Shown: piece by piece, positions 1 through 64,000 of the stretch
Numbering within the stretch: position 1 is the first letter of the stretch
Layout of the letters: each line of letters begins with the position of its first letter
DNA from: Roseitalea sp.
Lineage (GTDB): Bacteria; Pseudomonadota; Alphaproteobacteria; Rhizobiales; Rhizobiaceae
NCBI GenBank assembly: GCA_017642895.1
Contig: JAEPON010000002.1
Span: 310,001 to 374,000 of the forward strand
DNA: 64,000 bases
Reading direction: 5' to 3'
Translations under genes and position numbers: made by a program
The notes under the pieces: model-generated
Told to the model about the DNA's origin: nothing
Seen by the model: the letters and a program-made list of their open reading frames with translations, nothing else
Databases searched by the model: none

Positions 1-774
1 ATGGGTGCGATGGGCTACCGCAAGCGCACCGGTTTTCTCGCCGGTCTCACCGTGGCACAGATTTCCGAATTCTCTCTGATCTTCATGGCGATGGGCGTCG
101 CCATCGGCCATGTCGCCGCCGATGCGATGGGCCTGGTCACCCTGGTCGGCCTGATTACCATCGCCGCCTCGACCTACATGATCACCTGGTCGCACCAGCT
201 TTACAGGATCGTCGAACCTGTGCTGGGCCCGTTCGAACGGCGCGGCGCGGGCACCGAGGAAGACAATTGGCAGCCAAGCGCCGGCGGGCACGACATCGTC
301 ATCTTCGGGCTCGGGCGCTATGGCTTGGCGATTGCCGAGGAGCTGCGTGGAGCGGGGCTCAAGGTTCTGGGCGTCGACTTCAATCCCGTCGCCGTGCGCG
401 AAGCGCGCCAGCACGGATTTGAGGTCATGTTCGGCGATGCCACCGATCCCGAATTCATTGCGCATCTGCCGCTGATCCCGGTTCGCTGGGCGATCTCGGC
501 GGTGCCCGAGCATGACACCGGCATCACCCATGACGATCCGCGCCGGTCGCTGATCCGGTCGTTGCGCGATGCCGGCTTTGACGGCCGCACCGCCGTTGCG
601 GTTCACAGCGACGGGAACGCGGAGCGGCTGGCCGAGGCCGGGGCCGATCTCGTGCTGCGGCCTTATCGCGATGCCGCTTCGCAGGCGGCCGGCCTGGTGC
701 TCGGCACCGTGCATCCGCGCGATGCCAAAACCGGCATACCCGTTTCAAGAGCGGAGGAAGAGGTCCAGTTATGA
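1..774 (+). CDS. Cation:proton antiporter of the CPA2/Kef type, C-terminal part
   Basis: The gene is cut by the left edge, and the ATG at base 1 is internal. What remains is the last membrane helices (roughly residues 12-62 of the visible part, including the FLAGLTVAQISEFSLIF stretch typical of the Na/H exchanger fold), a short linker, and a cytoplasmic RCK/TrkA-N domain starting near residue 98. That domain carries a Rossmann GxGxxG motif (G103, G105, G108) and an acidic VDF end to the second strand, which fits NAD(H) binding. The family exchanges K+ or Na+ for protons under nucleotide control. The stop overlaps the start of the following UspA gene (ATGA), so the two are translationally coupled. 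Ion specificity cannot be read from this fragment. Confidence 0.85.
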   Translation: MGAMGYRKRTGFLAGLTVAQISEFSLIFMAMGVAIGHVAADAMGLVTLVGLITIAASTYMITWSHQLYRIVEPVLGPFERRGAGTEEDNWQPSAGGHDIVIFGLGRYGLAIAEELRGAGLKVLGVDFNPVAVREARQHGFEVMFGDATDPEFIAHLPLIPVRWAISAVPEHDTGITHDDPRRSLIRSLRDAGFDGRTAVAVHSDGNAERLAEAGADLVLRPYRDAASQAAGLVLGTVHPRDAKTGIPVSRAEEEVQL

Positions 775-1751
775 CTGATCGCCCGGCCGCCCCGCCCTTC
801 TCCAACATCCTGGCGGTGTGCGATATCGCCGATCCGAACGCCGACAGCCTGGCGCGCGCCGCGGCGTTGGCCCGCGAGAACGGCGCTCGGCTGACCGCGC
901 TCGCCGTCGGCGACGACCATGCCGACATCCATCAACTGGCCCGTTTTGCCGGCGTCGACGCCGCCGATATCCAGGCCGGGATGATGGATGCCCTCGAAGC
1001 CGGACTGGCCGAAAGGATCGCACCGTTTGCCGGCGATCTGGAGATCGGGATCGAAACCCGGCTGGGGCGGCCATTCCGCGAGATCATCGGCGATGTCATC
1101 GAGAACGGGCGTGATCTGGTCGTCAAGATGGCCGAACCGTTCGACCACAAGCATCGCTATCTGTTCACCTCGACCGACCAGCAATTGCTGCGCAAATGCC
1201 CCTGCCCCGTCTGGCTCGCCATGCCCGGCGCCGCCCAGCCGCCGAAAACGATCCTGGCCGCCGTCGATCTGGACGACGAGAACGGGCCCGCCGACGAGGC
1301 GCTGAACCGCATCATCATCGATACGGCCTGCCGCATTGCCGCCCTCAACGGCGCGACGCTGCATATCACCCATGTCTGGGACGCGCCGGCCGAGGATCTG
1401 GTGCGCCGCTGGACCAACGATCCAGACGATGTGCGGCGTTATCTCGATGCAACCGAAGACGGTCGCCGCAAAGCGCTCGATGCGCTGGCGCGGCAGGCAA
1501 AGGCGGACATGACTGTCGATGCGATGCCCGCCGCGATCGTCCCGCACCTGGCCCGCGGCCGGCCGCGCGATGTCATCCCCGCCCATGTCGAGGCGATGGG
1601 CATCGACCTGCTGGTGATCGGCACGCTGGTGCGCACCGGCATACCCGGCATGATCATCGGCAACACGGCCGAAGACGTGCTCAATGCGATCGGCTGCTCG
1701 GTTTTGACGGTCAAACCGCCCGGCTATGTCAGCCCGCTTGAACACGGCTGA
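771..1751 (+). CDS. Tandem universal stress protein (UspA family)
   Basis: A 326-residue protein with two consecutive Usp alpha/beta domains, about residues 10-145 and 160-320. The second domain ends in the usual nucleotide-loop arrangement: DLLVIGTLV, then a glycine-rich stretch with GMIIGNTAEDVL, then a final strand SVLTVKPPG. The length is about twice that of a single UspA and matches UspE-like tandem proteins. The start codon overlaps the antiporter stop by four bases, so the protein probably serves or senses the antiporter's ion and energy state. The biochemical role of tandem Usp proteins next to Kef-type antiporters is not settled, so the functional link is inference. Confidence 0.85.
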   Translation: MTDRPAAPPFSNILAVCDIADPNADSLARAAALARENGARLTALAVGDDHADIHQLARFAGVDAADIQAGMMDALEAGLAERIAPFAGDLEIGIETRLGRPFREIIGDVIENGRDLVVKMAEPFDHKHRYLFTSTDQQLLRKCPCPVWLAMPGAAQPPKTILAAVDLDDENGPADEALNRIIIDTACRIAALNGATLHITHVWDAPAEDLVRRWTNDPDDVRRYLDATEDGRRKALDALARQAKADMTVDAMPAAIVPHLARGRPRDVIPAHVEAMGIDLLVIGTLVRTGIPGMIIGNTAEDVLNAIGCSVLTVKPPGYVSPLEHG

Positions 1752-1835
1752 CGGCTGGCCACAGATTGGCCAGGAAAGGTGGCCAGACCGTTGGCGCCAC
1801 CCTGTCAAACATCGCCAACCAAAAGGGACCCGACG

Positions 1836-2180
1836 ATGATCCGCGCCGTTTCGACCGCTATGACGATGACGTTTTTCGCCTCGGTTTCGACCGCGTTCGC
1901 ACAAACCGCTGTCACGCCCATCGACGCATTGCAAATCTATCAGGAGACATTGATCCACGGCACGATCGAAGCCCGCCTCGATGATGACGAGTTCCGCATT
2001 CGCGATGCAAGCGGGACGATCCGGGTCTACACCCAGCGGGACTGGGGCGACTATTCGGTCGGCGACGAGGTAACGGTGCTGGGCCGGCTGGACGACGACC
2101 CCGATCCGCGCGAGTTCTACGTCCGCCGGATCACCTTGGCGGACGGCACGGTCGTCCGGCTGAGCGCCGGCTACGATTGA
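1836..2180 (+). CDS. Small secreted bacterial OB-fold protein
   Basis: A 114-residue protein. The ATG at 1836 is chosen because it is preceded by an AAAAGGGA ribosome site and begins an obvious signal peptide ending near STAFAQ. The in-frame ATG at 1779 would put charged residues ahead of that signal. The mature part (HGTIEARLDDDEFRIRDASG, then TIRVYTQRDW, then VGDEVTVLGRLDDD) has the strand pattern and GDEVTVxGxLD signature of the BOF/YdeI-NirD family of periplasmic OB-fold proteins. These are usually 100-130 residues long and have been linked to stress tolerance. No enzyme motif is visible. It lies 84 bp after the UspA gene and may share its transcript. Confidence 0.7.
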   Translation: MIRAVSTAMTMTFFASVSTAFAQTAVTPIDALQIYQETLIHGTIEARLDDDEFRIRDASGTIRVYTQRDWGDYSVGDEVTVLGRLDDDPDPREFYVRRITLADGTVVRLSAGYD

Positions 2181-2192
2181 AACTGGGACCCC

Positions 2193-3860
2193 TCAAAGGA
2201 TGCCGGGCAGATCGAGCCCGTGTTCGGTCGCGCAGTCGCGCGCGATCTCGTAGCCGGCGTCCGCATGGCGCATGACGCCCGTGGCGGGATCGTTCCACAG
2301 AACACGCTCGATCCGTCGTGCCGCGTCGTCGGTGCCGTCGGCGCAGATCACCATGCCCGAATGCTGCGAAAAGCCCATGCCGACGCCGCCGCCATGGTGC
2401 AGCGACACCCAGGTGGCGCCGGACGCGGTGTTCAAAAGCGCGTTGAGCAGCGGCCAGTCGGACACCGCGTCCGAGCCGTCCTTCATCGCCTCGGTCTCGC
2501 GGTTGGGTGAGGCAACCGAGCCTGAATCGAGATGGTCGCGGCCGATCACCACCGGTGCTTTCAGTTCGCCGCTGGCGACCATTTCATTGAACTTCAGACC
2601 GGCCCGGTGCCGGTCGCCCAGCCCGATCCAGCAGATGCGCGCCGGCAGGCCCTGGAAGGCGATCCGTGCCCGCGCCATGTCGAGCCACTGATGCAGATGG
2701 GCGTTGTCCGGGAACAGGCCCTTCATCGCCTGATCGGTCTTGTAGATGTCCTCGGGATCGCCCGAGAGCGCGCACCAGCGGAACGGGCCGATCCCGCGAC
2801 AGAAGAGCGGCCTTATGTAAGCGGGCACGAACCCGGGGAACGCGAACGCGTTTTCAAGCCCCTCTTCCAGCGCGACCTGCCGGATGTTGTTGCCATAGTC
2901 GAGCGTCGGCACACCGGCATTCCAGAAGTCGACCATCGCCGCCACATGCACCTTCATGGAGGCGCGCGCGGCCGCCTCGACGGCCTTGGGGTCGCTTTCC
3001 TGCTTCTGGCGCCACTCGGCGACCGACCATCCCTGCGGCAGATAACCGTGCACGGGATCATGCGCCGAGGTCTGGTCGGTGACGATGTCCGGGCGGATGC
3101 CGCGCCGGATGAGTTCGGGGAAAATGTCGGCGGCATTGCCCACAAGGCCCACGGATTTGGCTTCGCCCGCCTTGGTCCAGGCGTCGATCATCGCCAGCGC
3201 CTCGTCGAGCGTCCCGGCCTTCTCGTCGAGATATTTCGTCCTGAGGCGGAAATCGATGCGCGTCGGATCGCATTCCACGGCAAGGCACGATGCGCCGGCG
3301 AAGACGGCGGCGAGCGGCTGCGCCCCGCCCATGCCGCCAAGGCCCGCCGTCAGGATCCACTTGCCCGTCAGATCGCCGCCATAATGCTGCCGGCCGGCCT
3401 CGGCGAACGTCTCGTAGGTGCCCTGCACGATGCCCTGCGTGCCGATATAGATCCACGAGCCCGCCGTCATCTGGCCGTACATCATCAGGCCCTTGCGATC
3501 GAGTTCGCCGAAATGGTCCCAATTGGCCCAGTGTGGCACGAGGTTCGAATTGGCGATCAGGACGCGCGGCGCGTCGGTATGGGTGCGGAAAATGCCGACC
3601 GGCTTGCCCGACTGGACCAAAAGCGTCTGGTCATCATCCAGCCCCTTGAGCGCATCGACGATCCGGTCGAAATCGGCCCATGTGCGCGCCGCCCGGCCGA
3701 TGCCGCCATAGACGACCAGTTCATGCGGGTTTTCGGCAACGTCCGGATGCAGATTGTTCATCAGCATCCGCATCGGCGCCTCGGTCATCCAGCTTTTCGC
3801 CGTGATCTCCGGCCCGATCGGCGGGAAGACGTCCCGGACATTGTGGCGCGGGTTTGTCAT
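2193..3860 (-). CDS. hutU: Urocanate hydratase
   Basis: Second step of histidine breakdown: urocanate plus water gives 4-imidazolone-5-propionate, with tightly bound NAD+. The 555-residue product has the family's length. It shows the NAD-binding GLGGMGGAQ segment, the CNP-like region around VECDPTR, and the conserved [10 protein letters not shown] stretch containing the active-site region cysteine. I start at the ATG at 3860 (MTNPRHN) rather than 14 codons upstream, because GGAG lies seven bases before it and its ATG overlaps the hutH stop (TGATG). Last gene of the minus-strand hutI-hutH-hutU operon. Confidence 0.96.
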
Positions 3861-5383
3861 CAATTCATCTCCAGGGAACACAGATCGAGCCCGGTGGCGC
3901 ACAGCGTGGCGGCCCGGCCGATATCGGCGGACACAACGCGGTCCTCCCCGAGAGCAGGCACCGTCTCGCGCAGTCGATCAACAAGATCACGCAGCGGCGC
4001 GCTGGTCTCAAGCGGCGCGCGGAACTCGATACCCTGCGCCGCGCACAACAATTCGATGCCAACAATATGCGCCAGATTGTCGACCATGCGCCGCAGCCGC
4101 AACGCGCCATGGGCGGCCATCGACACATGGTCTTCCTGATTGGCCGAGGTCGGCGTCGAATCGGTCGAGCAGGGGTTGGCGAGATGCTTGTTCTCGCTCA
4201 TCAGCGCAGCCGACGTGACCTCGGCGATCATCAGGCCCGAATTGAGACCCGGTTCCGGCGTCAGGAAGGGCGGCAGGTCAAAGCTCAGCGTCGGGTCGAC
4301 CATCAGCGCGATGCGGCGTTGCGCGATGGCGCCGAGTTCCGCAATCGCGATGGCGATCTGGTCGGCGGCCATCGCGACCGGCTCGGCATGGAAATTGCCG
4401 CCCGAGATGACCGATCCGTCCTCGAACACCAGCGGATTGTCGGTCACCGCATTGGCTTCGATCAAAAGCGTGTGCGCGGCCATGCGCAACTGGTCGAGCG
4501 CCGCGCCCGCCACCTGCGCCTGGCAGCGGATGCAATAGGGGTCCTGCACGCGCGTGTCGCCCTCACGGTGGCTCTCGCGGATGTCCGACCCGTCGAGCAG
4601 GCCACGCATCGCAGCCGCCACCTCGATCTGCCCGCGATGACCGCGCAACGCATGGATCTCGGGGCGCAGCGGCGCGGTCGATCCCATAATGGCGTCCGTC
4701 GACAGCGCTGCCACCGCGATCTGGCTTTCGAGCAGGTGCCACAGATCGAACAATGCGCCGAGCGCCACCGCCGTCGAGAATTGCGTGCCGTTGATCAGCG
4801 CAAGCCCTTCCTTCGGGCCGAGCACGACCGGTTCAAGGCCGGCGTTCTGAAGGGCTTCGCCGCCGGGCATGGGATGGCCGTTCACCCTGGCGCCCCATGC
4901 CTGTCCCTCGCCGATCATCACGGCCGCCATGTGGGCAAGCGGCGCCAGATCGCCCGAGGCGCCGACCGAACCCTGCTCGGGCACGTTCGGCCAGATGTCA
5001 TGGGCCAGCATCGCTTCAAGCAGCGCGATCAGGTCCCAGCGCACGCCGGACGCGCCCCGCGCCAGCGAATTGACCTTGAGCAGCATCATCAGGGACGTTT
5101 CGGCGCGCGGCAGCGGATCGCCGACACCGGCGCAATGCGACACGATCAGATTGCGTTGCAGCCGGGCCGTGTCGTCCGGCGCGATCCGCATCGAGGCCAG
5201 CTTGCCGAACCCGGTATTGACGCCATAGACCGGCGCGTCGCCCCGCGCGATGTCGGCGATCACCGCCGCCGCCCGGTCGACACCGGCGCGCGCGCCCGCA
5301 TCGACAGCCGGCGCCCGCCCACCCTCGAAAAAGGCGCGGATCTGCGCCATGTCCAGATGGCCGGGCTCAAACGATGCGGTCAA
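3860..5383 (-). CDS. hutH: Histidine ammonia-lyase
   Basis: First step of histidine degradation: removal of ammonia to give trans-urocanate. The 507-residue protein contains the A142-S143-G144 triad inside [15 protein letters not shown], which cyclises to the MIO electrophile. YGVNTGFG near residue 53 is the other family hallmark. The start is a TTG at 5383 whose bases overlap the hutI stop (TTGA). I accept it because the following residues ([17 protein letters not shown]) align with the normal N-terminus of HutH, while the first ATG downstream would remove it. Translation therefore probably depends on ribosomes finishing hutI. Confidence 0.96.
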
Positions 5384-6585
5384 AACTGGCCTCCGATGAT
5401 TCGCGCATGCAGCGGATTGAAGCCGATCCGGTAGCTCAGTTCAGCCGGTTCCTCGACATCCCATACCGCAAAATCGGCACGCAGGCCGGGCGCGATCATG
5501 CCGCAGTCCGCGAGCCCCAGCGCACGCGCCGCATTGCGGGTGGCGCCGGCCAGCGCTTCCTCGGGCGTCATGCGAAACAGCGTGCAGGCCATGTTCATGG
5601 CAAGAAGCAGCGATGTCATCGGCGACGAGCCGGGATTGGCGTCGGTCGCCACCGCCATCGGTACGCCCGCCGCGCGCAAGGCGGCGATCGGCGGCGCTTG
5701 CGTCTCGCGCAGCGTGTAGAACGCGCCGGGCAGGATCACGGCCACCGTGCCGGCCCCGGCCATGGCGGCGATGCCGTCCGCGCCCAGATGTTCGAGATGA
5801 TCGGCCGAAAGCGCCCCGTACGACGCGGCCAGCTTCGCGCCGCCGAGATCGGACAATTGCTCGGCATGCAGCTTGACCGGCAAGCCAAGCTCGGCCGCCA
5901 CGTCGAAGACGCGCGCGATCTGCGCCGGCGAAAAGGCGATGCCCTCACAGAACCCGTCCACCGCATCCAACAGCCCTTCGGCATGGGCGCGGCGCAACGT
6001 GGGGATGCAAATCTCGTCTATGTAAGCGTCCGCTTCCATTCCGTCCGGTACCGCATGGGCGCCCAGAAAGCTGGTGCGGACGCGCACGGGCCGCTCGCCT
6101 GCGATCCGCCGCGCCACGCGCAGCATGCGCAATTCGGTGTCCGCATCGAGCCCGTAACCGGACTTGATCTCGACAACGGCGACGCCTTCAGAAATCAGCG
6201 CGTCGGCACGGCGCAGCGCATCGGCAAGCAGCGTCTCTTCATCGGCCGCACGGGTGGCGGCGACCGTCGAAACGATCCCGCCGCCGGCGCGTGCGATTTC
6301 TTCGTAGCTCGCCCCTTCAAGCCGCATCTCGAACTCCCGCGCGCGGTTGCCGCCATGGACCAGATGGGTGTGGCAATCGATCAGCGCCGGCGTCACCAGC
6401 CGTCCTTCAAGATCGCGAATCTCCGCGCCATCGGCCGCCGGCATCTCCGCCGCCGGTCCGGCCCAGACGGTCATGCCGTCGCGGATCAAAACGGCGCCGT
6501 CACGCACCAGTCCATAAGGCGCACCGCCTGGCGCCATGGTGGCGAGGCTTGCATTGCGGATCACAATGTCGACCGGTCCGGCCAT
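5380..6585 (-). CDS. hutI: Imidazolonepropionase
   Basis: Third step of the pathway: hydrolysis of 4-imidazolone-5-propionate to N-formimino-L-glutamate. It is a metal-dependent amidohydrolase, 401 residues from the ATG at 6585, which follows a strong GGGAGGG site. The metal-binding H72-T-H74 appears in CHTHLVHGG, and further ligands sit in the KLHAEQ and ATDANPGSS segments. It is first in the minus-strand hut operon and is transcribed away from hutF across a 107-bp divergent region. The open frame extends further upstream, but that part runs back through the promoter region and has no protein-like character. Confidence 0.95.
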
Positions 6586-6692
6586 CCTCCCTCCCCCGCA
6601 GAATTGGCTTGAACGCGGCCAACTCAATAAGCCATTGATGACGCTGTCAATCGCATTCGACGCGGACGGCTGAACCAATTGGAGACGGCACC
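6586..6692. promoter_or_regulatory. Divergent hutI / hutF control region
   Basis: The 107 bases between the two hut transcripts must carry both promoters. Two inverted repeats lie side by side in its middle: TTGGC-N9-GCCAA at 6604-6622 and TCAAT-N5-ATTGA at 6624-6638, the second followed by TGTCAAT. They are candidate operators. No hutC regulator gene is present in the window, and I do not see the TGTATA-type HutC site known from pseudomonads. Which protein binds here is unknown. Confidence 0.4.
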
Positions 6693-8054
6693 ATGACCGC
6701 ATTGTGGGCGCCCGAAGCGCTGTTGCCCGATGGCTGGGCCCGAAACGTCCGGGTGACGATCGAAAACGGAAAGATCGCGTCGGTCGCCGCCGGGACGGAG
6801 ACGGCCCGTGGCGACCATCGCCTGACCGGCCGCGCGTTGCTGCCGGCCATGGCCAATCTACACAGCCACACATTTCAGCGGGCCATGGCCGGCATGACCG
6901 AGCGGCGCGGCGACACGGACGACAGTTTCTGGACCTGGCGGGACCTGATGTACCGCTTCGTCGGCACGCTCGAGCCCGACGAGATCGGCGCCATCGCGGC
7001 GCTGGCCTTCATCGAAATGCTCGAGGCCGGCTATGGCAGCGTCGCCGAGTTCCATTATCTGCACCACCAGCCGGACGGCACGGCCTATGACAACCGCGCC
7101 GAACTGAGCCATCGCGTCATCGGCGCGGCGGCCGAAACCGGGATCGGCCTGACGTTTCTGCCTGTCCTTTACACATATGCGGGCACGGGCGGACAAGCGC
7201 TGTCAGGCGGCCAGCGCCGTTTCGGCAACCACACCGAACGTCTGCTGCGGATTGCCGAGGCGGCCCGGCCCGAACTTGCCGAAGACGGCGGGCTCGGCGC
7301 CGCGCCCCACTCGCTGCGCGCCGTTTCGCTCGACCAGATCGCCGAATTGCAGGCAGCGTTTCCGGGCGGACCCCTGCACATCCATGCCGCCGAACAGACG
7401 GCCGAGGTCGATGCCATCGTCGCAGCCCATGGCGCCCGGCCTGTGGAACTGCTTCTCGACCGGGTTGGCATCGACGAGCGTTGGTGCATCGTCCATGCCA
7501 CGCACATGACCGCCGACGAAACGCGCAGGCTGGCGCAGAGCGGCGCGGTGGCTGGCCTGTGCCCGATCACCGAGGCCAATCTCGGCGACGGGCTGTTCAA
7601 CGCAGCCGAATTTCTGGACGCGGATGGTGCATTCGGCGTCGGCACCGACTCCAACGTCGAGATCACGCTGGCCGGCGAACTGCGTCTTTTCGAATATGGC
7701 CAGCGCCTTCACCATCGCGCCCGCAATGTGATGAGCGATCGTGACGCATCGACAGGCGAAACGCTCCACCGCGCGGCGCTTGCCGGCGGCGCCAGGGCAC
7801 TCGGCCGCGATTGCGGCGCGATCGTGCCGGGCATGCACGCCGATCTTCTGGCGCTCCATCGCGACCATGAAACGCTGGCGCCGCTGGCAACCGGTCAACT
7901 GCTCGACGGGTTCGTCTTCGCCGGCGGCGCGAACGCCATCACGGACGTCTGGTCCGCCGGCCGCCATATGGTGCGCAACGGCCGGCACATCGCCCGCGAC
8001 GATGTCACCAATCGCTACGGGGCGGCGATGAAACGGATCGTCGACCGGCTGTGA
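6693..8054 (+). CDS. hutF: Formimidoylglutamate deiminase
   Basis: Converts N-formimino-L-glutamate to N-formyl-L-glutamate plus ammonia, the branch used when histidine is degraded in five steps. The 453-residue amidohydrolase has H57-S-H59 in [13 protein letters not shown] as metal ligands, the HIHAAEQ segment in mid-protein and GTDSNVEIT near the end. It stands alone on the plus strand, divergent from hutI. The next enzyme, N-formylglutamate amidohydrolase (HutG), is not in this window, so it must be encoded elsewhere for the route to finish at glutamate plus formate. Confidence 0.94.
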
Positions 8055-8069
8055 GCCGGGCCGCAGCGC

Positions 8070-8957
8070 TCACGGCTCGAACACCACCGTGCGGCTGCCA
8101 TTGATGAAGACCCGCCCTTCCGCGTGAAGGCGGATCGCCCGCGACAGGACGCGCGCCTCCACGTCGCGCCCGCGCATGACCAGATCGTCCGCGTCGGAGG
8201 TGTGGCTGACCCGCTCGGTCCCCTGTTCGATGATCGGACCTTCATCCAGATCGGGCGTCACATAATGGGCGGTCGCGCCGATATGCTTGACCCCGCGATC
8301 CCACGCCCGGTGATAGGGTTTGGCACCCTTGAAGGCCGGCAGGAAGGAATGGTGGATGTTGATCACCTTGCCGAAATGGCGCGAACTGAACCCGTCGGAG
8401 AGGATCTGCATGTAGCGCGCGAGCACCACCAGGTCCGCGCCGGTCTCCGTCATGATCGCCTCGAGCCGCGCCTCCTGTTCGGGCTTGGTGTCGGGCGTCA
8501 CGGGCAGATGATGAAAATCGATGCCCCAGCGCTCGGCGTCGGCCTGCGAATCGGTGTGGTTGGAGACGATGGCGGCAAGGCTGATCGGCAGGGTCCTGGT
8601 GCGCACCCGGTACCAGATGTCCTGAAGACAATGGTCGAACTTGGAGACCATGATGATCGCTGGAACGACCCGGTCCTTGTCCGCAACCGTCACCTCGGCA
8701 TCGAACTCGTTGCGAAACCCGTCCAGGAATGCGGAAAGCCCGGCGGCATTGTCTCCGGCCTCGGCGCCCGTGGCGGTCTGCACGCAATCGACGCGCATGA
8801 AAAAGCACCCCTCGCCCGCACGCCGCGCCGTGCCCGGCGCGGGCTCGTGGAACTGCGAACTTTCGATGATGTTGTAGCCGTGCGCGGCGAGCGCGGTGGA
8901 CAGGCCGGAGACGATGCCCATCCGGTCCGGGCATGTGATCTTGATGATGATGTTCAT
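8070..8957 (-). CDS. purU: Formyltetrahydrofolate deformylase
   Basis: Hydrolyses 10-formyl-tetrahydrofolate to formate and tetrahydrofolate, balancing one-carbon pools. The 295 residues start with an ACT domain (ITCPDRMGIVSGLSTALAAHGYNI) and continue into a formyltransferase-fold domain with NIHHSFLPAFKGAKPY, GATAHYV and DEGPIIEQ, which hold the Asn, His and Asp catalytic residues. It ends 15 bp from hutF (convergent). Upstream it follows the ornithine cyclodeaminase gene by 45 bp on the same strand, so it probably closes the arginase operon. Confidence 0.93.
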   Translation of the reverse strand: MNIIIKITCPDRMGIVSGLSTALAAHGYNIIESSQFHEPAPGTARRAGEGCFFMRVDCVQTATGAEAGDNAAGLSAFLDGFRNEFDAEVTVADKDRVVPAIIMVSKFDHCLQDIWYRVRTRTLPISLAAIVSNHTDSQADAERWGIDFHHLPVTPDTKPEQEARLEAIMTETGADLVVLARYMQILSDGFSSRHFGKVINIHHSFLPAFKGAKPYHRAWDRGVKHIGATAHYVTPDLDEGPIIEQGTERVSHTSDADDLVMRGRDVEARVLSRAIRLHAEGRVFINGSRTVVFEP

Positions 8958-9002
8958 GGCTCTCGCCGAAGGTGGGATTGTACACCCGGCTTGTAGAGCG
9001 GT

Positions 9003-10112
9003 TCAGTCCGCGGGGGAAGTCACGGCGGCCCGCATCAGCATGCCGTAGAGATCGCGCGGTTCGTCCGGATCGGCGAGCATGTCCAGCTCCTCGAAGAAGT
9101 CGGTCCCGCGCAGCCGGTCATGGATGTAACGCAGCGCCGAAAAATCCTCCGTCGCAAAGCCGACCGAATCGAACAGCGTGATCTGTTCGGGCGCCGTCCG
9201 CCCGGCGGTGTCGCCGTTGATCACCTGCCACAATTCGGTGACCGGATGGTCGTCGTCGAGCTGCTGGATTTCGCCCTCGATGCGTGTCTGCGGCGGGTAC
9301 TCGACGAAAATGTCCGAGCGGAGCAGGATGTCGCGATGAAGCTCCGTCTTGCCGGGACAGTCGCCGCCGATCGCATTGATGTGCAGGCCCGAGCCGACCA
9401 TGTTGTCGGTCAGGATCGTCGCATATTGCTTGTCGGCGGTGCAGGTGGTGATGATCTGCGCGCCCTCAACCGCTTCCTCGCCGCTCGTGCACGATGTGAC
9501 GGCAAGACCTGAGCCCTGAAGGTTCCGCGCCGCCTTGGCGGTCGCGCCCGGATCGGTGTCGTAGAGCTGTACGGCCTCGATGCCCACCATCGCCTTGAAG
9601 GCCAGCGCCTGGAACTCGCATTGCGCGCCATTGCCGATCATCGCCATGGTGCGCGCATTCTTCGGCGCCAGATGGCGTGCTGCCACGGCAGAGGTCGCAG
9701 CCGTGCGCAAAGCGGTCAGCATCGTCATCTCGCTCAAAAGCAGCGGATAGCCGTTTTCCACCGACGACAGAACGCCGAATGCGGTGACCGTCTGCAACCC
9801 CTGGCGCGTGTTCTTGGGGTGGCCGTTGACATACTTAAAGCCGTAATACTCGCCGTCCGATGTCGGCATCAGCTCGATCACGCCGACCTTGGAATGGGAG
9901 GCGACACGCGGCGTCTTGTCGAAATGCGGCCAGCGGCGGAAGTCGTCCTCGATATAATCGGCCAACTCGACCAAAACACGCTCGACGCCGATCGCGTTGA
10001 CCAGCTTCATCATGTTGTCGACCGACACGAACGGCACAAGGTTCGAGCCCTCGGGCGGACCGGGCGGCGTCTGTGATGCGTGCGCTTGCTGTGTCGGTGT
10101 CATGGCGGTCAT
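9003..10112 (-). CDS. ocd: Ornithine cyclodeaminase
   Basis: Converts L-ornithine directly to L-proline and ammonia using NAD+. The 369-residue protein belongs to the OCD/mu-crystallin family: an N-terminal substrate region (SKVGVIELMP, KYVNGHPKNT), then a Rossmann domain with AMIGNGAQCEFQALAF and a GGDCPGKTELH segment that holds the catalytic aspartate. The N-terminal 20 residues are low-complexity and could begin at either of two close ATGs (10112 or 10103). It lies 25 bp downstream of arginase on the same strand, so arginine is routed to proline here. Confidence 0.93.
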   Translation of the reverse strand: MTAMTPTQQAHASQTPPGPPEGSNLVPFVSVDNMMKLVNAIGVERVLVELADYIEDDFRRWPHFDKTPRVASHSKVGVIELMPTSDGEYYGFKYVNGHPKNTRQGLQTVTAFGVLSSVENGYPLLLSEMTMLTALRTAATSAVAARHLAPKNARTMAMIGNGAQCEFQALAFKAMVGIEAVQLYDTDPGATAKAARNLQGSGLAVTSCTSGEEAVEGAQIITTCTADKQYATILTDNMVGSGLHINAIGGDCPGKTELHRDILLRSDIFVEYPPQTRIEGEIQQLDDDHPVTELWQVINGDTAGRTAPEQITLFDSVGFATEDFSALRYIHDRLRGTDFFEELDMLADPDEPRDLYGMLMRAAVTSPAD

Positions 10113-10137
10113 GTCGGGTTCCTCTGAAAAGCCCCTG

Positions 10138-11115
10138 TCAGGCGGCGCGCGTCGGCCGGTCCATCACCCGCTTGCCGAACAGGCTCGCCACAAGATCGAC
10201 CACAAGCCGGGCCGTGCGGCCGCGATCGTCAAGGAAAGGGTTCAGTTCGGCAATATCGAGCGAGGTGACCCGCCCGCTGTCGTGCAGCATCTCCATCACC
10301 AGATGCGCTTCGCGGAAGGTCGCGCCGCCGGGCACTGTGGTGCCCACCGCCGGCGCGATGTCCGGGTCGAGGAAGTCGACATCGAAGCTGACGTGCAGAT
10401 CGCCATCCTCGGCCACGACGCGGTCCAGAAAGGTGCGCAGCGGCCGGGCGATACCGCCTTCGTCGATGGCGCGCATGTCGGCAACAGTGATCGCCGTCGA
10501 ACCGATCCGCGTCGCTTCCACCGCGTCCACCGATCGGATGCCCAACATGGCGACGCGTTCCTCGGCGACAGGCGCCGGCATGGGCGGAAAGGCATCGAAT
10601 CCGGGACGCCCGGTAAAATAGGCAACCGGCGTGCCGTGCAGGTTTCCGCTGCGCGTGCTGTTCAGATCGTGGAAATCGGTGTGTGCGTCGAGCCACAGGA
10701 CAAAGAGCGGCCGGCCCCTTGCCCCGGCGCGCCGCGCGACGCCCGAAACCGTGCCCGCCGCCATAAGGTGATCGCCGCCGAGAAAGATCGGCAGGCCGTC
10801 CGCGCCGGCGGCAAACGCTGCATCCGAAAGGGCGGTGACCCAACTCGCGGACGGTCCCAGATCGTGGATCGCCCGGTTGGGATGATCGCGCGGGCCGGTC
10901 AGGTCCGGCGCCAGATTGCCGGCATCGGACACGCGGTGACCCAGTTCGGACAGGCTCTCGGCGAGCCCGGCCACGCGCAGGGCGTCCGGCCCCATCAGGC
11001 ATCCGCGATAGGCGCCGCCGCAATCGACCGGCACGCCCAGAAGCGTGATGTCCCGGCCCGCGGCCATTGCCGCATGGCGCGCGCCCGTCCCCTGATCGTC
11101 CGGCCTGTTGCCCAT
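10138..11115 (-). CDS. rocF: Arginase
   Basis: Manganese enzyme that splits L-arginine into ornithine and urea. The ureohydrolase motifs are all present in order: GGDH (LGGDHLMAAG), DAHTDFHD and SFDVDFLDP, with metal ligands His and Asp in each. Start selection is uncertain. The ATG at 11115 gives 325 residues, a nearby ATG at 11067 gives 309 and begins just before the first strand (DITLLGVPVDCG), and the frame stays open to 11208. No start has a strong ribosome site. First gene of the arginase, cyclodeaminase, purU transcript, facing an Lrp-type regulator. Confidence 0.93.
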   Translation of the reverse strand: MGNRPDDQGTGARHAAMAAGRDITLLGVPVDCGGAYRGCLMGPDALRVAGLAESLSELGHRVSDAGNLAPDLTGPRDHPNRAIHDLGPSASWVTALSDAAFAAGADGLPIFLGGDHLMAAGTVSGVARRAGARGRPLFVLWLDAHTDFHDLNSTRSGNLHGTPVAYFTGRPGFDAFPPMPAPVAEERVAMLGIRSVDAVEATRIGSTAITVADMRAIDEGGIARPLRTFLDRVVAEDGDLHVSFDVDFLDPDIAPAVGTTVPGGATFREAHLVMEMLHDSGRVTSLDIAELNPFLDDRGRTARLVVDLVASLFGKRVMDRPTRAA

Positions 11116-11260
11116 GTGCTGCTCGCGTCGGCTTCCTGTCTGCTGGCCCATCCAACCGATCATGATGATATGCGCAGCCACAAGCCGGCAGAGTGACCAA
11201 TCTTGCATTCCGATTGTCTGTTATGATCAATACAAACGACCAGTTTGGACAGGCTATCCC
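11116..11260. promoter_or_regulatory. Divergent arginase / Lrp-regulator control region
   Basis: This AT-richer stretch separates the two transcripts. A TATGAT sequence at 11222-11227 could be a -10 box for the regulator. It sits inside an imperfect inverted repeat, ATTG at 11213-11216 and CAAT at 11228-11231. Lrp/AsnC proteins bind short degenerate AT-rich dyads of this kind and usually repress themselves, so this is the likely binding region for the adjacent regulator. The exact site is a guess. Confidence 0.35.
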
Positions 11261-11701
11261 ATGGATGAGACCGATTACCGGCTTTTGTCGGCCCTGCGCG
11301 GCGACGGGCGCGCCTCGATCTCGCAACTGGCCGCGCAACTCGGCATCACCCGCGCGACCGTGCGCGCACGCCTGTCGCGGCTGGAGGCGGACGGCGAGAT
11401 ATTGGGCTATTCGGTCGTGCTGCGCGGCGACGTGGAGGAACGCGGTGTGCGCGGCGTGACGATGATCGAGATCGAAGGCAAGGGAAAGGACCGGATCGTC
11501 GAAACCCTCGGCGGGTTTCCCGAAATCCGCGCCGTGCACACCACCAACGGCCGGTGGGATCTCGTCGTCGAACTGGCGACCGACACGCTGTCGGACATCG
11601 ATGCGGTGCTCAACCGCATCCGGCTGGTCGATGGCATCTCCAATTCGCAGACCAGCCTTTATTTGTCGACCCGCCGCGCCAAGCGCCCGGCACCGGCGTG
11701 A
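11261..11701 (+). CDS. Lrp/AsnC-family transcriptional regulator
   Basis: A 146-residue protein with an N-terminal helix-turn-helix (DYRLLSALRGDGRASISQLA, then TRATVRARLSRLEADGEILGYSVVL) and a C-terminal RAM/ligand-binding domain (GVTMIEIEGK through SNSQTSLYLSTRR). Length and order are normal for AsnC/Lrp. It is divergent from arginase and ornithine cyclodeaminase, so it probably activates that operon in response to arginine or ornithine, as related regulators (for example Agrobacterium PutR or the ArcR/BkdR group) do. The ATG at 11261 is chosen because the HTH begins immediately after it. Confidence 0.9.
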   Translation: MDETDYRLLSALRGDGRASISQLAAQLGITRATVRARLSRLEADGEILGYSVVLRGDVEERGVRGVTMIEIEGKGKDRIVETLGGFPEIRAVHTTNGRWDLVVELATDTLSDIDAVLNRIRLVDGISNSQTSLYLSTRRAKRPAPA

Positions 11702-11790
11702 ACCATGGCGGCAGCCATGGACGCCGCTTTGCCGCGATGCGATGATGCCGGCTTGGCCTTGCGAAACCGGCAGCCCGCGAACTCACACCG

Positions 11791-12879
11791 ATGCGCCAGA
11801 GCACGCTCGACAAGATCGACCGCATAAGAAATGCGCTGACACGGCAGATCGACGCCGCCGAACCCGGCGAAAAGCTGCCGACAGTCAAGACGTTGATGCG
11901 CGCCCACCGCACGGCACAACGCACCGTCGAACAGGCGCTCAAACCATTTTTGGACGAAGGGCGCCTTCGCGCCCAGCCCGGCCTGGGATTGATCGTCGCC
12001 GATCCTGGCTCAGGTGACACGGAACAATGGGAGGGCGACCTGCTCGTCCTCTACCGGATTTCCGACAGCCGCCTTGCCCGTTCCGTACTGCAGGAGATGG
12101 AGCAGCGGCTCAAGGCGCGCGGATGTTCCGTCCTCCAGATCGGCTATTCGAGCGAGGAGCAGGCCGTCGCCCTGCTCGGACGGCTGGGCCGCTTCAAGGC
12201 CTGCCTGATCCAGATCCATTTCGAGGTCATGTCGATCGAGCTTCTGGCCGAACTTCAGCGGCATGCGCGCGCGATCATCGTCGATGGCGTGTCGGCGACC
12301 GGCATCGATGCCGACGCCATCGGCACCAATTGGCGCGAGGCGCTGTCCATCGCCTTTCGCACCCTGCAGGACAAGGGCCATCAGCGGATCGGCTTTTTGA
12401 CCTCGGGCCACGAGGCGCGCCAGATCGCCATGGCACGGCGCGAATTCGAGCTGTTGTGCCGCTGGCTGCCCGACCCGAATGCCGGCCGGCTGATCGCCAT
12501 GGACAGACTGCCCGGAGCCACCCAGATCGGTGATATCACCGAAGCGCTCGGCCCGCTGCGCGACGAGAACGGAAAACTGCCCTTCACCGCGCTGATCGCA
12601 TGGGGGATCGTCGAGGGCTTCATGCTGGAACGCGCCCTGACCGATCTCGGCCAGACCATCGGCGACGAACTCAGCGTGCTCCTGCTCGGCAGCACCGATT
12701 TTCCGTCCGAACATGTCCGTCGGTTCGACGTGATCGGCAATTCGCATCGCGAAAAACTCGATCTGTTCGAAAAGATCATCACCGAACGGATCGCCATGTC
12801 CGGTGCTGCGCCGACCGTGCATTATCTGCCGATCGGTCACATCGTCCACGGCAGTGTGGTCTCGCCCGAGACCGATTGA
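11791..12879 (+). CDS. AraR-like hybrid regulator: GntR DNA-binding domain with LacI-type sugar-binding domain
   Basis: A 362-residue protein. Residues 1-75 form a GntR winged helix (GEKLPTVKTLM, RTAQRTVEQALKPFLDEGRLR). The rest resembles periplasmic sugar-binding domains of the LacI/GalR type: RIGFLTSGHEARQIAMARREFE in mid-protein, then FTALIAWGIVEGF and a ligand-domain ending. This two-domain design is that of Bacillus AraR, which senses a sugar and represses its catabolic operon. It is the first gene of the plus-strand sugar locus, 58 bp ahead of the Gfo/Idh gene, and is the obvious local regulator. The inducer is unknown. Confidence 0.82.
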   Translation: MRQSTLDKIDRIRNALTRQIDAAEPGEKLPTVKTLMRAHRTAQRTVEQALKPFLDEGRLRAQPGLGLIVADPGSGDTEQWEGDLLVLYRISDSRLARSVLQEMEQRLKARGCSVLQIGYSSEEQAVALLGRLGRFKACLIQIHFEVMSIELLAELQRHARAIIVDGVSATGIDADAIGTNWREALSIAFRTLQDKGHQRIGFLTSGHEARQIAMARREFELLCRWLPDPNAGRLIAMDRLPGATQIGDITEALGPLRDENGKLPFTALIAWGIVEGFMLERALTDLGQTIGDELSVLLLGSTDFPSEHVRRFDVIGNSHREKLDLFEKIITERIAMSGAAPTVHYLPIGHIVHGSVVSPETD

Positions 12880-12940
12880 GTATAGGGCGGATTGTAGCCA
12901 CTCCTGTACTCAAATAGCCTGCCGCCACTGAGACCGATTG
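12868..12940. promoter_or_regulatory. Candidate operator region between regulator and Gfo/Idh gene
   Basis: Two features occur in these 73 bases. An inverted repeat pairs TGAGTATA (12877-12884) with TGTACTCA (12905-12912) at 7 of 8 positions around a 20-bp spacer. An exact 11-base direct repeat, GAGACCGATTG, occurs at 12868-12878 and 12930-12940. The first copy forms the last codons of the regulator gene and the second covers the TTG start of the next gene. Either could be the binding site of the AraR-like regulator for the downstream operon. Confidence 0.35.
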
Positions 12941-14215
12941 CGGACGCGCGGCGTGCTTCACACCCCACAACAGCAAAACCAGATCGGCGTGACGATCATC
13001 GGCGCGGGCGAACGCGGCGCCTACTATATCGGAGCGCGTATGGCCGAGATCGCCGCCGAGACCGGCTTCCGCATCATTTCGGTGCACGATGCGCTGCCCG
13101 ATCGCGCCCGCCACGCCGCCGATCATCTGACCGCCATCTATGCCCGTCAGGGCATTGTCCACACCGTCGAACCCGCCGACCGGATGGAGGCGGCCATCAC
13201 CGATCCGTCGGTCGGGCTCGTCCTCGTTACCACACACACCGATGCCCACCGCCAACCGGTTGAAATCGCCGCGCGGGCCGGCAAACGCATCTATCTGGAC
13301 AAACCGATTTCGGTCACGCTCGCCGATGCCGAGGCGATCTTGCGCGCTGAGGCCACATCAGGCCCGGTCATGATGGGCTTCACACGCCGCTACGAAAAGC
13401 CCTGGATCGAGGCCGTCGATCTTGCCCACAAGGGCCGCATCGGCGATCCGCACATGATCCTCCTGCGCTCGGTGATCCCCTATACGCGCTACCTTCAGCT
13501 CTGGCACCGCAACCAGGCCAAGTCGGGCGGCGCGATCAACGACAAGTGCTCGCACCATTTCGACGTGCTGAACTGGATCGCCCGCGCGCGCCCGGTCTCC
13601 GTGTCGGCGATCGGTGGGCGCAGCGGCATTTTCGCGCCCGATCCCGACGCGCCGCAGCGTTGCAGCGAATGCGACCGCGGCTGTCCCTACCGTCGCCACC
13701 ACACGCTGGTCGACAAGTTCGAGGGTGTCGGCCGTGTCGCCAACGAAAGCTGGACCCATGCCTACCGGATCGAGGACCGCAACGACAATTGCGTCTTTCT
13801 GCCCGGTGCCGACATTGACGACCACGCGATCATCTCGGTCGCCTATGAGAACGGCATGACGGCCTGCCTGTTCTTCACGATCTTCGGCCCCTGGGCCGCC
13901 GATCAGGAAACGCTGGAAATCGTCGGCGCGTCGGGCCGGCTGCGCATGGAGCGCCATTCGGGCAGCATCGACATCGTCTCCGCTCACGGCCACAAGGCCG
14001 AGACGGTGAGCTTTGCCGATCCGGAACGCCAGTCGACCCATTTCGGCGCCGACCTCGAACTGGTGCGCACCATGCGCGCGTTCTGCGCCGGCGCCACGCC
14101 GCCGGTCGGCCCCGGCGACGGGCTTTCATCGCTGCGCATGGTCCATGCGACGCTGTGGTCGCTGCGCAATGGCGGCCGGCCGATCGATCCGGCCAAAGTG
14201 GAGGACGCGCCATGA
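12938..14215 (+). CDS. Gfo/Idh/MocA-family oxidoreductase
   Basis: NAD(P)-dependent sugar or inositol oxidoreductase family, up to 425 residues. The Rossmann fingerprint GVTIIGAGERGAYYIG is near the N-terminus, and the family's lysine motif appears as YLDKPIS. A CSECDRGCPYRRHH segment contributes three cysteines spaced CxxCxxxC, a feature of only part of this superfamily and possibly structural metal binding. The start is not certain: a TTG at 12938 opens the frame and a GTG at 12953 is an alternative, neither with a clear ribosome site. It overlaps the DUF3604 gene by ATGA. In this operon it probably oxidises or epimerises the imported sugar. Confidence 0.85.
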   Translation: MRTRGVLHTPQQQNQIGVTIIGAGERGAYYIGARMAEIAAETGFRIISVHDALPDRARHAADHLTAIYARQGIVHTVEPADRMEAAITDPSVGLVLVTTHTDAHRQPVEIAARAGKRIYLDKPISVTLADAEAILRAEATSGPVMMGFTRRYEKPWIEAVDLAHKGRIGDPHMILLRSVIPYTRYLQLWHRNQAKSGGAINDKCSHHFDVLNWIARARPVSVSAIGGRSGIFAPDPDAPQRCSECDRGCPYRRHHTLVDKFEGVGRVANESWTHAYRIEDRNDNCVFLPGADIDDHAIISVAYENGMTACLFFTIFGPWAADQETLEIVGASGRLRMERHSGSIDIVSAHGHKAETVSFADPERQSTHFGADLELVRTMRAFCAGATPPVGPGDGLSSLRMVHATLWSLRNGGRPIDPAKVEDAP

Positions 14216-15780
14216 TCGCGCCCCTGCCGAACCGGCTCGCCCCCCTTGCCACCGCCCGCGGCGTGCGCGCCTTTTTCGGCGACATCCACAATCATTGCGC
14301 CCTGTCCTATGGCCATGGCAGCCTTGACGGCGCGCTCGACCGGGCCGCCTTGCAGCTCGATTTCGTCTCGATCACCGGCCATGCCCATTGGCCCGACATG
14401 CCGGTCAACGATCCGTCCGTCGCCCATATTGTCGACTTCCACGAAAAGGGTTTTGCCAAGCTGCGTGCCGGCTGGAAGGATCATTTCGCAACGCTCGCCC
14501 GCCACAATGACGAGAACGGTTTCTGGGTCTTTCCCGGTTACGAAATCCACTCCTGCGCCGATGGCGACTACACGATCGTCTATGCCGATCTCGACCCTGA
14601 TCCCATCGTTTTGGCCGACACGCCGGCCGAACTGAAGACAAGGCTTGCCGCGGACAAGAACGGCCGGGCCTTGGCCTTCCCGCACCATATCGGCTACCGG
14701 CAGGGCGCGCGCGGCATCAACTGGGACACGTTCGATCCCGCCCTGTCGCCCTTTGTCGAGATGGTCTCGATGCACGGCTGCGCCGAGACTTCGGAGACCT
14801 CGCGCGGCTATCTACATTCCATGGGTCCGGTTGACGGGCGCTCGACCATGGCCGAAGGGCTGCGGCGCGGCGCCCGGTTCGGCATCGTCGGCAACACCGA
14901 CCATCACAGCGGCTTTCCCGGCTCCTGGGGCCATGGCCGGATGGCGGCCTATGGGGCGGTTGATACCGAAGGGCGCGAGGCGATCTGGTCGGCCATGCGC
15001 GCCCGGCGCACCAACGCGCTGACCGGCGACGCGACCCATTTGCTGATCGCCATGGGCGATGCAATCCAAGGCGATGCCTCAGAGCCGGCCCAACGCGCAT
15101 CATTGGAGATCGAAGCCGTCGCCGGCGGGTTCATCGACACGATCGACATCATCCGCAATGGCGACCTGTTCGCGCGGGTCTCGCCGGATCTGGCACCGGC
15201 CCCGGTCTGCTATCCGGCCAACGGCACCGTCGAAACCGTCCTCTATGTCGAACTGGGCTGGGGCGCCCGGCGCACCAGCCACCACTGGACCGGCACCGTC
15301 CGGCTCGAAAACGGCACCATCGACGCCGTCCAGCCCCGCTTCCGCGGCCCCGAAGTGGTCTCGCCACTCGAAGGCGGCGACAACGCCCATCCACTGCCGC
15401 AACTGACCCAAGACGGCGACACGGTGCGCTTTGCCGTCACCGCCGAGGCCAACCCCAACAATGTCACCTCGGCGACCCAAGGCTTCGCCCTGCGGCTGAC
15501 CGCGAGGGCCGATGCGGTCATCCATGTCGAACTGGGCGGCACATCGGTCGCCATACCGCTGACCCGCCTGATGGAAGGCGCGTTGAGCGGCAATCTGGGG
15601 CCGATCGATTCGCCCGCCTTCCGCTTTCACATGCTGCCGCAGCCGCACCAGTGGCAGTGGAGCGGCGCCATCGATCTGGGTTCGACCGAACCCGGCGAAA
15701 ACATCTATGCGCGGCTTTGCCAGCGCGACGGCCAGATGGCCTGGACATCACCGATCTTTTTTGGAGACGCCCCCGACTGA
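14212..15780 (+). CDS. DUF3604-family metal-dependent hydrolase
   Basis: A 522-residue cytoplasmic protein of the DUF3604 group, related to PHP-type metallophosphoesterases. The metal motif is FFGDIHNHCALSYG (D24, H26, H28), followed by SITGHAHWPD, a VFPGYEIHS segment, AFPHHIG and GNTDHHSG, all His/Asp-rich and ordered as in PHP barrels. The C-terminal 180 residues look like beta-sandwich. No reaction has been established for most DUF3604 proteins, so I assign none. Start at 14212 overlaps the previous stop (ATGA). Its position between an oxidoreductase and a sugar transporter suggests it hydrolyses a modified sugar or a lactone/ester derived from it. Confidence 0.8.
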   Translation: MIAPLPNRLAPLATARGVRAFFGDIHNHCALSYGHGSLDGALDRAALQLDFVSITGHAHWPDMPVNDPSVAHIVDFHEKGFAKLRAGWKDHFATLARHNDENGFWVFPGYEIHSCADGDYTIVYADLDPDPIVLADTPAELKTRLAADKNGRALAFPHHIGYRQGARGINWDTFDPALSPFVEMVSMHGCAETSETSRGYLHSMGPVDGRSTMAEGLRRGARFGIVGNTDHHSGFPGSWGHGRMAAYGAVDTEGREAIWSAMRARRTNALTGDATHLLIAMGDAIQGDASEPAQRASLEIEAVAGGFIDTIDIIRNGDLFARVSPDLAPAPVCYPANGTVETVLYVELGWGARRTSHHWTGTVRLENGTIDAVQPRFRGPEVVSPLEGGDNAHPLPQLTQDGDTVRFAVTAEANPNNVTSATQGFALRLTARADAVIHVELGGTSVAIPLTRLMEGALSGNLGPIDSPAFRFHMLPQPHQWQWSGAIDLGSTEPGENIYARLCQRDGQMAWTSPIFFGDAPD

Positions 15781-15830
15781 CCTGTCTCCGCCAACCGCCG
15801 ACCGTTTCACCAACAAGGGAGGATTTTCCG

Positions 15831-17096
15831 ATGAAACGCCATCTACCATTCCTGACCGCGCTTGCCTGCGCCACGCTGCTGGCGGGCACCGCCATCGCCG
15901 CCGAACTGAACATCGTCCACGGTTCGATCGGGCGGGACCAAGAGATCCTGCGCTCGCAACTCGACAAGTTCGAGGCCGAGACCGGGCACACCGTGACCAT
16001 CGTCTCGATGCCCGAATCCACCACCGACCAGTTCGCCCAGTACAAATTGTGGCTGGCGGCCCAGTCGTCCGATATTGACGTCTACCGTCTCGATGTGATC
16101 TGGGCGCCGCAGATCGCCACGCATTTCATCGACCTGATGCCGTATGTCCAGGACATTATCGATGACTTTGTGCCCGGTGCGGTCGAAAGCCAGATGGTCG
16201 GCGACAAGCTGGTCGCGCTGCCCATGTTCCTGGGCGCGCCAGCGCTCTACTACCGCTCCGACCTGCTTGAAAAACACGGCAAGGCCGTGCCCGAGACCTG
16301 GCAGGAGATGACCGAGACCGCGCAGGCGATCATGCAGGCCGAGCGCGACAAGGGCAATGCCGACATGTGGGGCTTTGTCTTCCAGGGGGCCGCCTATGAG
16401 GGCCTGACCTGCAACGCGCAGGAGTGGATCGTCAGCTTTGGCGGCGGCCGGATCGTCGAAAATGACGGCACGATCGCCATCAACAATCCGCAGGCCGCCG
16501 AAGCGCTGACACTGGCCGCCTCATGGGTCGGCGACATCGCGCCCGACGGTGTTCTCAACTACAAGGAAGAGGATGCGCGCGGCGTGTTCCAGTCGGGCAA
16601 TGCGGTGTTCATGCGCAACTGGAACTACGCCTACGCGCTGGGCAATGGCGACGACAGCCCGATCAAGGGCCAGTTCGGTGTGCGCACGCTGCCGACCGGC
16701 GGCGACGGCAAGCCCTCGGCCCATACGCTTGGCGGCTGGCATCTGGGCGTGTCACAATATTCGGAAAATCAGGAAGTGGCGATCGAACTGGTCAGGTTCC
16801 TGAACAATTACGAAAACCAGAAAGAGCGCGCCATTGTCACCTCGCGTCCGCCGACCCTGACGGCGGTCTATGATGATCCGGAAGTCGCCGAGCAGCAGGA
16901 GTTCATTCCGCTGTGGAAGCCGGTTGTGGACGGCGCGCTGCCGCGGCCTTCGGCGGCGACCAAACGCCAGTACAACGAGGTTTCTTCCGAGTTCTGGACC
17001 GCCGTGCACGACACGATGAGCGGCAATGGCACCGCCGAGGAGAACCTTGCCAAGCTCGAGGCACGGCTCAACCGGCTCAAAGGCGCGGGCTGGTAA
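15831..17096 (+). CDS. ABC sugar-importer substrate-binding protein (family 1)
   Basis: A 421-residue secreted receptor. The ATG at 15831 follows a GGGAGGA site and begins a signal peptide ending in AGTAIA-AE. The mature protein has the family-1 pattern of maltose/trehalose-binding proteins: FEAETGHTVTIVSMPEST, DVYRLDVIWAPQIA, LPMFLGAPALYYRSDLLEKHGK and GGWHLGVSQYSENQEVAIELVRF. It is followed by a strong hairpin and then two permeases and an ATPase, so the importer is complete. The ligand is not predictable from sequence; the neighbours suggest a sulfated or otherwise substituted sugar. Confidence 0.92.
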   Translation: MKRHLPFLTALACATLLAGTAIAAELNIVHGSIGRDQEILRSQLDKFEAETGHTVTIVSMPESTTDQFAQYKLWLAAQSSDIDVYRLDVIWAPQIATHFIDLMPYVQDIIDDFVPGAVESQMVGDKLVALPMFLGAPALYYRSDLLEKHGKAVPETWQEMTETAQAIMQAERDKGNADMWGFVFQGAAYEGLTCNAQEWIVSFGGGRIVENDGTIAINNPQAAEALTLAASWVGDIAPDGVLNYKEEDARGVFQSGNAVFMRNWNYAYALGNGDDSPIKGQFGVRTLPTGGDGKPSAHTLGGWHLGVSQYSENQEVAIELVRFLNNYENQKERAIVTSRPPTLTAVYDDPEVAEQQEFIPLWKPVVDGALPRPSAATKRQYNEVSSEFWTAVHDTMSGNGTAEENLAKLEARLNRLKGAGW

Positions 17097-17109
17097 GCCG
17101 ACACTTTTG

Positions 17110-17137
17110 GCGCGCGGGCCGTTGATGGCCCGCGTGC
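17110..17137 (+). promoter_or_regulatory. Intercistronic stem-loop after the sugar receptor gene
   Basis: An 11-bp stem with a six-base loop (17110-17120 pairs with 17127-17137, one G-T pair) starts 13 bases after the receptor stop. There is no T-run behind it, so it is not a full terminator. In malE-malF and similar operons such structures protect the upstream receptor mRNA from 3' decay, giving more receptor than membrane protein. That role is inferred here. Confidence 0.65.
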
Positions 17138-17153
17138 AACGTTAGGGGGCTTG

Positions 17154-18139
17154 ATGATGGGCGCTGCATCGGACATCGCCGCGACCGAAACGGCGGCGGC
17201 ACGCGTGGCGAAAGCCTCGCGCCTGTCGCGCCAGCGCATCCGGTCGGCATGGCTGTTCCTGGCGCCGATGCTGATCGTGCTGGCCGCTGTCGCGCTTTAC
17301 CCGCTCTACAGAACGATCTGGTTTTCCTTCACCGACGCCTCACTCGACCTTCTGGGCGAAGCCCGCTTCATCGGCTGGCGCAACTATCTCGAATATGTCG
17401 ATTACGGCAATGGCGACGGCGAATGGTTCGGCCTGCTCGCCGATCCGCGCTGGTGGCGCTCGGTCTGGAACACGGTCTGGTTCGCGCTCGTCTCGGTGTC
17501 GCTTGAAACACTGTTCGGCCTCGTCATCGCGCTGGTCCTGCACAAGAAGTTTCCCGGCCGCGTCTGGGTGCAGGCCGCCGTCCTGATCCCCTGGGCGATC
17601 CCGACCATCGTCTCGGCCCGCATGTGGGCCTGGATGCTGCACGACCAGTTCGGCATCGTGAACGACATGCTGCAGCGCCTCGGCCTGATCGACGCGCCCG
17701 TCGCCTGGACCGCCTCGCCCGAGACCGCGATGATCGCCGTCATCATGGTCGATGTGTGGAAGACGACGCCGTTCATGGCGCTTTTGATCCTCGCCGGCCT
17801 GCAAATGGTGCCAAAGGACATGTACGAAGCGGCCAGGCTCGACGGCGTGCCGCCCTTCCGGCTGTTCCGAAAGGTGACGCTGCCGCTGATCATGCCGGCG
17901 CTTCTGGTCGCCATCGTCTTCCGCGCGCTCGATGCGCTGCGGGTCTTCGACATTGTCTATGTGATGACGCCCAACACCGACGCGACCCGCACCATGAGCG
18001 TCTATGCCCGCGAGAACCTGTTCGATTTCGACCGCTTCGCCTACGGCTCGGCCGCATCGACGCTTCTGTTCTTCATCATCGCGCTGATCACCATCGGCTT
18101 CATCTACGCGACCCGCATGAACCTTGAGGGAGACGAGCG

Positions 18140-18143
<4 letters not shown>
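17154..18143 (+). CDS. ABC sugar-importer permease (MalF-like)
   Basis: Inner-membrane subunit of about 329 residues with six predicted helices. The cytoplasmic EAA loop that contacts the ATPase is seen as DMYEAARLDGVPPFRLFRKVTLPLIMP. Three candidate starts lie in a row (TTG 17151, ATG 17154, ATG 17157) behind an AGGGGG site; the middle one is used here. The stop overlaps the second permease gene by ATGA. The N-terminal cytoplasmic tail before the first helix is about 35 residues long. Confidence 0.92.
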
Positions 18144-18973
<830 letters not shown>

Positions 18974-18977
18974 CCAT

Positions 18978-19997
<1,020 letters not shown>

Positions 19998-19998
19998 C

Positions 19999-20934
19999 AT
20001 GGCGCCGCGAACGATCCTTGTGGTCGGCAACGCCAATCTGGACATCATCCTGGGTCACATCGACCGATGGCCCGCGCGTGGGACCGAGGCTTTCTTTGAA
20101 CATGCCGACCTGCGTGTCGGCGGCTCAGCGGCCAACACGGCGCTGGTGCTGCAGCGGCTGGGCGCCAAATCCGGTCTGGTTTCGGCGCGCGGCAGCGATT
20201 TCGCCGGCCAAGCGATCGCCCATGCCTTCGAAGGGCCACTCGACCATGTTGCGCAGCGCCCCGGCGCCACCGGCTTCACGGTCGGCCTGTTGCACCCCGA
20301 AAGCGAGCGCACTTTCCTGTCGTCTCTGGGACATCTGGGCGATCTCGATGCGGGATTCTTCCGCACTGCGCTCGACGGGATGCCGCTGGATGGGGCACTC
20401 GTCCTTGTCAGCGGCGGGTTTGCGATGCCGGCGGTGATGGATGGTCATCGTGCGCTTCAGGATTGGCTGCGCCAGCGCGGCGCCGAGATCGCCATCGACC
20501 CGGGATGGCCGGACGGCGGCTGGACACCGTCAGAGCGAGACATGGCCCACGACTGGATCGCCGGCTGCGACCACCTTCTGGTCAACAACAGGGAGGCCGC
20601 CGCGCTTGCGGGCAATGACAATCCCGAGGTCGCCATGGCCGCGCTGGCCCAACACGTCGGCGCCGGGGCGACAGTCGTGATCAAGCGCGGTGCCGACGGC
20701 GCCATCGGCCATCGCGCCGGCCAGACACTCCATGCCAGCACATCGCCAGCCCGACCAATCGACACGGTCGGCGCCGGCGACAGCTTCAATGCCGGCTATC
20801 TCGATGCATTGGCGCGCGGCCTGCTCCTGCATGACTGTCTCAAGCACGCGGTGGCCGTCGCCGGCGCGGTGATCGCCGAGTTCCCGCGCACAGCGTCGCC
20901 GCTGCCCGCGCCCGTCGAAGGCGTTCCCGTATGA
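19999..20934 (+). CDS. PfkB-family carbohydrate kinase
   Basis: A 311-residue ribokinase-fold sugar kinase. The N-terminal signature VGGSAANTALVLQRLGAKSGLVSARG and the C-terminal anion-hole/catalytic motif DTVGAGDSFNAGYLDALA (Asp of GAGD) are intact. The family phosphorylates a sugar hydroxyl with ATP, for example ribose, fructose, 2-keto-3-deoxygluconate or sulfofructose. It sits between the transporter ATPase and the sulfatase (overlapping the latter by ATGA), so it probably traps the imported sugar or its desulfated product. The exact substrate is open. Confidence 0.88.
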   Translation: MAPRTILVVGNANLDIILGHIDRWPARGTEAFFEHADLRVGGSAANTALVLQRLGAKSGLVSARGSDFAGQAIAHAFEGPLDHVAQRPGATGFTVGLLHPESERTFLSSLGHLGDLDAGFFRTALDGMPLDGALVLVSGGFAMPAVMDGHRALQDWLRQRGAEIAIDPGWPDGGWTPSERDMAHDWIAGCDHLLVNNREAAALAGNDNPEVAMAALAQHVGAGATVVIKRGADGAIGHRAGQTLHASTSPARPIDTVGAGDSFNAGYLDALARGLLLHDCLKHAVAVAGAVIAEFPRTASPLPAPVEGVPV

Positions 20935-22334
20935 GCCGCAACATCCTCCTGATGATTGCCGACGATCTGGGCCGCATGGCCGGCTGCTATGGCGAACCGG
21001 CGATCGCAACGCCCAACATCGACCAGCTGGCGGGACAGGGCACGCGCTTTGACATGGCCTTCACCTCGACCGCGTCCTGCTCGGCCAGCCGTTCGGTGAT
21101 CTATACCGGCCTGCATACGCACCAGAACGGCCAATACGGCCTGCATCACGACCATCACCACTTCATGACCTTCAGGCATGTCGAAACCGCACCCGCCCTC
21201 TTGAACGCGCGCGGCTATCTGACGGGCATCATCGGCAAGGTCCATGTCGGCCCGGCCGAGACCTACCCATGGGTGGTGCGCGAGGAGAGCGGCACGCGCG
21301 ACATTGGCTGGGTCGCCGCGCGTGCGCGCGCCTTTCTGGACACCGCCCGCAATGCCGAACAGCCCTTCTTCCTGACCATCGGCTTCATCGATCCGCATCG
21401 CGACATGACGCGCTCGGGCTTCGGCAATGACGATTTCGATGGCGATCCCAACGAGCGCGCATTTTCCCCGGACGAGGTCTCGGTGCCGCCCTTCCTCAGT
21501 GACCTGCCGGAGGTGCGTCTCGAGCTGGCCGAATATTATCGTTCCGTGCACCGGCTGGACCGGGGCATCGGCCTGCTCCTGGATGCGCTCCAAGAGGCTG
21601 GCCATGCGGACGACACGCTGGTAATTTTTCTGAGCGACAATGGCGCGCCGTTCCTCAACTCCAAGACGACGCTCTACGACGCCGGCGTCCACCTGCCGCT
21701 GATCATGCACAGACCCGGCGCACGCCGGGGCGTTGCCAACCCGAACCTGGTTTCGTTTGTCGACATATTGCCGACCCTGCTCGACTGGGCCGGCGCAGAG
21801 CCGGCCGACGACAAACGACCGGGCCGGTCGCTGCTGCCGATCCTCGAAGACGAAACCCTGCGCGACGACTGGCGGATGGTCTTCGGCTCGCACACATTCC
21901 ACGAGATCACCAATTACTGGCCGACCCGTTTCGCACGCACGCCGCGCTACAAATACCATCGCAACGTCGCCTGGCAGCTCGACTTTCCGTTTTCCGGCGA
22001 CCTTTGCGGCTCGCTCTCCTGGGAGGGCATGCGCAATGCCGACCCGGCGATGATCGGCAGGCGCTCGGTCAGGGATTATGTCCGCCGCCCGCCCGAGGAA
22101 CTCTACGATCTCGGCGCCGATCCGTTCGAGGTGAACAATCTGGCTGACAATCCCGACCATCGGGACGTGCTGAGCCAACTGCGCGCGGCCACGGAAGACT
22201 GGCAGCGTGCCACCGACGATCCGTGGCTCTATCGGGACGGCGTATCAGTGCGCGCCGTACGCCACCATCTCGATGCCGGGCTCCAATTGCCCGACCGGTT
22301 CGATTTCGACTGCGACAAGCCGGGCAACCGCTGA
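20931..22334 (+). CDS. Cytoplasmic type I sulfatase
   Basis: A 467-residue alkaline-phosphatase-superfamily sulfatase. The metal site starts at ADDLG (D11, D12), and the formylglycine motif is C50-S-A-S-R54, with Ala where Pro is most common. A second metal cluster is FLSDNGAPF, and HVGPAETYP contributes active-site His. There is no signal peptide, so the enzyme acts in the cytoplasm on an imported sulfate ester. It needs a formylglycine-generating enzyme, not encoded in this window. Last gene of the sugar locus, coupled to the kinase by a four-base overlap. Phosphonate or choline-sulfate hydrolases share the fold, so the substrate class is probable but not certain. Confidence 0.85.
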   Translation: MSRNILLMIADDLGRMAGCYGEPAIATPNIDQLAGQGTRFDMAFTSTASCSASRSVIYTGLHTHQNGQYGLHHDHHHFMTFRHVETAPALLNARGYLTGIIGKVHVGPAETYPWVVREESGTRDIGWVAARARAFLDTARNAEQPFFLTIGFIDPHRDMTRSGFGNDDFDGDPNERAFSPDEVSVPPFLSDLPEVRLELAEYYRSVHRLDRGIGLLLDALQEAGHADDTLVIFLSDNGAPFLNSKTTLYDAGVHLPLIMHRPGARRGVANPNLVSFVDILPTLLDWAGAEPADDKRPGRSLLPILEDETLRDDWRMVFGSHTFHEITNYWPTRFARTPRYKYHRNVAWQLDFPFSGDLCGSLSWEGMRNADPAMIGRRSVRDYVRRPPEELYDLGADPFEVNNLADNPDHRDVLSQLRAATEDWQRATDDPWLYRDGVSVRAVRHHLDAGLQLPDRFDFDCDKPGNR

Positions 22335-22539
22335 CAGGCAACGCTGCCCTTCGGCCGGCCTTTGGCGGCATATGCGACGGCTCGCTTATCCAGCTTCACT
22401 GCGCGCAATCTGAGCGCGTTCTTGTCTTGGACGTCCTTGTTGTCCGGCGCCCGTCCGTCAACGCCTCTCTCCCGTGTTTCCAACCCGATCTAGCGCTTCC
22501 AGTCACAGGAAGGTCAAGCGTTGTCGGTTCAAGCCCGGC
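22335..22539. other. Convergent intergenic gap, no gene seen
   Basis: These 205 bases separate the ends of the sulfatase and mannitol-dehydrogenase-family genes. No protein-like frame or RNA gene is visible. A weak pairing of CGCTTCC with GGAA...AAGCG near 22493-22521 is the only hairpin candidate, and it lacks a T-run on either strand. Termination here is probably Rho-dependent. Confidence 0.4.
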
Positions 22540-24000
22540 TCATTGCGGCAGCGCTGCGCGCGGGCCGCCTTCGGCCATGGTTGCGGCAAGGGCGCGTATT
22601 GGCTCTGTGAACCATGCTGCGTCCGACAGCGGGCCGAACACCTCGCGCATGGCAAGGACCGCATCCGCATGGTCCGCCGGATCGCCATAACGGTTGGCAA
22701 GAGCGGCAAAGCGCTCCGACATGGGGTCATCGACCGGGCCGCGTCGCAGAAAGTGAATCCAGGCGGCCACACCCCTTGCAAGGCCATCCCAGTTCTTGCC
22801 GTCTGCTCTGGCGTCGCGGATTGTCTCGATCAGTCTCTGGGGTATTTTCTGGCTCCCGTCCATGGCGATCTGCGCGGTCCTGTGCTTGAGCGCCGGGTTG
22901 CGGAACCGGGTTCGCAGCGCGCGCCCATATTGATCGAGATCCCGGGACGGCAGATCGAGCGTTGCCGCCGCTTCGTTCATCACCTGCGTGACCAGTTGCG
23001 CGAGTGCGGCATCGTTCATCGCGTCGGCCACCGTCTCGTGCCCGACGAGCTGGCCAAAATAGGCGAGCGTCGAATGCGCGCCATTGAGCATGCGCAGCTT
23101 CATCTTTTCGAACGGTTCGACATCGGCGACAAGCTCGGCGCCGGCGGCCGAAAAGTCGGGTCGGCCGGCGGGAAAAACGTCCTCGATCACCCATTGCGTG
23201 AACGGTTCGGTGACCACCGGCCAGGCATCGGCAAGGCCGGTCAGCGCTTGGATTTCGGTTCGGTCCGCATCGCTCGTTGCCGGCACGATCCGGTCGACCA
23301 TGCTCGATGGAAACGCGACATTTCCGGTGATCCAGCCTGACAGCGAATCGTCCGCAAGCGCGGCATATTGACCAACGATCCGGGCCAGCGTCCGGCCGTT
23401 GGCCGGAAGATTGTCGCACGACAGCACCGTGAAGGGGGCGATGCCGGCCTGACGCCGTTGACGCAGCGCCTCCACCAAAAGCCCGGGCACCGTGGCCGGC
23501 TGGCCGGGGCGGGCGAGATCGGCCTTGATGCCATCATTGCCGGGATCGAGATCGCCCGTCGCCGGATCGTGGCAATAGCCCTTTTCGGTCACCGTCAGGC
23601 TGACGATCCGCGTTGCCGGATCGGTCATGGCGGCGAGCACCGGCCCGGCACCGTCGGCGGCGACCAAAAGATCGATCACCGAGCCGATGATGCGCGGTTG
23701 CGTGGAGGCCCCGTCCTTGACAGCCAGCGTGTAGAGCCCATCTTGCGGCGCCAGCGCATCGCGCATGTCGGGGCGGCGCAACGACACGCCGCGAATGCCC
23801 CATGTCGTGTCGGCCAAAAGACAATCATCGACATAGACGGCCTGGTGGGCGCGGTGGAAGTTGCCGACCCCCAGATGCACGATGCCCGGCGTGATCCGCG
23901 CCCGGTCATAGGCCGGCAGGCGTGCGGCGGCTCGATCGACGGCGCGTTCGGTCAGACGAACCGGTTCATCCCCTGATGGCGGGTCGGCGCGTTCGGTCAC
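22540..24000 (-). CDS. Mannitol dehydrogenase-family oxidoreductase (fructuronate reductase-like)
   Basis: A polyol or hexuronate NAD-dependent dehydrogenase, 486 residues from a GTG at 24000 that follows GAGAGG; an upstream GTG at 24060 lacks a ribosome site. Family motifs are VHLGVGNFHRAHQAVYVDD, the dinucleotide region, CDNLPANG, TQWVIED and the catalytic lysine region KMKLRMLNGAHS. It is related to but clearly different from the mtlK product in this window. It stands alone, facing the Liv-type operon. Family members reduce fructuronate, tagaturonate or fructose, and the choice cannot be made from sequence. Confidence 0.88.
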   Translation of the reverse strand: MTERADPPSGDEPVRLTERAVDRAAARLPAYDRARITPGIVHLGVGNFHRAHQAVYVDDCLLADTTWGIRGVSLRRPDMRDALAPQDGLYTLAVKDGASTQPRIIGSVIDLLVAADGAGPVLAAMTDPATRIVSLTVTEKGYCHDPATGDLDPGNDGIKADLARPGQPATVPGLLVEALRQRRQAGIAPFTVLSCDNLPANGRTLARIVGQYAALADDSLSGWITGNVAFPSSMVDRIVPATSDADRTEIQALTGLADAWPVVTEPFTQWVIEDVFPAGRPDFSAAGAELVADVEPFEKMKLRMLNGAHSTLAYFGQLVGHETVADAMNDAALAQLVTQVMNEAAATLDLPSRDLDQYGRALRTRFRNPALKHRTAQIAMDGSQKIPQRLIETIRDARADGKNWDGLARGVAAWIHFLRRGPVDDPMSERFAALANRYGDPADHADAVLAMREVFGPLSDAAWFTEPIRALAATMAEGGPRAALPQ

Positions 24001-24316
24001 GTCTTCAAACCTCTCGCGGAACAGGCGCGGGATCGCCGTTCGTGTGCGCCCCGCCAACACCGATCGTTAAACCTCAAGGCCCCCAACACACCGCCCTCTT
24101 GCCGATCACATCAATGCCCACTGTCAAACGCGTTCCATCGCCGCGGTCAACCGAAACCACTCTTTGGTCAACGGCGCCATGAGCGGGCGGCATATTGCGG
24201 CCCAGTGCCGGCCGTGCGAAGAATCCTCCGAGCCGATGGATCGGCGCCAGCGGCGATGCATTGAACGCAGCCGCAAGCGCGATACATCCTCGGGTCCTTG
24301 GGGAGGAAGTGAGCGC
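24001..24316. promoter_or_regulatory. Divergent control region, 316 bp
   Basis: This region holds the start signals for the minus-strand dehydrogenase and the plus-strand Liv-type operon. No gene is visible. A GTCAA core recurs three times between about 24123 and 24172, two of the copies in the context GGTCAACNG, which may be a regulator half-site. A GGGAGGA ribosome site for the ATPase gene ends the region. No local regulator gene accompanies this operon. Confidence 0.35.
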
Positions 24317-25078
24317 ATGCTCGAAGTGCGCGACGTGCATCTGTCGTTTGGCGGCATCAAGGCGCTGCAAGGCGTCGGCTTCGCCGCAAAGGCCGGCGAG
24401 ATCACCGGTGTCATCGGCCCCAACGGCGCGGGCAAGACCAGCCTGTTCAACGCCATTTCGGGCTTCTACCAGCCAGACCGTGGCCAGGTTCTGTTTGACG
24501 GCGCCGACATCACCGGCCTGTCGCCGGACAGGCGCGCAGAACTGGGCATCGCCCGAACGTTCCAGAACATCGCGCTCTTCCGCGGCATGACGGTGCTCGA
24601 CAACATCAAGCTGGGCGGCCACACCCGGTTGCGGACGGGCCTCTGGTCGGCGCTGGGCTATTTCGGACCGGCCCGGCGTGAGGAACTCGAACTGCGGCGC
24701 GAGATCGAGGAGAAGGTGATCGATTTTCTAGAGATCGACCATATCCGCAAATATCCGATCACCATCCTGCCCTACGGCCTGCAAAAGCGCGTCGAACTGG
24801 GCCGTGCGCTCGCCATGCAGCCCAGGGTGCTGCTGCTCGATGAGCCGGTGGCCGGCATGAACCGCGAGGAAACCGCGGACATGGCGCGCTTCATCCTCGA
24901 CGTGCAAGAACAGTTCGGCACGACGATCCTTCTGGTCGAACATGACATGCACATGGTCATGGACATCTGCTCGCGCATCGTCGTTCTGAACTTCGGCCAG
25001 CAGATCGCGTCCGGCACGCCCGCCGAAGTGTCCGGCGACCCGGACGTCATCGAAGCCTATCTGGGCGCGGCGGCATAA
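24317..25078 (+). CDS. Branched-chain-amino-acid-type ABC ATPase (LivG-like)
   Basis: A 253-residue ATPase with Walker A GPNGAGKTS, Walker B VLLLDEPVAGMN, and the LivG-type insertion TRLRTGLWSALGYFGPARREE before the signature. The signature itself is unusual: LPYGLQKRVELGRAL, as in many LivG proteins. The start at 24317 follows GGGAGGA; the longer open frame has no protein character upstream. First gene of a five-part HAAT importer (ATPase, two permeases, receptor, second ATPase) ending in an acyl-CoA synthetase. Confidence 0.9.
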   Translation: MLEVRDVHLSFGGIKALQGVGFAAKAGEITGVIGPNGAGKTSLFNAISGFYQPDRGQVLFDGADITGLSPDRRAELGIARTFQNIALFRGMTVLDNIKLGGHTRLRTGLWSALGYFGPARREELELRREIEEKVIDFLEIDHIRKYPITILPYGLQKRVELGRALAMQPRVLLLDEPVAGMNREETADMARFILDVQEQFGTTILLVEHDMHMVMDICSRIVVLNFGQQIASGTPAEVSGDPDVIEAYLGAAA

Positions 25079-25088
25079 GGGGTCGGCG

Positions 25089-26093
25089 ATGGGAGAATTC
25101 ATCCAGTTCACGCTGAACGGGCTGATGGCCGGCACGATCTATGCGCTGATCGCCGTCGGCATCGTCTCGGTCTTCAAGGCGACCAAGGTGGTCAATTTCG
25201 CCCATGGCTACATCATCATGTTCGGCGCCTATTTCTATTTCACCTTCTCGGTGATCGTGCCCGGCGCGCCATGGGCGCCGGACTGGCTGCAAAGCTGGGA
25301 GCCCGCCTGGATGGTGGCGATGAAGGCTGACCTGCCCATGTTCTCGCCGATGGGCGCGGTGCTGGACTGGCTCTCGAACCTGCCGCGCATCGTCTTGGGG
25401 TTGGCCGGTGCCGTCATCTGCAACGCGCTTCTGGGCCTTTTGATTGAACGGACCCTGATGCGGCCGCTGATCGGCCAGTCGACATTCGCAATGATCATGA
25501 TCACCGTCGGGCTGATCTCGGTGCTCTCGGGCACCAAGGGGCTGATCTGGACGGCGGATGCCGAATTCGTGCCGCACATCGCGCCCAACACGCCGATCCG
25601 CCTGAACCTCTTCGACACGCCGATCTTCCTGTTCGGCGCCGATCTGGTCAATGTCGCCGTCGCGCTCCTCCTGTTCGGCGCGATCGTCGCCATGGTCCGC
25701 TACACCAAGGGTGGCGTTGCGATCCGCGCCACCGCCGAGGACCAGTCGACCGCCTATTCGATGGGCATATCGGTGCCGCGCGTCTTCTCGCGCGCCTGGG
25801 TGCTGGCGGCAACGACCGGCGCGATCGCCGGCGCGATCCTGGCAACGCGAAACGGCGTCTCGCCCTCGCTCGGCCTGTTCGGCTTTTCGGTTCTGGCCAT
25901 TGTCCTCATGGGCGGGCTAGACAGCTATGTCGGCGTCTTCATCGCCGCGCTGACGGTCGGGTTCCTGGAAGCCATGGCGCAATGGCAGTTCGGCGGCGAG
26001 TTCGCCGAGGTGGTGCCCTATGTCGCTGTCCTGATCGTCATCCTGATCCGGCCGCACGGCCTGTTCGGCCAGAAGGAGGTCGAGCGCATATGA
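25089..26093 (+). CDS. Branched-chain-amino-acid-type ABC permease (LivH-like)
   Basis: A 334-residue integral membrane protein starting with the LivH hallmark LNGLMAGTIYALIAVGIVSVFKATKVVNFAHG, with RPLIGQSTFAMIMITVGL mid-protein and MGGLDSYVGVFIAALTVGFLE near the end. About eight to nine helices are apparent. Compared with LivH of E. coli it carries a longer periplasmic segment (about residues 55-95). Overlaps the next permease by ATGA. Confidence 0.92.
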   Translation: MGEFIQFTLNGLMAGTIYALIAVGIVSVFKATKVVNFAHGYIIMFGAYFYFTFSVIVPGAPWAPDWLQSWEPAWMVAMKADLPMFSPMGAVLDWLSNLPRIVLGLAGAVICNALLGLLIERTLMRPLIGQSTFAMIMITVGLISVLSGTKGLIWTADAEFVPHIAPNTPIRLNLFDTPIFLFGADLVNVAVALLLFGAIVAMVRYTKGGVAIRATAEDQSTAYSMGISVPRVFSRAWVLAATTGAIAGAILATRNGVSPSLGLFGFSVLAIVLMGGLDSYVGVFIAALTVGFLEAMAQWQFGGEFAEVVPYVAVLIVILIRPHGLFGQKEVERI

Positions 26094-27163
26094 TCACCGG
26101 CGATCTGAAGGCGACCTACGCGGCCGACGAGCGCGTTCTCAACAACAGCTACAAGCAGGCGTTCGTCGTAGCCATGGCAGCGCTCTGCGCGCTGATGCCG
26201 CTCATCGCCAACGACTACATCATCCTCGTCGCCTCGCAGATGGGCATCATGCTGATCGCCGTCGTCGGTGTGAATGTCGTTATCGGCTACACCGGCCTTC
26301 TGTCGCTCGGCCATGCCGCCTTCATGGCCATCGGCGCCTATTCGATCCCGATCCTGCACCGGCTGATGGACAATGCCGGCTTGCCGGACGGTGTCATGCC
26401 GTTCATCGCCATCCCCGGGGCGATCGCGATCTCGGCGATTGTCGGCATCATTGTCGGCCTGCCGTCCCTCAGGGTCAAAGGGCTCTATCTGGCAGTCGCT
26501 ACGCTCAGCGCGAACTTCATCATCATCTTCCTGATCGAACTCGAAGCGCTGGCGCCATGGACCGGCGGGCTTGTGGGACTGAACACACCCGACGCCAACA
26601 TATTGGGCTGGCAACTGGACACGCAGCGCGAAATGTTCGCGCTGATCGCCGCGCTCGCCTTTCTGACCATCCTGACGGTGCAGAACCTCTTCCGCACCCG
26701 TGTCGGCCGCGCCTTCATCGCCATTCGCGAACGCGACTATTCGGCCGAGATCCTCGGAATTTCCCTCTTCCGCTACAAGCTGATGAGCTTTGCGATCTCG
26801 GCGGCCTGCTGCGGCCTTGCCGGGGCGCTGTTCGCCTATTTCTATGCCCGCATCCTGCCCGAACAGTTCGAACTGGCGCTGTCGCTTCAACTGGTCGCCG
26901 CCTTGATTGTCGGCGGCATGGGCCGCACCATGGGACCGGTGTTCGGCGTGATGGTCATTGTCATGGTGCCGGAAGTATTGAAGTTTACCTTCGGCATGGT
27001 CGCGGGAGGCGCGGCCGAAGTGGCACAGTTGCGCGCGCCGGTTCAGGAGATCATCTTTGGTCTTCTGATCATCTTTTTCTTGATGTTCGAACCTTTGGGC
27101 ATCAACCAACTGGTCGACAGGGGCATTCGGGCCCTCAACCGCTGGCCGTTTGCCCGCGGCTGA
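26090..27163 (+). CDS. Branched-chain-amino-acid-type ABC permease (LivM-like)
   Basis: A 357-residue membrane protein with the LivM fingerprint NVVIGYTGLLSLGHAAFMAIGAY and the family segment VGRAFIAIRERDYSAEILGISLFRYKLMSFAISA. A cytoplasmic stretch of roughly 28 residues precedes the first helix. The ATG at 26090 overlaps the LivH-like stop. It completes the translocation pore with that protein. Confidence 0.92.
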   Translation: MITGDLKATYAADERVLNNSYKQAFVVAMAALCALMPLIANDYIILVASQMGIMLIAVVGVNVVIGYTGLLSLGHAAFMAIGAYSIPILHRLMDNAGLPDGVMPFIAIPGAIAISAIVGIIVGLPSLRVKGLYLAVATLSANFIIIFLIELEALAPWTGGLVGLNTPDANILGWQLDTQREMFALIAALAFLTILTVQNLFRTRVGRAFIAIRERDYSAEILGISLFRYKLMSFAISAACCGLAGALFAYFYARILPEQFELALSLQLVAALIVGGMGRTMGPVFGVMVIVMVPEVLKFTFGMVAGGAAEVAQLRAPVQEIIFGLLIIFFLMFEPLGINQLVDRGIRALNRWPFARG

Positions 27164-27194
27164 CCGTTCAAACCGTCTCAGGGAGGAGACCGAC

Positions 27195-28403
27195 ATGAAA
27201 CAGACCCGCCGTACATTCATCGCCACCGGTGCCGCCGCGACGGCGGCGCTCGGCATGCCGACCATCCTGCGCGCGCAGCCGTCCGAATATGTCATTGGCG
27301 CATCGCTGCCGCTGACCGGCCCGTTCGCCACCGCCGGCCAACTGGTCGCGCCCGCCTTCACGCTCGCAGAAAAGCTGATCAACGATGAGGGCGGCATTGG
27401 CGGCACGCCGATCCGGTTCGTCACCGAGGATTCCGGCTATATCCCGCAGAACGCGCTCGCCAACTATCAGCGCGCGCTTGCCACCGAGGGCGACGCGCTG
27501 GTCGCCTATTTCGGCGATTCGACCGGCTTCATGAAGCTGGTTGCGCCGGAGCTGACCGGCGACCAGGCTCGGCTGATGGGCTCGACCTCGTTTGCCTCCG
27601 AACTCGCCAACCCGGCCACCAACCCCTACCAGTATCTCGCCGGCCCGTCCTATCAGGACCAGTTCGACATCCTGTTGCAGAACATCAAGGATGCCGGCGG
27701 CTCGAACGTTGCCTTCATCTTCTCCAACACCGAGTTCGGGCGCGACCCGATCGAACACGGCAAGATGCGGGCCGAGGAACTGGGCATCGAGGTGGTGCTG
27801 GAGGAATCCACCAAGCCGCAGGGCGCCGATATTCCTACCCATGTCACCAAGCTCGCCCAGTCGGGCGCCGAATATGCCATCCTTCAGGGCTATGTGACCG
27901 GCGTCTGGCCGCAACTGATCGGCGGCGCCCGCCAGTTCGGCCTGCCCACCCAGTTCATGGGCACCTTCTGGGGCATGGAGAAGCTGATCGCCGACCGCGT
28001 CACCGCCGAGGCCGGCCCGTTCCTCGACGGTTACCAGGGCGTGATGCCCTATCGCTATTTCTACGATCGCGAGGACGCGCCGCGCTACCAGCTTTTTGCC
28101 GAAGCGGCCAAGGAGATGTTTGCCGGCACGCCGCTCGAAAACTACATGTCCACCTGGACGCTGCAGACCATGTGCGCGCTCGAAATCGCCATCAAGGCGC
28201 TGCGCGATACGGTCGAGGGCGGCAACGAGCCGACGCCGGACAATCTGGCCGCGGCTCTTTCCGGGATCACCGACTGGGATACGGGCGGTTTCTTCGGCGG
28301 CCCGGTCTCGATGGTCGACAACAAGATCGGCACCGGACGGGTGTACCAGTACTCGACCGAAACCGGCCTGTTCACGCCGACCTCGGACTGGTTCACGGTC
28401 TGA
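27195..28403 (+). CDS. ABC-importer receptor, branched-chain-amino-acid-binding type
   Basis: A 402-residue periplasmic receptor with a twin-arginine-like signal (QTRRTFIATGAAATAALG) from the ATG at 27195, which follows GGGAGGAG. The mature protein opens with VIGASLPLTGPFATAGQ and has the type I periplasmic-binding fold (GSNVAFIFSNTEFGRDPIEHGK). Beside an acyl-CoA synthetase, the ligand is more likely an aliphatic or aromatic carboxylate than leucine. A perfect hairpin follows nine bases after the stop. Confidence 0.9.
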   Translation: MKQTRRTFIATGAAATAALGMPTILRAQPSEYVIGASLPLTGPFATAGQLVAPAFTLAEKLINDEGGIGGTPIRFVTEDSGYIPQNALANYQRALATEGDALVAYFGDSTGFMKLVAPELTGDQARLMGSTSFASELANPATNPYQYLAGPSYQDQFDILLQNIKDAGGSNVAFIFSNTEFGRDPIEHGKMRAEELGIEVVLEESTKPQGADIPTHVTKLAQSGAEYAILQGYVTGVWPQLIGGARQFGLPTQFMGTFWGMEKLIADRVTAEAGPFLDGYQGVMPYRYFYDREDAPRYQLFAEAAKEMFAGTPLENYMSTWTLQTMCALEIAIKALRDTVEGGNEPTPDNLAAALSGITDWDTGGFFGGPVSMVDNKIGTGRVYQYSTETGLFTPTSDWFTV

Positions 28404-28411
28404 CGCCCTCA

Positions 28412-28433
28412 CGCCCGGGCTCCGGCCCGGGCG
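28412..28433 (+). promoter_or_regulatory. Stem-loop after the Liv-type receptor gene
   Basis: A perfect 9-bp GC-only stem (CGCCCGGGC with GCCCGGGCG) and a TCCG loop begin nine bases past the receptor stop, with no T-run. The operon continues 18 bp later with the second ATPase. Its position matches the stem-loops after other receptor genes in this window and suggests stabilisation of the receptor message. Confidence 0.65.
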
Positions 28434-28451
28434 CAGGCCGGCTGCACACCC

Positions 28452-29246
28452 ATGCTCACCATCGAAAACATCGAGGTTACCTACCACCACACGCTGCAGG
28501 CCTTGCGGGGCCTGTCGCTGGAGGTGCCCGAAGGCAAGATCGTCACGCTTTTGGGCACCAACGGCGCGGGCAAGACGACGACGCTCAAGGCCGCCTCGAA
28601 CCTGTTGCAGCTCGAAAACGGGCAGATCGGCGACGGCCGCATCGTCTTTCGCGGCCAGTCGACCCAAGGCGTGACGCCCGACAGGCTCGTCCAGCGTGGC
28701 ATGTTCCATGTCCGCGAGGGACGGCACATCTTCACCGAGATGACTGTCGACGACAATCTGATCGCCGCCTCCTATGCGCTCAACGGGTCGAGCCGAAAGC
28801 CGGACTATGACAAGGTCTACGACTTCTTCCCCAGGCTGCGCGAGCGGCGCGGCCAGATTGCCGGCTACCTGTCGGGCGGCGAACAGCAAATGCTTGCCTT
28901 CGGGCGGGCGATGATCGCCCAGCCGAGCCTCATCCTGATGGACGAACCCTCGCTGGGGTTGGCGCCGAAGATCGTCGAGGAGATCTTTTCAACCATCCGG
29001 CGCCTCAATGAAGAGGACGGCGCATCGATCCTGCTGGTCGAGCAGAATGCCGGCGTTGCCTTCCAGGTGGCCGACTATGGCTACATCATGGAAAGCGGGC
29101 AGATCGTGCTCGAAGGCCCGGTCGCAAAGCTGAGGGAAGACCGGGACATCCGCAGCTTTTATCTGGGCGTCGCCGAGGAAGGCACCGAGCGGCAGAGCTT
29201 CCGCGATGTCAAACATTACAAGCGCCGCAAGCGCTGGCTGAGTTGA
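28452..29246 (+). CDS. Branched-chain-amino-acid-type ABC ATPase (LivF-like)
   Basis: A 264-residue ATPase with Walker A GTNGAGKTT, signature LSGGEQQMLAFGRAM and Walker B LILMDEPSLGLAPK, the last two being the LivF form. The C-terminus is about 20 residues longer than usual and very basic (DVKHYKRRKRWLS), a tail seen in LivF copies that travel with acyl-CoA synthetases. The synthetase gene starts ten bases later. Confidence 0.9.
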   Translation: MLTIENIEVTYHHTLQALRGLSLEVPEGKIVTLLGTNGAGKTTTLKAASNLLQLENGQIGDGRIVFRGQSTQGVTPDRLVQRGMFHVREGRHIFTEMTVDDNLIAASYALNGSSRKPDYDKVYDFFPRLRERRGQIAGYLSGGEQQMLAFGRAMIAQPSLILMDEPSLGLAPKIVEEIFSTIRRLNEEDGASILLVEQNAGVAFQVADYGYIMESGQIVLEGPVAKLREDRDIRSFYLGVAEEGTERQSFRDVKHYKRRKRWLS

Positions 29247-29256
29247 GGACGGAACG

Positions 29257-31098
29257 ATGCGCTACGACGTCTCCAAACATGCCGAAAAGGGTTTCCGCCC
29301 GCTGGTCGCCATCGTGTCCGAACACGCACGCTCTCATCCGGCCGGCGTCGCCATGCGGCAAAAGCGGCACGGCATCTGGAACGAGCTGACCTGGGCCGGC
29401 CTTGAAAACACGATGCACGCCATGGCCGCGGCGTTGATCGATCTGGGTGTCGGCGGCGGCACCCATGTCGGCATCCTGTCGGAGAACCGTCGCGAATGGG
29501 TGCTGGCACAACTGGGCATCAATGCCGCCGGCGGAACGGTCGTCGGCATGTATCCGACCAGCCCCGCCGCCGAGATCGAGCATCTGGTCAACGCGTCGGA
29601 CACCGAAATCCTGTTCATCGAAGATCAGGAGCAGCTCGACAAGATCATCGAACTGCGCGGCAAGCTGCCCAAATTGCGCAAGCTCGTCATTTTCGAGCCC
29701 AAGGGCACCCGGCACGAGACCGAACTCGGCCTGATCAGCTTCGACGCGCTGCTGGAGGCCGGCCATGCCTCGATCGCCGACCATGGCGCCGAGATCGACG
29801 CCCGCAAGGCGGCGATAAGGCCGGAGGACACGGCCATGATGGTCTTCACGTCCGGTTCGACCGGCCTGCCCAAGGCGGCCGAGATCAGCCATGGTAACCT
29901 TCATGTCGCGAGCACCATGGCCGCACGGATCTTTGGCGACTTCGCCCCGGGCACCAACATTTTGAGCTACCTGCCGCTGTGCCATATCGCCGAACAGAAC
30001 ATGACGGTGATCAACGCGCTGACCGGCCAGTTCGTCATGAATTTCGGCGAATCGCTGCGCACCATCACGCTCGATCTGCGCGACGTCGCCCCGCAGATCT
30101 TCTTCGGCGTACCGCGCATCTGGGAGAAGATGCAGGCGGGCGTGATGGTCCAGGCCAACACGTCGGGCCGGCTGCGCCGGGCGCTGACAACGGCGGCGCT
30201 GGGGTCCGCGAACAAGCGCAGCGACATTCCGCGCGAGCGGTGGACGCTGGCCCAGCGGCTTGAAAACGCCGTCTGGGACGCGCTCGTCTACCGCCATATC
30301 CGAAGCTATCTGGGCCTGAGCCGCTGCCGCTTTGCGATCACCGCCGCCGCGCCCATATCGGTCGATCTGTTGCTGTTCCTGCGCGGCATCGGCGTCAATG
30401 TGCGCGAAATCTGGGGCATGACGGAGACGACGGGCGCCGCCAGCGTCCAACCGGACTGGGGCGGCAGCGAGGGCCGCGTCGGCTTCTTTCTGCCGGAGGT
30501 GGAATGGCGGATCGCCGACGATGGCGAACTTCTGGTCAAATCCGGCATCGTCTTCAAGGGCTATTACAACAATCCCAAGGCAACCGCGCAGACCATTACC
30601 GATGGCTGGCTGCACACGGGCGATGTGGCCCAAGCCGCGCCCGACGGCTCGATCTCCATTGTCGACCGCAAGAAGGACATCATGATCAATGCGGCGGGCA
30701 AAAACCTGGCGCCCTCGCTGATCGAGAACACGATGAAGGCTTCGCCCTTAATCAAGGAATGCATCGTCATCGCCGACCGTCGGCCCTATGTCGTCGCACT
30801 GATCCAGATCGACATGGACACGGTGCGCCTGTGGGCGGAATCGAAAGCCATCGCTTACACAACGTTCCGGTCGCTCGCCGAACACCCTGACGTCAAGGCG
30901 CTGATCGACCGTGAAGTCGACAAGCAGAACCGGCTTCTGGCACGCGTCGAACAGGTCAAGAAGGTCTGGCTTCTGCCCAAGGAACTGGACCATGACGATG
31001 GCGAGGTGACCGCCACCATGAAGGTCCGCCGCGCCAAGATCTATGATTTCTATGGAACCGAGATCGAGGCATTGTACGAAAAAGCGCCGTCGAACTGA
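29257..31098 (+). CDS. AMP-forming acyl-CoA synthetase
   Basis: A 613-residue member of the long-chain acyl-CoA synthetase branch of the ANL superfamily. The AMP-binding P-loop is MVFTSGSTGLPKAAEISHGN; further motifs are WGMTETTG, GWLHTGDVA and DRKKDIMINAAGKNLAPSLIE. It activates a carboxylic acid with ATP and coenzyme A. As last gene of the Liv-type operon it probably activates the imported acid, which would trap it inside the cell. Homologous six-gene sets (Liv transporter plus this synthetase) recur in alphaproteobacteria, but the acid is not known from the sequence. Confidence 0.9.
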   Translation: MRYDVSKHAEKGFRPLVAIVSEHARSHPAGVAMRQKRHGIWNELTWAGLENTMHAMAAALIDLGVGGGTHVGILSENRREWVLAQLGINAAGGTVVGMYPTSPAAEIEHLVNASDTEILFIEDQEQLDKIIELRGKLPKLRKLVIFEPKGTRHETELGLISFDALLEAGHASIADHGAEIDARKAAIRPEDTAMMVFTSGSTGLPKAAEISHGNLHVASTMAARIFGDFAPGTNILSYLPLCHIAEQNMTVINALTGQFVMNFGESLRTITLDLRDVAPQIFFGVPRIWEKMQAGVMVQANTSGRLRRALTTAALGSANKRSDIPRERWTLAQRLENAVWDALVYRHIRSYLGLSRCRFAITAAAPISVDLLLFLRGIGVNVREIWGMTETTGAASVQPDWGGSEGRVGFFLPEVEWRIADDGELLVKSGIVFKGYYNNPKATAQTITDGWLHTGDVAQAAPDGSISIVDRKKDIMINAAGKNLAPSLIENTMKASPLIKECIVIADRRPYVVALIQIDMDTVRLWAESKAIAYTTFRSLAEHPDVKALIDREVDKQNRLLARVEQVKKVWLLPKELDHDDGEVTATMKVRRAKIYDFYGTEIEALYEKAPSN

Positions 31099-31159
31099 GC
31101 GGTCGTCGCGCCTGACACATCGCCTGTTCGAGAAAAAACGCAGAAATAGTTCGGCTGCC

Positions 31160-31186
31160 TGTCAATCCAGAGCGTCCCCGTTCGTC
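31160..31186 (+). promoter_or_regulatory. Candidate ECF-type promoter
   Basis: TGTCAA (31160-31165), a 17-bp spacer and CGTC (31183-31186) lie about 48 bases before the first gene of the SRPBCC / DGPF / sigma module. This has the shape of ECF-dependent promoters, close to the TGTCGA / CGA-type pair described for the ECF42 group. A small inverted repeat GAGAGC-N6-GCTCTC (31195-31212) lies in the leader. If real, the sigma factor drives its own operon. Confidence 0.45.
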
Positions 31187-31233
31187 ACGGCATTGAGAGC
31201 ACTCCCGCTCTCGGTGACGAAAGGACACTCATC

Positions 31234-31743
31234 ATGACGTTTCTGCAAATCCTCGCCGCATCGGGCGCCGCTGTCGCCGTTCTGGCGGCATCAACCCTGC
31301 TGCTGCCCCGGCAGGTCCATGTCGAAAGGCAGGCCCTGATCGACGCCGATGCCGCCCAGGTGCTCGAACTGGCCGCATCCGGCGAAGGCTACCAACGGTT
31401 CAATCCCTACAAGTCCACAGATCCGGACCTGTCGATCACACTGTTCGGTCCGGCGACCGGCATCGGCTCCGGCTTCCATTTCGCCGGCAAGGAGGGCAAG
31501 GGCAGCCAGACCGTCTCGGCGGTCACAGCCGATGCCGTCCACTACCAGATCGATCTGGGGCCGATGGGCAAACCCACCCAGACCATCCGGGCCGAACCGC
31601 GCGATGGCCGCACCCATGTCACTTGGTCGATGCAGGCCGACATGGGCTTCAACCCGGTCGGCCGCGTCATGGGCCTTTTCATGGACCGCATGGTCGGACC
31701 GACCTTTGAGCGCGGCCTTGCCAATCTTCAGACCGCAGCCTAA
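31234..31743 (+). CDS. SRPBCC-family (polyketide cyclase/START-like) protein
   Basis: A 169-residue protein. An N-terminal hydrophobic helix (about residues 5-25, ILAASGAAVAVLAASTLLL) anchors or exports it. The rest is a START-like fold: VHVERQALIDADAAQVLELA, FNPYKSTDPDLSITLFGPATGIGSGFHFAG and HVTWSMQADMGFNPVGRVMGLFMDRMVG. These domains bind hydrophobic ligands in a deep pocket. It is the first gene of a three-gene module with a DGPF protein and an ECF sigma factor, 24 bp ahead of the former. Confidence 0.8.
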   Translation: MTFLQILAASGAAVAVLAASTLLLPRQVHVERQALIDADAAQVLELAASGEGYQRFNPYKSTDPDLSITLFGPATGIGSGFHFAGKEGKGSQTVSAVTADAVHYQIDLGPMGKPTQTIRAEPRDGRTHVTWSMQADMGFNPVGRVMGLFMDRMVGPTFERGLANLQTAA

Positions 31744-31767
31744 CCGCATCATCAAGGAGGCATACCA

Positions 31768-32121
31768 ATGCGCTACACGTTTCTTCTTTATTCCGATCCC
31801 GCCGACTTCGCCGATATGACCCAGGAGGATTGGGCCGCCATGCAGGAGGTCTATGGCGCCTATATCGGCGCCCTGAAAGAAGCCGGCGTCTTCGTCGATA
31901 CCGACTGGTTGCAGCCGGTCGAAGCCGCCACCACGCTGAGCCTCAAGGGCGGCGGCAAGACGGTCCAGGACGGCCCGTTCGCCGACACCAAGGAGACGCT
32001 TGGCGGCTATTTCGTGATCGACGTGCCCGACCTCGACGCCGCGTTGGCCTGGGCGGAAAAGTGTCCCGCCGCCAAGACGGGCAAGGTCGAGATCCGCGCG
32101 TCGGCCATGGGCGGCGCATGA
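31768..32121 (+). CDS. YCII-related DGPF-motif protein
   Basis: A 117-residue protein of the YciI-like family. The name-giving D-G-P-F motif is visible in TVQDGPFADTKETLGGYFVIDVPDLDAALAWAEKCP. DGPF proteins are the constant companions of ECF42 sigma factors and are believed to take part in sensing or detoxification, but their chemistry is unproven. It has a GGAGG ribosome site and overlaps the sigma gene by ATGA, so the two are made together. Confidence 0.88.
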   Translation: MRYTFLLYSDPADFADMTQEDWAAMQEVYGAYIGALKEAGVFVDTDWLQPVEAATTLSLKGGGKTVQDGPFADTKETLGGYFVIDVPDLDAALAWAEKCPAAKTGKVEIRASAMGGA

Positions 32122-33323
32122 CCGAGGCCGCCCGCGCTGCCGAAACCGCGGCGCGGGCATCCTACGGCAAGCTGGTCGCCATCCTGGCCAAGCGCAGCGG
32201 CGACATTGCCAGCGCCGAGGATGCGCTGGCCGATGCATTTGCCAAAGCGCTTGTTGCCTGGCCCGGGACCGGTGTGCCGCAGAACCCCGAAGCCTGGCTT
32301 CTCACCGCAGCGCGAAACCGCCTGACGGATGCACAAAGACGGCTGGTGCGCTTCCCCGAAACCGATGCCATGCCCGACTTGCCCGAGCCCGCACCCCCGG
32401 CCGGCCCTGTCCCCGACGAACGGCTCGCGCTGATGATGGTCTGCGCCCACCCGGCCCTGCCGGCGGACCTGCACACACCGCTCATGCTGCAGACGGTCCT
32501 CGGCGTGGAGGCGGCCGACATTGCCCGCGCATTTGTCGTCACGCCCTCGGCGATGGCGCAGCGGCTGGTGCGCGCCAAGCGCAAGATCAAGGACGCGCGC
32601 ATCCCGTTTCAAATCCCCGATGATGACGATGACTTGCCCGACCGGCTCGGCGCGGTGCGCGAGGCGGTGTACGCCGCCCATGCGCTGGACTGGCTGGCGC
32701 CGACAGACGCGCTGGGTCAGGAAGCGCTCTACCTCGCCGATCTCCTGCGTCAACTCGTGCCCAATGACGCCGAGGCGCACGGCCTCGCCGCACTCATCGC
32801 TTTCGGCCAGGCCCGCCGGCTTGCCCGCATTTGCGACGACGTTCTGGTGCCGCTCGATGAACAGGACCACCATCTGTGGGACGGCCGGCTGATCGTCTAT
32901 GGTCAGAAAGCGCTTGCGGCGGCGGGAGCGCTTGGTTCGCCCGGCCGCTACCAGATCGAAGCAGCGATCCAGGGGCTGCATCTGGATCGGGCCAAGACCG
33001 GCCGGATCGACTGGCTGGCGCTGGACCAGCTCTACTTCGCGCTTTGCAAGATCAACCCTTCGCTGGGCGCATCGGTCGCCCATGCGATCGTCACCGCCAA
33101 ACGGCACGGGCCCGACGCCGGACTTGATGCGCTGGCAACCTTCGATGATGCGCTGGTGCGAGGCTTCCAGCCCTTCTGGACGGCGCGCGGCAAACTGCTC
33201 GCTGATGTCGGCGACAGGGATGCGGCGATCAGGGCGTATGAAAAAGCCCTTTCGCTGACGGTCGAGCCGCCGGTCAGGCGCTATCTGGAAAGACGTTTGG
33301 CAGCGTTGGCGGCCGATGGCTGA
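32118..33323 (+). CDS. ECF sigma factor with C-terminal TPR-like extension (ECF42 type)
   Basis: A 401-residue sigma-70-family protein. Region 2 is around YGKLVAILAKRSGDIASAEDALADAFAKALVAWP and NPEAWLLTAARNRLTDAQRR; region 4 is around LMLQTVLGVEAADIARAFVVTPSAMAQRLVRAKRKIK. The last 200 residues are helical repeats (QARRLARICDD, WTARGKLLADVGDRDAAIRAYEKAL) of the ECF42 kind. ECF42 factors lack an anti-sigma gene and are thought to be controlled by this extension; none is present here either. Its 3' end overlaps the opposing mtlK gene by 43 bases. Confidence 0.9.
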   Translation: MTEAARAAETAARASYGKLVAILAKRSGDIASAEDALADAFAKALVAWPGTGVPQNPEAWLLTAARNRLTDAQRRLVRFPETDAMPDLPEPAPPAGPVPDERLALMMVCAHPALPADLHTPLMLQTVLGVEAADIARAFVVTPSAMAQRLVRAKRKIKDARIPFQIPDDDDDLPDRLGAVREAVYAAHALDWLAPTDALGQEALYLADLLRQLVPNDAEAHGLAALIAFGQARRLARICDDVLVPLDEQDHHLWDGRLIVYGQKALAAAGALGSPGRYQIEAAIQGLHLDRAKTGRIDWLALDQLYFALCKINPSLGASVAHAIVTAKRHGPDAGLDALATFDDALVRGFQPFWTARGKLLADVGDRDAAIRAYEKALSLTVEPPVRRYLERRLAALAADG

Positions 33324-34804
33324 AGACGCTCGCCGGCAAACGCACGCAAGGCACCTGCCACGCCATCCTTTGCCAGGACCGCGGCCCAGCCACCGAAGGA
33401 TGAAGCAAACCGGGTCTCGGTCGCCAGATCGCCATAATACCGGCTTTGTCGCAACCAGATCAGCGGATCGTCGATGGCCGCGCGGGCCGCGTCATGAAGA
33501 TCGCGCCAGTTCGGATCGTTTGGCTCGATGGCCGATCCGTCTTCGCGCTCGCCCAAGCAATATCGCATCCAGAGCGCGCTGACCAGCGCCAGCCCGTCGA
33601 CGCCGATCCCCCTCGACAGCGCATCGCGTATGGAGGGAATGATGAAACCGGGCTGGCGGCTGGAGCCGTCGAACGCGACCCGTCGCGTTGTATCGATGAT
33701 CTCCGGGTTCGAAAAGCGCCGCTCGATCAGGTCGAGATAGGCAAGAGGCGCCATGCCGGGCACGGGCGTGACGCAGGGCGCCACCTCTTCGGCGATGGTC
33801 CTGCGCAGCAAGGTGTTGATGCCGTCATGCGCCATCGCATCCGAGATCGTGTCGATACCAAGCAGATCGGCCGGGACTGAGATCATCTGATGGCCGCCAT
33901 TGAGGATGCGCAGCTTCATGGCCTCATGGTCGTGGACACGGTCGGAGAAGGTCGCGCCGACCGCATCCCAGTCGGGCCGTCCGGCGCAAAACCGGTCCTC
34001 GATCACCCATTGGCGAAAGCTCTCATGGGTGACCGGCGCCGCATCATCGATGCCGAACCGCCGGGCAAGGGCCAGTTCCTTGGGGCCTGTTGCGGGCACG
34101 ATGCAATCGACCATGGAGTTGGGGAAGGTGCAGTGCGCATCGATCCAGCCGGCAAGTGCGGGATCGGACGCCCCCGCAAGGGACACGACGGCGCGGCGCA
34201 GGATCGCGCCGTTGGCTTGCAGATTGTCGCAGCAAAGGCCGGTGAACGGACCGACGCCCCGCGCACGCCGCAGTTCCAGCGCGGCGACCATGGCCCCGAA
34301 CGCGGTGCGCGGCGTCTGCGGATTGGCGATGTCATGGACGATGTCGGGATGGGTCGCATCGAAGCCGCCGGTTGCCGGGTCGATATAGTAGCCGCCCTCG
34401 GTTACCGTCAGCGACACGATGCGGATGTCAGGGTCGGCCATGCGCGCGATCAACGGGCCGTTTTCCTCCTCGACCGGCACGAAGTCGATCATCGACCCGG
34501 TGATTTCCGCCGATGCACCGGACGGATCGAGTTCGACAAGCGTCGTCAGCCAGTCCTGCGCCATGAGGCGCTGGCGCTGGGCGGTGTCCTGCGGGCGTAC
34601 ACCGGCGCCGACGATCGCCCAGTCATGTGCCCGGCCCATATCCATCAGCCGGTGCAGATACCAGCCCTGGTGCGCGCGATGGAAATTGCCCAGTCCGATG
34701 TGGACGATGCCCGCGGTCAGCTTGGAGCGATCATAACCGGGCGTGCGGACGCCCGGGGGCATCTGCTCCAGCGTGCCCTCGCCAAGCGGGATCAGCTCAT
34801 CCAT
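33281..34804 (-). CDS. mtlK: Mannitol 2-dehydrogenase
   Basis: NAD-dependent polyol dehydrogenase, 507 residues, oxidising D-mannitol (often also D-arabinitol) to the ketose. It shows VHIGLGNFHRAHQGWYLHRL, CCDNLQANG, FRQWVIEDRFCAGRP and the catalytic KLRILNGGHQ. The order smoE-F-G-K-S-mtlK is that of the Rhodobacter sphaeroides polyol operon, which supports the symbol. The start lies inside the smoS reading frame (13-base overlap). The last 43 bases are shared, tail to tail, with the ECF sigma factor gene. Confidence 0.88.
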   Translation of the reverse strand: MDELIPLGEGTLEQMPPGVRTPGYDRSKLTAGIVHIGLGNFHRAHQGWYLHRLMDMGRAHDWAIVGAGVRPQDTAQRQRLMAQDWLTTLVELDPSGASAEITGSMIDFVPVEEENGPLIARMADPDIRIVSLTVTEGGYYIDPATGGFDATHPDIVHDIANPQTPRTAFGAMVAALELRRARGVGPFTGLCCDNLQANGAILRRAVVSLAGASDPALAGWIDAHCTFPNSMVDCIVPATGPKELALARRFGIDDAAPVTHESFRQWVIEDRFCAGRPDWDAVGATFSDRVHDHEAMKLRILNGGHQMISVPADLLGIDTISDAMAHDGINTLLRRTIAEEVAPCVTPVPGMAPLAYLDLIERRFSNPEIIDTTRRVAFDGSSRQPGFIIPSIRDALSRGIGVDGLALVSALWMRYCLGEREDGSAIEPNDPNWRDLHDAARAAIDDPLIWLRQSRYYGDLATETRFASSFGGWAAVLAKDGVAGALRAFAGERLQPSAANAAKRLSR

Positions 34805-35565
34805 TGCCCGCCATCCACATTGTAGGTCTGGGCAACGACATAGTCGGCCTCACCGGTGGCCAGAAAGATCGCCATGCCGGTCAGATCGTCGGCTGTCCCC
34901 ATCCGCCCGTACGGCACGGCTTGCCCGACTTCTGTCTTTTTCTGGCCAGGAGCCTTGCCTTCATATCGGGCGAAGAAGGCATCGACCCCGTCCCAGTGTT
35001 CGCCATCGACGACGCCGGGCGATATGGCGTTCACATTGATGCCGTGCCCGATCAGGTTCAGCCCGGCGGACTGGGTCAGCGATATGATCGCGGCCTTGGT
35101 GGCGCAATAGACGGCAACCAGCGGCTCGCCCCTGCGGCCGGCCTGGCTGGCCATGTTGATGATCTTGCCCCGGACGCCGTGCGCGATCATGTGCCGGGCA
35201 ACCGCCTGCAGGGTGAAGAGCGTGCCGGCAACATTGACGGCGAAGGCACGCTCGAAATCGGCCCGTTCGATCCCGACGATAGGTGCCGCGGTGAAGATGG
35301 CGGCATTGTTGACCAGTATGTCGATCCGGCCAAACGCATCGGCGGTCTGCGCGACAGCCGCATCGATACTGTCCTGGTCGGTGACATCCATCGCAACGGC
35401 CAGCGCGCTGTCGCCGATGTCGGCGGCTGTCAGGCGGGCGCGATCCATGTCCATGTCCGCGATGGCCACGCGCGCGCCCTCGCGCGCATAGGCTTCCGCG
35501 AACGCCCGCCCGATGCCCCGCGCCGCCCCGGTGATCAGCGCATTCTTCCCCGCAAGGCGAGTCAT
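34792..35565 (-). CDS. smoS: Sorbitol dehydrogenase, short-chain dehydrogenase family
   Basis: A 257-residue SDR that oxidises D-sorbitol (and galactitol-type polyols) to the ketose with NAD+. Cofactor motif [15 protein letters not shown] motif, and catalytic Ser-Tyr-Lys with Y-C-A-T-K in VYCATKAAI. The segment [21 protein letters not shown] is characteristic of SmoS. The start overlaps the smoK stop (ATGA) and the end overlaps mtlK. Together with mtlK it lets one importer feed both mannitol and sorbitol into fructose. Confidence 0.9.
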
Positions 35566-36566
35566 TCCAGCCGCAGCCCCTTGTCGTCGAACCGGTGGAT
35601 CTGGTCGGCGCGCGGCGTCAGATGGATCGTGTCGCCATGCCGGAAACTGACTTCGCCCGGCGCCCGCACGGTGATCGTCTCGGCAAGTCCGGTTTCATGG
35701 ATGTGAAAGAACGTGTCCGAGCCCAGATGTTCGGCAACACCGACGACGCCGGACCATTCGCCCTTGCCGTCGGCGACATCGATATGTTCGGGGCGCACCC
35801 CGACCGTGTGCGCGCCATGGCGGCCGGCCACCTCGCCTTCGATGAAGTTCATCTTGGGCGATCCGATGAAGCCGGCAACGAACAGATTGCGTGGCGTGCG
35901 GTAAAGGTCGAGCGGCGAGCCGACCTGCTCGATATGGCCGGCCCTCAGGACGACGATCTTGTCGGCCATGGTCATCGCTTCCACCTGGTCGTGGGTGACG
36001 TAGATCATCGTGGTCTTGAGACGCGAATGCAGTTCGGAGATCTCGAGGCGCATGCCGACACGCAAGGCGGCATCGAGGTTCGAAAGCGGCTCGTCGAACA
36101 AGAACGCGTCCGGCTCACGCACGATGGCGCGGCCGATCGCCACCCGCTGGCGCTGCCCGCCCGACAATTGACCCGGCCGCCGGTCCAGATAGTCGGTCAG
36201 GTTCAACGCGGCGGCCGCCTGCTGGATGCGGCGTTCCTGCTCGTCCTGGGCAATGCCGGCCATCTTCATCGGAAAGGCGATGTTCTTGCGAACACTCATA
36301 TGCGGGTAAAGCGCATAGGACTGGAACACCATCGCCAGCCCGCGCTTGGCCGGCGGCAGATCGGTGGCATCCTTGCCGTCGATCCTGATATGGCCGGAAC
36401 TGGCATCCTCCAGCCCGGCGATCAGGCGCAGAAGGGTCGACTTTCCGCAGCCGGACGGGCCGACAAAGACGGCAAACTCGCCATCCTCGATTGTCAGGTC
36501 CAGCGAGGGGATGACCTCCACATCGCCGAACGTCTTGGTCACCTTTTCGAGCGTGATCTGTCCCAT
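35562..36566 (-). CDS. smoK: Polyol ABC-importer ATPase
   Basis: A 334-residue MalK-type ATPase: Walker [11 protein letters not shown]-loop [13 protein letters not shown], signature [14 protein letters not shown], Walker [23 protein letters not shown], and a C-terminal regulatory domain starting near [10 protein letters not shown]. It powers SmoF and SmoG. Eleven bases separate it from smoG. Confidence 0.9.
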
Positions 36567-36577
36567 GGGTTCCGTCC

Positions 36578-37408
36578 TTATTTCACGGCGCCGAACGTCA
36601 GGCCGCGCACGAGTTGTTTCTGGCTGAACCAGCCCATCACCAGGATCGGCGCGATCGCCATGGTCGAGGCTGCCGAGAGCTTGGCATAGAACAGGCCCTC
36701 GGGACTGGAGTAGCTGGCGATGAATGCGGTCAACGGCGCTGCATCGACGGTGGTCAGCGTCAGCGTCCAGAACGCCTCGTTCCAGGCCAGAATGATGTTG
36801 AGCAGCATGGTCGAGGCGATGCCCGGCAGCGCCATCGGCGTCAGGACGTAGAGAATTTCGTTTCTCAGCGACGCCCCGTCCATCCGCGCCGCCTCAAGGA
36901 TATCGACGGGGATTTCCTTGAAATAGGTGTAGAGCATCCACACGATGATCGGCAGGTTGATCAGGGTGAGAACGCCGATCAGAAGCACATAGGTGTCATA
37001 GATGCCCAGCGATCGCGCGATCAGCACGATCGGATAGAGCACGCCAACCGCCGGCAGCATTTTGGTCGACAGCATCCACAGCAGGATGTCTTTCGTCCGC
37101 TTGCCGGGCACGAAGGCCATCGACCAGGCCGCCGGCACGGCGATCAGCAGGCCCAGGATCGTGGAGCCGACCGAAATGATGATCGAATTGTAGAGGAAAC
37201 GCACATAGTTGGAGCGCTCCTGCACGATGCCGTAATTTTCCGTCGTCCAGTCAAAGAAGAAGAACAGGGGCGGATCTGAGATCGCGTCCGCTTCGGTCTT
37301 GAAGCTGGTGAGGAAAATCCACAGGATCGGAAAGAAGATCAAAAGGCCGATGGCCCATGCGATGACCGTGTAGATCGCTCTTGTTCGGGTGGAGACTGCG
37401 CGTGCCAT
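36578..37408 (-). CDS. smoG: Polyol ABC-importer permease
   Basis: A 276-residue six-helix permease with the EAA loop [29 protein letters not shown]. The MalG-type C-terminus ([16 protein letters not shown]) is intact. AGGAGG precedes the ATG at 37408. Partner of SmoF in the mannitol/sorbitol importer. Confidence 0.9.
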
Positions 37409-37421
37409 TGGTCGTCTCCTC

Positions 37422-38288
37422 CTATTTGTCCAGGTTCCGGCCGACGATCTTCATCAGGAAGATCGCAATGATGTTGGCAAGGATCACCGCGAAGATGCCG
37501 CCTGCCGAGCCGAGCCCGATATTCTGGCTCTCAATGACCCGCTGGTAGATCAGGTAGGTCAGTGTCCGCGTGCCGAACGAGCCGCCGGTCGTCACGAAGA
37601 TTTCCGCAAAGATCGACAGAAGGAAAATCGTCTGGATCAGGATCACGACCGTGATCGCGCGCGCCAGATGCGGCAGGACGATGTAGAAAAAGCGGTTGAC
37701 CACCCCGGCGCCATCCATCTCGGCAGCTTCAAGCTGCTCGCTGTCAAGCGACTGGATGGCGGTCAGAAGGATCAGCGTCGCAAAGGGCAGCCACTGCCAA
37801 CTGACGATGAAGATGATCGAAAACAGCGGCAGTTCGCTGAGCCAGTCGATCGGCGTCAGCCCGAAAAACTTCCACAGATAGGCAAAAAGCCCGTTTACCG
37901 GGTTCATGAACATGTTCTTCCACACCAGCGCCGAGACAGTCGGCATGACGAAGAACGGGGCGATGACGAGGATACGCACCACGCCCTGGCCCCAGATCGG
38001 CTGGTCGAGCAGCATGGCGAGGAAGATGCCGCCGATCACCGTGATGGCCAGCACGCCGCCGACCATTTGCAGCGTCGTCAGCACGCTTGGCCAGAAGCTG
38101 GACGAGGTGAAGAAGCGCACGTAATTGTCAAATCCGACGCAGCAATCGAAGGCGCCGCGCAACGGGCGATAATCCAGGAACGAGAAGTACAGCGTCATCA
38201 CCAGGGGCACGAGCATCCAGCCAAGAAGCAGGATGACGGCGGGGGTCATCATGAGCCGTGCGGCTGATCGGGAATGCTGGGTTGCCAT
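37422..38288 (-). CDS. smoF: Polyol ABC-importer permease
   Basis: A 288-residue permease with six helices and the EAA loop EQLEAAEMDGAGVVNRFFYIVLPHLA. The ATG at 38288 (MATQHSRSAARLMMTP) is chosen because GGGAG stands nine bases ahead of it. The frame continues 19 codons upstream but with no ribosome site. Separated from smoE by 160 bp containing a strong hairpin. Confidence 0.9.
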   Translation of the reverse strand: MATQHSRSAARLMMTPAVILLLGWMLVPLVMTLYFSFLDYRPLRGAFDCCVGFDNYVRFFTSSSFWPSVLTTLQMVGGVLAITVIGGIFLAMLLDQPIWGQGVVRILVIAPFFVMPTVSALVWKNMFMNPVNGLFAYLWKFFGLTPIDWLSELPLFSIIFIVSWQWLPFATLILLTAIQSLDSEQLEAAEMDGAGVVNRFFYIVLPHLARAITVVILIQTIFLLSIFAEIFVTTGGSFGTRTLTYLIYQRVIESQNIGLGSAGGIFAVILANIIAIFLMKIVGRNLDK

Positions 38289-38397
38289 TTGGGTGATCTC
38301 CCGCGTTACCGCAGCGCCCCGCGCTGCGATGTCGCCAATCGACAATGTATGGCGGTTTTATGCCGCACTGCACTTGAATGCGCAGCCCGTCATGGGA

Positions 38398-38439
38398 GGG
38401 CGGGGTCGGCCGACATTGTCACTATGCCGACCCCTGCCC
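38398..38439 (-). promoter_or_regulatory. Stem-loop after smoE
   Basis: On the minus strand, ten bases past the smoE stop, GGGCAGGGGTCGG pairs with CCGACCCCGCCC: a 12-bp stem with one bulged base and a 17-base loop. No T-run follows. As with the other receptor genes here it probably protects smoE mRNA or partly terminates, so that smoF onward is made at a lower level. Confidence 0.65.
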
Positions 38440-38448
38440 GGGAGGAAC

Positions 38449-39753
38449 TCAGAGGTAGCCGGCGGCTTCCATTTCCTCGGTCGCGATGGCCTGTGCCTTG
38501 GCAAGCGCTTCGTCAACCGATTGCTGACCGGCGAGCGCCGCCGAAAACTCCTGGCCGACCTGTGTGGCCATGCCGGCGAACTCCGGAATGGCCGCGAACT
38601 GGACGCCGACATAGGGGACCGGATCGACGGTCGGGCTGGTCGGGTCGGCCGACAAGATCGACTGCAAGGTCATCTGCGCGAACGGGATATCCTTGTAGTT
38701 GGGGTTCTCATAGAGCGAGGTGCGCGCACCCGGCGGCACGTTGGCCCAGCCCTCGTTTTCGGCAACCAGTTCGATATAGTCCTTGGAGGTCGCCCATTCG
38801 ATGAACTGCTTTGCCTCGGCCTGCTTCTGGGTGCCTGCCGGGATGGCGAGCGCCCATGCCCAAAGCCAGTTGCCGCGCTTGCCAAGGCCCGTGTCCGGCG
38901 CGAGCGCAAATCCGACACTGTCGGCAACGGTCGAATCGTCCGGATTGGTCACAAACGATGCCGCAACGGTGGCGTCGATCCACATGCCGCATTTGCCTTG
39001 CTGGAACAGCGCCAGGTTCTCGTTGAAGCCATTGTTGGCCGCTCCGGGCGGTCCTGCTTCGTTCATGAGATCGATGTAGAACTCGAGCGTTTGCTTCCAT
39101 TGCGCCGAATCGAACTGCGGGTTCCAGTTCTCGTCGAACCAGCGGGCGCCAAACGCGTTGGAGGTTGCGGTCAAGAACGCCATGTTCTCGCCCCAGCCGG
39201 CCTTGCCGCGCAGGCAGATGCCATAGACTTCATTGTCTTTGTCGGTCATGGCGCGGGCCGCGTCGGCGACAAAGTCCCATGTCGGCGCGTCCGGCATCTC
39301 CATGCCGGCGGCGTCCATCAGGTCGGTGCGATACATGATCATCGAGCTTTCGCCGTAGAACGGCGCCGCATAGAGCGTGCCATCCACCGAAAGACCGCCG
39401 CGCATCGCCGGCAGAATGTCATCGACATCATAGTCGGCGGACAGGTCGTCCAGCGGAACGAGCCAGTCATTGGCACCCCAGATCGGCGTCTCGTACATGC
39501 CGATCGTCATGATGTCGAACTGGCCGCCCTTGGTCGTGATGTCGGTCGTCACGCGCTGACGCAAGACGTTTTCTTCAAGTGTGACCCACTCGACATCAAT
39601 ACCCGTCTTGGACGTGAAATCGTCGGTCAGACCCTGCATGCGGATCATGTCGCCATTGTTGACCGTGGCGATGGTGAGCGTCTCGGCCATGACGCCGGAC
39701 GTGGCCACGAGCGCAATGGCGGTCGTCAGGCCAAGCATCTTGCTGGAAAGCAT
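38449..39753 (-). CDS. smoE: Polyol ABC-importer substrate-binding protein
   Basis: A 434-residue periplasmic receptor. The ATG at 39753 follows GGGAGGAG and starts a signal peptide ending at SGVMAETL. The mature part matches sorbitol/mannitol-binding proteins: LTDDFTSKTGIDVEWVTLEENVLRQRVTTDI, FDIMTIGMYETPIW and YGICLRGKAGWGENMAF. First gene of the polyol operon; an operator for the neighbouring LacI regulator lies 67 bases upstream. Confidence 0.9.
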   Translation of the reverse strand: MLSSKMLGLTTAIALVATSGVMAETLTIATVNNGDMIRMQGLTDDFTSKTGIDVEWVTLEENVLRQRVTTDITTKGGQFDIMTIGMYETPIWGANDWLVPLDDLSADYDVDDILPAMRGGLSVDGTLYAAPFYGESSMIMYRTDLMDAAGMEMPDAPTWDFVADAARAMTDKDNEVYGICLRGKAGWGENMAFLTATSNAFGARWFDENWNPQFDSAQWKQTLEFYIDLMNEAGPPGAANNGFNENLALFQQGKCGMWIDATVAASFVTNPDDSTVADSVGFALAPDTGLGKRGNWLWAWALAIPAGTQKQAEAKQFIEWATSKDYIELVAENEGWANVPPGARTSLYENPNYKDIPFAQMTLQSILSADPTSPTVDPVPYVGVQFAAIPEFAGMATQVGQEFSAALAGQQSVDEALAKAQAIATEEMEAAGYL

Positions 39754-39819
39754 CCGTTCTCCTCCCTGGGTTTGGATGTGGAGGCGAGGTAACCACAAAG
39801 AAAACGCGCGGTCAATGAA

Positions 39820-39839
39820 AATTTTACGCGCGTAAATTT
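39820..39839. promoter_or_regulatory. LacI-type operator upstream of smoE
   Basis: AATTTTACGCGCGTAAATTT contains a perfect 14-base palindrome TTTACGCGCGTAAA (39823-39836) extended by further matching bases. CG-centred palindromes of this size are typical LacI/GalR sites. It ends inside the stop codon of the regulator gene. The same sequence recurs, with one change, upstream of the regulator gene. Confidence 0.75.
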
Positions 39840-40872
39840 ATGCGGATGCGCGCATGACCAGCCTGCCCTCGAACAGCCTTTCGCCGCGCGCGTCGGCCGC
39901 ATCGTCCGACCCGATCAGCGAAAGCAGTGTTTCCAGACTGTGCGCGGCAATGGCATCATAGTCCTGGGCGACTGTCGTCAGCGACGGGCATGTGAAGCGC
40001 GAAAAGGGGTGATCGTCGTGGCCGGCGATGCGCACATCGCTTGCCCCGTCATGGCCAACCTTGATGCCGCCCTCATAGGCCGCCGCGATCAGGCCGATTG
40101 CCAGACGGTCGTTGGAACACAGGATCGTGTTGGTCGCGAAAAGCCGTTCAGCAAAGGCGCGCCGGCCCTCCTCATAGCCGATATCCTCGAACCGCCAGCT
40201 ATCGCCTTCGGCCCGCACAATGTGCGGCGCGCTCCCGAGGCGCTCCATGGCCGCCACATAGGCATTGCGGCGCTTGTTGGCATTGGGGTTTGTCGGGTTG
40301 CGCATCTCGAAAAAGCAGGGCGGTTCGCCCGTGCGGCACAGATAATCGACGATCATCGGCACCGACTGGAAATTGTCCGAACCGATGAAAGCCGCATCGA
40401 CACCGTCAATGTTCGCATCGAACAACACGGTTGGCACATCGACGCAGAAGCGTTCCACATGCCGTTTGTCGGATCGGCGGCCCAGCGGCGCCAGCAGCAC
40501 GCCGGCGGGCTTCATCGAGCGCAGCGTGTCGAGAATGTCGTTTTCCTGATCCTGGCGCCCGTGCGAACTGAACAAGGACGGGGAGAAACCGGCATCGATG
40601 CAGCGGGCCTCGATGTTGCGGGCAATCTCGGCAAAGAACGGGTCGGCCAGATAGGGCACGACGATCCCGATCGTTTTTGTCAGCCGGCGGTTCTGGTTGA
40701 CGGCGTAAATGTTGGGCCGATATTCGAAGCGTTCCAAGGCCTCTTCGATGCGCCTGCGGGTCGATGGCCGCACGCTGTCGGGATCATGGAAGAACTTTGA
40801 GACCGTCGGCCGCGACAAGCCGCTGACCGCCGCAAACTCTTCCATGTTCCTGATTTTCCTCGTGTTCGTCAT
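39838..40872 (-). CDS. LacI-family regulator of the polyol operon
   Basis: A 344-residue repressor. The N-terminal HTH (MEEFAAVSGLSRPTVSKFFHDPDSVRPSTRRRIEEALERFEYRPN) and the type I periplasmic-binding fold (TIGIVVPYLADPFFAEIARNIE, ILCSNDRLAIGLIAAAYEGG) are standard. It lies directly upstream of smoE on the same strand with operators on both sides, so it most likely represses the polyol operon and itself until a polyol is present. The ATG at 40872 is preferred because the HTH starts shortly after; its ribosome site is weak. Confidence 0.9.
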   Translation of the reverse strand: MTNTRKIRNMEEFAAVSGLSRPTVSKFFHDPDSVRPSTRRRIEEALERFEYRPNIYAVNQNRRLTKTIGIVVPYLADPFFAEIARNIEARCIDAGFSPSLFSSHGRQDQENDILDTLRSMKPAGVLLAPLGRRSDKRHVERFCVDVPTVLFDANIDGVDAAFIGSDNFQSVPMIVDYLCRTGEPPCFFEMRNPTNPNANKRRNAYVAAMERLGSAPHIVRAEGDSWRFEDIGYEEGRRAFAERLFATNTILCSNDRLAIGLIAAAYEGGIKVGHDGASDVRIAGHDDHPFSRFTCPSLTTVAQDYDAIAAHSLETLLSLIGSDDAADARGERLFEGRLVMRASA

Positions 40873-40919
40873 GACCGCGCCCCAACCCGCAACAAATAAT
40901 GTTCGCAATGGAGCACAAT

Positions 40920-40939
40920 AATTTTACGCGCGCAAATTT
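40920..40939. promoter_or_regulatory. LacI-type operator upstream of the regulator gene
   Basis: AATTTTACGCGCGCAAATTT differs at one base from the operator upstream of smoE (19 of 20 identical). It lies 48 bases ahead of the regulator start, where binding would give autorepression. Confidence 0.75.
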
Positions 40940-40999
40940 GCTGCAAAGAAGTGCAACGGCGATCGTGACGATTGCGATATCGAACCGGCCGGCCGGCAC

Positions 41000-41105
41000 C
41001 TAGAGCGCGTCCGGCGAAGGTGGAATCACCGGAGCCGATAAGACAAGCGATAAAACAATCGGTTAGAGCGGAGCTGCGTTTCCGCGAAACGCGGAAACGC
41101 TCTAG
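41000..41105. repeat. Palindromic intergenic mosaic repeat of rhizobial type
   Basis: The 106-base element is bounded by CTAGAGCG (41000-41007) and its exact complement CGCTCTAG (41098-41105). A third TTAGAGCG lies at 41063-41070. Its right half forms a perfect 11-bp hairpin, GCGTTTCCGCG (41076-41086), loop AAA, CGCGGAAACGC (41090-41100). The layout matches the RIME/RPE-like intergenic repeats common in Rhizobiales genomes. Only one full copy is in this window. Confidence 0.75.
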
Positions 41106-41208
41106 CTCATGCGATACCCCAAGCGGGTGACTATCCCGACAGACACCGGCCGGCCAAGCTCGGTGCAAAAGGAGCAGGCATGGCTCTGCTCGGTGCCGGG
41201 AGCCCGCC

Positions 41209-42579
41209 ATGAACAGACCTGAAAAGCCCAGCGCCTGGGCCAGCGATCGCGCCCACCTGCTGCATCCCTATACCGACTTTGCGACCTTCGCCGACGAAGG
41301 CAGCCACATCATCGAAAGCGCCGATGGCATGTATGTCACCGACACGTCCGGCCGGCGCTTGCTCGACGGCATCGCCGGGCTCTGGTGCGTCAACATCGGA
41401 CACGGCCGCAAGGAGATGGCCGAGGCGATCGCCGCGCAGGTCCTGAAGATGGAGTACCACAACCCGTTCGGCCATTCATCGAACGTGCCGGCCGCGCAAC
41501 TGGGCGCCAAGCTCGCCGAACTCGCCCCCGGGCCACTCAACCATGTCTATTACACATGCGGCGGCTCGACCGCCAACGACGCCGCGATCCGGCTCGTGCA
41601 CTATTATTTCGACATGCGCGGGCAGCATCGCAAGAAGAAGATCATCGCGCGCACCGATGGCTATCACGGCGCCACCTATGTCGCCGCGTCCCTGACCGGC
41701 ATCCACGGCACCAAACAGGGCTTTGACCGGATCGGCGAGGACTTTATCAGCCACATCTCGGCGGCCAACCTCTACGCCAAGCCCGACGGCTTGAGCGATA
41801 AGGCCCACTGCGATCATCTGGTGCGCGAGTTCGAAGCGCGCATCGAGCAACTCGGCCCGGACAATGTGGCCGCATTCATCGCCGAGCCGGTGATGGGCGC
41901 TGGCGGCGTGCTCATCGCGCCGGACGGCTATCACCGTCGCATGTGGGAGGTCTGCCAGCGCCATGGCATGCTCTACATTGCCGATGAGGTCGTCACGGCC
42001 TTCGGCCGGCTTGGAGAGTGGTTCACCTCAGAAACGCTGTTTGATCACGTACCGGACATCATCGTTTGCGCCAAGGGCCTGACCTCGGGCTATGTGCCGC
42101 TCGGCGCGACGCTGATCAGCGACGAGATCTACGAGACGATCGCCAGACCGCAGGCCAAGGGCGGGGTGTTCTCGATGGGACTGACCTATTTCGGACATCC
42201 GGTCGCCTGCGCGGCGGCGCTCAAGAACATCGAGATCATGGACCGGGAGAACCTGCTGGACAACGCCCGCCAGGTTGGCACCTACTTGCAGGAAACCGCG
42301 CAGTCGCTGCTCAATCTGGAGATTGTCGGCGATGTCCGCGGCCGCCACCTGATGTTGGGCATCGATCTGGTCGCCGACAAGCGCACAAAGGCGCCCCTGC
42401 CGCAGGACGCCGGGGCGGCACAGTCGATCTTCAAAAAGTGCCTGGAACGCGGCGTCATCGTTCGACCGGTCGGTGACCGGATCATCGTCTCGCCACCGCT
42501 GATCATCAACAAAGACCAATGCGACGCCCTGATCGGCGCGATCAGTGCGTCCATCGCCGAGTTTCGTGCCCAAAACTGA
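41209..42579 (+). CDS. Class III (omega) aminotransferase
   Basis: A 456-residue PLP enzyme. The motif around the cofactor aspartate is MLYIADEVVTAFGRLGEWF, and the Schiff-base lysine is in CAKGLTSGYVPLGA. It opens with the beta-alanine/taurine-type N-terminus (LHPYTDFATFADEGSHIIESADGMYVTDTSGRRLLDG). The group transfers amino groups from omega-amino acids or amines to pyruvate or 2-oxoglutarate. It stands alone on the plus strand after the repeat element, so the substrate is not indicated by an operon. Confidence 0.88.
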   Translation: MNRPEKPSAWASDRAHLLHPYTDFATFADEGSHIIESADGMYVTDTSGRRLLDGIAGLWCVNIGHGRKEMAEAIAAQVLKMEYHNPFGHSSNVPAAQLGAKLAELAPGPLNHVYYTCGGSTANDAAIRLVHYYFDMRGQHRKKKIIARTDGYHGATYVAASLTGIHGTKQGFDRIGEDFISHISAANLYAKPDGLSDKAHCDHLVREFEARIEQLGPDNVAAFIAEPVMGAGGVLIAPDGYHRRMWEVCQRHGMLYIADEVVTAFGRLGEWFTSETLFDHVPDIIVCAKGLTSGYVPLGATLISDEIYETIARPQAKGGVFSMGLTYFGHPVACAAALKNIEIMDRENLLDNARQVGTYLQETAQSLLNLEIVGDVRGRHLMLGIDLVADKRTKAPLPQDAGAAQSIFKKCLERGVIVRPVGDRIIVSPPLIINKDQCDALIGAISASIAEFRAQN

Positions 42580-42583
42580 GGGA

Positions 42584-42603
42584 TCGCCCGTGTTACGGGG
42601 CGA
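42584..42603. terminator. Possible hairpin terminator between convergent genes
   Basis: TCGCCCGT and ACGGGGCGA form an eight-pair stem with one extra G and a three-base loop, five bases past the aminotransferase stop. There is no clear T-run, so it is at best a weak terminator for either strand. Confidence 0.3.
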
Positions 42604-42622
42604 CGCCCAAGCTGACCATATA

Positions 42623-43069
42623 CTAGAAACCGCACCCGGCCCGGCTCAACGCCAGCTTCAACTCCGCAACCCTTTGCGCGTTGTCGGTCGCCGGTGAGCC
42701 GTCGGCGCCCTCAAGATTGTTCTCGAAACCGATGCGCGCTTTTCCGCCAGCCTTCACAGCCTGCACCAGGCACGCGGTCTCGTTGCGACCAAATGCACAT
42801 GCAGCCCAGTCCGGCGGATCGGTGAAGTGTCGGGCGGCGTCGAGAAAGCTCCGCAAATGCCCGACGGTGCCATCTTCCGGCGGCGCATAGCGGCCAGGCA
42901 CATAAAGGCTCTGAACGGGTCCGGGAACCCGGCCCGTCGCAACATGGCGCGCCAGCCGTTCCACATCGGACGGCGCATAAAGGATGTGCTGAACCGCTAT
43001 GCCCTCACCGGTGGCCCACCGATAGAACCGGTCGGCCTTGCCGCGCCGCGCGCCGTTCGGCACCACCAT
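42623..43069 (-). pseudogene. Remnant of a beta-keto acid cleavage enzyme (BKACE/DUF849), internally deleted
   Basis: The 148-residue frame joins two ends of a DUF849 protein that is normally 250-300 residues. IMVVPNGARRGKAD is the family's extreme N-terminus. It runs straight into FYRWATGEGIAVQHILY, which belongs after about residue 110, and continues to AFGRNETACLVQAVKAGGKARIGFENNL near the C-terminus. Roughly 95-100 residues are missing, including the H-x-H zinc site, so the product cannot be catalytic. BKACE enzymes cleave beta-keto acids with acetyl-CoA, and the intact gene would have suited the preceding aminotransferase, whose stop is 26 bases upstream. The frame is still open, pointing to a recent deletion or assembly error. 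Confidence 0.75.
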
Positions 43070-43094
43070 GATCGCCGCAGTGTCGCCAGCCGGC

Positions 43095-44420
43095 TCATGC
43101 GGCAAGCGCCGCGTCGATCGCCCGGCCGAGCTTGCCGACCAGTTCGTCGATCTGCGCATCGGTGATGATGAAGGGCGGCGCGAGCAAAACATGGTCGCCA
43201 AGGCGCCCGTCCACCGTACCGCCGGCCGGGTAGCAGATCAGGCCCTCGGCCATCGCCGCCGCCTTGATCTTGGCGTGCAGCTTGCGGGCCGGGTCGAAGC
43301 TCGTCTTGGTCGCCCGGTCCTCGACCAGTTCAATGCCGCGGAACAGGCCCCGGCCGCGAATGTCGCCGACATGCGGATGCTGGCCGAAGATGCCATTCAA
43401 CGCCGCTTCGAGCGTGTCACCTCGCGCGCGCACCTGCGGCAGCAGGTCCCGATCGAGGATGGCATCAAGCACCGCTTTTCCCGCCGCCGCGGCCAGCGGA
43501 TGGCCGTGATAGGTGTGGCCGTGCTGGAAACTGCCGGACCCGCCAGCGATCGCATCGTAGATGGCGTCTGAGCACAGCATCGCACCGATCGGCGCATAGC
43601 CGGCACCAAGCCCCTTGGCGATGGTGACAATATCCGGCGCGATCCCGTCCTGCTCGCAGGCAAACAAAGTGCCCGTCCGGCCCATGCCGCACATCACCTC
43701 GTCCAGGATCAGCAGCACACCATGGCGGTCGCAAATCTCGCGAATGTGCTTGAAATAGCCCTCGACGGCAGGCACAGCGCCCGCCGTCGCGCCGACAACC
43801 GGCTCGGCGATGAAGGCCATCACTGTTTCCGGCCCAAGCCGCTCGATCTCTTTTTCCAACTCGTCGGCGACGCGCTGGCCATAATCGACCGCGCTCTCGC
43901 CCGCGTCGCAAAAATGATATTCGAAACACGGCGCGATATGGTGCGTCTCCACCAGAAGCGGCTGGTACTTCTCGCGCCGCCAGGCATTCCCGCCGGCAGC
44001 CAGCGCGCCCAGCGTGTTGCCGTGATAGCTCTGGCGCCGGGCGATCCGGTGCCGCCGCTCGGGCTGGCCGATCTCAAGGAAATACTGCCGCGCCAGCTTG
44101 ATCGCCGCTTCGACTGCCTCCGATCCGCCGGAGAGCAGATAGACCTTACCGATGCCTTCAGGCGCGTTCGCGGCCAGCCGGTCCGCCAACCCTTCGGCGG
44201 CCTCAGATGAAAAAAAACCGGTGTGCGCGAAAGCGATCCGGTCGAGCTGCGCGTGGATCGCGGCCCGCACATCGGGGTCCGAATGGCCCAGGCACGACAC
44301 TGCCGCGCCGCCCGATCCGTCCAGATAGCGTTTGCCGTCAGCGTCGATGATGGTGCAGCCGTCGCCACGCGCGGCGACCGGCAGAGGACCCGCACCTCGC
44401 CCGAACACATGGCCTGGCAA
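43095..44420 (-). CDS. Class III aminotransferase
   Basis: A 441-residue PLP enzyme: SGGSEAVEAAIKLARQY, SYHGNTLGALA, LILDEVMCGMGRTG and the lysine in TIAKGLGAGYAPIGA. This subgroup is usually annotated as an aspartate aminotransferase family protein and acts on omega-amino acids. The start appears to be the TTG at 44420, which has GGAG seven bases upstream; the next in-frame candidate is a GTG four codons on. It begins two bases after the UspA stop, so it probably belongs to the TRAP-TAXI transcript and hints that the transported compound carries an amino group. Confidence 0.88.
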   Translation of the reverse strand: MPGHVFGRGAGPLPVAARGDGCTIIDADGKRYLDGSGGAAVSCLGHSDPDVRAAIHAQLDRIAFAHTGFFSSEAAEGLADRLAANAPEGIGKVYLLSGGSEAVEAAIKLARQYFLEIGQPERRHRIARRQSYHGNTLGALAAGGNAWRREKYQPLLVETHHIAPCFEYHFCDAGESAVDYGQRVADELEKEIERLGPETVMAFIAEPVVGATAGAVPAVEGYFKHIREICDRHGVLLILDEVMCGMGRTGTLFACEQDGIAPDIVTIAKGLGAGYAPIGAMLCSDAIYDAIAGGSGSFQHGHTYHGHPLAAAAGKAVLDAILDRDLLPQVRARGDTLEAALNGIFGQHPHVGDIRGRGLFRGIELVEDRATKTSFDPARKLHAKIKAAAMAEGLICYPAGGTVDGRLGDHVLLAPPFIITDAQIDELVGKLGRAIDAALAA

Positions 44421-44422
44421 AA

Positions 44423-44854
44423 TCAGTCTCCGCGAACAACGAAGACCGATTGCTTGGCGTGGCGCACCACGCGCGCCGCATTCGGTCCGAGCAGATAGTC
44501 GCTCAATTCGGGCGTGTGCGAGGCCATCACGATCGCATCCACGTCAAGCTTGTCCGCTGCCGTGATGATCTGGTCATAGACCCGCCCGTGCATGACGTGC
44601 GGATGGACCTCGACATTGTCCGGCACATGGGCCCGGACCCATTGGGTGAGCTTTTCGCCCACCTCGTGCAGCGCCTTGTCCTCGAAATCCTTGTCGAAAT
44701 AGCCGCTGACCACCGACATGCCGAAATCCGGCATGACTGTGACGACGTGAAGGACCGGATCTTCCGGCATGCTCAGCCGCAAGGCGGCCGGCAGCGCCTT
44801 GTTCCAGGAAGCTTCGGCGGAAAGATCCACAGGCAGCAATACGGTCTTGAACAT
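44423..44854 (-). CDS. UspA-family protein linked to a TRAP transporter (TeaD-like)
   Basis: A 143-residue single-domain universal stress protein: MFKTVLLPVDLS at the start, DAIVMASHTPELSDYLLGPNAARVVRHAKQSVFVVRG at the end. The G-x2-G nucleotide loop is altered (SHTPELSDYLLGPNA), as in TRAP-associated Usp proteins. The position directly downstream of the TRAP permease parallels teaD in Halomonas elongata, which tunes the activity of TeaABC in an ATP-dependent way. The ATG at 44854 has GAGGA eight bases ahead. Confidence 0.88.
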   Translation of the reverse strand: MFKTVLLPVDLSAEASWNKALPAALRLSMPEDPVLHVVTVMPDFGMSVVSGYFDKDFEDKALHEVGEKLTQWVRAHVPDNVEVHPHVMHGRVYDQIITAADKLDVDAIVMASHTPELSDYLLGPNAARVVRHAKQSVFVVRGD

Positions 44855-44865
44855 GGCACTGGTCC

Positions 44866-47502
44866 TCAAAAGGCCGGTTTGGTCTGGCGGCGGCGTTGCA
44901 GCATGATGACGACACCAAGCAACAGCAGGGCGGGAATGTAAAACACCTGCGCCGGCATGCGTTGGTTGGGTACCTGAACCGAAGCCAGTTCCACCGGCGT
45001 ATCGGAATAAAAGTCGAAATCGGCGAGCTTCTCGGCGGTTTCGGTGCCGAACATCGGTTCGTCCATACGCACCGTATCACCATCGGGGATCAGAAGAAGG
45101 CCCGAATTGGCGACCCGTTCGGTCGCCGATGCGCCCTCGGCATACATGACGAGCGTCGTCTCGGCCGTCTCGCCCGTGTTGAAGTCGGGTCCGCGCACCA
45201 GAAGCCGGATGCGGTCACCTTCCGCCACATCGCCGACCACCTGCTCGAACTGCGCGGGCGGCACGTCCCGATAGGGGCTTTGCACCATGTTGAGCCAGAC
45301 ATTGGGGACAAACAGGGTGAAGGCGACCAGCAGCAGCGCCGCGCTTTCATAAAAGCGCGACCGGGCGAGGAAATAGCCTTGGGTCGCCGCCGCAAACAGC
45401 AGCATGGCGAACGTCGCCGTGATGAAGACGAACACCGCCTGCGCAATGCCCTCCCATGTCCCCAGATCGACGCCGTAAAGGATCAGCGTCGGATTGAAAA
45501 TGAACAGGAACGGCAGCGCCACCGTGCGCAGGCTGTAAAAGAAGGCTGTGAAGCCGGTCTTGATCGGATCGCCGCCCGATACGGCAGCCGCGGCGAAACT
45601 GGCAAGGCCCACCGGTGGCGTCACATCGGCCATGATGCCGAAATAAAAGACAAACAGATGCGCCGCGATTAGCGGCACGATCAGGCCCTCCTGTGCGCCG
45701 AGCGAGACGACGACCGACGCCATCAGCGACGAGACGACGATATAGTTGGCCGTCGTCGGCAGCCCCATGCCGAGGATCAGCGAGAAGATCGCGATCAGCA
45801 CCAGCATGATGAGAAGGATGCCACCCGAAAGCTGTTCGACCAGGCCGGCCAGTTCCGTGCCGATCGGGGTCTTGGTGACGGTGGCGACGATGATGCCGGC
45901 GGCCGCCGTGGCAACGCCGATGCCGATCATGTTGCGAGCGCCGGCGATCAGCCCCTCGCGCAAGTCGACCAGACCGCCCGTGAACTCGGCCATCATCTGC
46001 CCGCCTTCGCCGCGGAACATCGCTTTCAGAGGCCGTTGCGTGACGATGATCAGCAGCATGAGCGAAGTGGCATAAAAGGCCGACTTGGCCGGGCTTTGGC
46101 GCTCGACCATCAGGAACCAGATCAGGACGACAATGGGCAGCACATAGTGAAGGCCCGTCGCATAGACCTCGCCCACCGTCGGCAGCTTGAATTCGCCCTC
46201 GTTCGGGTCGTCGATCTCAAGGTCCGGCCGGCGCGATGCGACCATCACAAGACCGATGTAAAGCGCGATCAGGACGATCATCATGATCGGCGCGGTCAGG
46301 TCGGGCAGCGCCGTCTCCAGCGCATCGACGCCGTAGATCAGCGCGGTGAACGCGACGCCGGCAATGATGAAGCCAAGCAGGAACTTGGCCAGCATGGCTG
46401 TCATGGACTTGGATTCGCCCAGCGCCGGCATGTCCTTTTTCAGCGCTTCCAGGTGCACGATGTAGACGAGCGCGATGTAGGAAATCACCGCCGGGATGAA
46501 GGCGTGCTTGATCACCTCGACATAGGGAATGCCGATGAATTCGACCATCAGGAACGCGGCCGCGCCCATCACCGGCGGCATGATCTGCCCGTTGACGGAC
46601 GAGGCGACTTCCACCGATCCGGCCTGCTCGTTGGTGAAGCCCACCCGCTTCATCAGCGGGATCGTGAACGTGCCGGTGGTGACGACATTGGCGATCGACG
46701 AGCCGGAGATGACGCCGGTCATCGCCGATCCCACGACGGCGGCCTTGGCCGGCCCGCCGCGCAGATGGCCAAGACCGGCAAAGGCCAGCTTGATGAAATA
46801 ATTGCCGGCGCCGGCCTTGTCGAGCAGCGAGCCGAACAGGACGAACAGGAAGACAAACGCGGTCGAAACGCCCAGCGGAATGCCGAAGACGCCGCCCGTA
46901 TCCAGCCACTGGGCGTTGATCAGCGCGGTGAACGACAGGCCCTCATGCTCAATCAGATCGGGGATCAGGATTCCCTGGCCGAAATAGGCGTAGGCAAGGA
47001 ACAGCGAGCCGACGACCGTGAGCGCCGGGCCGAGCGCCCGCCGGCTGGCCTCGAGCAGGACGACGAGGCCGACCGCGCCGATGATGACCTGGTCGGTCTC
47101 TGGTAGACCGGAGCGGGCACTTAGCGCCAACTTATCGGAGAAGAGGAAAACGTAGAAGGCACAGTAACCGGCGATCGCCGCCAGAACCCAGTCGAAAATG
47201 GGGATGTGGTGGCGCGGCGAGGATTTGAGCGCCGGATAGGCCAGAAACGCCAGCACGACGGCGAAGGTGAGATGGATCGGCCGTGTCTGCGACGAGTTGA
47301 GCACCGGCAGATATTCGCCGAACCACAATTGCGGCTGCGCGATCCAGAGCTGGAACAGCGACCAGACCAGCGCCAGGCCGGCGATCAGCCCGGCCACCGT
47401 CTTGTTGGTCGGTGCCCGCGCGCCGCTGTCGGCGCTGGCCACCAGATCCTGCAGTTCCTCGTCGGTATATTGCCTGCCTTGGCTTCCGGTCGCTTCACTC
47501 AT
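44866..47502 (-). CDS. TRAP-TAXI transporter fused membrane subunit
   Basis: An 878-residue protein fusing the small four-helix and large twelve-helix TRAP subunits, as usual for the TAXI group. The large-subunit core contains GAGNYFIKLAFAGLGHLRGGPAKAAVVGSAMTGVISGSSIANVVTTGTFTIPLMKRVGF and ILGMGLPTTANYIV. The last 180 residues (after LNMVQSPYRDVPP) form an extracytoplasmic DUF3394-type domain closed by a final helix. Transport is driven by a sodium or proton gradient with the TAXI receptor encoded upstream. The ATG at 47502 is preferred over the upstream frame because the family's N-terminal region begins there. Confidence 0.93.
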   Translation of the reverse strand: MSEATGSQGRQYTDEELQDLVASADSGARAPTNKTVAGLIAGLALVWSLFQLWIAQPQLWFGEYLPVLNSSQTRPIHLTFAVVLAFLAYPALKSSPRHHIPIFDWVLAAIAGYCAFYVFLFSDKLALSARSGLPETDQVIIGAVGLVVLLEASRRALGPALTVVGSLFLAYAYFGQGILIPDLIEHEGLSFTALINAQWLDTGGVFGIPLGVSTAFVFLFVLFGSLLDKAGAGNYFIKLAFAGLGHLRGGPAKAAVVGSAMTGVISGSSIANVVTTGTFTIPLMKRVGFTNEQAGSVEVASSVNGQIMPPVMGAAAFLMVEFIGIPYVEVIKHAFIPAVISYIALVYIVHLEALKKDMPALGESKSMTAMLAKFLLGFIIAGVAFTALIYGVDALETALPDLTAPIMMIVLIALYIGLVMVASRRPDLEIDDPNEGEFKLPTVGEVYATGLHYVLPIVVLIWFLMVERQSPAKSAFYATSLMLLIIVTQRPLKAMFRGEGGQMMAEFTGGLVDLREGLIAGARNMIGIGVATAAAGIIVATVTKTPIGTELAGLVEQLSGGILLIMLVLIAIFSLILGMGLPTTANYIVVSSLMASVVVSLGAQEGLIVPLIAAHLFVFYFGIMADVTPPVGLASFAAAAVSGGDPIKTGFTAFFYSLRTVALPFLFIFNPTLILYGVDLGTWEGIAQAVFVFITATFAMLLFAAATQGYFLARSRFYESAALLLVAFTLFVPNVWLNMVQSPYRDVPPAQFEQVVGDVAEGDRIRLLVRGPDFNTGETAETTLVMYAEGASATERVANSGLLLIPDGDTVRMDEPMFGTETAEKLADFDFYSDTPVELASVQVPNQRMPAQVFYIPALLLLGVVIMLQRRRQTKPAF

Positions 47503-47527
47503 CGCACGCCCCCGCAATATCGGTCCC

Positions 47528-47566
47528 AAAAGAAAAATCCGCGGCCGACGGAGCGCCGGCCGCGGA
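47528..47566 (-). terminator. Intrinsic terminator / attenuator between TAXI receptor and permease
   Basis: On the minus strand a perfect 10-bp stem (TCCGCGGCCG with CGGCCGCGGA, nine-base loop) is followed at once by TTTTTCTTTT. It lies 27 bases past the receptor stop and 26 bases before the permease start, inside the operon. Most transcripts would end here, leaving receptor in excess, with read-through for the permease. Confidence 0.85.
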
Positions 47567-47592
47567 CACCACTCAGTTCTTAAGGAGCATGA

Positions 47593-48561
47593 TCACTCGA
47601 TCAGGCCCGCTTCGCGGAAATAGCGCTCGGCGCCCGGATGCAGCGGCGCCGACAGGCCGTCATTGGCCATTTCCTCGGCGCTGAGATTGGCGAAGGCCGG
47701 GTGCAGGCCCTTGAACTGGTCAAGGTTCTCGAACACCGCCTTGACCACCACATAGACCGTCTCCTCTGGCACATCGGCCGAGGTGACGAAGGTGGCACCG
47801 ACGCCGAAGGTCGTCGTATCCTCATCATTGCCGCGATACATGCCGCCCGGGATCGTCGCCGTGCGATAATAGGGCCGCTCTTCGACCAGGCCGTTGACCG
47901 CATCATTGGAGACATCCACCAGCACGCTGTCGCAGGCCGTGGTCGCTTCCTGGATCGAGCCGGACGGGTGGCCGACCGTGTAGATCATGGCGTCGATATT
48001 GTTGTCGCACAGCGCCTGGCTCTGCTCGGCGGCCTGCAACTCCGATGCAAGGGCGAAATCGTCCATGGTCCAGCCCATGGCTTCCATCACCACTTCCATC
48101 GTGCCGCGCTGACCCGAACCGGGATTGCCGACATTGACGCGCTTGCCCTGCAGGTCCTCGAACGTTTCGATGCCCGCATCGGCCCGCGCCACCACCGTGA
48201 ACGGCTCCGGATGAACCGAGAAGACTGCCCGCAATCCCTCGAACGCGCCCTGCTCTTCGAACCGTGACGAGCCGTTGAAGGCATGGAACTGCCAGTCGGA
48301 CTGGGCCACGCCGAACTCAAGCTCTCCATTGCGGATGGCGTTGATGTTGAACACCGAACCGCCGGTCGATTCCACGCCGCACCGAATGCCATGTTCCGCG
48401 CGATCGCGGTTGACCAGCCGGCAGATCGCACCGCCGGTCGGATAATAAACCCCGGTCACGCCGCCAGTACCGATCGCGATAAAACTATCCTGCGCATAGG
48501 CTGCGCCCGCTGCGAGCGCCGTTGCCGTTGCAACCAGCACGCCCATCATCTTGTTTCTCAT
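47593..48561 (-). CDS. TAXI-family TRAP transporter solute receptor
   Basis: A 322-residue periplasmic receptor with a signal peptide ending at AAYAQDS. Family hallmarks are [51 protein letters not shown] and the [23 protein letters not shown] segment. The ATG at 48561 is preceded by GGGAG. TAXI ligands are known for few members (glutamate and related dicarboxylates among them). First gene of the TRAP-TAXI operon. Confidence 0.93.
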
Positions 48562-48771
48562 TGCGCGAACTCCCTGTTTCAAGGCCGCAATGACAATTGC
48601 GGCTCCTGGACAACATCGAATAATGAGCCGTCCGTCAAGTCGGCTTCAAACAGTTGACGTGTTGCTCCAAAACCCCTCGTTTTACTAACCTTACGTCAGT
48701 TCAATGCCATGGGTTCCGCTTCGATAACACTTGCCCGGGCGTGCGGCGGTCGACGCCCGCAGGTCCGGGCT
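48562..48771. promoter_or_regulatory. Promoter region of the TRAP-TAXI operon
   Basis: These 210 bases lie between the end of the marR gene and the TAXI receptor start, both on the minus strand. The region is visibly richer in A and T than its neighbours. On the minus strand TTGACG (complement of 48637-48642) followed 17 bases later by TGTTGT is a weak -35/-10 candidate. No operator or gene stands out. Confidence 0.3.
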
Positions 48772-49278
48772 TCAAGGTCGCGCCGGATCGTCGGCCGGGA
48801 TCGGGCAGTCGGTGCAGGCGCGGTCATCGCACAGCCGGCAAAGCGCGCGGCGTTCGGCTGGCGTCGTTTCCATGGATGACAACATCTTGTGCAGCAGCAT
48901 GCCCAACTGCTCCTGCTCAAGCCCGGTCAAGGGCGCCAAAAGCGGCCGGATGGCGGCAAGGCGGCCCTTCAGAAGGTCTTCGCGGACAGCATGGCCACGC
49001 GCGCTGAGATAAAGCGCGATCGCCCGCCTGTCACGCCCTTGACGACGCTCGACAAGGCCATCGGCGACCAGCCGGTCGATGAGGCGCACGGTTCCCGGAT
49101 GCGACAGGCCCAGGACACGCCGCAACTGATCGTTGGACGGGCCGGTGCCGTGCCCGATGACCACGAGGGCGGCCGGCGTCTCCCCTGCACGACCGAGAAC
49201 GTCGCGTGCCGTCTCTTCAATGCGGTTCGCGACGTCGAGCCCGACGACGCCGAGCAGATTTGCGGTCCGGTCAGTCAT
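48772..49278 (-). CDS. MarR-family regulator with C-terminal four-cysteine motif
   Basis: A 168-residue winged-helix protein: NDQLRRVLGLSHPGTVRLIDRLVADGLVERRQGRDRRAIALYLSARG is the MarR recognition helix and wing. The tail carries four cysteines, C147, C150, C155 and C158 (CxxC-x4-CxxC), in CRLCDDRACTDCP, suited to bind a metal or to react with oxidants or alkylating agents. The ATG at 49278 starts the family's first helix. Ten bases upstream lies a TATGTGCGC-type palindrome, repeated before ogt and before the GNAT gene, so this protein very likely controls all three. Confidence 0.88.
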   Translation of the reverse strand: MTDRTANLLGVVGLDVANRIEETARDVLGRAGETPAALVVIGHGTGPSNDQLRRVLGLSHPGTVRLIDRLVADGLVERRQGRDRRAIALYLSARGHAVREDLLKGRLAAIRPLLAPLTGLEQEQLGMLLHKMLSSMETTPAERRALCRLCDDRACTDCPIPADDPARP

Positions 49279-49288
49279 GCCGGCAGAA

Positions 49289-49307
49289 TATGTGCGCCGC
49301 GCACGAT
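49289..49307. promoter_or_regulatory. MarR-type operator, copy 1 (upstream of marR)
   Basis: TATGTGCGCCGCGCACGAT, a 9+1+9 dyad with seven of nine positions paired, lies 10 bases ahead of the marR start. Same core as the perfect copy at 50515-50533. Confidence 0.7.
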
Positions 49308-49321
49308 CTTCAACTTGACCC

Positions 49322-49340
49322 TGTGTGTGGTGCGCACATA
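49322..49340. promoter_or_regulatory. MarR-type operator, copy 2 (upstream of ogt)
   Basis: The right half GCGCACATA is identical to the perfect copy, and the left half (TGTGTGTGG) matches six of nine. It lies 16 bases before the ogt start, where binding would block initiation. Together with copy 1 it fills the short divergent marR/ogt region. Confidence 0.65.
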
Positions 49341-49356
49341 GCCTTGGGGCCTGACC

Positions 49357-49920
49357 ATGGTGCATTTTTCGCTCTTCCCAACACCGCTTGGCGATTGCGG
49401 CATTGCCTGGCGCAGCAACGCGGTCGTCGCAACGCGCCTTCCGGACAAGAGCCCTGCTGAAACCGCCCGCCGTCTGGCGGCGAAGACAGGCGGAACGCGC
49501 GGCGAGCCGCCTGCTCTTGTCCGTCGGGCGATCGAGGCGATGACCGCGCTGCTTGAGGGCGAACGCGCCGATCTCACCGCCATCGGTTGCGATCTCGGCG
49601 GGGTCGATCCGTTCGCGGCGCAGGTCTATGCCGCAACGCGTGCGATCCCGGCCGGCGAGACATCGACCTATGGCGCCGTCGCATCGCAACTCGGCGACAA
49701 GCTGCTTGCCCGGGACGTCGGACAGGCCCTTGGCCGCAACCCGATACCGATCATCATACCGTGCCATCGAGTCGTCGGTGCCGGCGGCAAGCTCACCGGC
49801 TTTTCCGCCGCCGGCGGTGTGGCGACAAAGCTTCGCATGCTCACCATCGAGGGCGCACAATTGGGTGGCGAGCCCGGCCTGTTCGATGATCTTCCCCTCG
49901 CGACCAGGCCGCCAAAATGA
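49357..49920 (+). CDS. ogt: Methylated-DNA--protein-cysteine methyltransferase
   Basis: Suicide DNA-repair protein removing methyl groups from O6-methylguanine. The 187-residue product has the invariant I-P-C-H-R-V in PIIIPCHRVVGAGGKLTGFSA, the Cys being the acceptor, and the helix-turn-helix TYGAVASQLGDKLLARDVGQALGRNP. The N-terminal Ogt-like half is present, but there is no Ada-type regulatory domain. Divergent from marR with operators between; ends six bases from the convergent GNAT gene. Confidence 0.93.
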   Translation: MVHFSLFPTPLGDCGIAWRSNAVVATRLPDKSPAETARRLAAKTGGTRGEPPALVRRAIEAMTALLEGERADLTAIGCDLGGVDPFAAQVYAATRAIPAGETSTYGAVASQLGDKLLARDVGQALGRNPIPIIIPCHRVVGAGGKLTGFSAAGGVATKLRMLTIEGAQLGGEPGLFDDLPLATRPPK

Positions 49921-49926
49921 ATCGCT

Positions 49927-50489
49927 CTAGATGGTCAACGTCACCACCCACTTATGCTTGCCGATCTTCCGCGAGCGTTCAAAGCCAAGACGCTCGAAGG
50001 TCGAGAGCGCCCCGTTGAACAGGAACGCCGGCGACGCCTTCCGGCCCTCAATGTCCTCCGGATACCCCTCGATGCGCCCACCGCCCAGCTTTCCGATTTG
50101 CGCGACCGCACCTTCGAGCGCGACGGCCGCTACTCCTTTCCCGCGATACCCTTTGCCGGAAAAAAAGCAGGTGATTCGCCAGTCGGGGAGCGTCGGGGTG
50201 GTTTTCATGTAAGCGCGGCTGTTGTGGATTCGCGGCAATTCATCGGGCGAGCCGAACTGGCACCAGCCGACGCAATCCATGCCATCGAAAACGAGACTGG
50301 CATGCGCCCGTCCTTCCCGGACGCGGCATTCCTTCGCCTTGCGCTTGGCCTCGGTGGGCGCATCGGCGCCTTCCTTGCCGTGATACCACATGCACCAGCA
50401 GCCCCCCAGACACCATTGTTGGCCTCAACAAGACGCGCAAAGTCCGGCCAGGTGTCCTCATCCAGTGCTTTGGTTTCATAGCGCGACAT
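49927..50489 (-). pseudogene. GNAT-family acetyltransferase gene with a one-base frameshift
   Basis: The N-terminus (MSRYETKALDEDTWPDFARLVEANNGVWG, from the ATG at 50489) and the rest (CWCMWYHGKEG through VGWCQFGSPDELPRI, WRITCFFSGKGYRGKGVAAVALEGAV, KHKWVVTLTI) lie in two frames. The switch is at a run of six G on the minus strand (50402-50407). Seven G would restore the family's GVWGGCWCMW and give one 187-residue protein; the present length of 563 bases is exactly one short of a multiple of three. So it is either a recent frameshift, a phase-variable tract, or a homopolymer sequencing error. The acetyl-CoA loop is RGKGVA. A perfect MarR-type operator precedes it. Confidence 0.85.
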
Positions 50490-50514
50490 GGGCTTCCCCG
50501 GGTTCAGTCGCAAT

Positions 50515-50533
50515 TATGTGCGCTGCGCACATA
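50515..50533. promoter_or_regulatory. MarR-type operator, copy 3 (upstream of the GNAT gene)
   Basis: TATGTGCGCTGCGCACATA is a perfect 9+1+9 palindrome, 25 bases upstream of the GNAT start. It is the best copy of the motif and defines the consensus for copies 1 and 2. Confidence 0.8.
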
Positions 50534-50618
50534 TCGTCAAGCTGAATGTCACACGCGCCATGCCGCACCACGGATGACTATGCCCCGTCGAGCCATATGG
50601 CGAACGCGGCAGGCGCCG

Positions 50619-52208
50619 TCAGATCGGGCGTTCAACGGCGCCCGGAACGCGGGGAACCGCATCCAGCAATCGCCGCGTATAGGCGTGGCTGGGCGCCGCA
50701 AAAAGATCGGCGCAATCGGCCCGCTCGACCACGCGCCCGTCCTTCATGACCACGGCGCGATCGGCGAGCGCTTCGATCACGCCCATATCGTGGCTGACGA
50801 ACAGGCACGAAAACCCCAACCGCTCGCGCAGGTCGGCGAGCAGCGTCAGCACCTCTTTCTGAACGGTCAGATCGAGCGCCGAGACGGGTTCGTCGGCGAC
50901 GACGAAACGCGGATGCGTGACAAGCGCCCGCGCGATGCACACGCGCTGGCGCTGGCCGCCGGACAACTCATGCGGCAGCCGGGCACCATAGGTGTCGAGC
51001 GGCAATTGCACACCGTCCAGTATCTCGCGCAGACGCTTTTCGCCTTCGGTGCCTTTGGGGCCGAACCGGCGCAAACCGGCGGAAACGATGCGCGCGACCG
51101 TCATGCGCGGATCAAGGCTGGCATAGGGGTCCTGGAAGATGATCTGCATGCGTCGCCGGAAGTCGGGCGGACGGGGCGCCCCATCGAGGCGAATTTCTCC
51201 GGCCTTCATCGGTGCAAGGCCGACCAGAGCGCGCCCGAGTGTCGTCTTGCCGGACCCGCTTTCCCCGACGAGGCCGACGATCTCCCCTTCCCTGATCTCG
51301 ATATCGACATTATCGACGGCGACCACCGGCGCCGGTCGCGACCATGGCAGCTTGCGCCGGCCTTCAAAGACGACGCGCACGCCCCTGGCCGCGACAACGG
51401 GCGGCGTGGCCGCGCGCCGCCCCTTGCGCGGGGTCGGCAAGGCATCGACCAGACGCTTCGTGTAAGGATCGCGCGGCGCGGTCAGGATCTGTCCGGTCTT
51501 GCCTGTCTCGACGGCGCGGCCGGACTGCAGGATCACCGCTTCATTCGTGTGCTGGGCGACCAGCGGCAGATCGTGGCTGACAAGGATCAGCGCAGTGCCC
51601 TCTTCCTCGACCAGGCGCGACATCAGATCCATCACCTCTTTCTGGATCACGGCATCGAGCGCGGTCGTCGGTTCGTCGGCGATCAACAGGGCCGGACGCA
51701 TCATCAGCACCGAAGCGAGCATGATGCGCTGGCGCATGCCGCCCGAAAACTCGTGCGGATGACGCGCCAGCGCGCCCGCCGGATCGCGCAACTGCACACG
51801 CTCGAGCATCTGGCGGGCGGCGCGTTCGGCGTCGGCCCGTGTCAGGCCCTGCTGATGCATCGGCCCCTCGGTCATCTGCCGGCCGACCGTCAGCGAAGGG
51901 TTGAGCGATGTCATCGGCTCCTGGAAGACCATGCCGATGCGGCTCCCTCGCACCGCGCGCATCGCGGCCGGCTCGAGCGTCAAAAGGTCCTCTCCGTCAA
52001 AGAGGATGCGTCCGCCGACAATCCGCGCACCGGGCGGCAGAAGATTGAGGATCGCCCGCCCGATCATCGTCTTGCCGGACCCGCTTTCGCCGATCAGGCC
52101 GAGACGTCCCTTAGCCGGCACCGAAAAGGACACATCGTCCACAACGCGGCGCGGACCGTCCGGCGTGTCGAATGCAATGGTCAGTCCCTCGACGGACACA
52201 AGCGTCAT
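50619..52208 (-). CDS. Dipeptide/oligopeptide-type ABC ATPase, two domains fused (DppD-DppF)
   Basis: A 529-residue protein with two full ATPase domains. The first has [24 protein letters not shown] and [12 protein letters not shown]; the second has [29 protein letters not shown] and [12 protein letters not shown]. The order DppD-like then DppF-like fits fused peptide-importer ATPases. The ATG at 52208 overlaps the upstream permease stop. It lets one polypeptide serve the two permeases. Last gene of the minus-strand C45 / Dpp operon. Confidence 0.92.
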
Positions 52209-53089
52209 GGCCGCACATCCAGTCCGCGCATGCGCGGGTCTAGCCGGTCGCGCAGGGCATCGCCGAAAATATTGATGCCCAGAAGCGCGATCGAGATCGC
52301 AAGGCCCGGAAAGATCGCAAGCCAGGGCGCGGTGACGAAATCGCCGCGCGATTCGGCCAGCATGTTGCCCCAGGTCGGCGCCGGCGGCGGAATGCCGAGA
52401 CCCAGAAAGCTCAGCGCGCTTTCTGCCAGCAGCGCCGAGCCGAACAGGGCCGTGCCCATCACGATGAGCGGCGCCGTGCAATTGGGCAGCACATGGCGAA
52501 AGAGCGTATAGAGCGCCGGATCACCGACGGCACGCGAGGCCTCGACGAACTCGCGCTCGCGCACCGACAGAACCGTCCCGCGCACGAGCCTCAAAACCGA
52601 CGGCGCATAAGACAGGCCGAGCGCGACGATCACACCCAACTGTGATGGCCCGGCAACAGCCATCACCGCCAGCGCCAAAAGCAGCCCCGGAAACGCCAGC
52701 AGTGCGTCGGTCAGCAGCATGACGAGCCGGTCGGCCCACCCGCCAAAATAACCCGAAAGACCACCAACGATGGTGCCGACGCTGACGGCCAGCGCGACCG
52801 TTGCCAGGGCGACGGTGACCGACGCGCGCGCGCCGGCGACAATGCGGGAGAAGACGTCACGCCCCCATTGGTCGGTGCCCATCAGGTGCGCCAGGGACGG
52901 CGCCTCGAAGCGCTTGAGGAAATTCGGTTCCACCGGATCGTAGGGCACCCAGATATAGCCCATCAGTGCACCGATCAGGACGATGGCCAGCAAAGCCGCG
53001 CCCACCGTGCCGTTGATCTGCCGCAGGAACCAGGGACGGCGCTGGCGCCCTCGCCGATCGGGTATCCGGGTTTCGGCTTCAAGCGTCAT
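52205..53089 (-). CDS. Dipeptide-type ABC permease (DppC-like)
   Basis: A 294-residue permease with the DppC N-terminal motif [34 protein letters not shown] and the EAA loop [23 protein letters not shown]. About six helices. Start at 53089 overlaps the DppB-like stop (ATGA), and its own stop overlaps the ATPase start. Confidence 0.92.
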
Positions 53090-54027
53090 AGCCGCACCCT
53101 GGGATCGAGAACGGCATAGGCGAGATCGACCAGCAGGTTCACGCACACATAGATGAACGCGATCAGCAGCAGGCAGCCCTGGAGGACGGGATAATCGCGG
53201 GCATAGATCGCATCGACCAGAAGACGGCCAATGCCGGGGATCGAAAAGACGGTCTCGGTTACCGACGCGCCGCCGAGCAGTCCGCCAAGGATGAGGCCGA
53301 TCACCGTGACCGCCGGCCCCAGCGCGTTGCGCGCCACATGTCGGGTCAGCACAATTGTTTCTGGCAGTCCCTTGGCGCGGGCATGGGTGACATAGTCGAG
53401 CCGCAGCACTTCAAGCGTCTGCGCCCGCATCATGCGCGCAACCACCGCCATCTCGACCAAAGCGAGCGTCGCCACCGGCATGATCAGATAGCGCAGACCG
53501 CCAACAAAGTCTTCGGATATCGAGACGAACCCGATGGCCGGCAGCCAGCCCAGCGTGATCGCAAACAGCCAGATCATCATCAGCCCGAGCCAGAAGCTGG
53601 GCAGAGACAGAAACAGGATCGACACGCCGATGATCGCCGCGTCGGTGAGCGTGTCCTGCTTCCACGCCGCGATCAGCCCGGCCGGGATCGCCAGAAGAAC
53701 GGCGACGCCAATCGCCAGCGCCGTGATCGTTGCGGTGACGCCAAGCCGGTCGAACAGCGCCTCGGCGACCGGCTGTCCGGTGCGGATCGAGGTGCCCAGA
53801 TCGCCGGTCAGAACATTGCCAAGCCAGATCGCATATTGCACCGGAAGCGGCCGGTCGAGGCCGAGTTCGGTGCGCATCGCGGTGATGGCGGCATCGCTGT
53901 CGAGATCGTTGAGCATGATCTCGGCGGGATCGCCGGGGATCGCCCGGATCAGGGCAAAGACGATGATGGAGACGACCAGAAGGGTCGGCACCATCATCGC
54001 CGTTCGCCGTGCCACATGAGCCCACAT
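53086..54027 (-). CDS. Dipeptide-type ABC permease (DppB-like)
   Basis: A 313-residue permease: VARRTAMMVPTLLVVSIIVFALIRAIPGDPAE at the start, the periplasmic GLDRPLPVQYAIWLGNVLTGDLGTSIRTGQPV, and the EAA loop VLRLDYVTHARAKGLPETIVLTRHVARN. Partner of the DppC-like subunit; 26 bp after the receptor gene. Confidence 0.92.
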   Translation of the reverse strand: MWAHVARRTAMMVPTLLVVSIIVFALIRAIPGDPAEIMLNDLDSDAAITAMRTELGLDRPLPVQYAIWLGNVLTGDLGTSIRTGQPVAEALFDRLGVTATITALAIGVAVLLAIPAGLIAAWKQDTLTDAAIIGVSILFLSLPSFWLGLMMIWLFAITLGWLPAIGFVSISEDFVGGLRYLIMPVATLALVEMAVVARMMRAQTLEVLRLDYVTHARAKGLPETIVLTRHVARNALGPAVTVIGLILGGLLGGASVTETVFSIPGIGRLLVDAIYARDYPVLQGCLLLIAFIYVCVNLLVDLAYAVLDPRVRL

Positions 54028-54053
54028 GCGTGGCGGTCTCTTTCAGCCCGGCC

Positions 54054-55580
54054 TTATTCGCCCACCGATGTCTGCCAGAAACGCAGGCGACCGCCCGGCC
54101 ACAGTTCGAACCCTTCGACGCGGTCGGAAAGCGCAATCGCCGTCGGCTGGCTGTAAAGGCCGATCGCCGGCACCTGTTCGAGGAACTTGCCCATCAATTC
54201 GTCCGAGATCGCGGCGCGCGCGTCCGGATCGGTCTCGGTCATCAGCATGCCGATCTTTTCAAGCGCTGCGGGATCGGCCCAGACCTTGCGCTGCTGCTCG
54301 CCCGAGAACATGTCCCAGCTCAGGGCCGGGTCGAGCCGCGCCGAAAAGCCGAAGGACATGACGTCATATTCGCCGGAGCGGTAGAGATCGAGCTGAGTGC
54401 CCCATTCCAGGACCTCGATCTCGGTCTCGATGCCGGCCTGCCGCCACATGGCCTGGGCGACGACCGCCTGGTCGAACATGGTCGCCGACCGGCGCGAGGT
54501 GATCAGGCGGATGGGGGTGCCGTCATAACCGGCTTCTTCCAGAAGGGCCTTCGCCGCTTCGACATCGTAGCCATAGGTCTGATCCTGGCCCTCGGTAAAG
54601 AAACTGCTGATCGGTGGAATCGGTGAGGCATTGTGCGCTTCGTAGCCCATCAATGTCGCCAACTGGTCCATGTCGAGCGCCTTGGCCATCGCCTGGCGCA
54701 GGTCGGGGTTCGCCATCCGCTCGGAATGGCGCGAGATCAGGAACGTGCCCCATGCGGGCGTCGGCTGGATCAGCACCTCGAAACCGGCCTCACGCATTTC
54801 CTCGGCATCGGATGTCGAAATGTCCAGAAGGTCGACCTCGCCGGCGCGCATCGCCGCCTTGGCCGATGCCGCATCCGGCACGATGGTGATGAGAATGCGA
54901 TCGACCATGGGTGTCTTGTCGCCGGTCATGCCGTCGCGCGGGCTGTCATCGGCGACATAGTCGTCGAACTTCTCGAGCACGATCCGCTCGCCCGGACGCC
55001 ATTCGACGAACTGGAACGGGCCGGTGCCGATCGGGCCCTGCCAGCCGTCGGCCCAGGCATCGGGATGCTGGATGGCCGTGGCGCCGCAATCGAACCGCGC
55101 CATGTCCTTCAGAAAGAGCGGCGAGGGTTCGGATATGGTGAAGACGACCGTCGCCTCGTCCGGCGCTTCGACGCCGGTCACTTCCAAGCGGCCGGATCCG
55201 TCGAACCGGTCGCGGCAGCGCCAGGCCGTCTCTTCCTCCATCAGCCGTTCCCAGGAGGCCAGCACATGCGCGGCCGTCATCGTCTCGCCATTGTGAAACA
55301 GAACACCCTGGCGGAGCGGAAACGTGTAGGTCAGCCCGTCTTCAGACACCTGGATGTCCTCGGCCAGGACTGGCCCAATCGACAGGTCATTCTTGTAGCC
55401 GACCAGACCCTCGACAATGTTGAGATGAACCGAATCGGAAAAGCCCGACCGGTCCACGCCCGGATTGTCGGACGTCATGTCACTGGTGCTGGCGACACGC
55501 AGAACCGTCTCTGCGGCAGCCATGCCCGGCAGCGCGATCATTGCTGAGGACGCAAGCGCGACGGTGGCGACGAGCTTCAT
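54054..55580 (-). CDS. Dipeptide-type ABC receptor (family 5)
   Basis: A 508-residue periplasmic receptor. Signal peptide ends at GMAAAETV, with no lipobox. Family-5 signatures: YKNDLSIGPVLAEDIQVSEDGLTYTFPLRQGVLFHNGETMTAAHVLASWERL and GTGPFQFVEWRPGERIVLEKFDDY. Family-5 receptors bind peptides but also opines, glutathione and drug-like amides. Next to a C45 acyltransferase and opposite an M20D amidohydrolase, the ligand is probably an N-acylated amino acid or peptide-like amide. The ATG at 55580 has GGGAG eight bases ahead. Confidence 0.9.
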   Translation of the reverse strand: MKLVATVALASSAMIALPGMAAAETVLRVASTSDMTSDNPGVDRSGFSDSVHLNIVEGLVGYKNDLSIGPVLAEDIQVSEDGLTYTFPLRQGVLFHNGETMTAAHVLASWERLMEEETAWRCRDRFDGSGRLEVTGVEAPDEATVVFTISEPSPLFLKDMARFDCGATAIQHPDAWADGWQGPIGTGPFQFVEWRPGERIVLEKFDDYVADDSPRDGMTGDKTPMVDRILITIVPDAASAKAAMRAGEVDLLDISTSDAEEMREAGFEVLIQPTPAWGTFLISRHSERMANPDLRQAMAKALDMDQLATLMGYEAHNASPIPPISSFFTEGQDQTYGYDVEAAKALLEEAGYDGTPIRLITSRRSATMFDQAVVAQAMWRQAGIETEIEVLEWGTQLDLYRSGEYDVMSFGFSARLDPALSWDMFSGEQQRKVWADPAALEKIGMLMTETDPDARAAISDELMGKFLEQVPAIGLYSQPTAIALSDRVEGFELWPGGRLRFWQTSVGE

Positions 55581-55634
55581 GTGAATTCTCCCTGTTTGGT
55601 TTTGGTGTGGCGGCATCTGTGGCGGGCCATGGTG

Positions 55635-56762
55635 CTATTGCGCCGCGACCTGAGCGGCTGCGCCGTCGAGCCGGTGCGTGGCCCATCGGGTCTGTTCATC
55701 CCAGGGCGCGGGGCGAACATGCAGCGCGCCGGCGCCCGCATCGAAAATGACGCTGGCGACTGTCGTGCTCAGATGTCCCGATCGCGACCGGACCGGCGGG
55801 CGGCATACGGCGAAGGGATGGCCGAAATCGTCGGCGAGCGCGCGCTCGAACGTCGCGCGCGTCACGGTCGGCGCGTCCGCGGCCAGATGGTGCATGACGC
55901 GCCTGTCGCGATAGAGCGTGCATGGCGTGCGCCCTTTCAGCGCGCCGTCGCGCAGGCGTACCCGCGCGTCGGGCGCGTTGAAGTGGTTGGCATGCGCAAA
56001 CAGCCCGTTTGGCTCGGGATAGAGCACGAACACATCGTCCGGCGTCGTCTCCAGATTGATCGCCTCATCGCCGCCGGCATCAGACAGCGTCATATTGTTG
56101 GACACCGCTCTGGGCGCCGAGGTGATCGCGCCGATGGCCTCTGCGAACGTGCGTGCCATCAGCGCCCGGCGCCGGATCATCGACAGCGGCATGCCGGTCC
56201 GGCCCGCATCCTGGTCGCTTTCCAGATTGTTGGCGGTGATCGCGATGCCCGACGAGTTCAGGCCCGAGCGCGCCAGACCGCCCGCCTCGACGAATGTCAG
56301 AATGCCATGCCCGTTTTCGTCAGTCAGATGCAGGACGATCGACGATCCGATGCAGGCGGCGTTGAAATCCCAGTTCTGCCCATGCAGCAGCCGGCCTTCC
56401 GCTGTCGCATGCGAAAGGGCCAGCCCGGACGTGCACCCGCCTTCAAGGGCGCCTGCATCGGGCGTCCGTCCGTTGAAAATCTCCGAGCGCGCATTGATGA
56501 CGATCACCGTTTCGACATCGACGCCCGCCCCTTCGGCAATCGCGTCGATCTCGGTCATGCAATCGGCATCGGTGGCCTCGATCGATGGCCGGAACTCGGC
56601 CGCCAGGCGGCGCACCTCGGACCAGTCGAACCCGCGCCGGCCCATCGCCTCGCGGTAAAGCGTCTCGCCGGCGGCGATGCGCTCGGCGGCGGCGCGACCG
56701 TAGGCCAGCCCCCGATCTCTTGGTGAGCCTTCGACGCGGACAACGGGAAAGGGGGCATGCAT
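55635..56762 (-). CDS. C45-family Ntn hydrolase (acyl-CoA:6-APA acyltransferase-like)
   Basis: A 375-residue N-terminal-nucleophile hydrolase. The precursor would cleave itself before C110 in EGGCTSGLAL (equivalent to the Gly-Cys processing site of Penicillium acyltransferase), exposing the catalytic Cys. HGQNWDFN and GLNSSGIAITANNL are further family motifs. There is no signal peptide, so it acts on amides brought in by the adjacent importer. Bacterial relatives hydrolyse or transfer acyl groups on amides; the substrate is not known. First gene of the operon. Confidence 0.85.
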   Translation of the reverse strand: MHAPFPVVRVEGSPRDRGLAYGRAAAERIAAGETLYREAMGRRGFDWSEVRRLAAEFRPSIEATDADCMTEIDAIAEGAGVDVETVIVINARSEIFNGRTPDAGALEGGCTSGLALSHATAEGRLLHGQNWDFNAACIGSSIVLHLTDENGHGILTFVEAGGLARSGLNSSGIAITANNLESDQDAGRTGMPLSMIRRRALMARTFAEAIGAITSAPRAVSNNMTLSDAGGDEAINLETTPDDVFVLYPEPNGLFAHANHFNAPDARVRLRDGALKGRTPCTLYRDRRVMHHLAADAPTVTRATFERALADDFGHPFAVCRPPVRSRSGHLSTTVASVIFDAGAGALHVRPAPWDEQTRWATHRLDGAAAQVAAQ

Positions 56763-56870
56763 GGCCAGTAAGATTGTATCGGATGCGTATTTGAGTCAAT
56801 CTATGTTTTGAAACCGAGCGAGGAATGTCGGCGGATCGAGGGGGCTCTACAAACCGTGACGCGAGTTGCT
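56763..56870. promoter_or_regulatory. Divergent control region of the C45-Dpp and GntR-M20D transcripts
   Basis: The 108 bases hold both promoters and are AT-richer than the genes. AGATTG (56771-56776) and CAATCT (56797-56802) form an exact inverted repeat with a 20-base spacer, a candidate site for the GntR-type regulator encoded next to it. The plus-strand transcript may begin near 56810. Confidence 0.35.
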
Positions 56871-57782
56871 ATGACTGTCGCCATGACCACAGCCTACAGC
56901 GATCTGCACCGGCGACTGGCCGGGCGCATCGTCGAAATTGCCCGCATGAGGGGCCTGCCCGAAGGCACGCATATCGCCGCCGCGCCGTTGGCCGAGGAAC
57001 TGGGCGTGTCGCGCACCCCGGTGGTGCGGGCCCTGAGCCTTCTGGCCGAAGCCGGGGCGGTTCGGCGCGACGAAAACCGCGGCGCTTTCCTGGGCGACAT
57101 CAGCGTGTATGACCCGCAGGAGCTGGGCTCGGCGGAAGAGGCGCTCTATTGGCGCGTGGCCAATGACCGGCTCGATGGCCAGATCGATGCGCAGTTCGAT
57201 GCGGCGGGCTTCGCACGCCGCTATGGCGCGAGCCGGGCGCTGAGCCAGCGGGTGCTGTCGCGTTTCGTGGCCGAAGGCGTTCTGGAACGCCGGCCCGGCG
57301 GCGGCTATCGATTCGCACCGCTTCTCAGCGGGCGTGCAGCGACGGCGGCCAGCGTCCGTTTTCGTCTCGCCACCGAACCGGCGGCATTCGACGAGCCGGG
57401 TTTTTTTGCGCCGCCCGGAGAACTTGCGCAGATCCGCGCCGAGCAGGAGATGCTGCTGCGCGGCCGCGAGACGCCGGGCCAGTCGGTCGCCAATTTCGAG
57501 CGCAATGCACGGTTCCACGAGGCGATCGCCAGATGGTCGGGCAACCCATTTTTGCTGGATGTCGCCAAGCGGCACACCGCATTGCGGCGATTGCGCCAGT
57601 ACCGCATTTTTGTGGAACCCGAGCGCATCGCCGAATCGGCGCGCGAGCATCTGGCTGTTCTCGACGCCATTGAACAAGGCGACCTTGCCACTGCGCGCGG
57701 CCGGTTGGCGGCCCACATTCACGACCTGCCCTCGGCCCGCGCAGCGCTTAGCGATCACCCGGAAGAATTGGCCGCCGAATGA
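56871..57782 (+). CDS. GntR-family regulator with a second winged helix
   Basis: About 303 residues. The N-terminal winged helix (LHRRLAGRIVEIARMRGLPEGTHIAAAPLAEELGVSRTPVVRALSLLAEAGAVRRDENRGAFLG) is clear. A second HTH-like segment follows (FARRYGASRALSQRVLSRFVAEGVLERRPGGGYRFAPL), then a helical FCD-type effector domain (FERNARFHEAIARWSGNPFL, HLAVLDAIEQGDLATARGRLAAHIHDL). Two DNA-binding-like units in one GntR protein are unusual. Start is uncertain: ATG 56871, ATG 56883, or a TTG at 56808. Coupled by ATGA to the amidohydrolase; likely regulator of both divergent transcripts. Confidence 0.82.
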   Translation: MTVAMTTAYSDLHRRLAGRIVEIARMRGLPEGTHIAAAPLAEELGVSRTPVVRALSLLAEAGAVRRDENRGAFLGDISVYDPQELGSAEEALYWRVANDRLDGQIDAQFDAAGFARRYGASRALSQRVLSRFVAEGVLERRPGGGYRFAPLLSGRAATAASVRFRLATEPAAFDEPGFFAPPGELAQIRAEQEMLLRGRETPGQSVANFERNARFHEAIARWSGNPFLLDVAKRHTALRRLRQYRIFVEPERIAESAREHLAVLDAIEQGDLATARGRLAAHIHDLPSARAALSDHPEELAAE

Positions 57783-58936
57783 TGACAGCGGACCCGACGG
57801 ACGGCGCCATCCCGCTTGTCGCGTTGCGTCATGCCCTTCACGAAGCGCCCGAACTGTCACGCAAGGAGGAGGCGACGGCCGCCATCATCGCAGCCCAAAT
57901 GAAAGCCGCCGGTGTCGACCAGGTGCTGCGCGGGCTGGGCGGGCATGGTGTGGCGGCGATCCTTGACGGCGATGAACCCGGGCCGACGATCTGTCTGCGC
58001 GCGGAGCTCGACGCTCTGCCGATCACCCAGGTGCCCGGCATGTCGCCGCGATCGCGCATCGAAGGTGTGGCACATCTGTGCGGCCATGACGGCCATATGA
58101 CAATGCTGGTTGGCGCCATGCGTGCGCTCGCCGCCGACCGCCCGGCGAAGGGCCGCGTGGTCGCCCTTTTCCAGCCGGCGGAAGAGGACGGGTCCGGCGC
58201 GGCCGCAGTCGCCGCCGATGCCCGGTTCCAGGGGCTCGGCGTCGATATGGCCTTTGCCCTGCACAACATGCCCGGCCTCCCGCTTGGCGCGCTGGCCGTC
58301 GCCGCCGGGCCGACCACCTGCGCCTCTCGCGGCATGCGCCTGACGCTCAAGGGCCGCACTGCGCATGCGGCCCAGCCGCAAAAGGCGGTGTCGCCCATGC
58401 GCGCGCTGAGCGGCCTGATGCCCGCATTGGAATCGTTGCGCAAAGGCGACGATCCGTCCGATGACGGATTTGCGATGGTGACGATCACCCATGCCAGCAT
58501 GGGCGCGCAAGCGTTCGGCATCACGCCCGGCAACGGCACGCTGCTCGCCACGCTGCGCACGCGCGACGATGCGGCCATGGCGGGTTTGGTGTCCCAGGTC
58601 GAAGCCCTGGTGGCAGAGCACGCCGGCTACATGTCCTTTAACGTCAGTTGGGAAGACGTCTTCGTCGCCATGCGCTCGACCCGCGCGGCGGCCGACATTC
58701 TGGCAAGCGTTGCAAGCGATCTCGGCCTTCCGAGGATCGACGGGCTTCTGCCGATCAGCGGGTCGGAAGATTTCGGCGGCCTGGGCGCGACAGAGAGCGC
58801 ACTCGCCTTCATCGGATCGGGCGATGGGCCGGCGCTGCATGCACCCGACTATGCGTTTCCCGACGCGCTGATCCCGGTGGGGGCCGAACTCCTCGAACGC
58901 GCCGCGCGGCTGGCGCTCGGCGATCGTCGCGCGTAA
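57779..58936 (+). CDS. M20D-family amidohydrolase (hippurate hydrolase-like)
   Basis: A 385-residue binuclear metalloenzyme. Metal ligands appear as H-x-C-G-H-D-G-H (VAHLCGHDGHM), E-E in FQPAEEDGSGA, H in FALHNMPG and the final GSEDFGGL. The M20D group removes acyl groups from N-acyl amino acids (hippurate, N-acetyl-diaminopimelate, auxin conjugates). Opposite a peptide-type importer and a C45 hydrolase, it completes a set able to import and open amide bonds in two ways. Two adjacent ATGs overlap the regulator stop. Confidence 0.9.
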   Translation: MMTADPTDGAIPLVALRHALHEAPELSRKEEATAAIIAAQMKAAGVDQVLRGLGGHGVAAILDGDEPGPTICLRAELDALPITQVPGMSPRSRIEGVAHLCGHDGHMTMLVGAMRALAADRPAKGRVVALFQPAEEDGSGAAAVAADARFQGLGVDMAFALHNMPGLPLGALAVAAGPTTCASRGMRLTLKGRTAHAAQPQKAVSPMRALSGLMPALESLRKGDDPSDDGFAMVTITHASMGAQAFGITPGNGTLLATLRTRDDAAMAGLVSQVEALVAEHAGYMSFNVSWEDVFVAMRSTRAAADILASVASDLGLPRIDGLLPISGSEDFGGLGATESALAFIGSGDGPALHAPDYAFPDALIPVGAELLERAARLALGDRRA

Positions 58937-59000
58937 TTCCCGCCAGCGCGTTGATCGGCGCCCGGCATGCGGCGTCAAAAGCGCGCGCGATCGCTCCGGG

Positions 59001-60680
59001 TCACGCCGCTTCCGCCTTGATCAGGTCGGCGGCGCGCTCGGCGGTGGCAATTGTCGGCGCCATCGTGTTGCCCGACGTGACGGCCGGAAAAACGGACGCA
59101 TCGACAATGCGCAGGCCCTCCAACCCGTGCACCTTCATGGTGAGTGGATCTGTCACCGCCATTTTGCCCGTGCCCATCGCGCAGGTCGATGTTGGGTGAT
59201 ACATCGTCATGCAGTGCGACTTGATGTAGGCGCGCAACTCGTCATCCGATTGTAGATCGCGACCCGGCTCCACCTCCCGGCCGACATAGTCCTTGAAGGC
59301 CGGCTGGTCGGTGATCTCGCGCATGATGTGAATACCGCGGATCAGGTTCTGCATGTCGCGCTCGTCCTGGCAGAAATTGTGCTGGATCAGCGGCTGTTCG
59401 TGCGGGTCGGCGCTGTGCAGCCCGACATGGCCGCGCGAGTGGGGTCGCAGATCGGTGGCGTGCATCGCCCAGCCATGGGTGAAGAAGCTGTCGGCGGCCT
59501 GGGCCGAGGCGATCGTCGTGCAGAAGAACAGCTGCAGGTCCGGCCGGTCGATATCGGGGCCGGACTTGACGAAGCCGCCCGCTTCGGCCGTGTTGGACGT
59601 AAAGCCGCCCCGGCGCCGGAAGATCCAGCGAAAGACGTCAGCGACGTTGCGATGCAGGACGCGGGGCGACAGGCCGAGCGTCTCGTAATTGGTCGCCTCC
59701 TGCTTGACCCATGTGTCCAGATGATCGTGAAGGCCCTGGCCGACACCGGGCAGTTCGTGCTTGACCTCAATGCCTTGCTTGGACAGTTCGTGCGACGGGC
59801 CGATGCCCGACAGCATCAGCGTCTGCGGCGTGTTGAACGTGCCAAGCGCCATGATGACGTCGCGCCCGGCCGCGATCGTTTCCACCCGGCCGTCACGTTC
59901 ATATTCGACGCCGGTGACCTTCCTGCCGTCGAGGACCAGCTTGAGCACCCTGGCTTCGGTGATGAAATCGACATTGCCGCGCTTGCGGGCCAGGGCGGCA
60001 TAACCGGACTCCATGCCCCAGCGTTCGCCGCCCTTCTGCTGCAGCCAGTGATAGCCGATGCCTTCCTGGTCGGCCCCGTTGAAGTCGGCATTGATCTTGT
60101 AGCCCGCCTGCTGGCAGGCCTCGAAATAGACCTCGCACATCGAATTGGGGCTGCGCGGCGGCGCGACGTTATAGGGTCCGCCCGTGCCGTGATAGTCATA
60201 GTCGATCAGGTCCTTGACCGGTTTGCCCTGGATCGAATAGCCGGGCGTGTAGTCGGGATTGTTCGTGATCTCGAAATTTTCCGACTTGATGAAATACTTC
60301 TTCATCTCGTCGCGGGACCAGCCGGTCGCGCCCATTTCCTCCCAAAGATCGTAATCCGCCCACTGGCCGCGCACGACGATCATGCCGTTGATCATCGAGG
60401 AGCCGCCCACGGCCTTGCCGCGCGGCAGGTCGAGCGCCGCGCCGCCCAGCCCCTGATTGGGTTCGCCCTTGTACATGTAGGTCATCTTAGGGCCGCCCAG
60501 GAAAGCCAGGTTCGGCATCATGAAGGTGACCATGCCGAGCGGCATCTTCACGATCGTCTTCTTGTTGTTGCCCGCCTTGCCATATTCGAGCACGGCCACG
60601 CGCACATCAGGGTTCTCGCTCAGCCGGTAGGCCATGACGCAGCCCGCCACGCCCCCGCCGACGATAACATAATCGTACAT
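59001..60680 (-). CDS. GMC-family FAD-dependent oxidoreductase (choline dehydrogenase-like)
   Basis: A 559-residue flavoprotein alcohol dehydrogenase or oxidase. FAD-binding fingerprint DYVIVGGGVAGCVMAYRLSENPDVRVAVLEYG; GMC signatures LPRGKAVGGSSMINGMIVVRGQWADYD and MALGTFNTPQTLMLSGIGP; active-site His in MYHPTSTCAMG and Asn in AVTSGNTMAPTIATAERAADLI. Close in architecture to choline dehydrogenase, but the context (cupin, GntR, divergent sugar-acid-type enzymes) argues for another alcohol, perhaps a polyol or glycol. Last gene of the three-gene minus-strand unit. Confidence 0.9.
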   Translation of the reverse strand: MYDYVIVGGGVAGCVMAYRLSENPDVRVAVLEYGKAGNNKKTIVKMPLGMVTFMMPNLAFLGGPKMTYMYKGEPNQGLGGAALDLPRGKAVGGSSMINGMIVVRGQWADYDLWEEMGATGWSRDEMKKYFIKSENFEITNNPDYTPGYSIQGKPVKDLIDYDYHGTGGPYNVAPPRSPNSMCEVYFEACQQAGYKINADFNGADQEGIGYHWLQQKGGERWGMESGYAALARKRGNVDFITEARVLKLVLDGRKVTGVEYERDGRVETIAAGRDVIMALGTFNTPQTLMLSGIGPSHELSKQGIEVKHELPGVGQGLHDHLDTWVKQEATNYETLGLSPRVLHRNVADVFRWIFRRRGGFTSNTAEAGGFVKSGPDIDRPDLQLFFCTTIASAQAADSFFTHGWAMHATDLRPHSRGHVGLHSADPHEQPLIQHNFCQDERDMQNLIRGIHIMREITDQPAFKDYVGREVEPGRDLQSDDELRAYIKSHCMTMYHPTSTCAMGTGKMAVTDPLTMKVHGLEGLRIVDASVFPAVTSGNTMAPTIATAERAADLIKAEAA

Positions 60681-60707
60681 GGGTTCCCTCCCTTGCCGCG
60701 GTCCGGA

Positions 60708-61142
60708 TCAGGCGTTGGCCGTGTCACCTTCGAACACTTCGTAGGGTGATTCCGTCGGCCAACTCGGCCACAGCGGCACGAACATGATGCCGGCGATGAC
60801 CAGAAGCCGCAGCGGCTTGTCACCGGTGTTTGTCACCTTGTGCTTGAGGTTCGGACGCTGGAGCGATGCGCCGCCCTCGGTCAGCGGATGGGTTTCGCCA
60901 TCGATCTCCAGTTCGCCCTCGCCGGACAGCACGTAATAGCACTCCTCGCAATTGTGCCGGTGCATCGGCGAGGAGTGGCCGGGGTCGATTTCCACCAGCC
61001 CCATGCACAGCGTGCGCGCGTCCAGGCCTGTCTCCGGATAGACCAGCTTGAGATCACGCACCGCCTGGTGCTCCTGCTGCATCGGCGCGCCGTCCAGAAT
61101 GTCCTGCGCTGCGATGGTGGTGCGCTGTGGTGCGAACTTCAT
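60708..61142 (-). CDS. Cupin-domain protein
   Basis: A 144-residue single-cupin protein. Motif 1 is PMHRHNCEECYYVLSGEGELEIDG, with the His, His and Glu of the usual metal site; motif 2 (LQRPNLKHKVTNTGDKPLRLLVI) supplies the last His. Such small cupins are sugar isomerases, dioxygenases or ligand-binding accessory proteins, and none can be preferred. Lies between the GMC gene (27 bp) and the regulator gene (15 bp), clearly in one operon. Confidence 0.85.
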   Translation of the reverse strand: MKFAPQRTTIAAQDILDGAPMQQEHQAVRDLKLVYPETGLDARTLCMGLVEIDPGHSSPMHRHNCEECYYVLSGEGELEIDGETHPLTEGGASLQRPNLKHKVTNTGDKPLRLLVIAGIMFVPLWPSWPTESPYEVFEGDTANA

Positions 61143-61157
61143 GTCTTCCTCCCGTTA

Positions 61158-61871
61158 TCAAAGGCTTCTGAGCGCATCGCTCATATGTTCGAGCATCGCA
61201 TTGCGGGCCGCCTCGGGATCCCCTGCGGCGATCGCCTCGGCGATCCTGACGTGACCGGCGGCTGCCAGATGGCGCCGCTCCCGGTCCTTGAGCGTGCGTT
61301 CGCGCAACGGCGCGGTGCGCTCGAGGCACGCGGTGAGCAATTCGAACACCAGATCGTTGCCCGTCATGCGCGCGATCTCCTTGTGAAAGGCCGCATCGGT
61401 GTCCGACAGATGCGCGCGCGGACACGTTTCGAGTTCGTGCGCCTGTTCAATCAACGCCGCGGCGTCGGCGGGGCTGGCGTTTCTGGCGGCCAGTTCAACG
61501 ATGCCCGGTTCGACGATGCGGCGCAGCTCGACCATCATCAGCAGCGATTGCTCGCGCCCACCCATCCAAGAGGCGAGTGTCGATGCCTTGCGGATTGCGG
61601 GATCGACCACATAGCTGCCCTTGCCGTGGCGCACTTCGATATAGCCCTTGGCCTGCATCAACTGGATGGCTTCGCGCACCGCCACGCGGGAGACCTCGAA
61701 GCTCTCGGACAGGGCGCGTTCGCTCGGCAATTGGGAATCGGGCCCGATAAGGCCGTTTTCGATCCGCTCCTGAATGCGCGCGGCAACCTGAGAGGACAGT
61801 GTATCGCGCCTGAGCGTATCGAACTTGAACGGGTCATCGGCCATGCGGCGTTCCGTATGCTGGATTTGCAT
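61158..61871 (-). CDS. FadR-type GntR regulator (FCD domain)
   Basis: A 237-residue repressor. Winged helix: LPSERALSESFEVSRVAVREAIQLMQAKGYIEVRHGKGSYV. The C-terminal FCD domain has the metal-binding Asp/His set (DTDAAFHKEIARMTGN, HVRIAEAI, MLEHMSDALRSL) that binds organic acids. It heads the GMC/cupin operon and faces an enolase-superfamily dehydratase and aldehyde dehydrogenase. A TGGTCATACCA operator lies ten bases upstream. An alternative start is the ATG nine codons inside. Confidence 0.9.
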   Translation of the reverse strand: MQIQHTERRMADDPFKFDTLRRDTLSSQVAARIQERIENGLIGPDSQLPSERALSESFEVSRVAVREAIQLMQAKGYIEVRHGKGSYVVDPAIRKASTLASWMGGREQSLLMMVELRRIVEPGIVELAARNASPADAAALIEQAHELETCPRAHLSDTDAAFHKEIARMTGNDLVFELLTACLERTAPLRERTLKDRERRHLAAAGHVRIAEAIAAGDPEAARNAMLEHMSDALRSL

Positions 61872-61880
61872 CTTGCTAAC

Positions 61881-61891
61881 TGGTCATACCA
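61881..61891. promoter_or_regulatory. FadR-type GntR operator
   Basis: TGGTCATACCA fits the TGGTnnnACCA consensus of FadR/FCD regulators exactly (TGGT and ACCA are complementary). It lies in the 98-bp divergent region between the regulator and the dehydratase gene, so one bound protein could repress both directions. Confidence 0.75.
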
Positions 61892-61969
61892 CCTGATATG
61901 ATGCAACTCAATGGGGCGCGTCACTTCGGTTCTGCAATCTGGGCGCAGAGCCCAAGCGCCGGGAGAGAG

Positions 61970-63088
61970 ATGCGGATTTCCAGGGTTTCATATGTGCTGT
62001 GCCGCTCGGAGCTTGAACGGCCGATCCCGCTGTCCTGTGGTGCGCTGACGCACCGCAATTTCGGCCTGATCCGAATCGATACCGATGACGGCATGACGGG
62101 CTGGGGCGAAACCTCGGTCAATTTTCCACCCTGGACCTACCGGGAGCGGGCGGCGACCGTTCAGGAGGGGCTTGCGCCGCTTCTGGAGGGCGAGGCAGCG
62201 CTCGACACGCTGCGTCTGCGTGACATGATGGTCGCAGCGACCCGCAGCTTCACCCGCATGTGGTCCGAAGGCGCGATCTCGCAGGCGATTTCCGGTGTCG
62301 AGATGGCGTTGTGGGACTTGCTCGGCAAAACGACCGGTCTGCCCGTTGCGACACTTCTGGGCGGCATACGGCGCCGGGAGTTCCGGTGCTACGCGACCGG
62401 CATCCGCGCCGATGATCCGGCTGCCGGCGCCGCCGATGCGGTGGCCGCCGGCTATCGAGCCGTCAAGATGCGGATCGGCTTTGGCGACGACAAGGACATC
62501 GCGACGGCCAAGGCGGTCCGCACGGCGATTGGCCCCGACATCGCACTGCTGATCGACGCCAACCAGGCATTCGACCTGCCGCGCGCGCGCCGCATGCTGG
62601 CCGCGTTGCAGGACGTCGATCCCTATTGGGTCGAGGAGCCGGTCCTGTCGGATGATTTTGACGCGCAACGGCGTTTGAGGGCGGAGTTTCCTGGGCTGCC
62701 GCTGGCATGGGGCGAAAACGCGTTTCGCCTGGACCACTACCGGCTGGTGGCGGACGAAGGCCTGGCCGATTTCATCATGCCCGATCCGTGCCGTTGCGGC
62801 GGCATGGGCGCGGCCATGGACGCCGCGCGCACGGTCAATGCGCATGGTCTTCCCGTGTCGGCGCACCATTACGGCTCCGATCTTGGCTTTGCGGCCATGC
62901 TGCATTTCATGGCCGCGACCGAACACACCGATCTCGTCTTGCGCGATGTCGCCGCCGCGCCGCTGCGCGATGCGGTCGTTCAGGAAGATCTGCGTCCGGT
63001 CGACGGCATGGTGCGGCTGCCCGACGGCCCCGGTTTCGGCGTAACGCCGAACCTGGACACAATCGCCGAAACCCGGCTCGACATTTAA
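61970..63088 (+). CDS. Enolase-superfamily (mandelate racemase type) sugar-acid dehydratase or racemase
   Basis: A 372-residue protein. The N-terminal capping domain ends near residue 125, and the barrel supplies K166-x-R168 (VKMRIG), metal ligands D196 (LIDANQAF), E222/E223 (WVEEPV) and E249 (WGEN), and His 299/300 (SAHHYG). The lone Lys with Arg, plus a barrel-end His, resembles acid-sugar dehydratases and racemases, but the exact subgroup is unclear. The ATG at 61970 follows GGGAGAG. The ALDH gene is 15 bp downstream. Confidence 0.85.
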   Translation: MRISRVSYVLCRSELERPIPLSCGALTHRNFGLIRIDTDDGMTGWGETSVNFPPWTYRERAATVQEGLAPLLEGEAALDTLRLRDMMVAATRSFTRMWSEGAISQAISGVEMALWDLLGKTTGLPVATLLGGIRRREFRCYATGIRADDPAAGAADAVAAGYRAVKMRIGFGDDKDIATAKAVRTAIGPDIALLIDANQAFDLPRARRMLAALQDVDPYWVEEPVLSDDFDAQRRLRAEFPGLPLAWGENAFRLDHYRLVADEGLADFIMPDPCRCGGMGAAMDAARTVNAHGLPVSAHHYGSDLGFAAMLHFMAATEHTDLVLRDVAAAPLRDAVVQEDLRPVDGMVRLPDGPGFGVTPNLDTIAETRLDI

Positions 63089-63103
63089 GCGGAGAGGACA
63101 CGC

Positions 63104-64000
63104 ATGACCCGACACATCCTCTATCACGAACTGTCCGACATGCGCGAAGATGTGCGCGCCTTTCTCGACAGGCCCAAGGCAATCCTGATCGGCGGCGAGT
63201 TCGTCGAAAAGGCGTCCGGCGGCACGTTCACGTCGGAAGATCCGGGGCTGGAGACGGCGCTGGCCGAAGTCCCGGCGGCCGAGCAGGCCGAGGTCGACGC
63301 CGCCGTCGATGCGGCGCGCAGCGCCTTCGAGGGCGAATGGGCCAAGATGGTCCCCGCCGGCCGGGCGGGCTGCATGTTCAAGCTTGCCGACCTGATCTAC
63401 CAGAACCTTGACCAGCTCGCGCAACTGGAAGGCCTGGATACGGGCAAGCCGGCTCATATCGCAGCCGCGCTCGACATTCCGTTTGCCGCCGAAGTGTTCA
63501 AATATTATGGCGGCTGGGCAACCAAGGTGCGCGGCTCGACCCTCGATCTGGCCCTCAATCCCGAGCAATTCCATGTTTACACGCGCGCCGAACCGGTCGG
63601 CGTGGTCGCCGGCGTGATCCCGTGGAACTATCCGTTCGCACAAGCCGCCTTCAAGATCGCGCCCGCGCTTGCGGCGGGCTGCACGGTCATCCTCAAGCCT
63701 GCAGAGCAGACGCCACTGACCGCCTTGCGATTGGCCGAACTGGTGGTCGAGGCCGGCTTTCCGGCGGGCACGGTCAATGTGCTGACCGGTTTCGGGCACA
63801 CGGCTGGCGCGGCGCTTGCCGCCCATCACGGTGTCGACAAGCTGACCTTCACCGGCTCCACCGATGTCGGGCGGCTGATTGCCGAGGCGTCTGCGAAATC
63901 GAACCTCAAGCGGCTCACGCTGGAACTGGGCGGCAAATCACCGGTCATCATTTTTGCCGATGCGGATATGGACAAGGCCATACCCGCCGCCGCCGCCGCG
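63104..64000 (+). CDS. Aldehyde dehydrogenase, N-terminal part
   Basis: NAD(P)-dependent aldehyde dehydrogenase open to the right edge; 299 codons are visible out of about 490. Motifs so far: VIPWNYPFAQAAFKIAPALAAGCTVILKPAEQTPL (substrate/cofactor lysine), FTGSTDVGR and the general-base Glu in LELGGKSPVIIF. The catalytic Cys lies beyond the window. It would oxidise an aldehyde made by the dehydratase or by the GMC oxidoreductase of the divergent operon. Confidence 0.93.
   Translation, partial: MTRHILYHELSDMREDVRAFLDRPKAILIGGEFVEKASGGTFTSEDPGLETALAEVPAAEQAEVDAAVDAARSAFEGEWAKMVPAGRAGCMFKLADLIYQNLDQLAQLEGLDTGKPAHIAAALDIPFAAEVFKYYGGWATKVRGSTLDLALNPEQFHVYTRAEPVGVVAGVIPWNYPFAQAAFKIAPALAAGCTVILKPAEQTPLTALRLAELVVEAGFPAGTVNVLTGFGHTAGAALAAHHGVDKLTFTGSTDVGRLIAEASAKSNLKRLTLELGGKSPVIIFADADMDKAIPAAAAA

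Follow-up and report, generated by a model that had tools for sequence, protein, structure and literature searches.

A MarR regulator with a conserved four-cysteine tail and its predicted shared operators at an ogt locus of Roseitalea sp.

Which genes are served by a MarR regulator that ends in four cysteines, and what might those cysteines sense? The question is raised by a stretch of 64,000 nucleotides from Roseitalea sp. (hereafter the window), in which marR stands divergent to ogt and a GNAT-like gene runs convergent to ogt (Table 1). A sequence-only reading of this DNA had proposed that one palindromic operator is shared by the three genes, and that the cysteine cluster senses alkylating or electrophilic damage. 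The cassette is flanked on one side by a TRAP-type transporter with an NMT1-like binding protein (44866-48582) and on the other by a two-domain oligopeptide ABC ATPase (50619-52481).

Table 1 Features of the cassette, in positions of the window.
Feature	Position	Strand	Basis and remarks
marR gene, 168 aa	48772..49278 including stop codon (48775-49278 without)	-	ORF, translation, profile match
Tail codons C147-x2-C150-x4-C155-x2-C158	48805..48840	-	coordinates computed from reading frame
marR promoter (by eye): TTGAAG, 15 nt, CATATT, around marR-side operator	49287..49313	-	absent from promoter scan
marR-side operator (predicted)	49289..49307		3 mismatches to perfect palindrome
ogt promoter (by eye): TTGACC, 16 nt, CATAGC, around ogt-side operator	49315..49342	+	absent from promoter scan
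ogt-side operator (predicted)	49322..49340		3 mismatches to perfect palindrome, 2 to relaxed one
ogt, O6-alkylguanine-DNA alkyltransferase with PCHR	49357..49920	+	profile matches, PCHR motif
GNAT-like gene, convergent to ogt, start at 50489	49927..50489	-	1-nt frame shift in run 50402-50407
GNAT-like gene promoter: TTGACG, 16 nt, CATAAT; operator in spacer and over -10	50513..50540	-	promoter scan
Operator before GNAT-like gene (predicted)	50515..50533		perfect palindrome, 0 mismatches

By its profile and fold matches the regulator is a MarR protein. A Pfam scan places it in the family through MarR_2 (PF12802; 36.5 bits, cut-off 27), the older model PF01047 falls barely below its cut-off (24.5 bits, cut-off 24.6), and the top Foldseek fold matches (best 50 of 1537) are MarR proteins, the ligand-bound HucR among them. 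In translation the protein ends in ALCRLCDDRACTDCPIPADDPARP, and its sole cysteines are C147, C150, C155 and C158; the CxxC-x4-CxxC ending described earlier from the letters is therefore correct. All 43 PDB sequence matches end at or before residue 145 and the profile-based PDB matches (best 60 of 97) at or before profile position 144, in both cases ahead of C147. The Foldseek table (best 50 of 1537) carries no residue ranges, and coverage of the tail by the fold matches is not deducible from it. For residues 151-160 the AlphaFold2 block mean is 76, a confidence value given without coordinates. One conceivable role for the four cysteines is as ligands of an iron-sulphur cluster that would respond to oxidants or to nitric oxide. 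A tight group of cysteines with a final C-P presumably recalls ferredoxin-type ligands, and the oxidant-defence neighbours described below would suit such a cluster, but the tail has a spacing that we take not to be a standard Fe-S motif, and none of the PDB sequence matches above extends over it; we regard this role as very improbable.

The palindrome TATGTGCGCNGCGCACATA was searched at up to 3 mismatches. The window contains three sites, one before each gene of the cassette, against a shuffled expectation of 0.09 on average, and none of 100 dinucleotide shuffles reached three. In the entire 4.33 Mb genome just those three sites were found, and the backwards control gave none. The palindrome is thus confirmed as real and specific, and its description as perfect before the GNAT-like gene and imperfect before marR and ogt is borne out.

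Conservation was assessed in a close clade of 19 loci, comprising the window, L004-L018 and L032-L034, with the duplicates L027 (the L018 locus) and L031 (the L009 locus) removed. Close-clade regulators are 61-82% identical to that of the window in alignment A1 (L015, outside A1, is 75% identical by search match), and they group together in the tree with support 100/98. The palindrome is retained beside these orthologues: on the divergent side, 18 of the 19 loci have a site with 2 mismatches or fewer (the best in L018 has 5), and on the marR side 16 have one with 3 or fewer (the best has 4 in L011, 5 in L013 and 7 in L012). When up to 2 mismatches to TATGTGCGNNNCGCACATA are allowed, the 19 genomes yield 47 sites. 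The 28 closest of these, with 0 or 1 mismatch, all fall at the marR locus, and the 19 sites with 2 mismatches are divided between the locus (9) and elsewhere (10), with a backwards control of 6. Of 101 relatives, only G000 and G004, the two with a close orthologue, have a site with 0 or 1 mismatch; the three relatives with a distant homologue have none. From this distribution in the 19 genomes and the 101 relatives, the operator accompanies the regulator, whose regulon looks confined to the marR locus. A wider regulon was considered and is unsupported, since each of the off-locus sites (10 of 47) differs from the palindrome at 2 positions, and the backwards control turns up 6 sites in those genomes. 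Further afield, some distant members have variant forms of this palindrome as self-operators, for example TATGTGAGTGACTCACATA in L019 and TATATGCGCTGCGCATACA in L088, and in L028 and L041-L044 a self-operator palindrome is not evident.

The operators also occupy a fixed place within promoters. A sigma-70 scan of 48700-50650 returned one promoter (0.3 expected), the one on the GNAT side read from 50540 to 50513, and reported none for marR or ogt, whose promoters in Table 1 were placed by eye. When oriented toward the gene served, the operators share the frame CTTGAC-NN-[TATGTGCGNNNCGCACATA]-AT, in which the right half of the palindrome plus AT makes up a CATAAT-like -10. TTGAC stands 2 nt ahead of the palindrome at 17 of 19 divergent-side sites and at all 8 GNAT-side sites; the exceptions, both on the divergent side, are L017, with TTGAC off by 2 nt, and L013, in which the best-scoring site is without TTGAC. 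An overlapping -35 stretch, in most loci GTCAAGTTGAAA, is common to the divergent promoters and is flanked by an operator to either side; the two operators are spaced by 32-33 bp in most loci. Because the operators lie between -35 and -10 and overlap the -10, blocking of RNA polymerase would be the natural reading of how repression is achieved.

We next consider the two genes that the regulator is predicted to serve besides its own. The ogt product matches PF01035 at 99.8 bits (cut-off 27) and TIGR00589 at 80.6 bits (cut-off 46.4), which places it in the Ogt/MGMT family; a second ogt-family gene of the same genome is present on contig C25. For the convergent gene the GNAT label is weak: the downstream half of the window's gene matched no Pfam or NCBIfam model, and in three relatives scanned, Acetyltransf_1 gave 22.0 and 20.7 bits (cut-off 20.7) in two and no match in one. 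Compared with all six aligned relatives, the window's gene has a frameshift of 1 nt in the run given in Table 1, which is either an artefact of assembly or a true lesion. These two points qualify the earlier description of the GNAT gene, the operator before it being confirmed.

The genes accompanying the regulator vary within the close clade. The first divergent gene is SnoaL-like at 10 of the 19 loci, DUF3237 at 6 and ogt at 3, and 9 loci have ogt no more than about 3 kb from marR; among the other ten, L017 and L033 are cut short by the contig end about 0.7 kb away on that side. Because ogt is near in 9 of 19 loci and comes first in 3, it is a frequent but not a defining client. Cassette copies of ogt are at least 63% identical to that of the window, whereas no other ogt match in the 101 relatives (E up to 1e-25) exceeds 51% identity to it, apart from a G004 copy at 66%. 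A GNAT-like gene is found at 11 of the 19 loci, together with a fragment in L011; in L016 it is 4.3-4.7 kb away and in the opposite orientation. An operator with at most 2 mismatches precedes it at 8 of these 11 loci and at none of L012, L013 and L016. Further genes include a PEP-mutase (L008), a glyoxalase-type (L016) and a PEMT/ICMT-type gene (L013). Taken together, the sites, their conservation and their placement support the proposal that a common operator would place marR, its divergent neighbour and the GNAT-like gene under one MarR.

The regulator is present in two of the five genomes of the genus, and the close clade covers many alphaproteobacterial families and two gammaproteobacterial bins (L012 and L013). 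This patchy and wide spread suggests horizontal transfer, with the caveat of bin contamination.

Separately, DUF3237, a domain of no known function, adjoins the regulator in two separate clades, at L005, L006, L007, L008 (2245-2859), L009, L012 and L013 and at L072, L076, L078 and L080; it offers a lead to the regulator's role.

Conservation of the tail was examined over a wider family. An alignment of 36 homologues, 35-82% identical to the window's protein, shows the four cysteines to be invariant, so that loss of the cysteines in close orthologues was not found; R148, P159 and eight more core residues are invariant as well. All 49 members of the tree set have the motif C-x2-C-x4-C-x2/4-C-P, and most of them are without ogt nearby. 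Alignment A1 was drawn up without L015, and the tree set without L089, which nearly duplicates L088, and without the second MarR paralogue on plasmid pFBAOT6; this extra paralogue has lost the second half of the motif. The weak matches L021-L025, in which the tail is absent, were excluded from the family counts. Since the tail could have selected itself in such searches, 372 genomes were also searched with residues 1-138 only. This gave at least 62 matches (homologue and genome-search counts are lower bounds, at most 9 to 11 candidates being scored per genome), of which 18 were at 60 bits or more and 44 at 39 bits or less. The motif is present in 15 of 15 fetched from the upper group (window included), the other three, L036, L046 and L047, being already known as tailed, and in 1 of 15 fetched from the lower group (L144). 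Because a core-only search separates tailed from ordinary MarRs, the tail appears to follow core phylogeny and is not general to MarRs; on these sequence comparisons, it is the mark of a MarR subfamily. Relatives at below 60% identity occur in 165 plasmid records, 116 of them predicted conjugative, and the tail was checked in the five plasmid regions that were opened.

These observations bear on the alkylation sensor that had been proposed at first, in which a tail cysteine would be methylated in the manner of Ada and so induce ogt. Four close cysteines do resemble a metal-thiolate that could be methylated, ogt is near marR at those 9 of 19 close loci, and it has an operator where it is the first divergent gene (window, L004). 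However, the tail is equally conserved where ogt is absent, and a SnoaL-like or DUF3237 gene comes first at most close loci. A cysteine link specific to alkylation or to ogt is thus unsupported, and alkylation-specific sensing, which we now hold to be improbable, was demoted because the tail is retained where ogt is not near.

What the tail might respond to instead was approached through the neighbours of distant members. The scan covered 46 loci, 28 of them distant, with queries drawn from neighbours already seen. At 19 of the 28 distant loci at least one listed neighbour type is present. DUF417/RclC-like genes adjoin eight distant members (L020, L068, L088, L090, L091, L092, L102 and L103), and four of these eight loci also have Msr, OsmC or GST genes. 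In E. coli the DUF417 proteins RclC and RcrB act in hypochlorous-acid resistance (PMC9600549). Beside four distant members there is a DUF3237 gene: L072 (with a glyoxalase), L076, L078 (with a SnoaL-like gene) and L080 (with a PEP mutase). Hydrolase or haloalkane-dehalogenase-like genes are found at four more (L019, L077, L079 and L083), that of L083 scoring above the NCBIfam haloalkane dehalogenase cut-off, and an arginase-family gene lies beside L070, L081 and L085. No listed type was found at the other 9 of 28 (L067, L069, L071, L073 and L104-L108; L071 has just a 26% OsmC match). On the tree the neighbour labels cluster, with 13 changes against a shuffled mean of 33.0; 19 of the 46 inner branches are open, and several rows of the tree are long. 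We treat the association as a pattern within the loci scanned, and not as an enrichment over ordinary MarRs. The neighbours across the family suggest thiol-reactive stress as the signal, and because of them a general thiol-stress signal appears more likely than sensing of DNA alkylation alone. The 'electrophilic damage' of the sequence-only reading is compatible with these neighbours.

Two clusters deserve separate mention. On plasmid pFBAOT6 (L091:1-12483) an island of oxidant-defence-like content holds DUF417, MsrA, MsrB, an OsmC-hydrolase, alcohol dehydrogenase and GST, together with two MarR genes of the tailed kind, one of them lacking half of the cysteine tail. In the clade of L070, L081 and L085 an arginase-family gene is followed directly, in the same orientation, by the tailed marR, ahead of which the search gave no good palindrome; this clade does not look like detoxification.

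Neighbours of such variety also bear on what we consider the best rival, namely that zinc bound by the tail is purely structural and that an ordinary small ligand in the MarR dimer cleft gives the signal, perhaps a substrate of a DUF3237 or SnoaL-like enzyme, with ogt a later passenger of the operon. A structural element would be retained whatever the neighbour, as the tail is, arginase-like genes included; the first divergent gene is DUF3237 or SnoaL-like at 16 of the 19 close loci; and ligand-bound MarRs such as HucR are among the top fold matches. Many of the neighbours handle reactive chemicals, however, and a common thiol signal fits them better than one ligand, which leaves this rival unlikely, if still to be taken seriously.

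We therefore favor, with roughly even confidence, a stress cassette in which the MarR represses marR, ogt and the GNAT-like gene through shared operators and thiol-reactive stress on the tail cysteines relieves this repression. The sequence itself shows operators that sit within promoters and are restricted to the locus, as well as a conserved tail; what we infer is binding, repression, metal in the tail, and oxidation or alkylation of its thiolates as the signal. Specifically, the MarR would bind copies of TATGTGCG-N3-CGCACATA between -35 and -10, overlapping the -10, and when bound would very likely repress marR itself along with its divergent neighbour, here ogt, and the convergent GNAT-like gene. 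The tail cysteines are probably metal-bound; the most likely trigger would be thiol-reactive stress (an oxidant, reactive chlorine or an electrophile, possibly also alkylators) acting on them, and the modified tail would release the promoters.

If true, control of ogt by this regulator would tie thiol-reactive stress to alkylation repair without Ada, and a four-cysteine tail, promoter-embedded operators and repeated pairing with oxidant or electrophile genes would together amount to a different sensor layout. More tentatively, and in our estimate with the odds against it, these proteins could constitute an undescribed MarR subfamily with a C-terminal Cys4 metal-thiolate sensor, disseminated on chromosomes and plasmids alike together with detoxification cassettes, one clade of which is tied to O6-alkylguanine repair as an Ada-independent route inducible by oxidants or electrophiles. 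The cassette is small and its operator defined, which makes the repression and sensing steps directly testable.

No account of a tailed MarR or of MarR control of ogt was found in the open-access literature searched. HypS of Mycobacterium smegmatis is reportedly a redox-sensing, hypochlorite-responsive repressor of the MarR type, which the present regulator would resemble in its proposed role. Ada is a transcription activator fused to an alkyltransferase. Like the Ada/ogt adaptive response, the cassette would give inducible control of an O6-alkylguanine alkyltransferase; unlike Ada, the regulator is a MarR protein distinct from the alkyltransferase, is predicted to repress, and has a tail that is not bound up with ogt. 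Identity with Ada was rejected, Pfam giving MarR models only for the regulator and no Ada zinc-binding or AraC-type domains. RclR and RcrR are not known to be MarR proteins. The tailed family is nevertheless set beside them by its DUF417 neighbours, since RclR-rclC and RcrR-rcrB, the reactive-chlorine systems of E. coli, involve control of DUF417 membrane proteins (PMC9600549), and DUF417 lies near eight distant tailed members; a chlorine response is a prediction here. Known MarRs of the thiol-sensing type, for example OhrR and EstR, rely on one or two cysteines, and EstR senses via Cys16 near the N-terminus and binds GTTATCGCGATAAC (PMC5201249). Membership in the OhrR/EstR group was rejected on that description, the first cysteine of the window's regulator being residue 147 as against Cys16 and the operator being different. 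Like OhrR and EstR, the cassette presents a predicted MarR repressor with a divergent target, two intergenic operators and, as proposed here, cysteine-based sensing, and unlike EstR it would do so with four tail cysteines in place of an N-terminal one and through a different palindrome.
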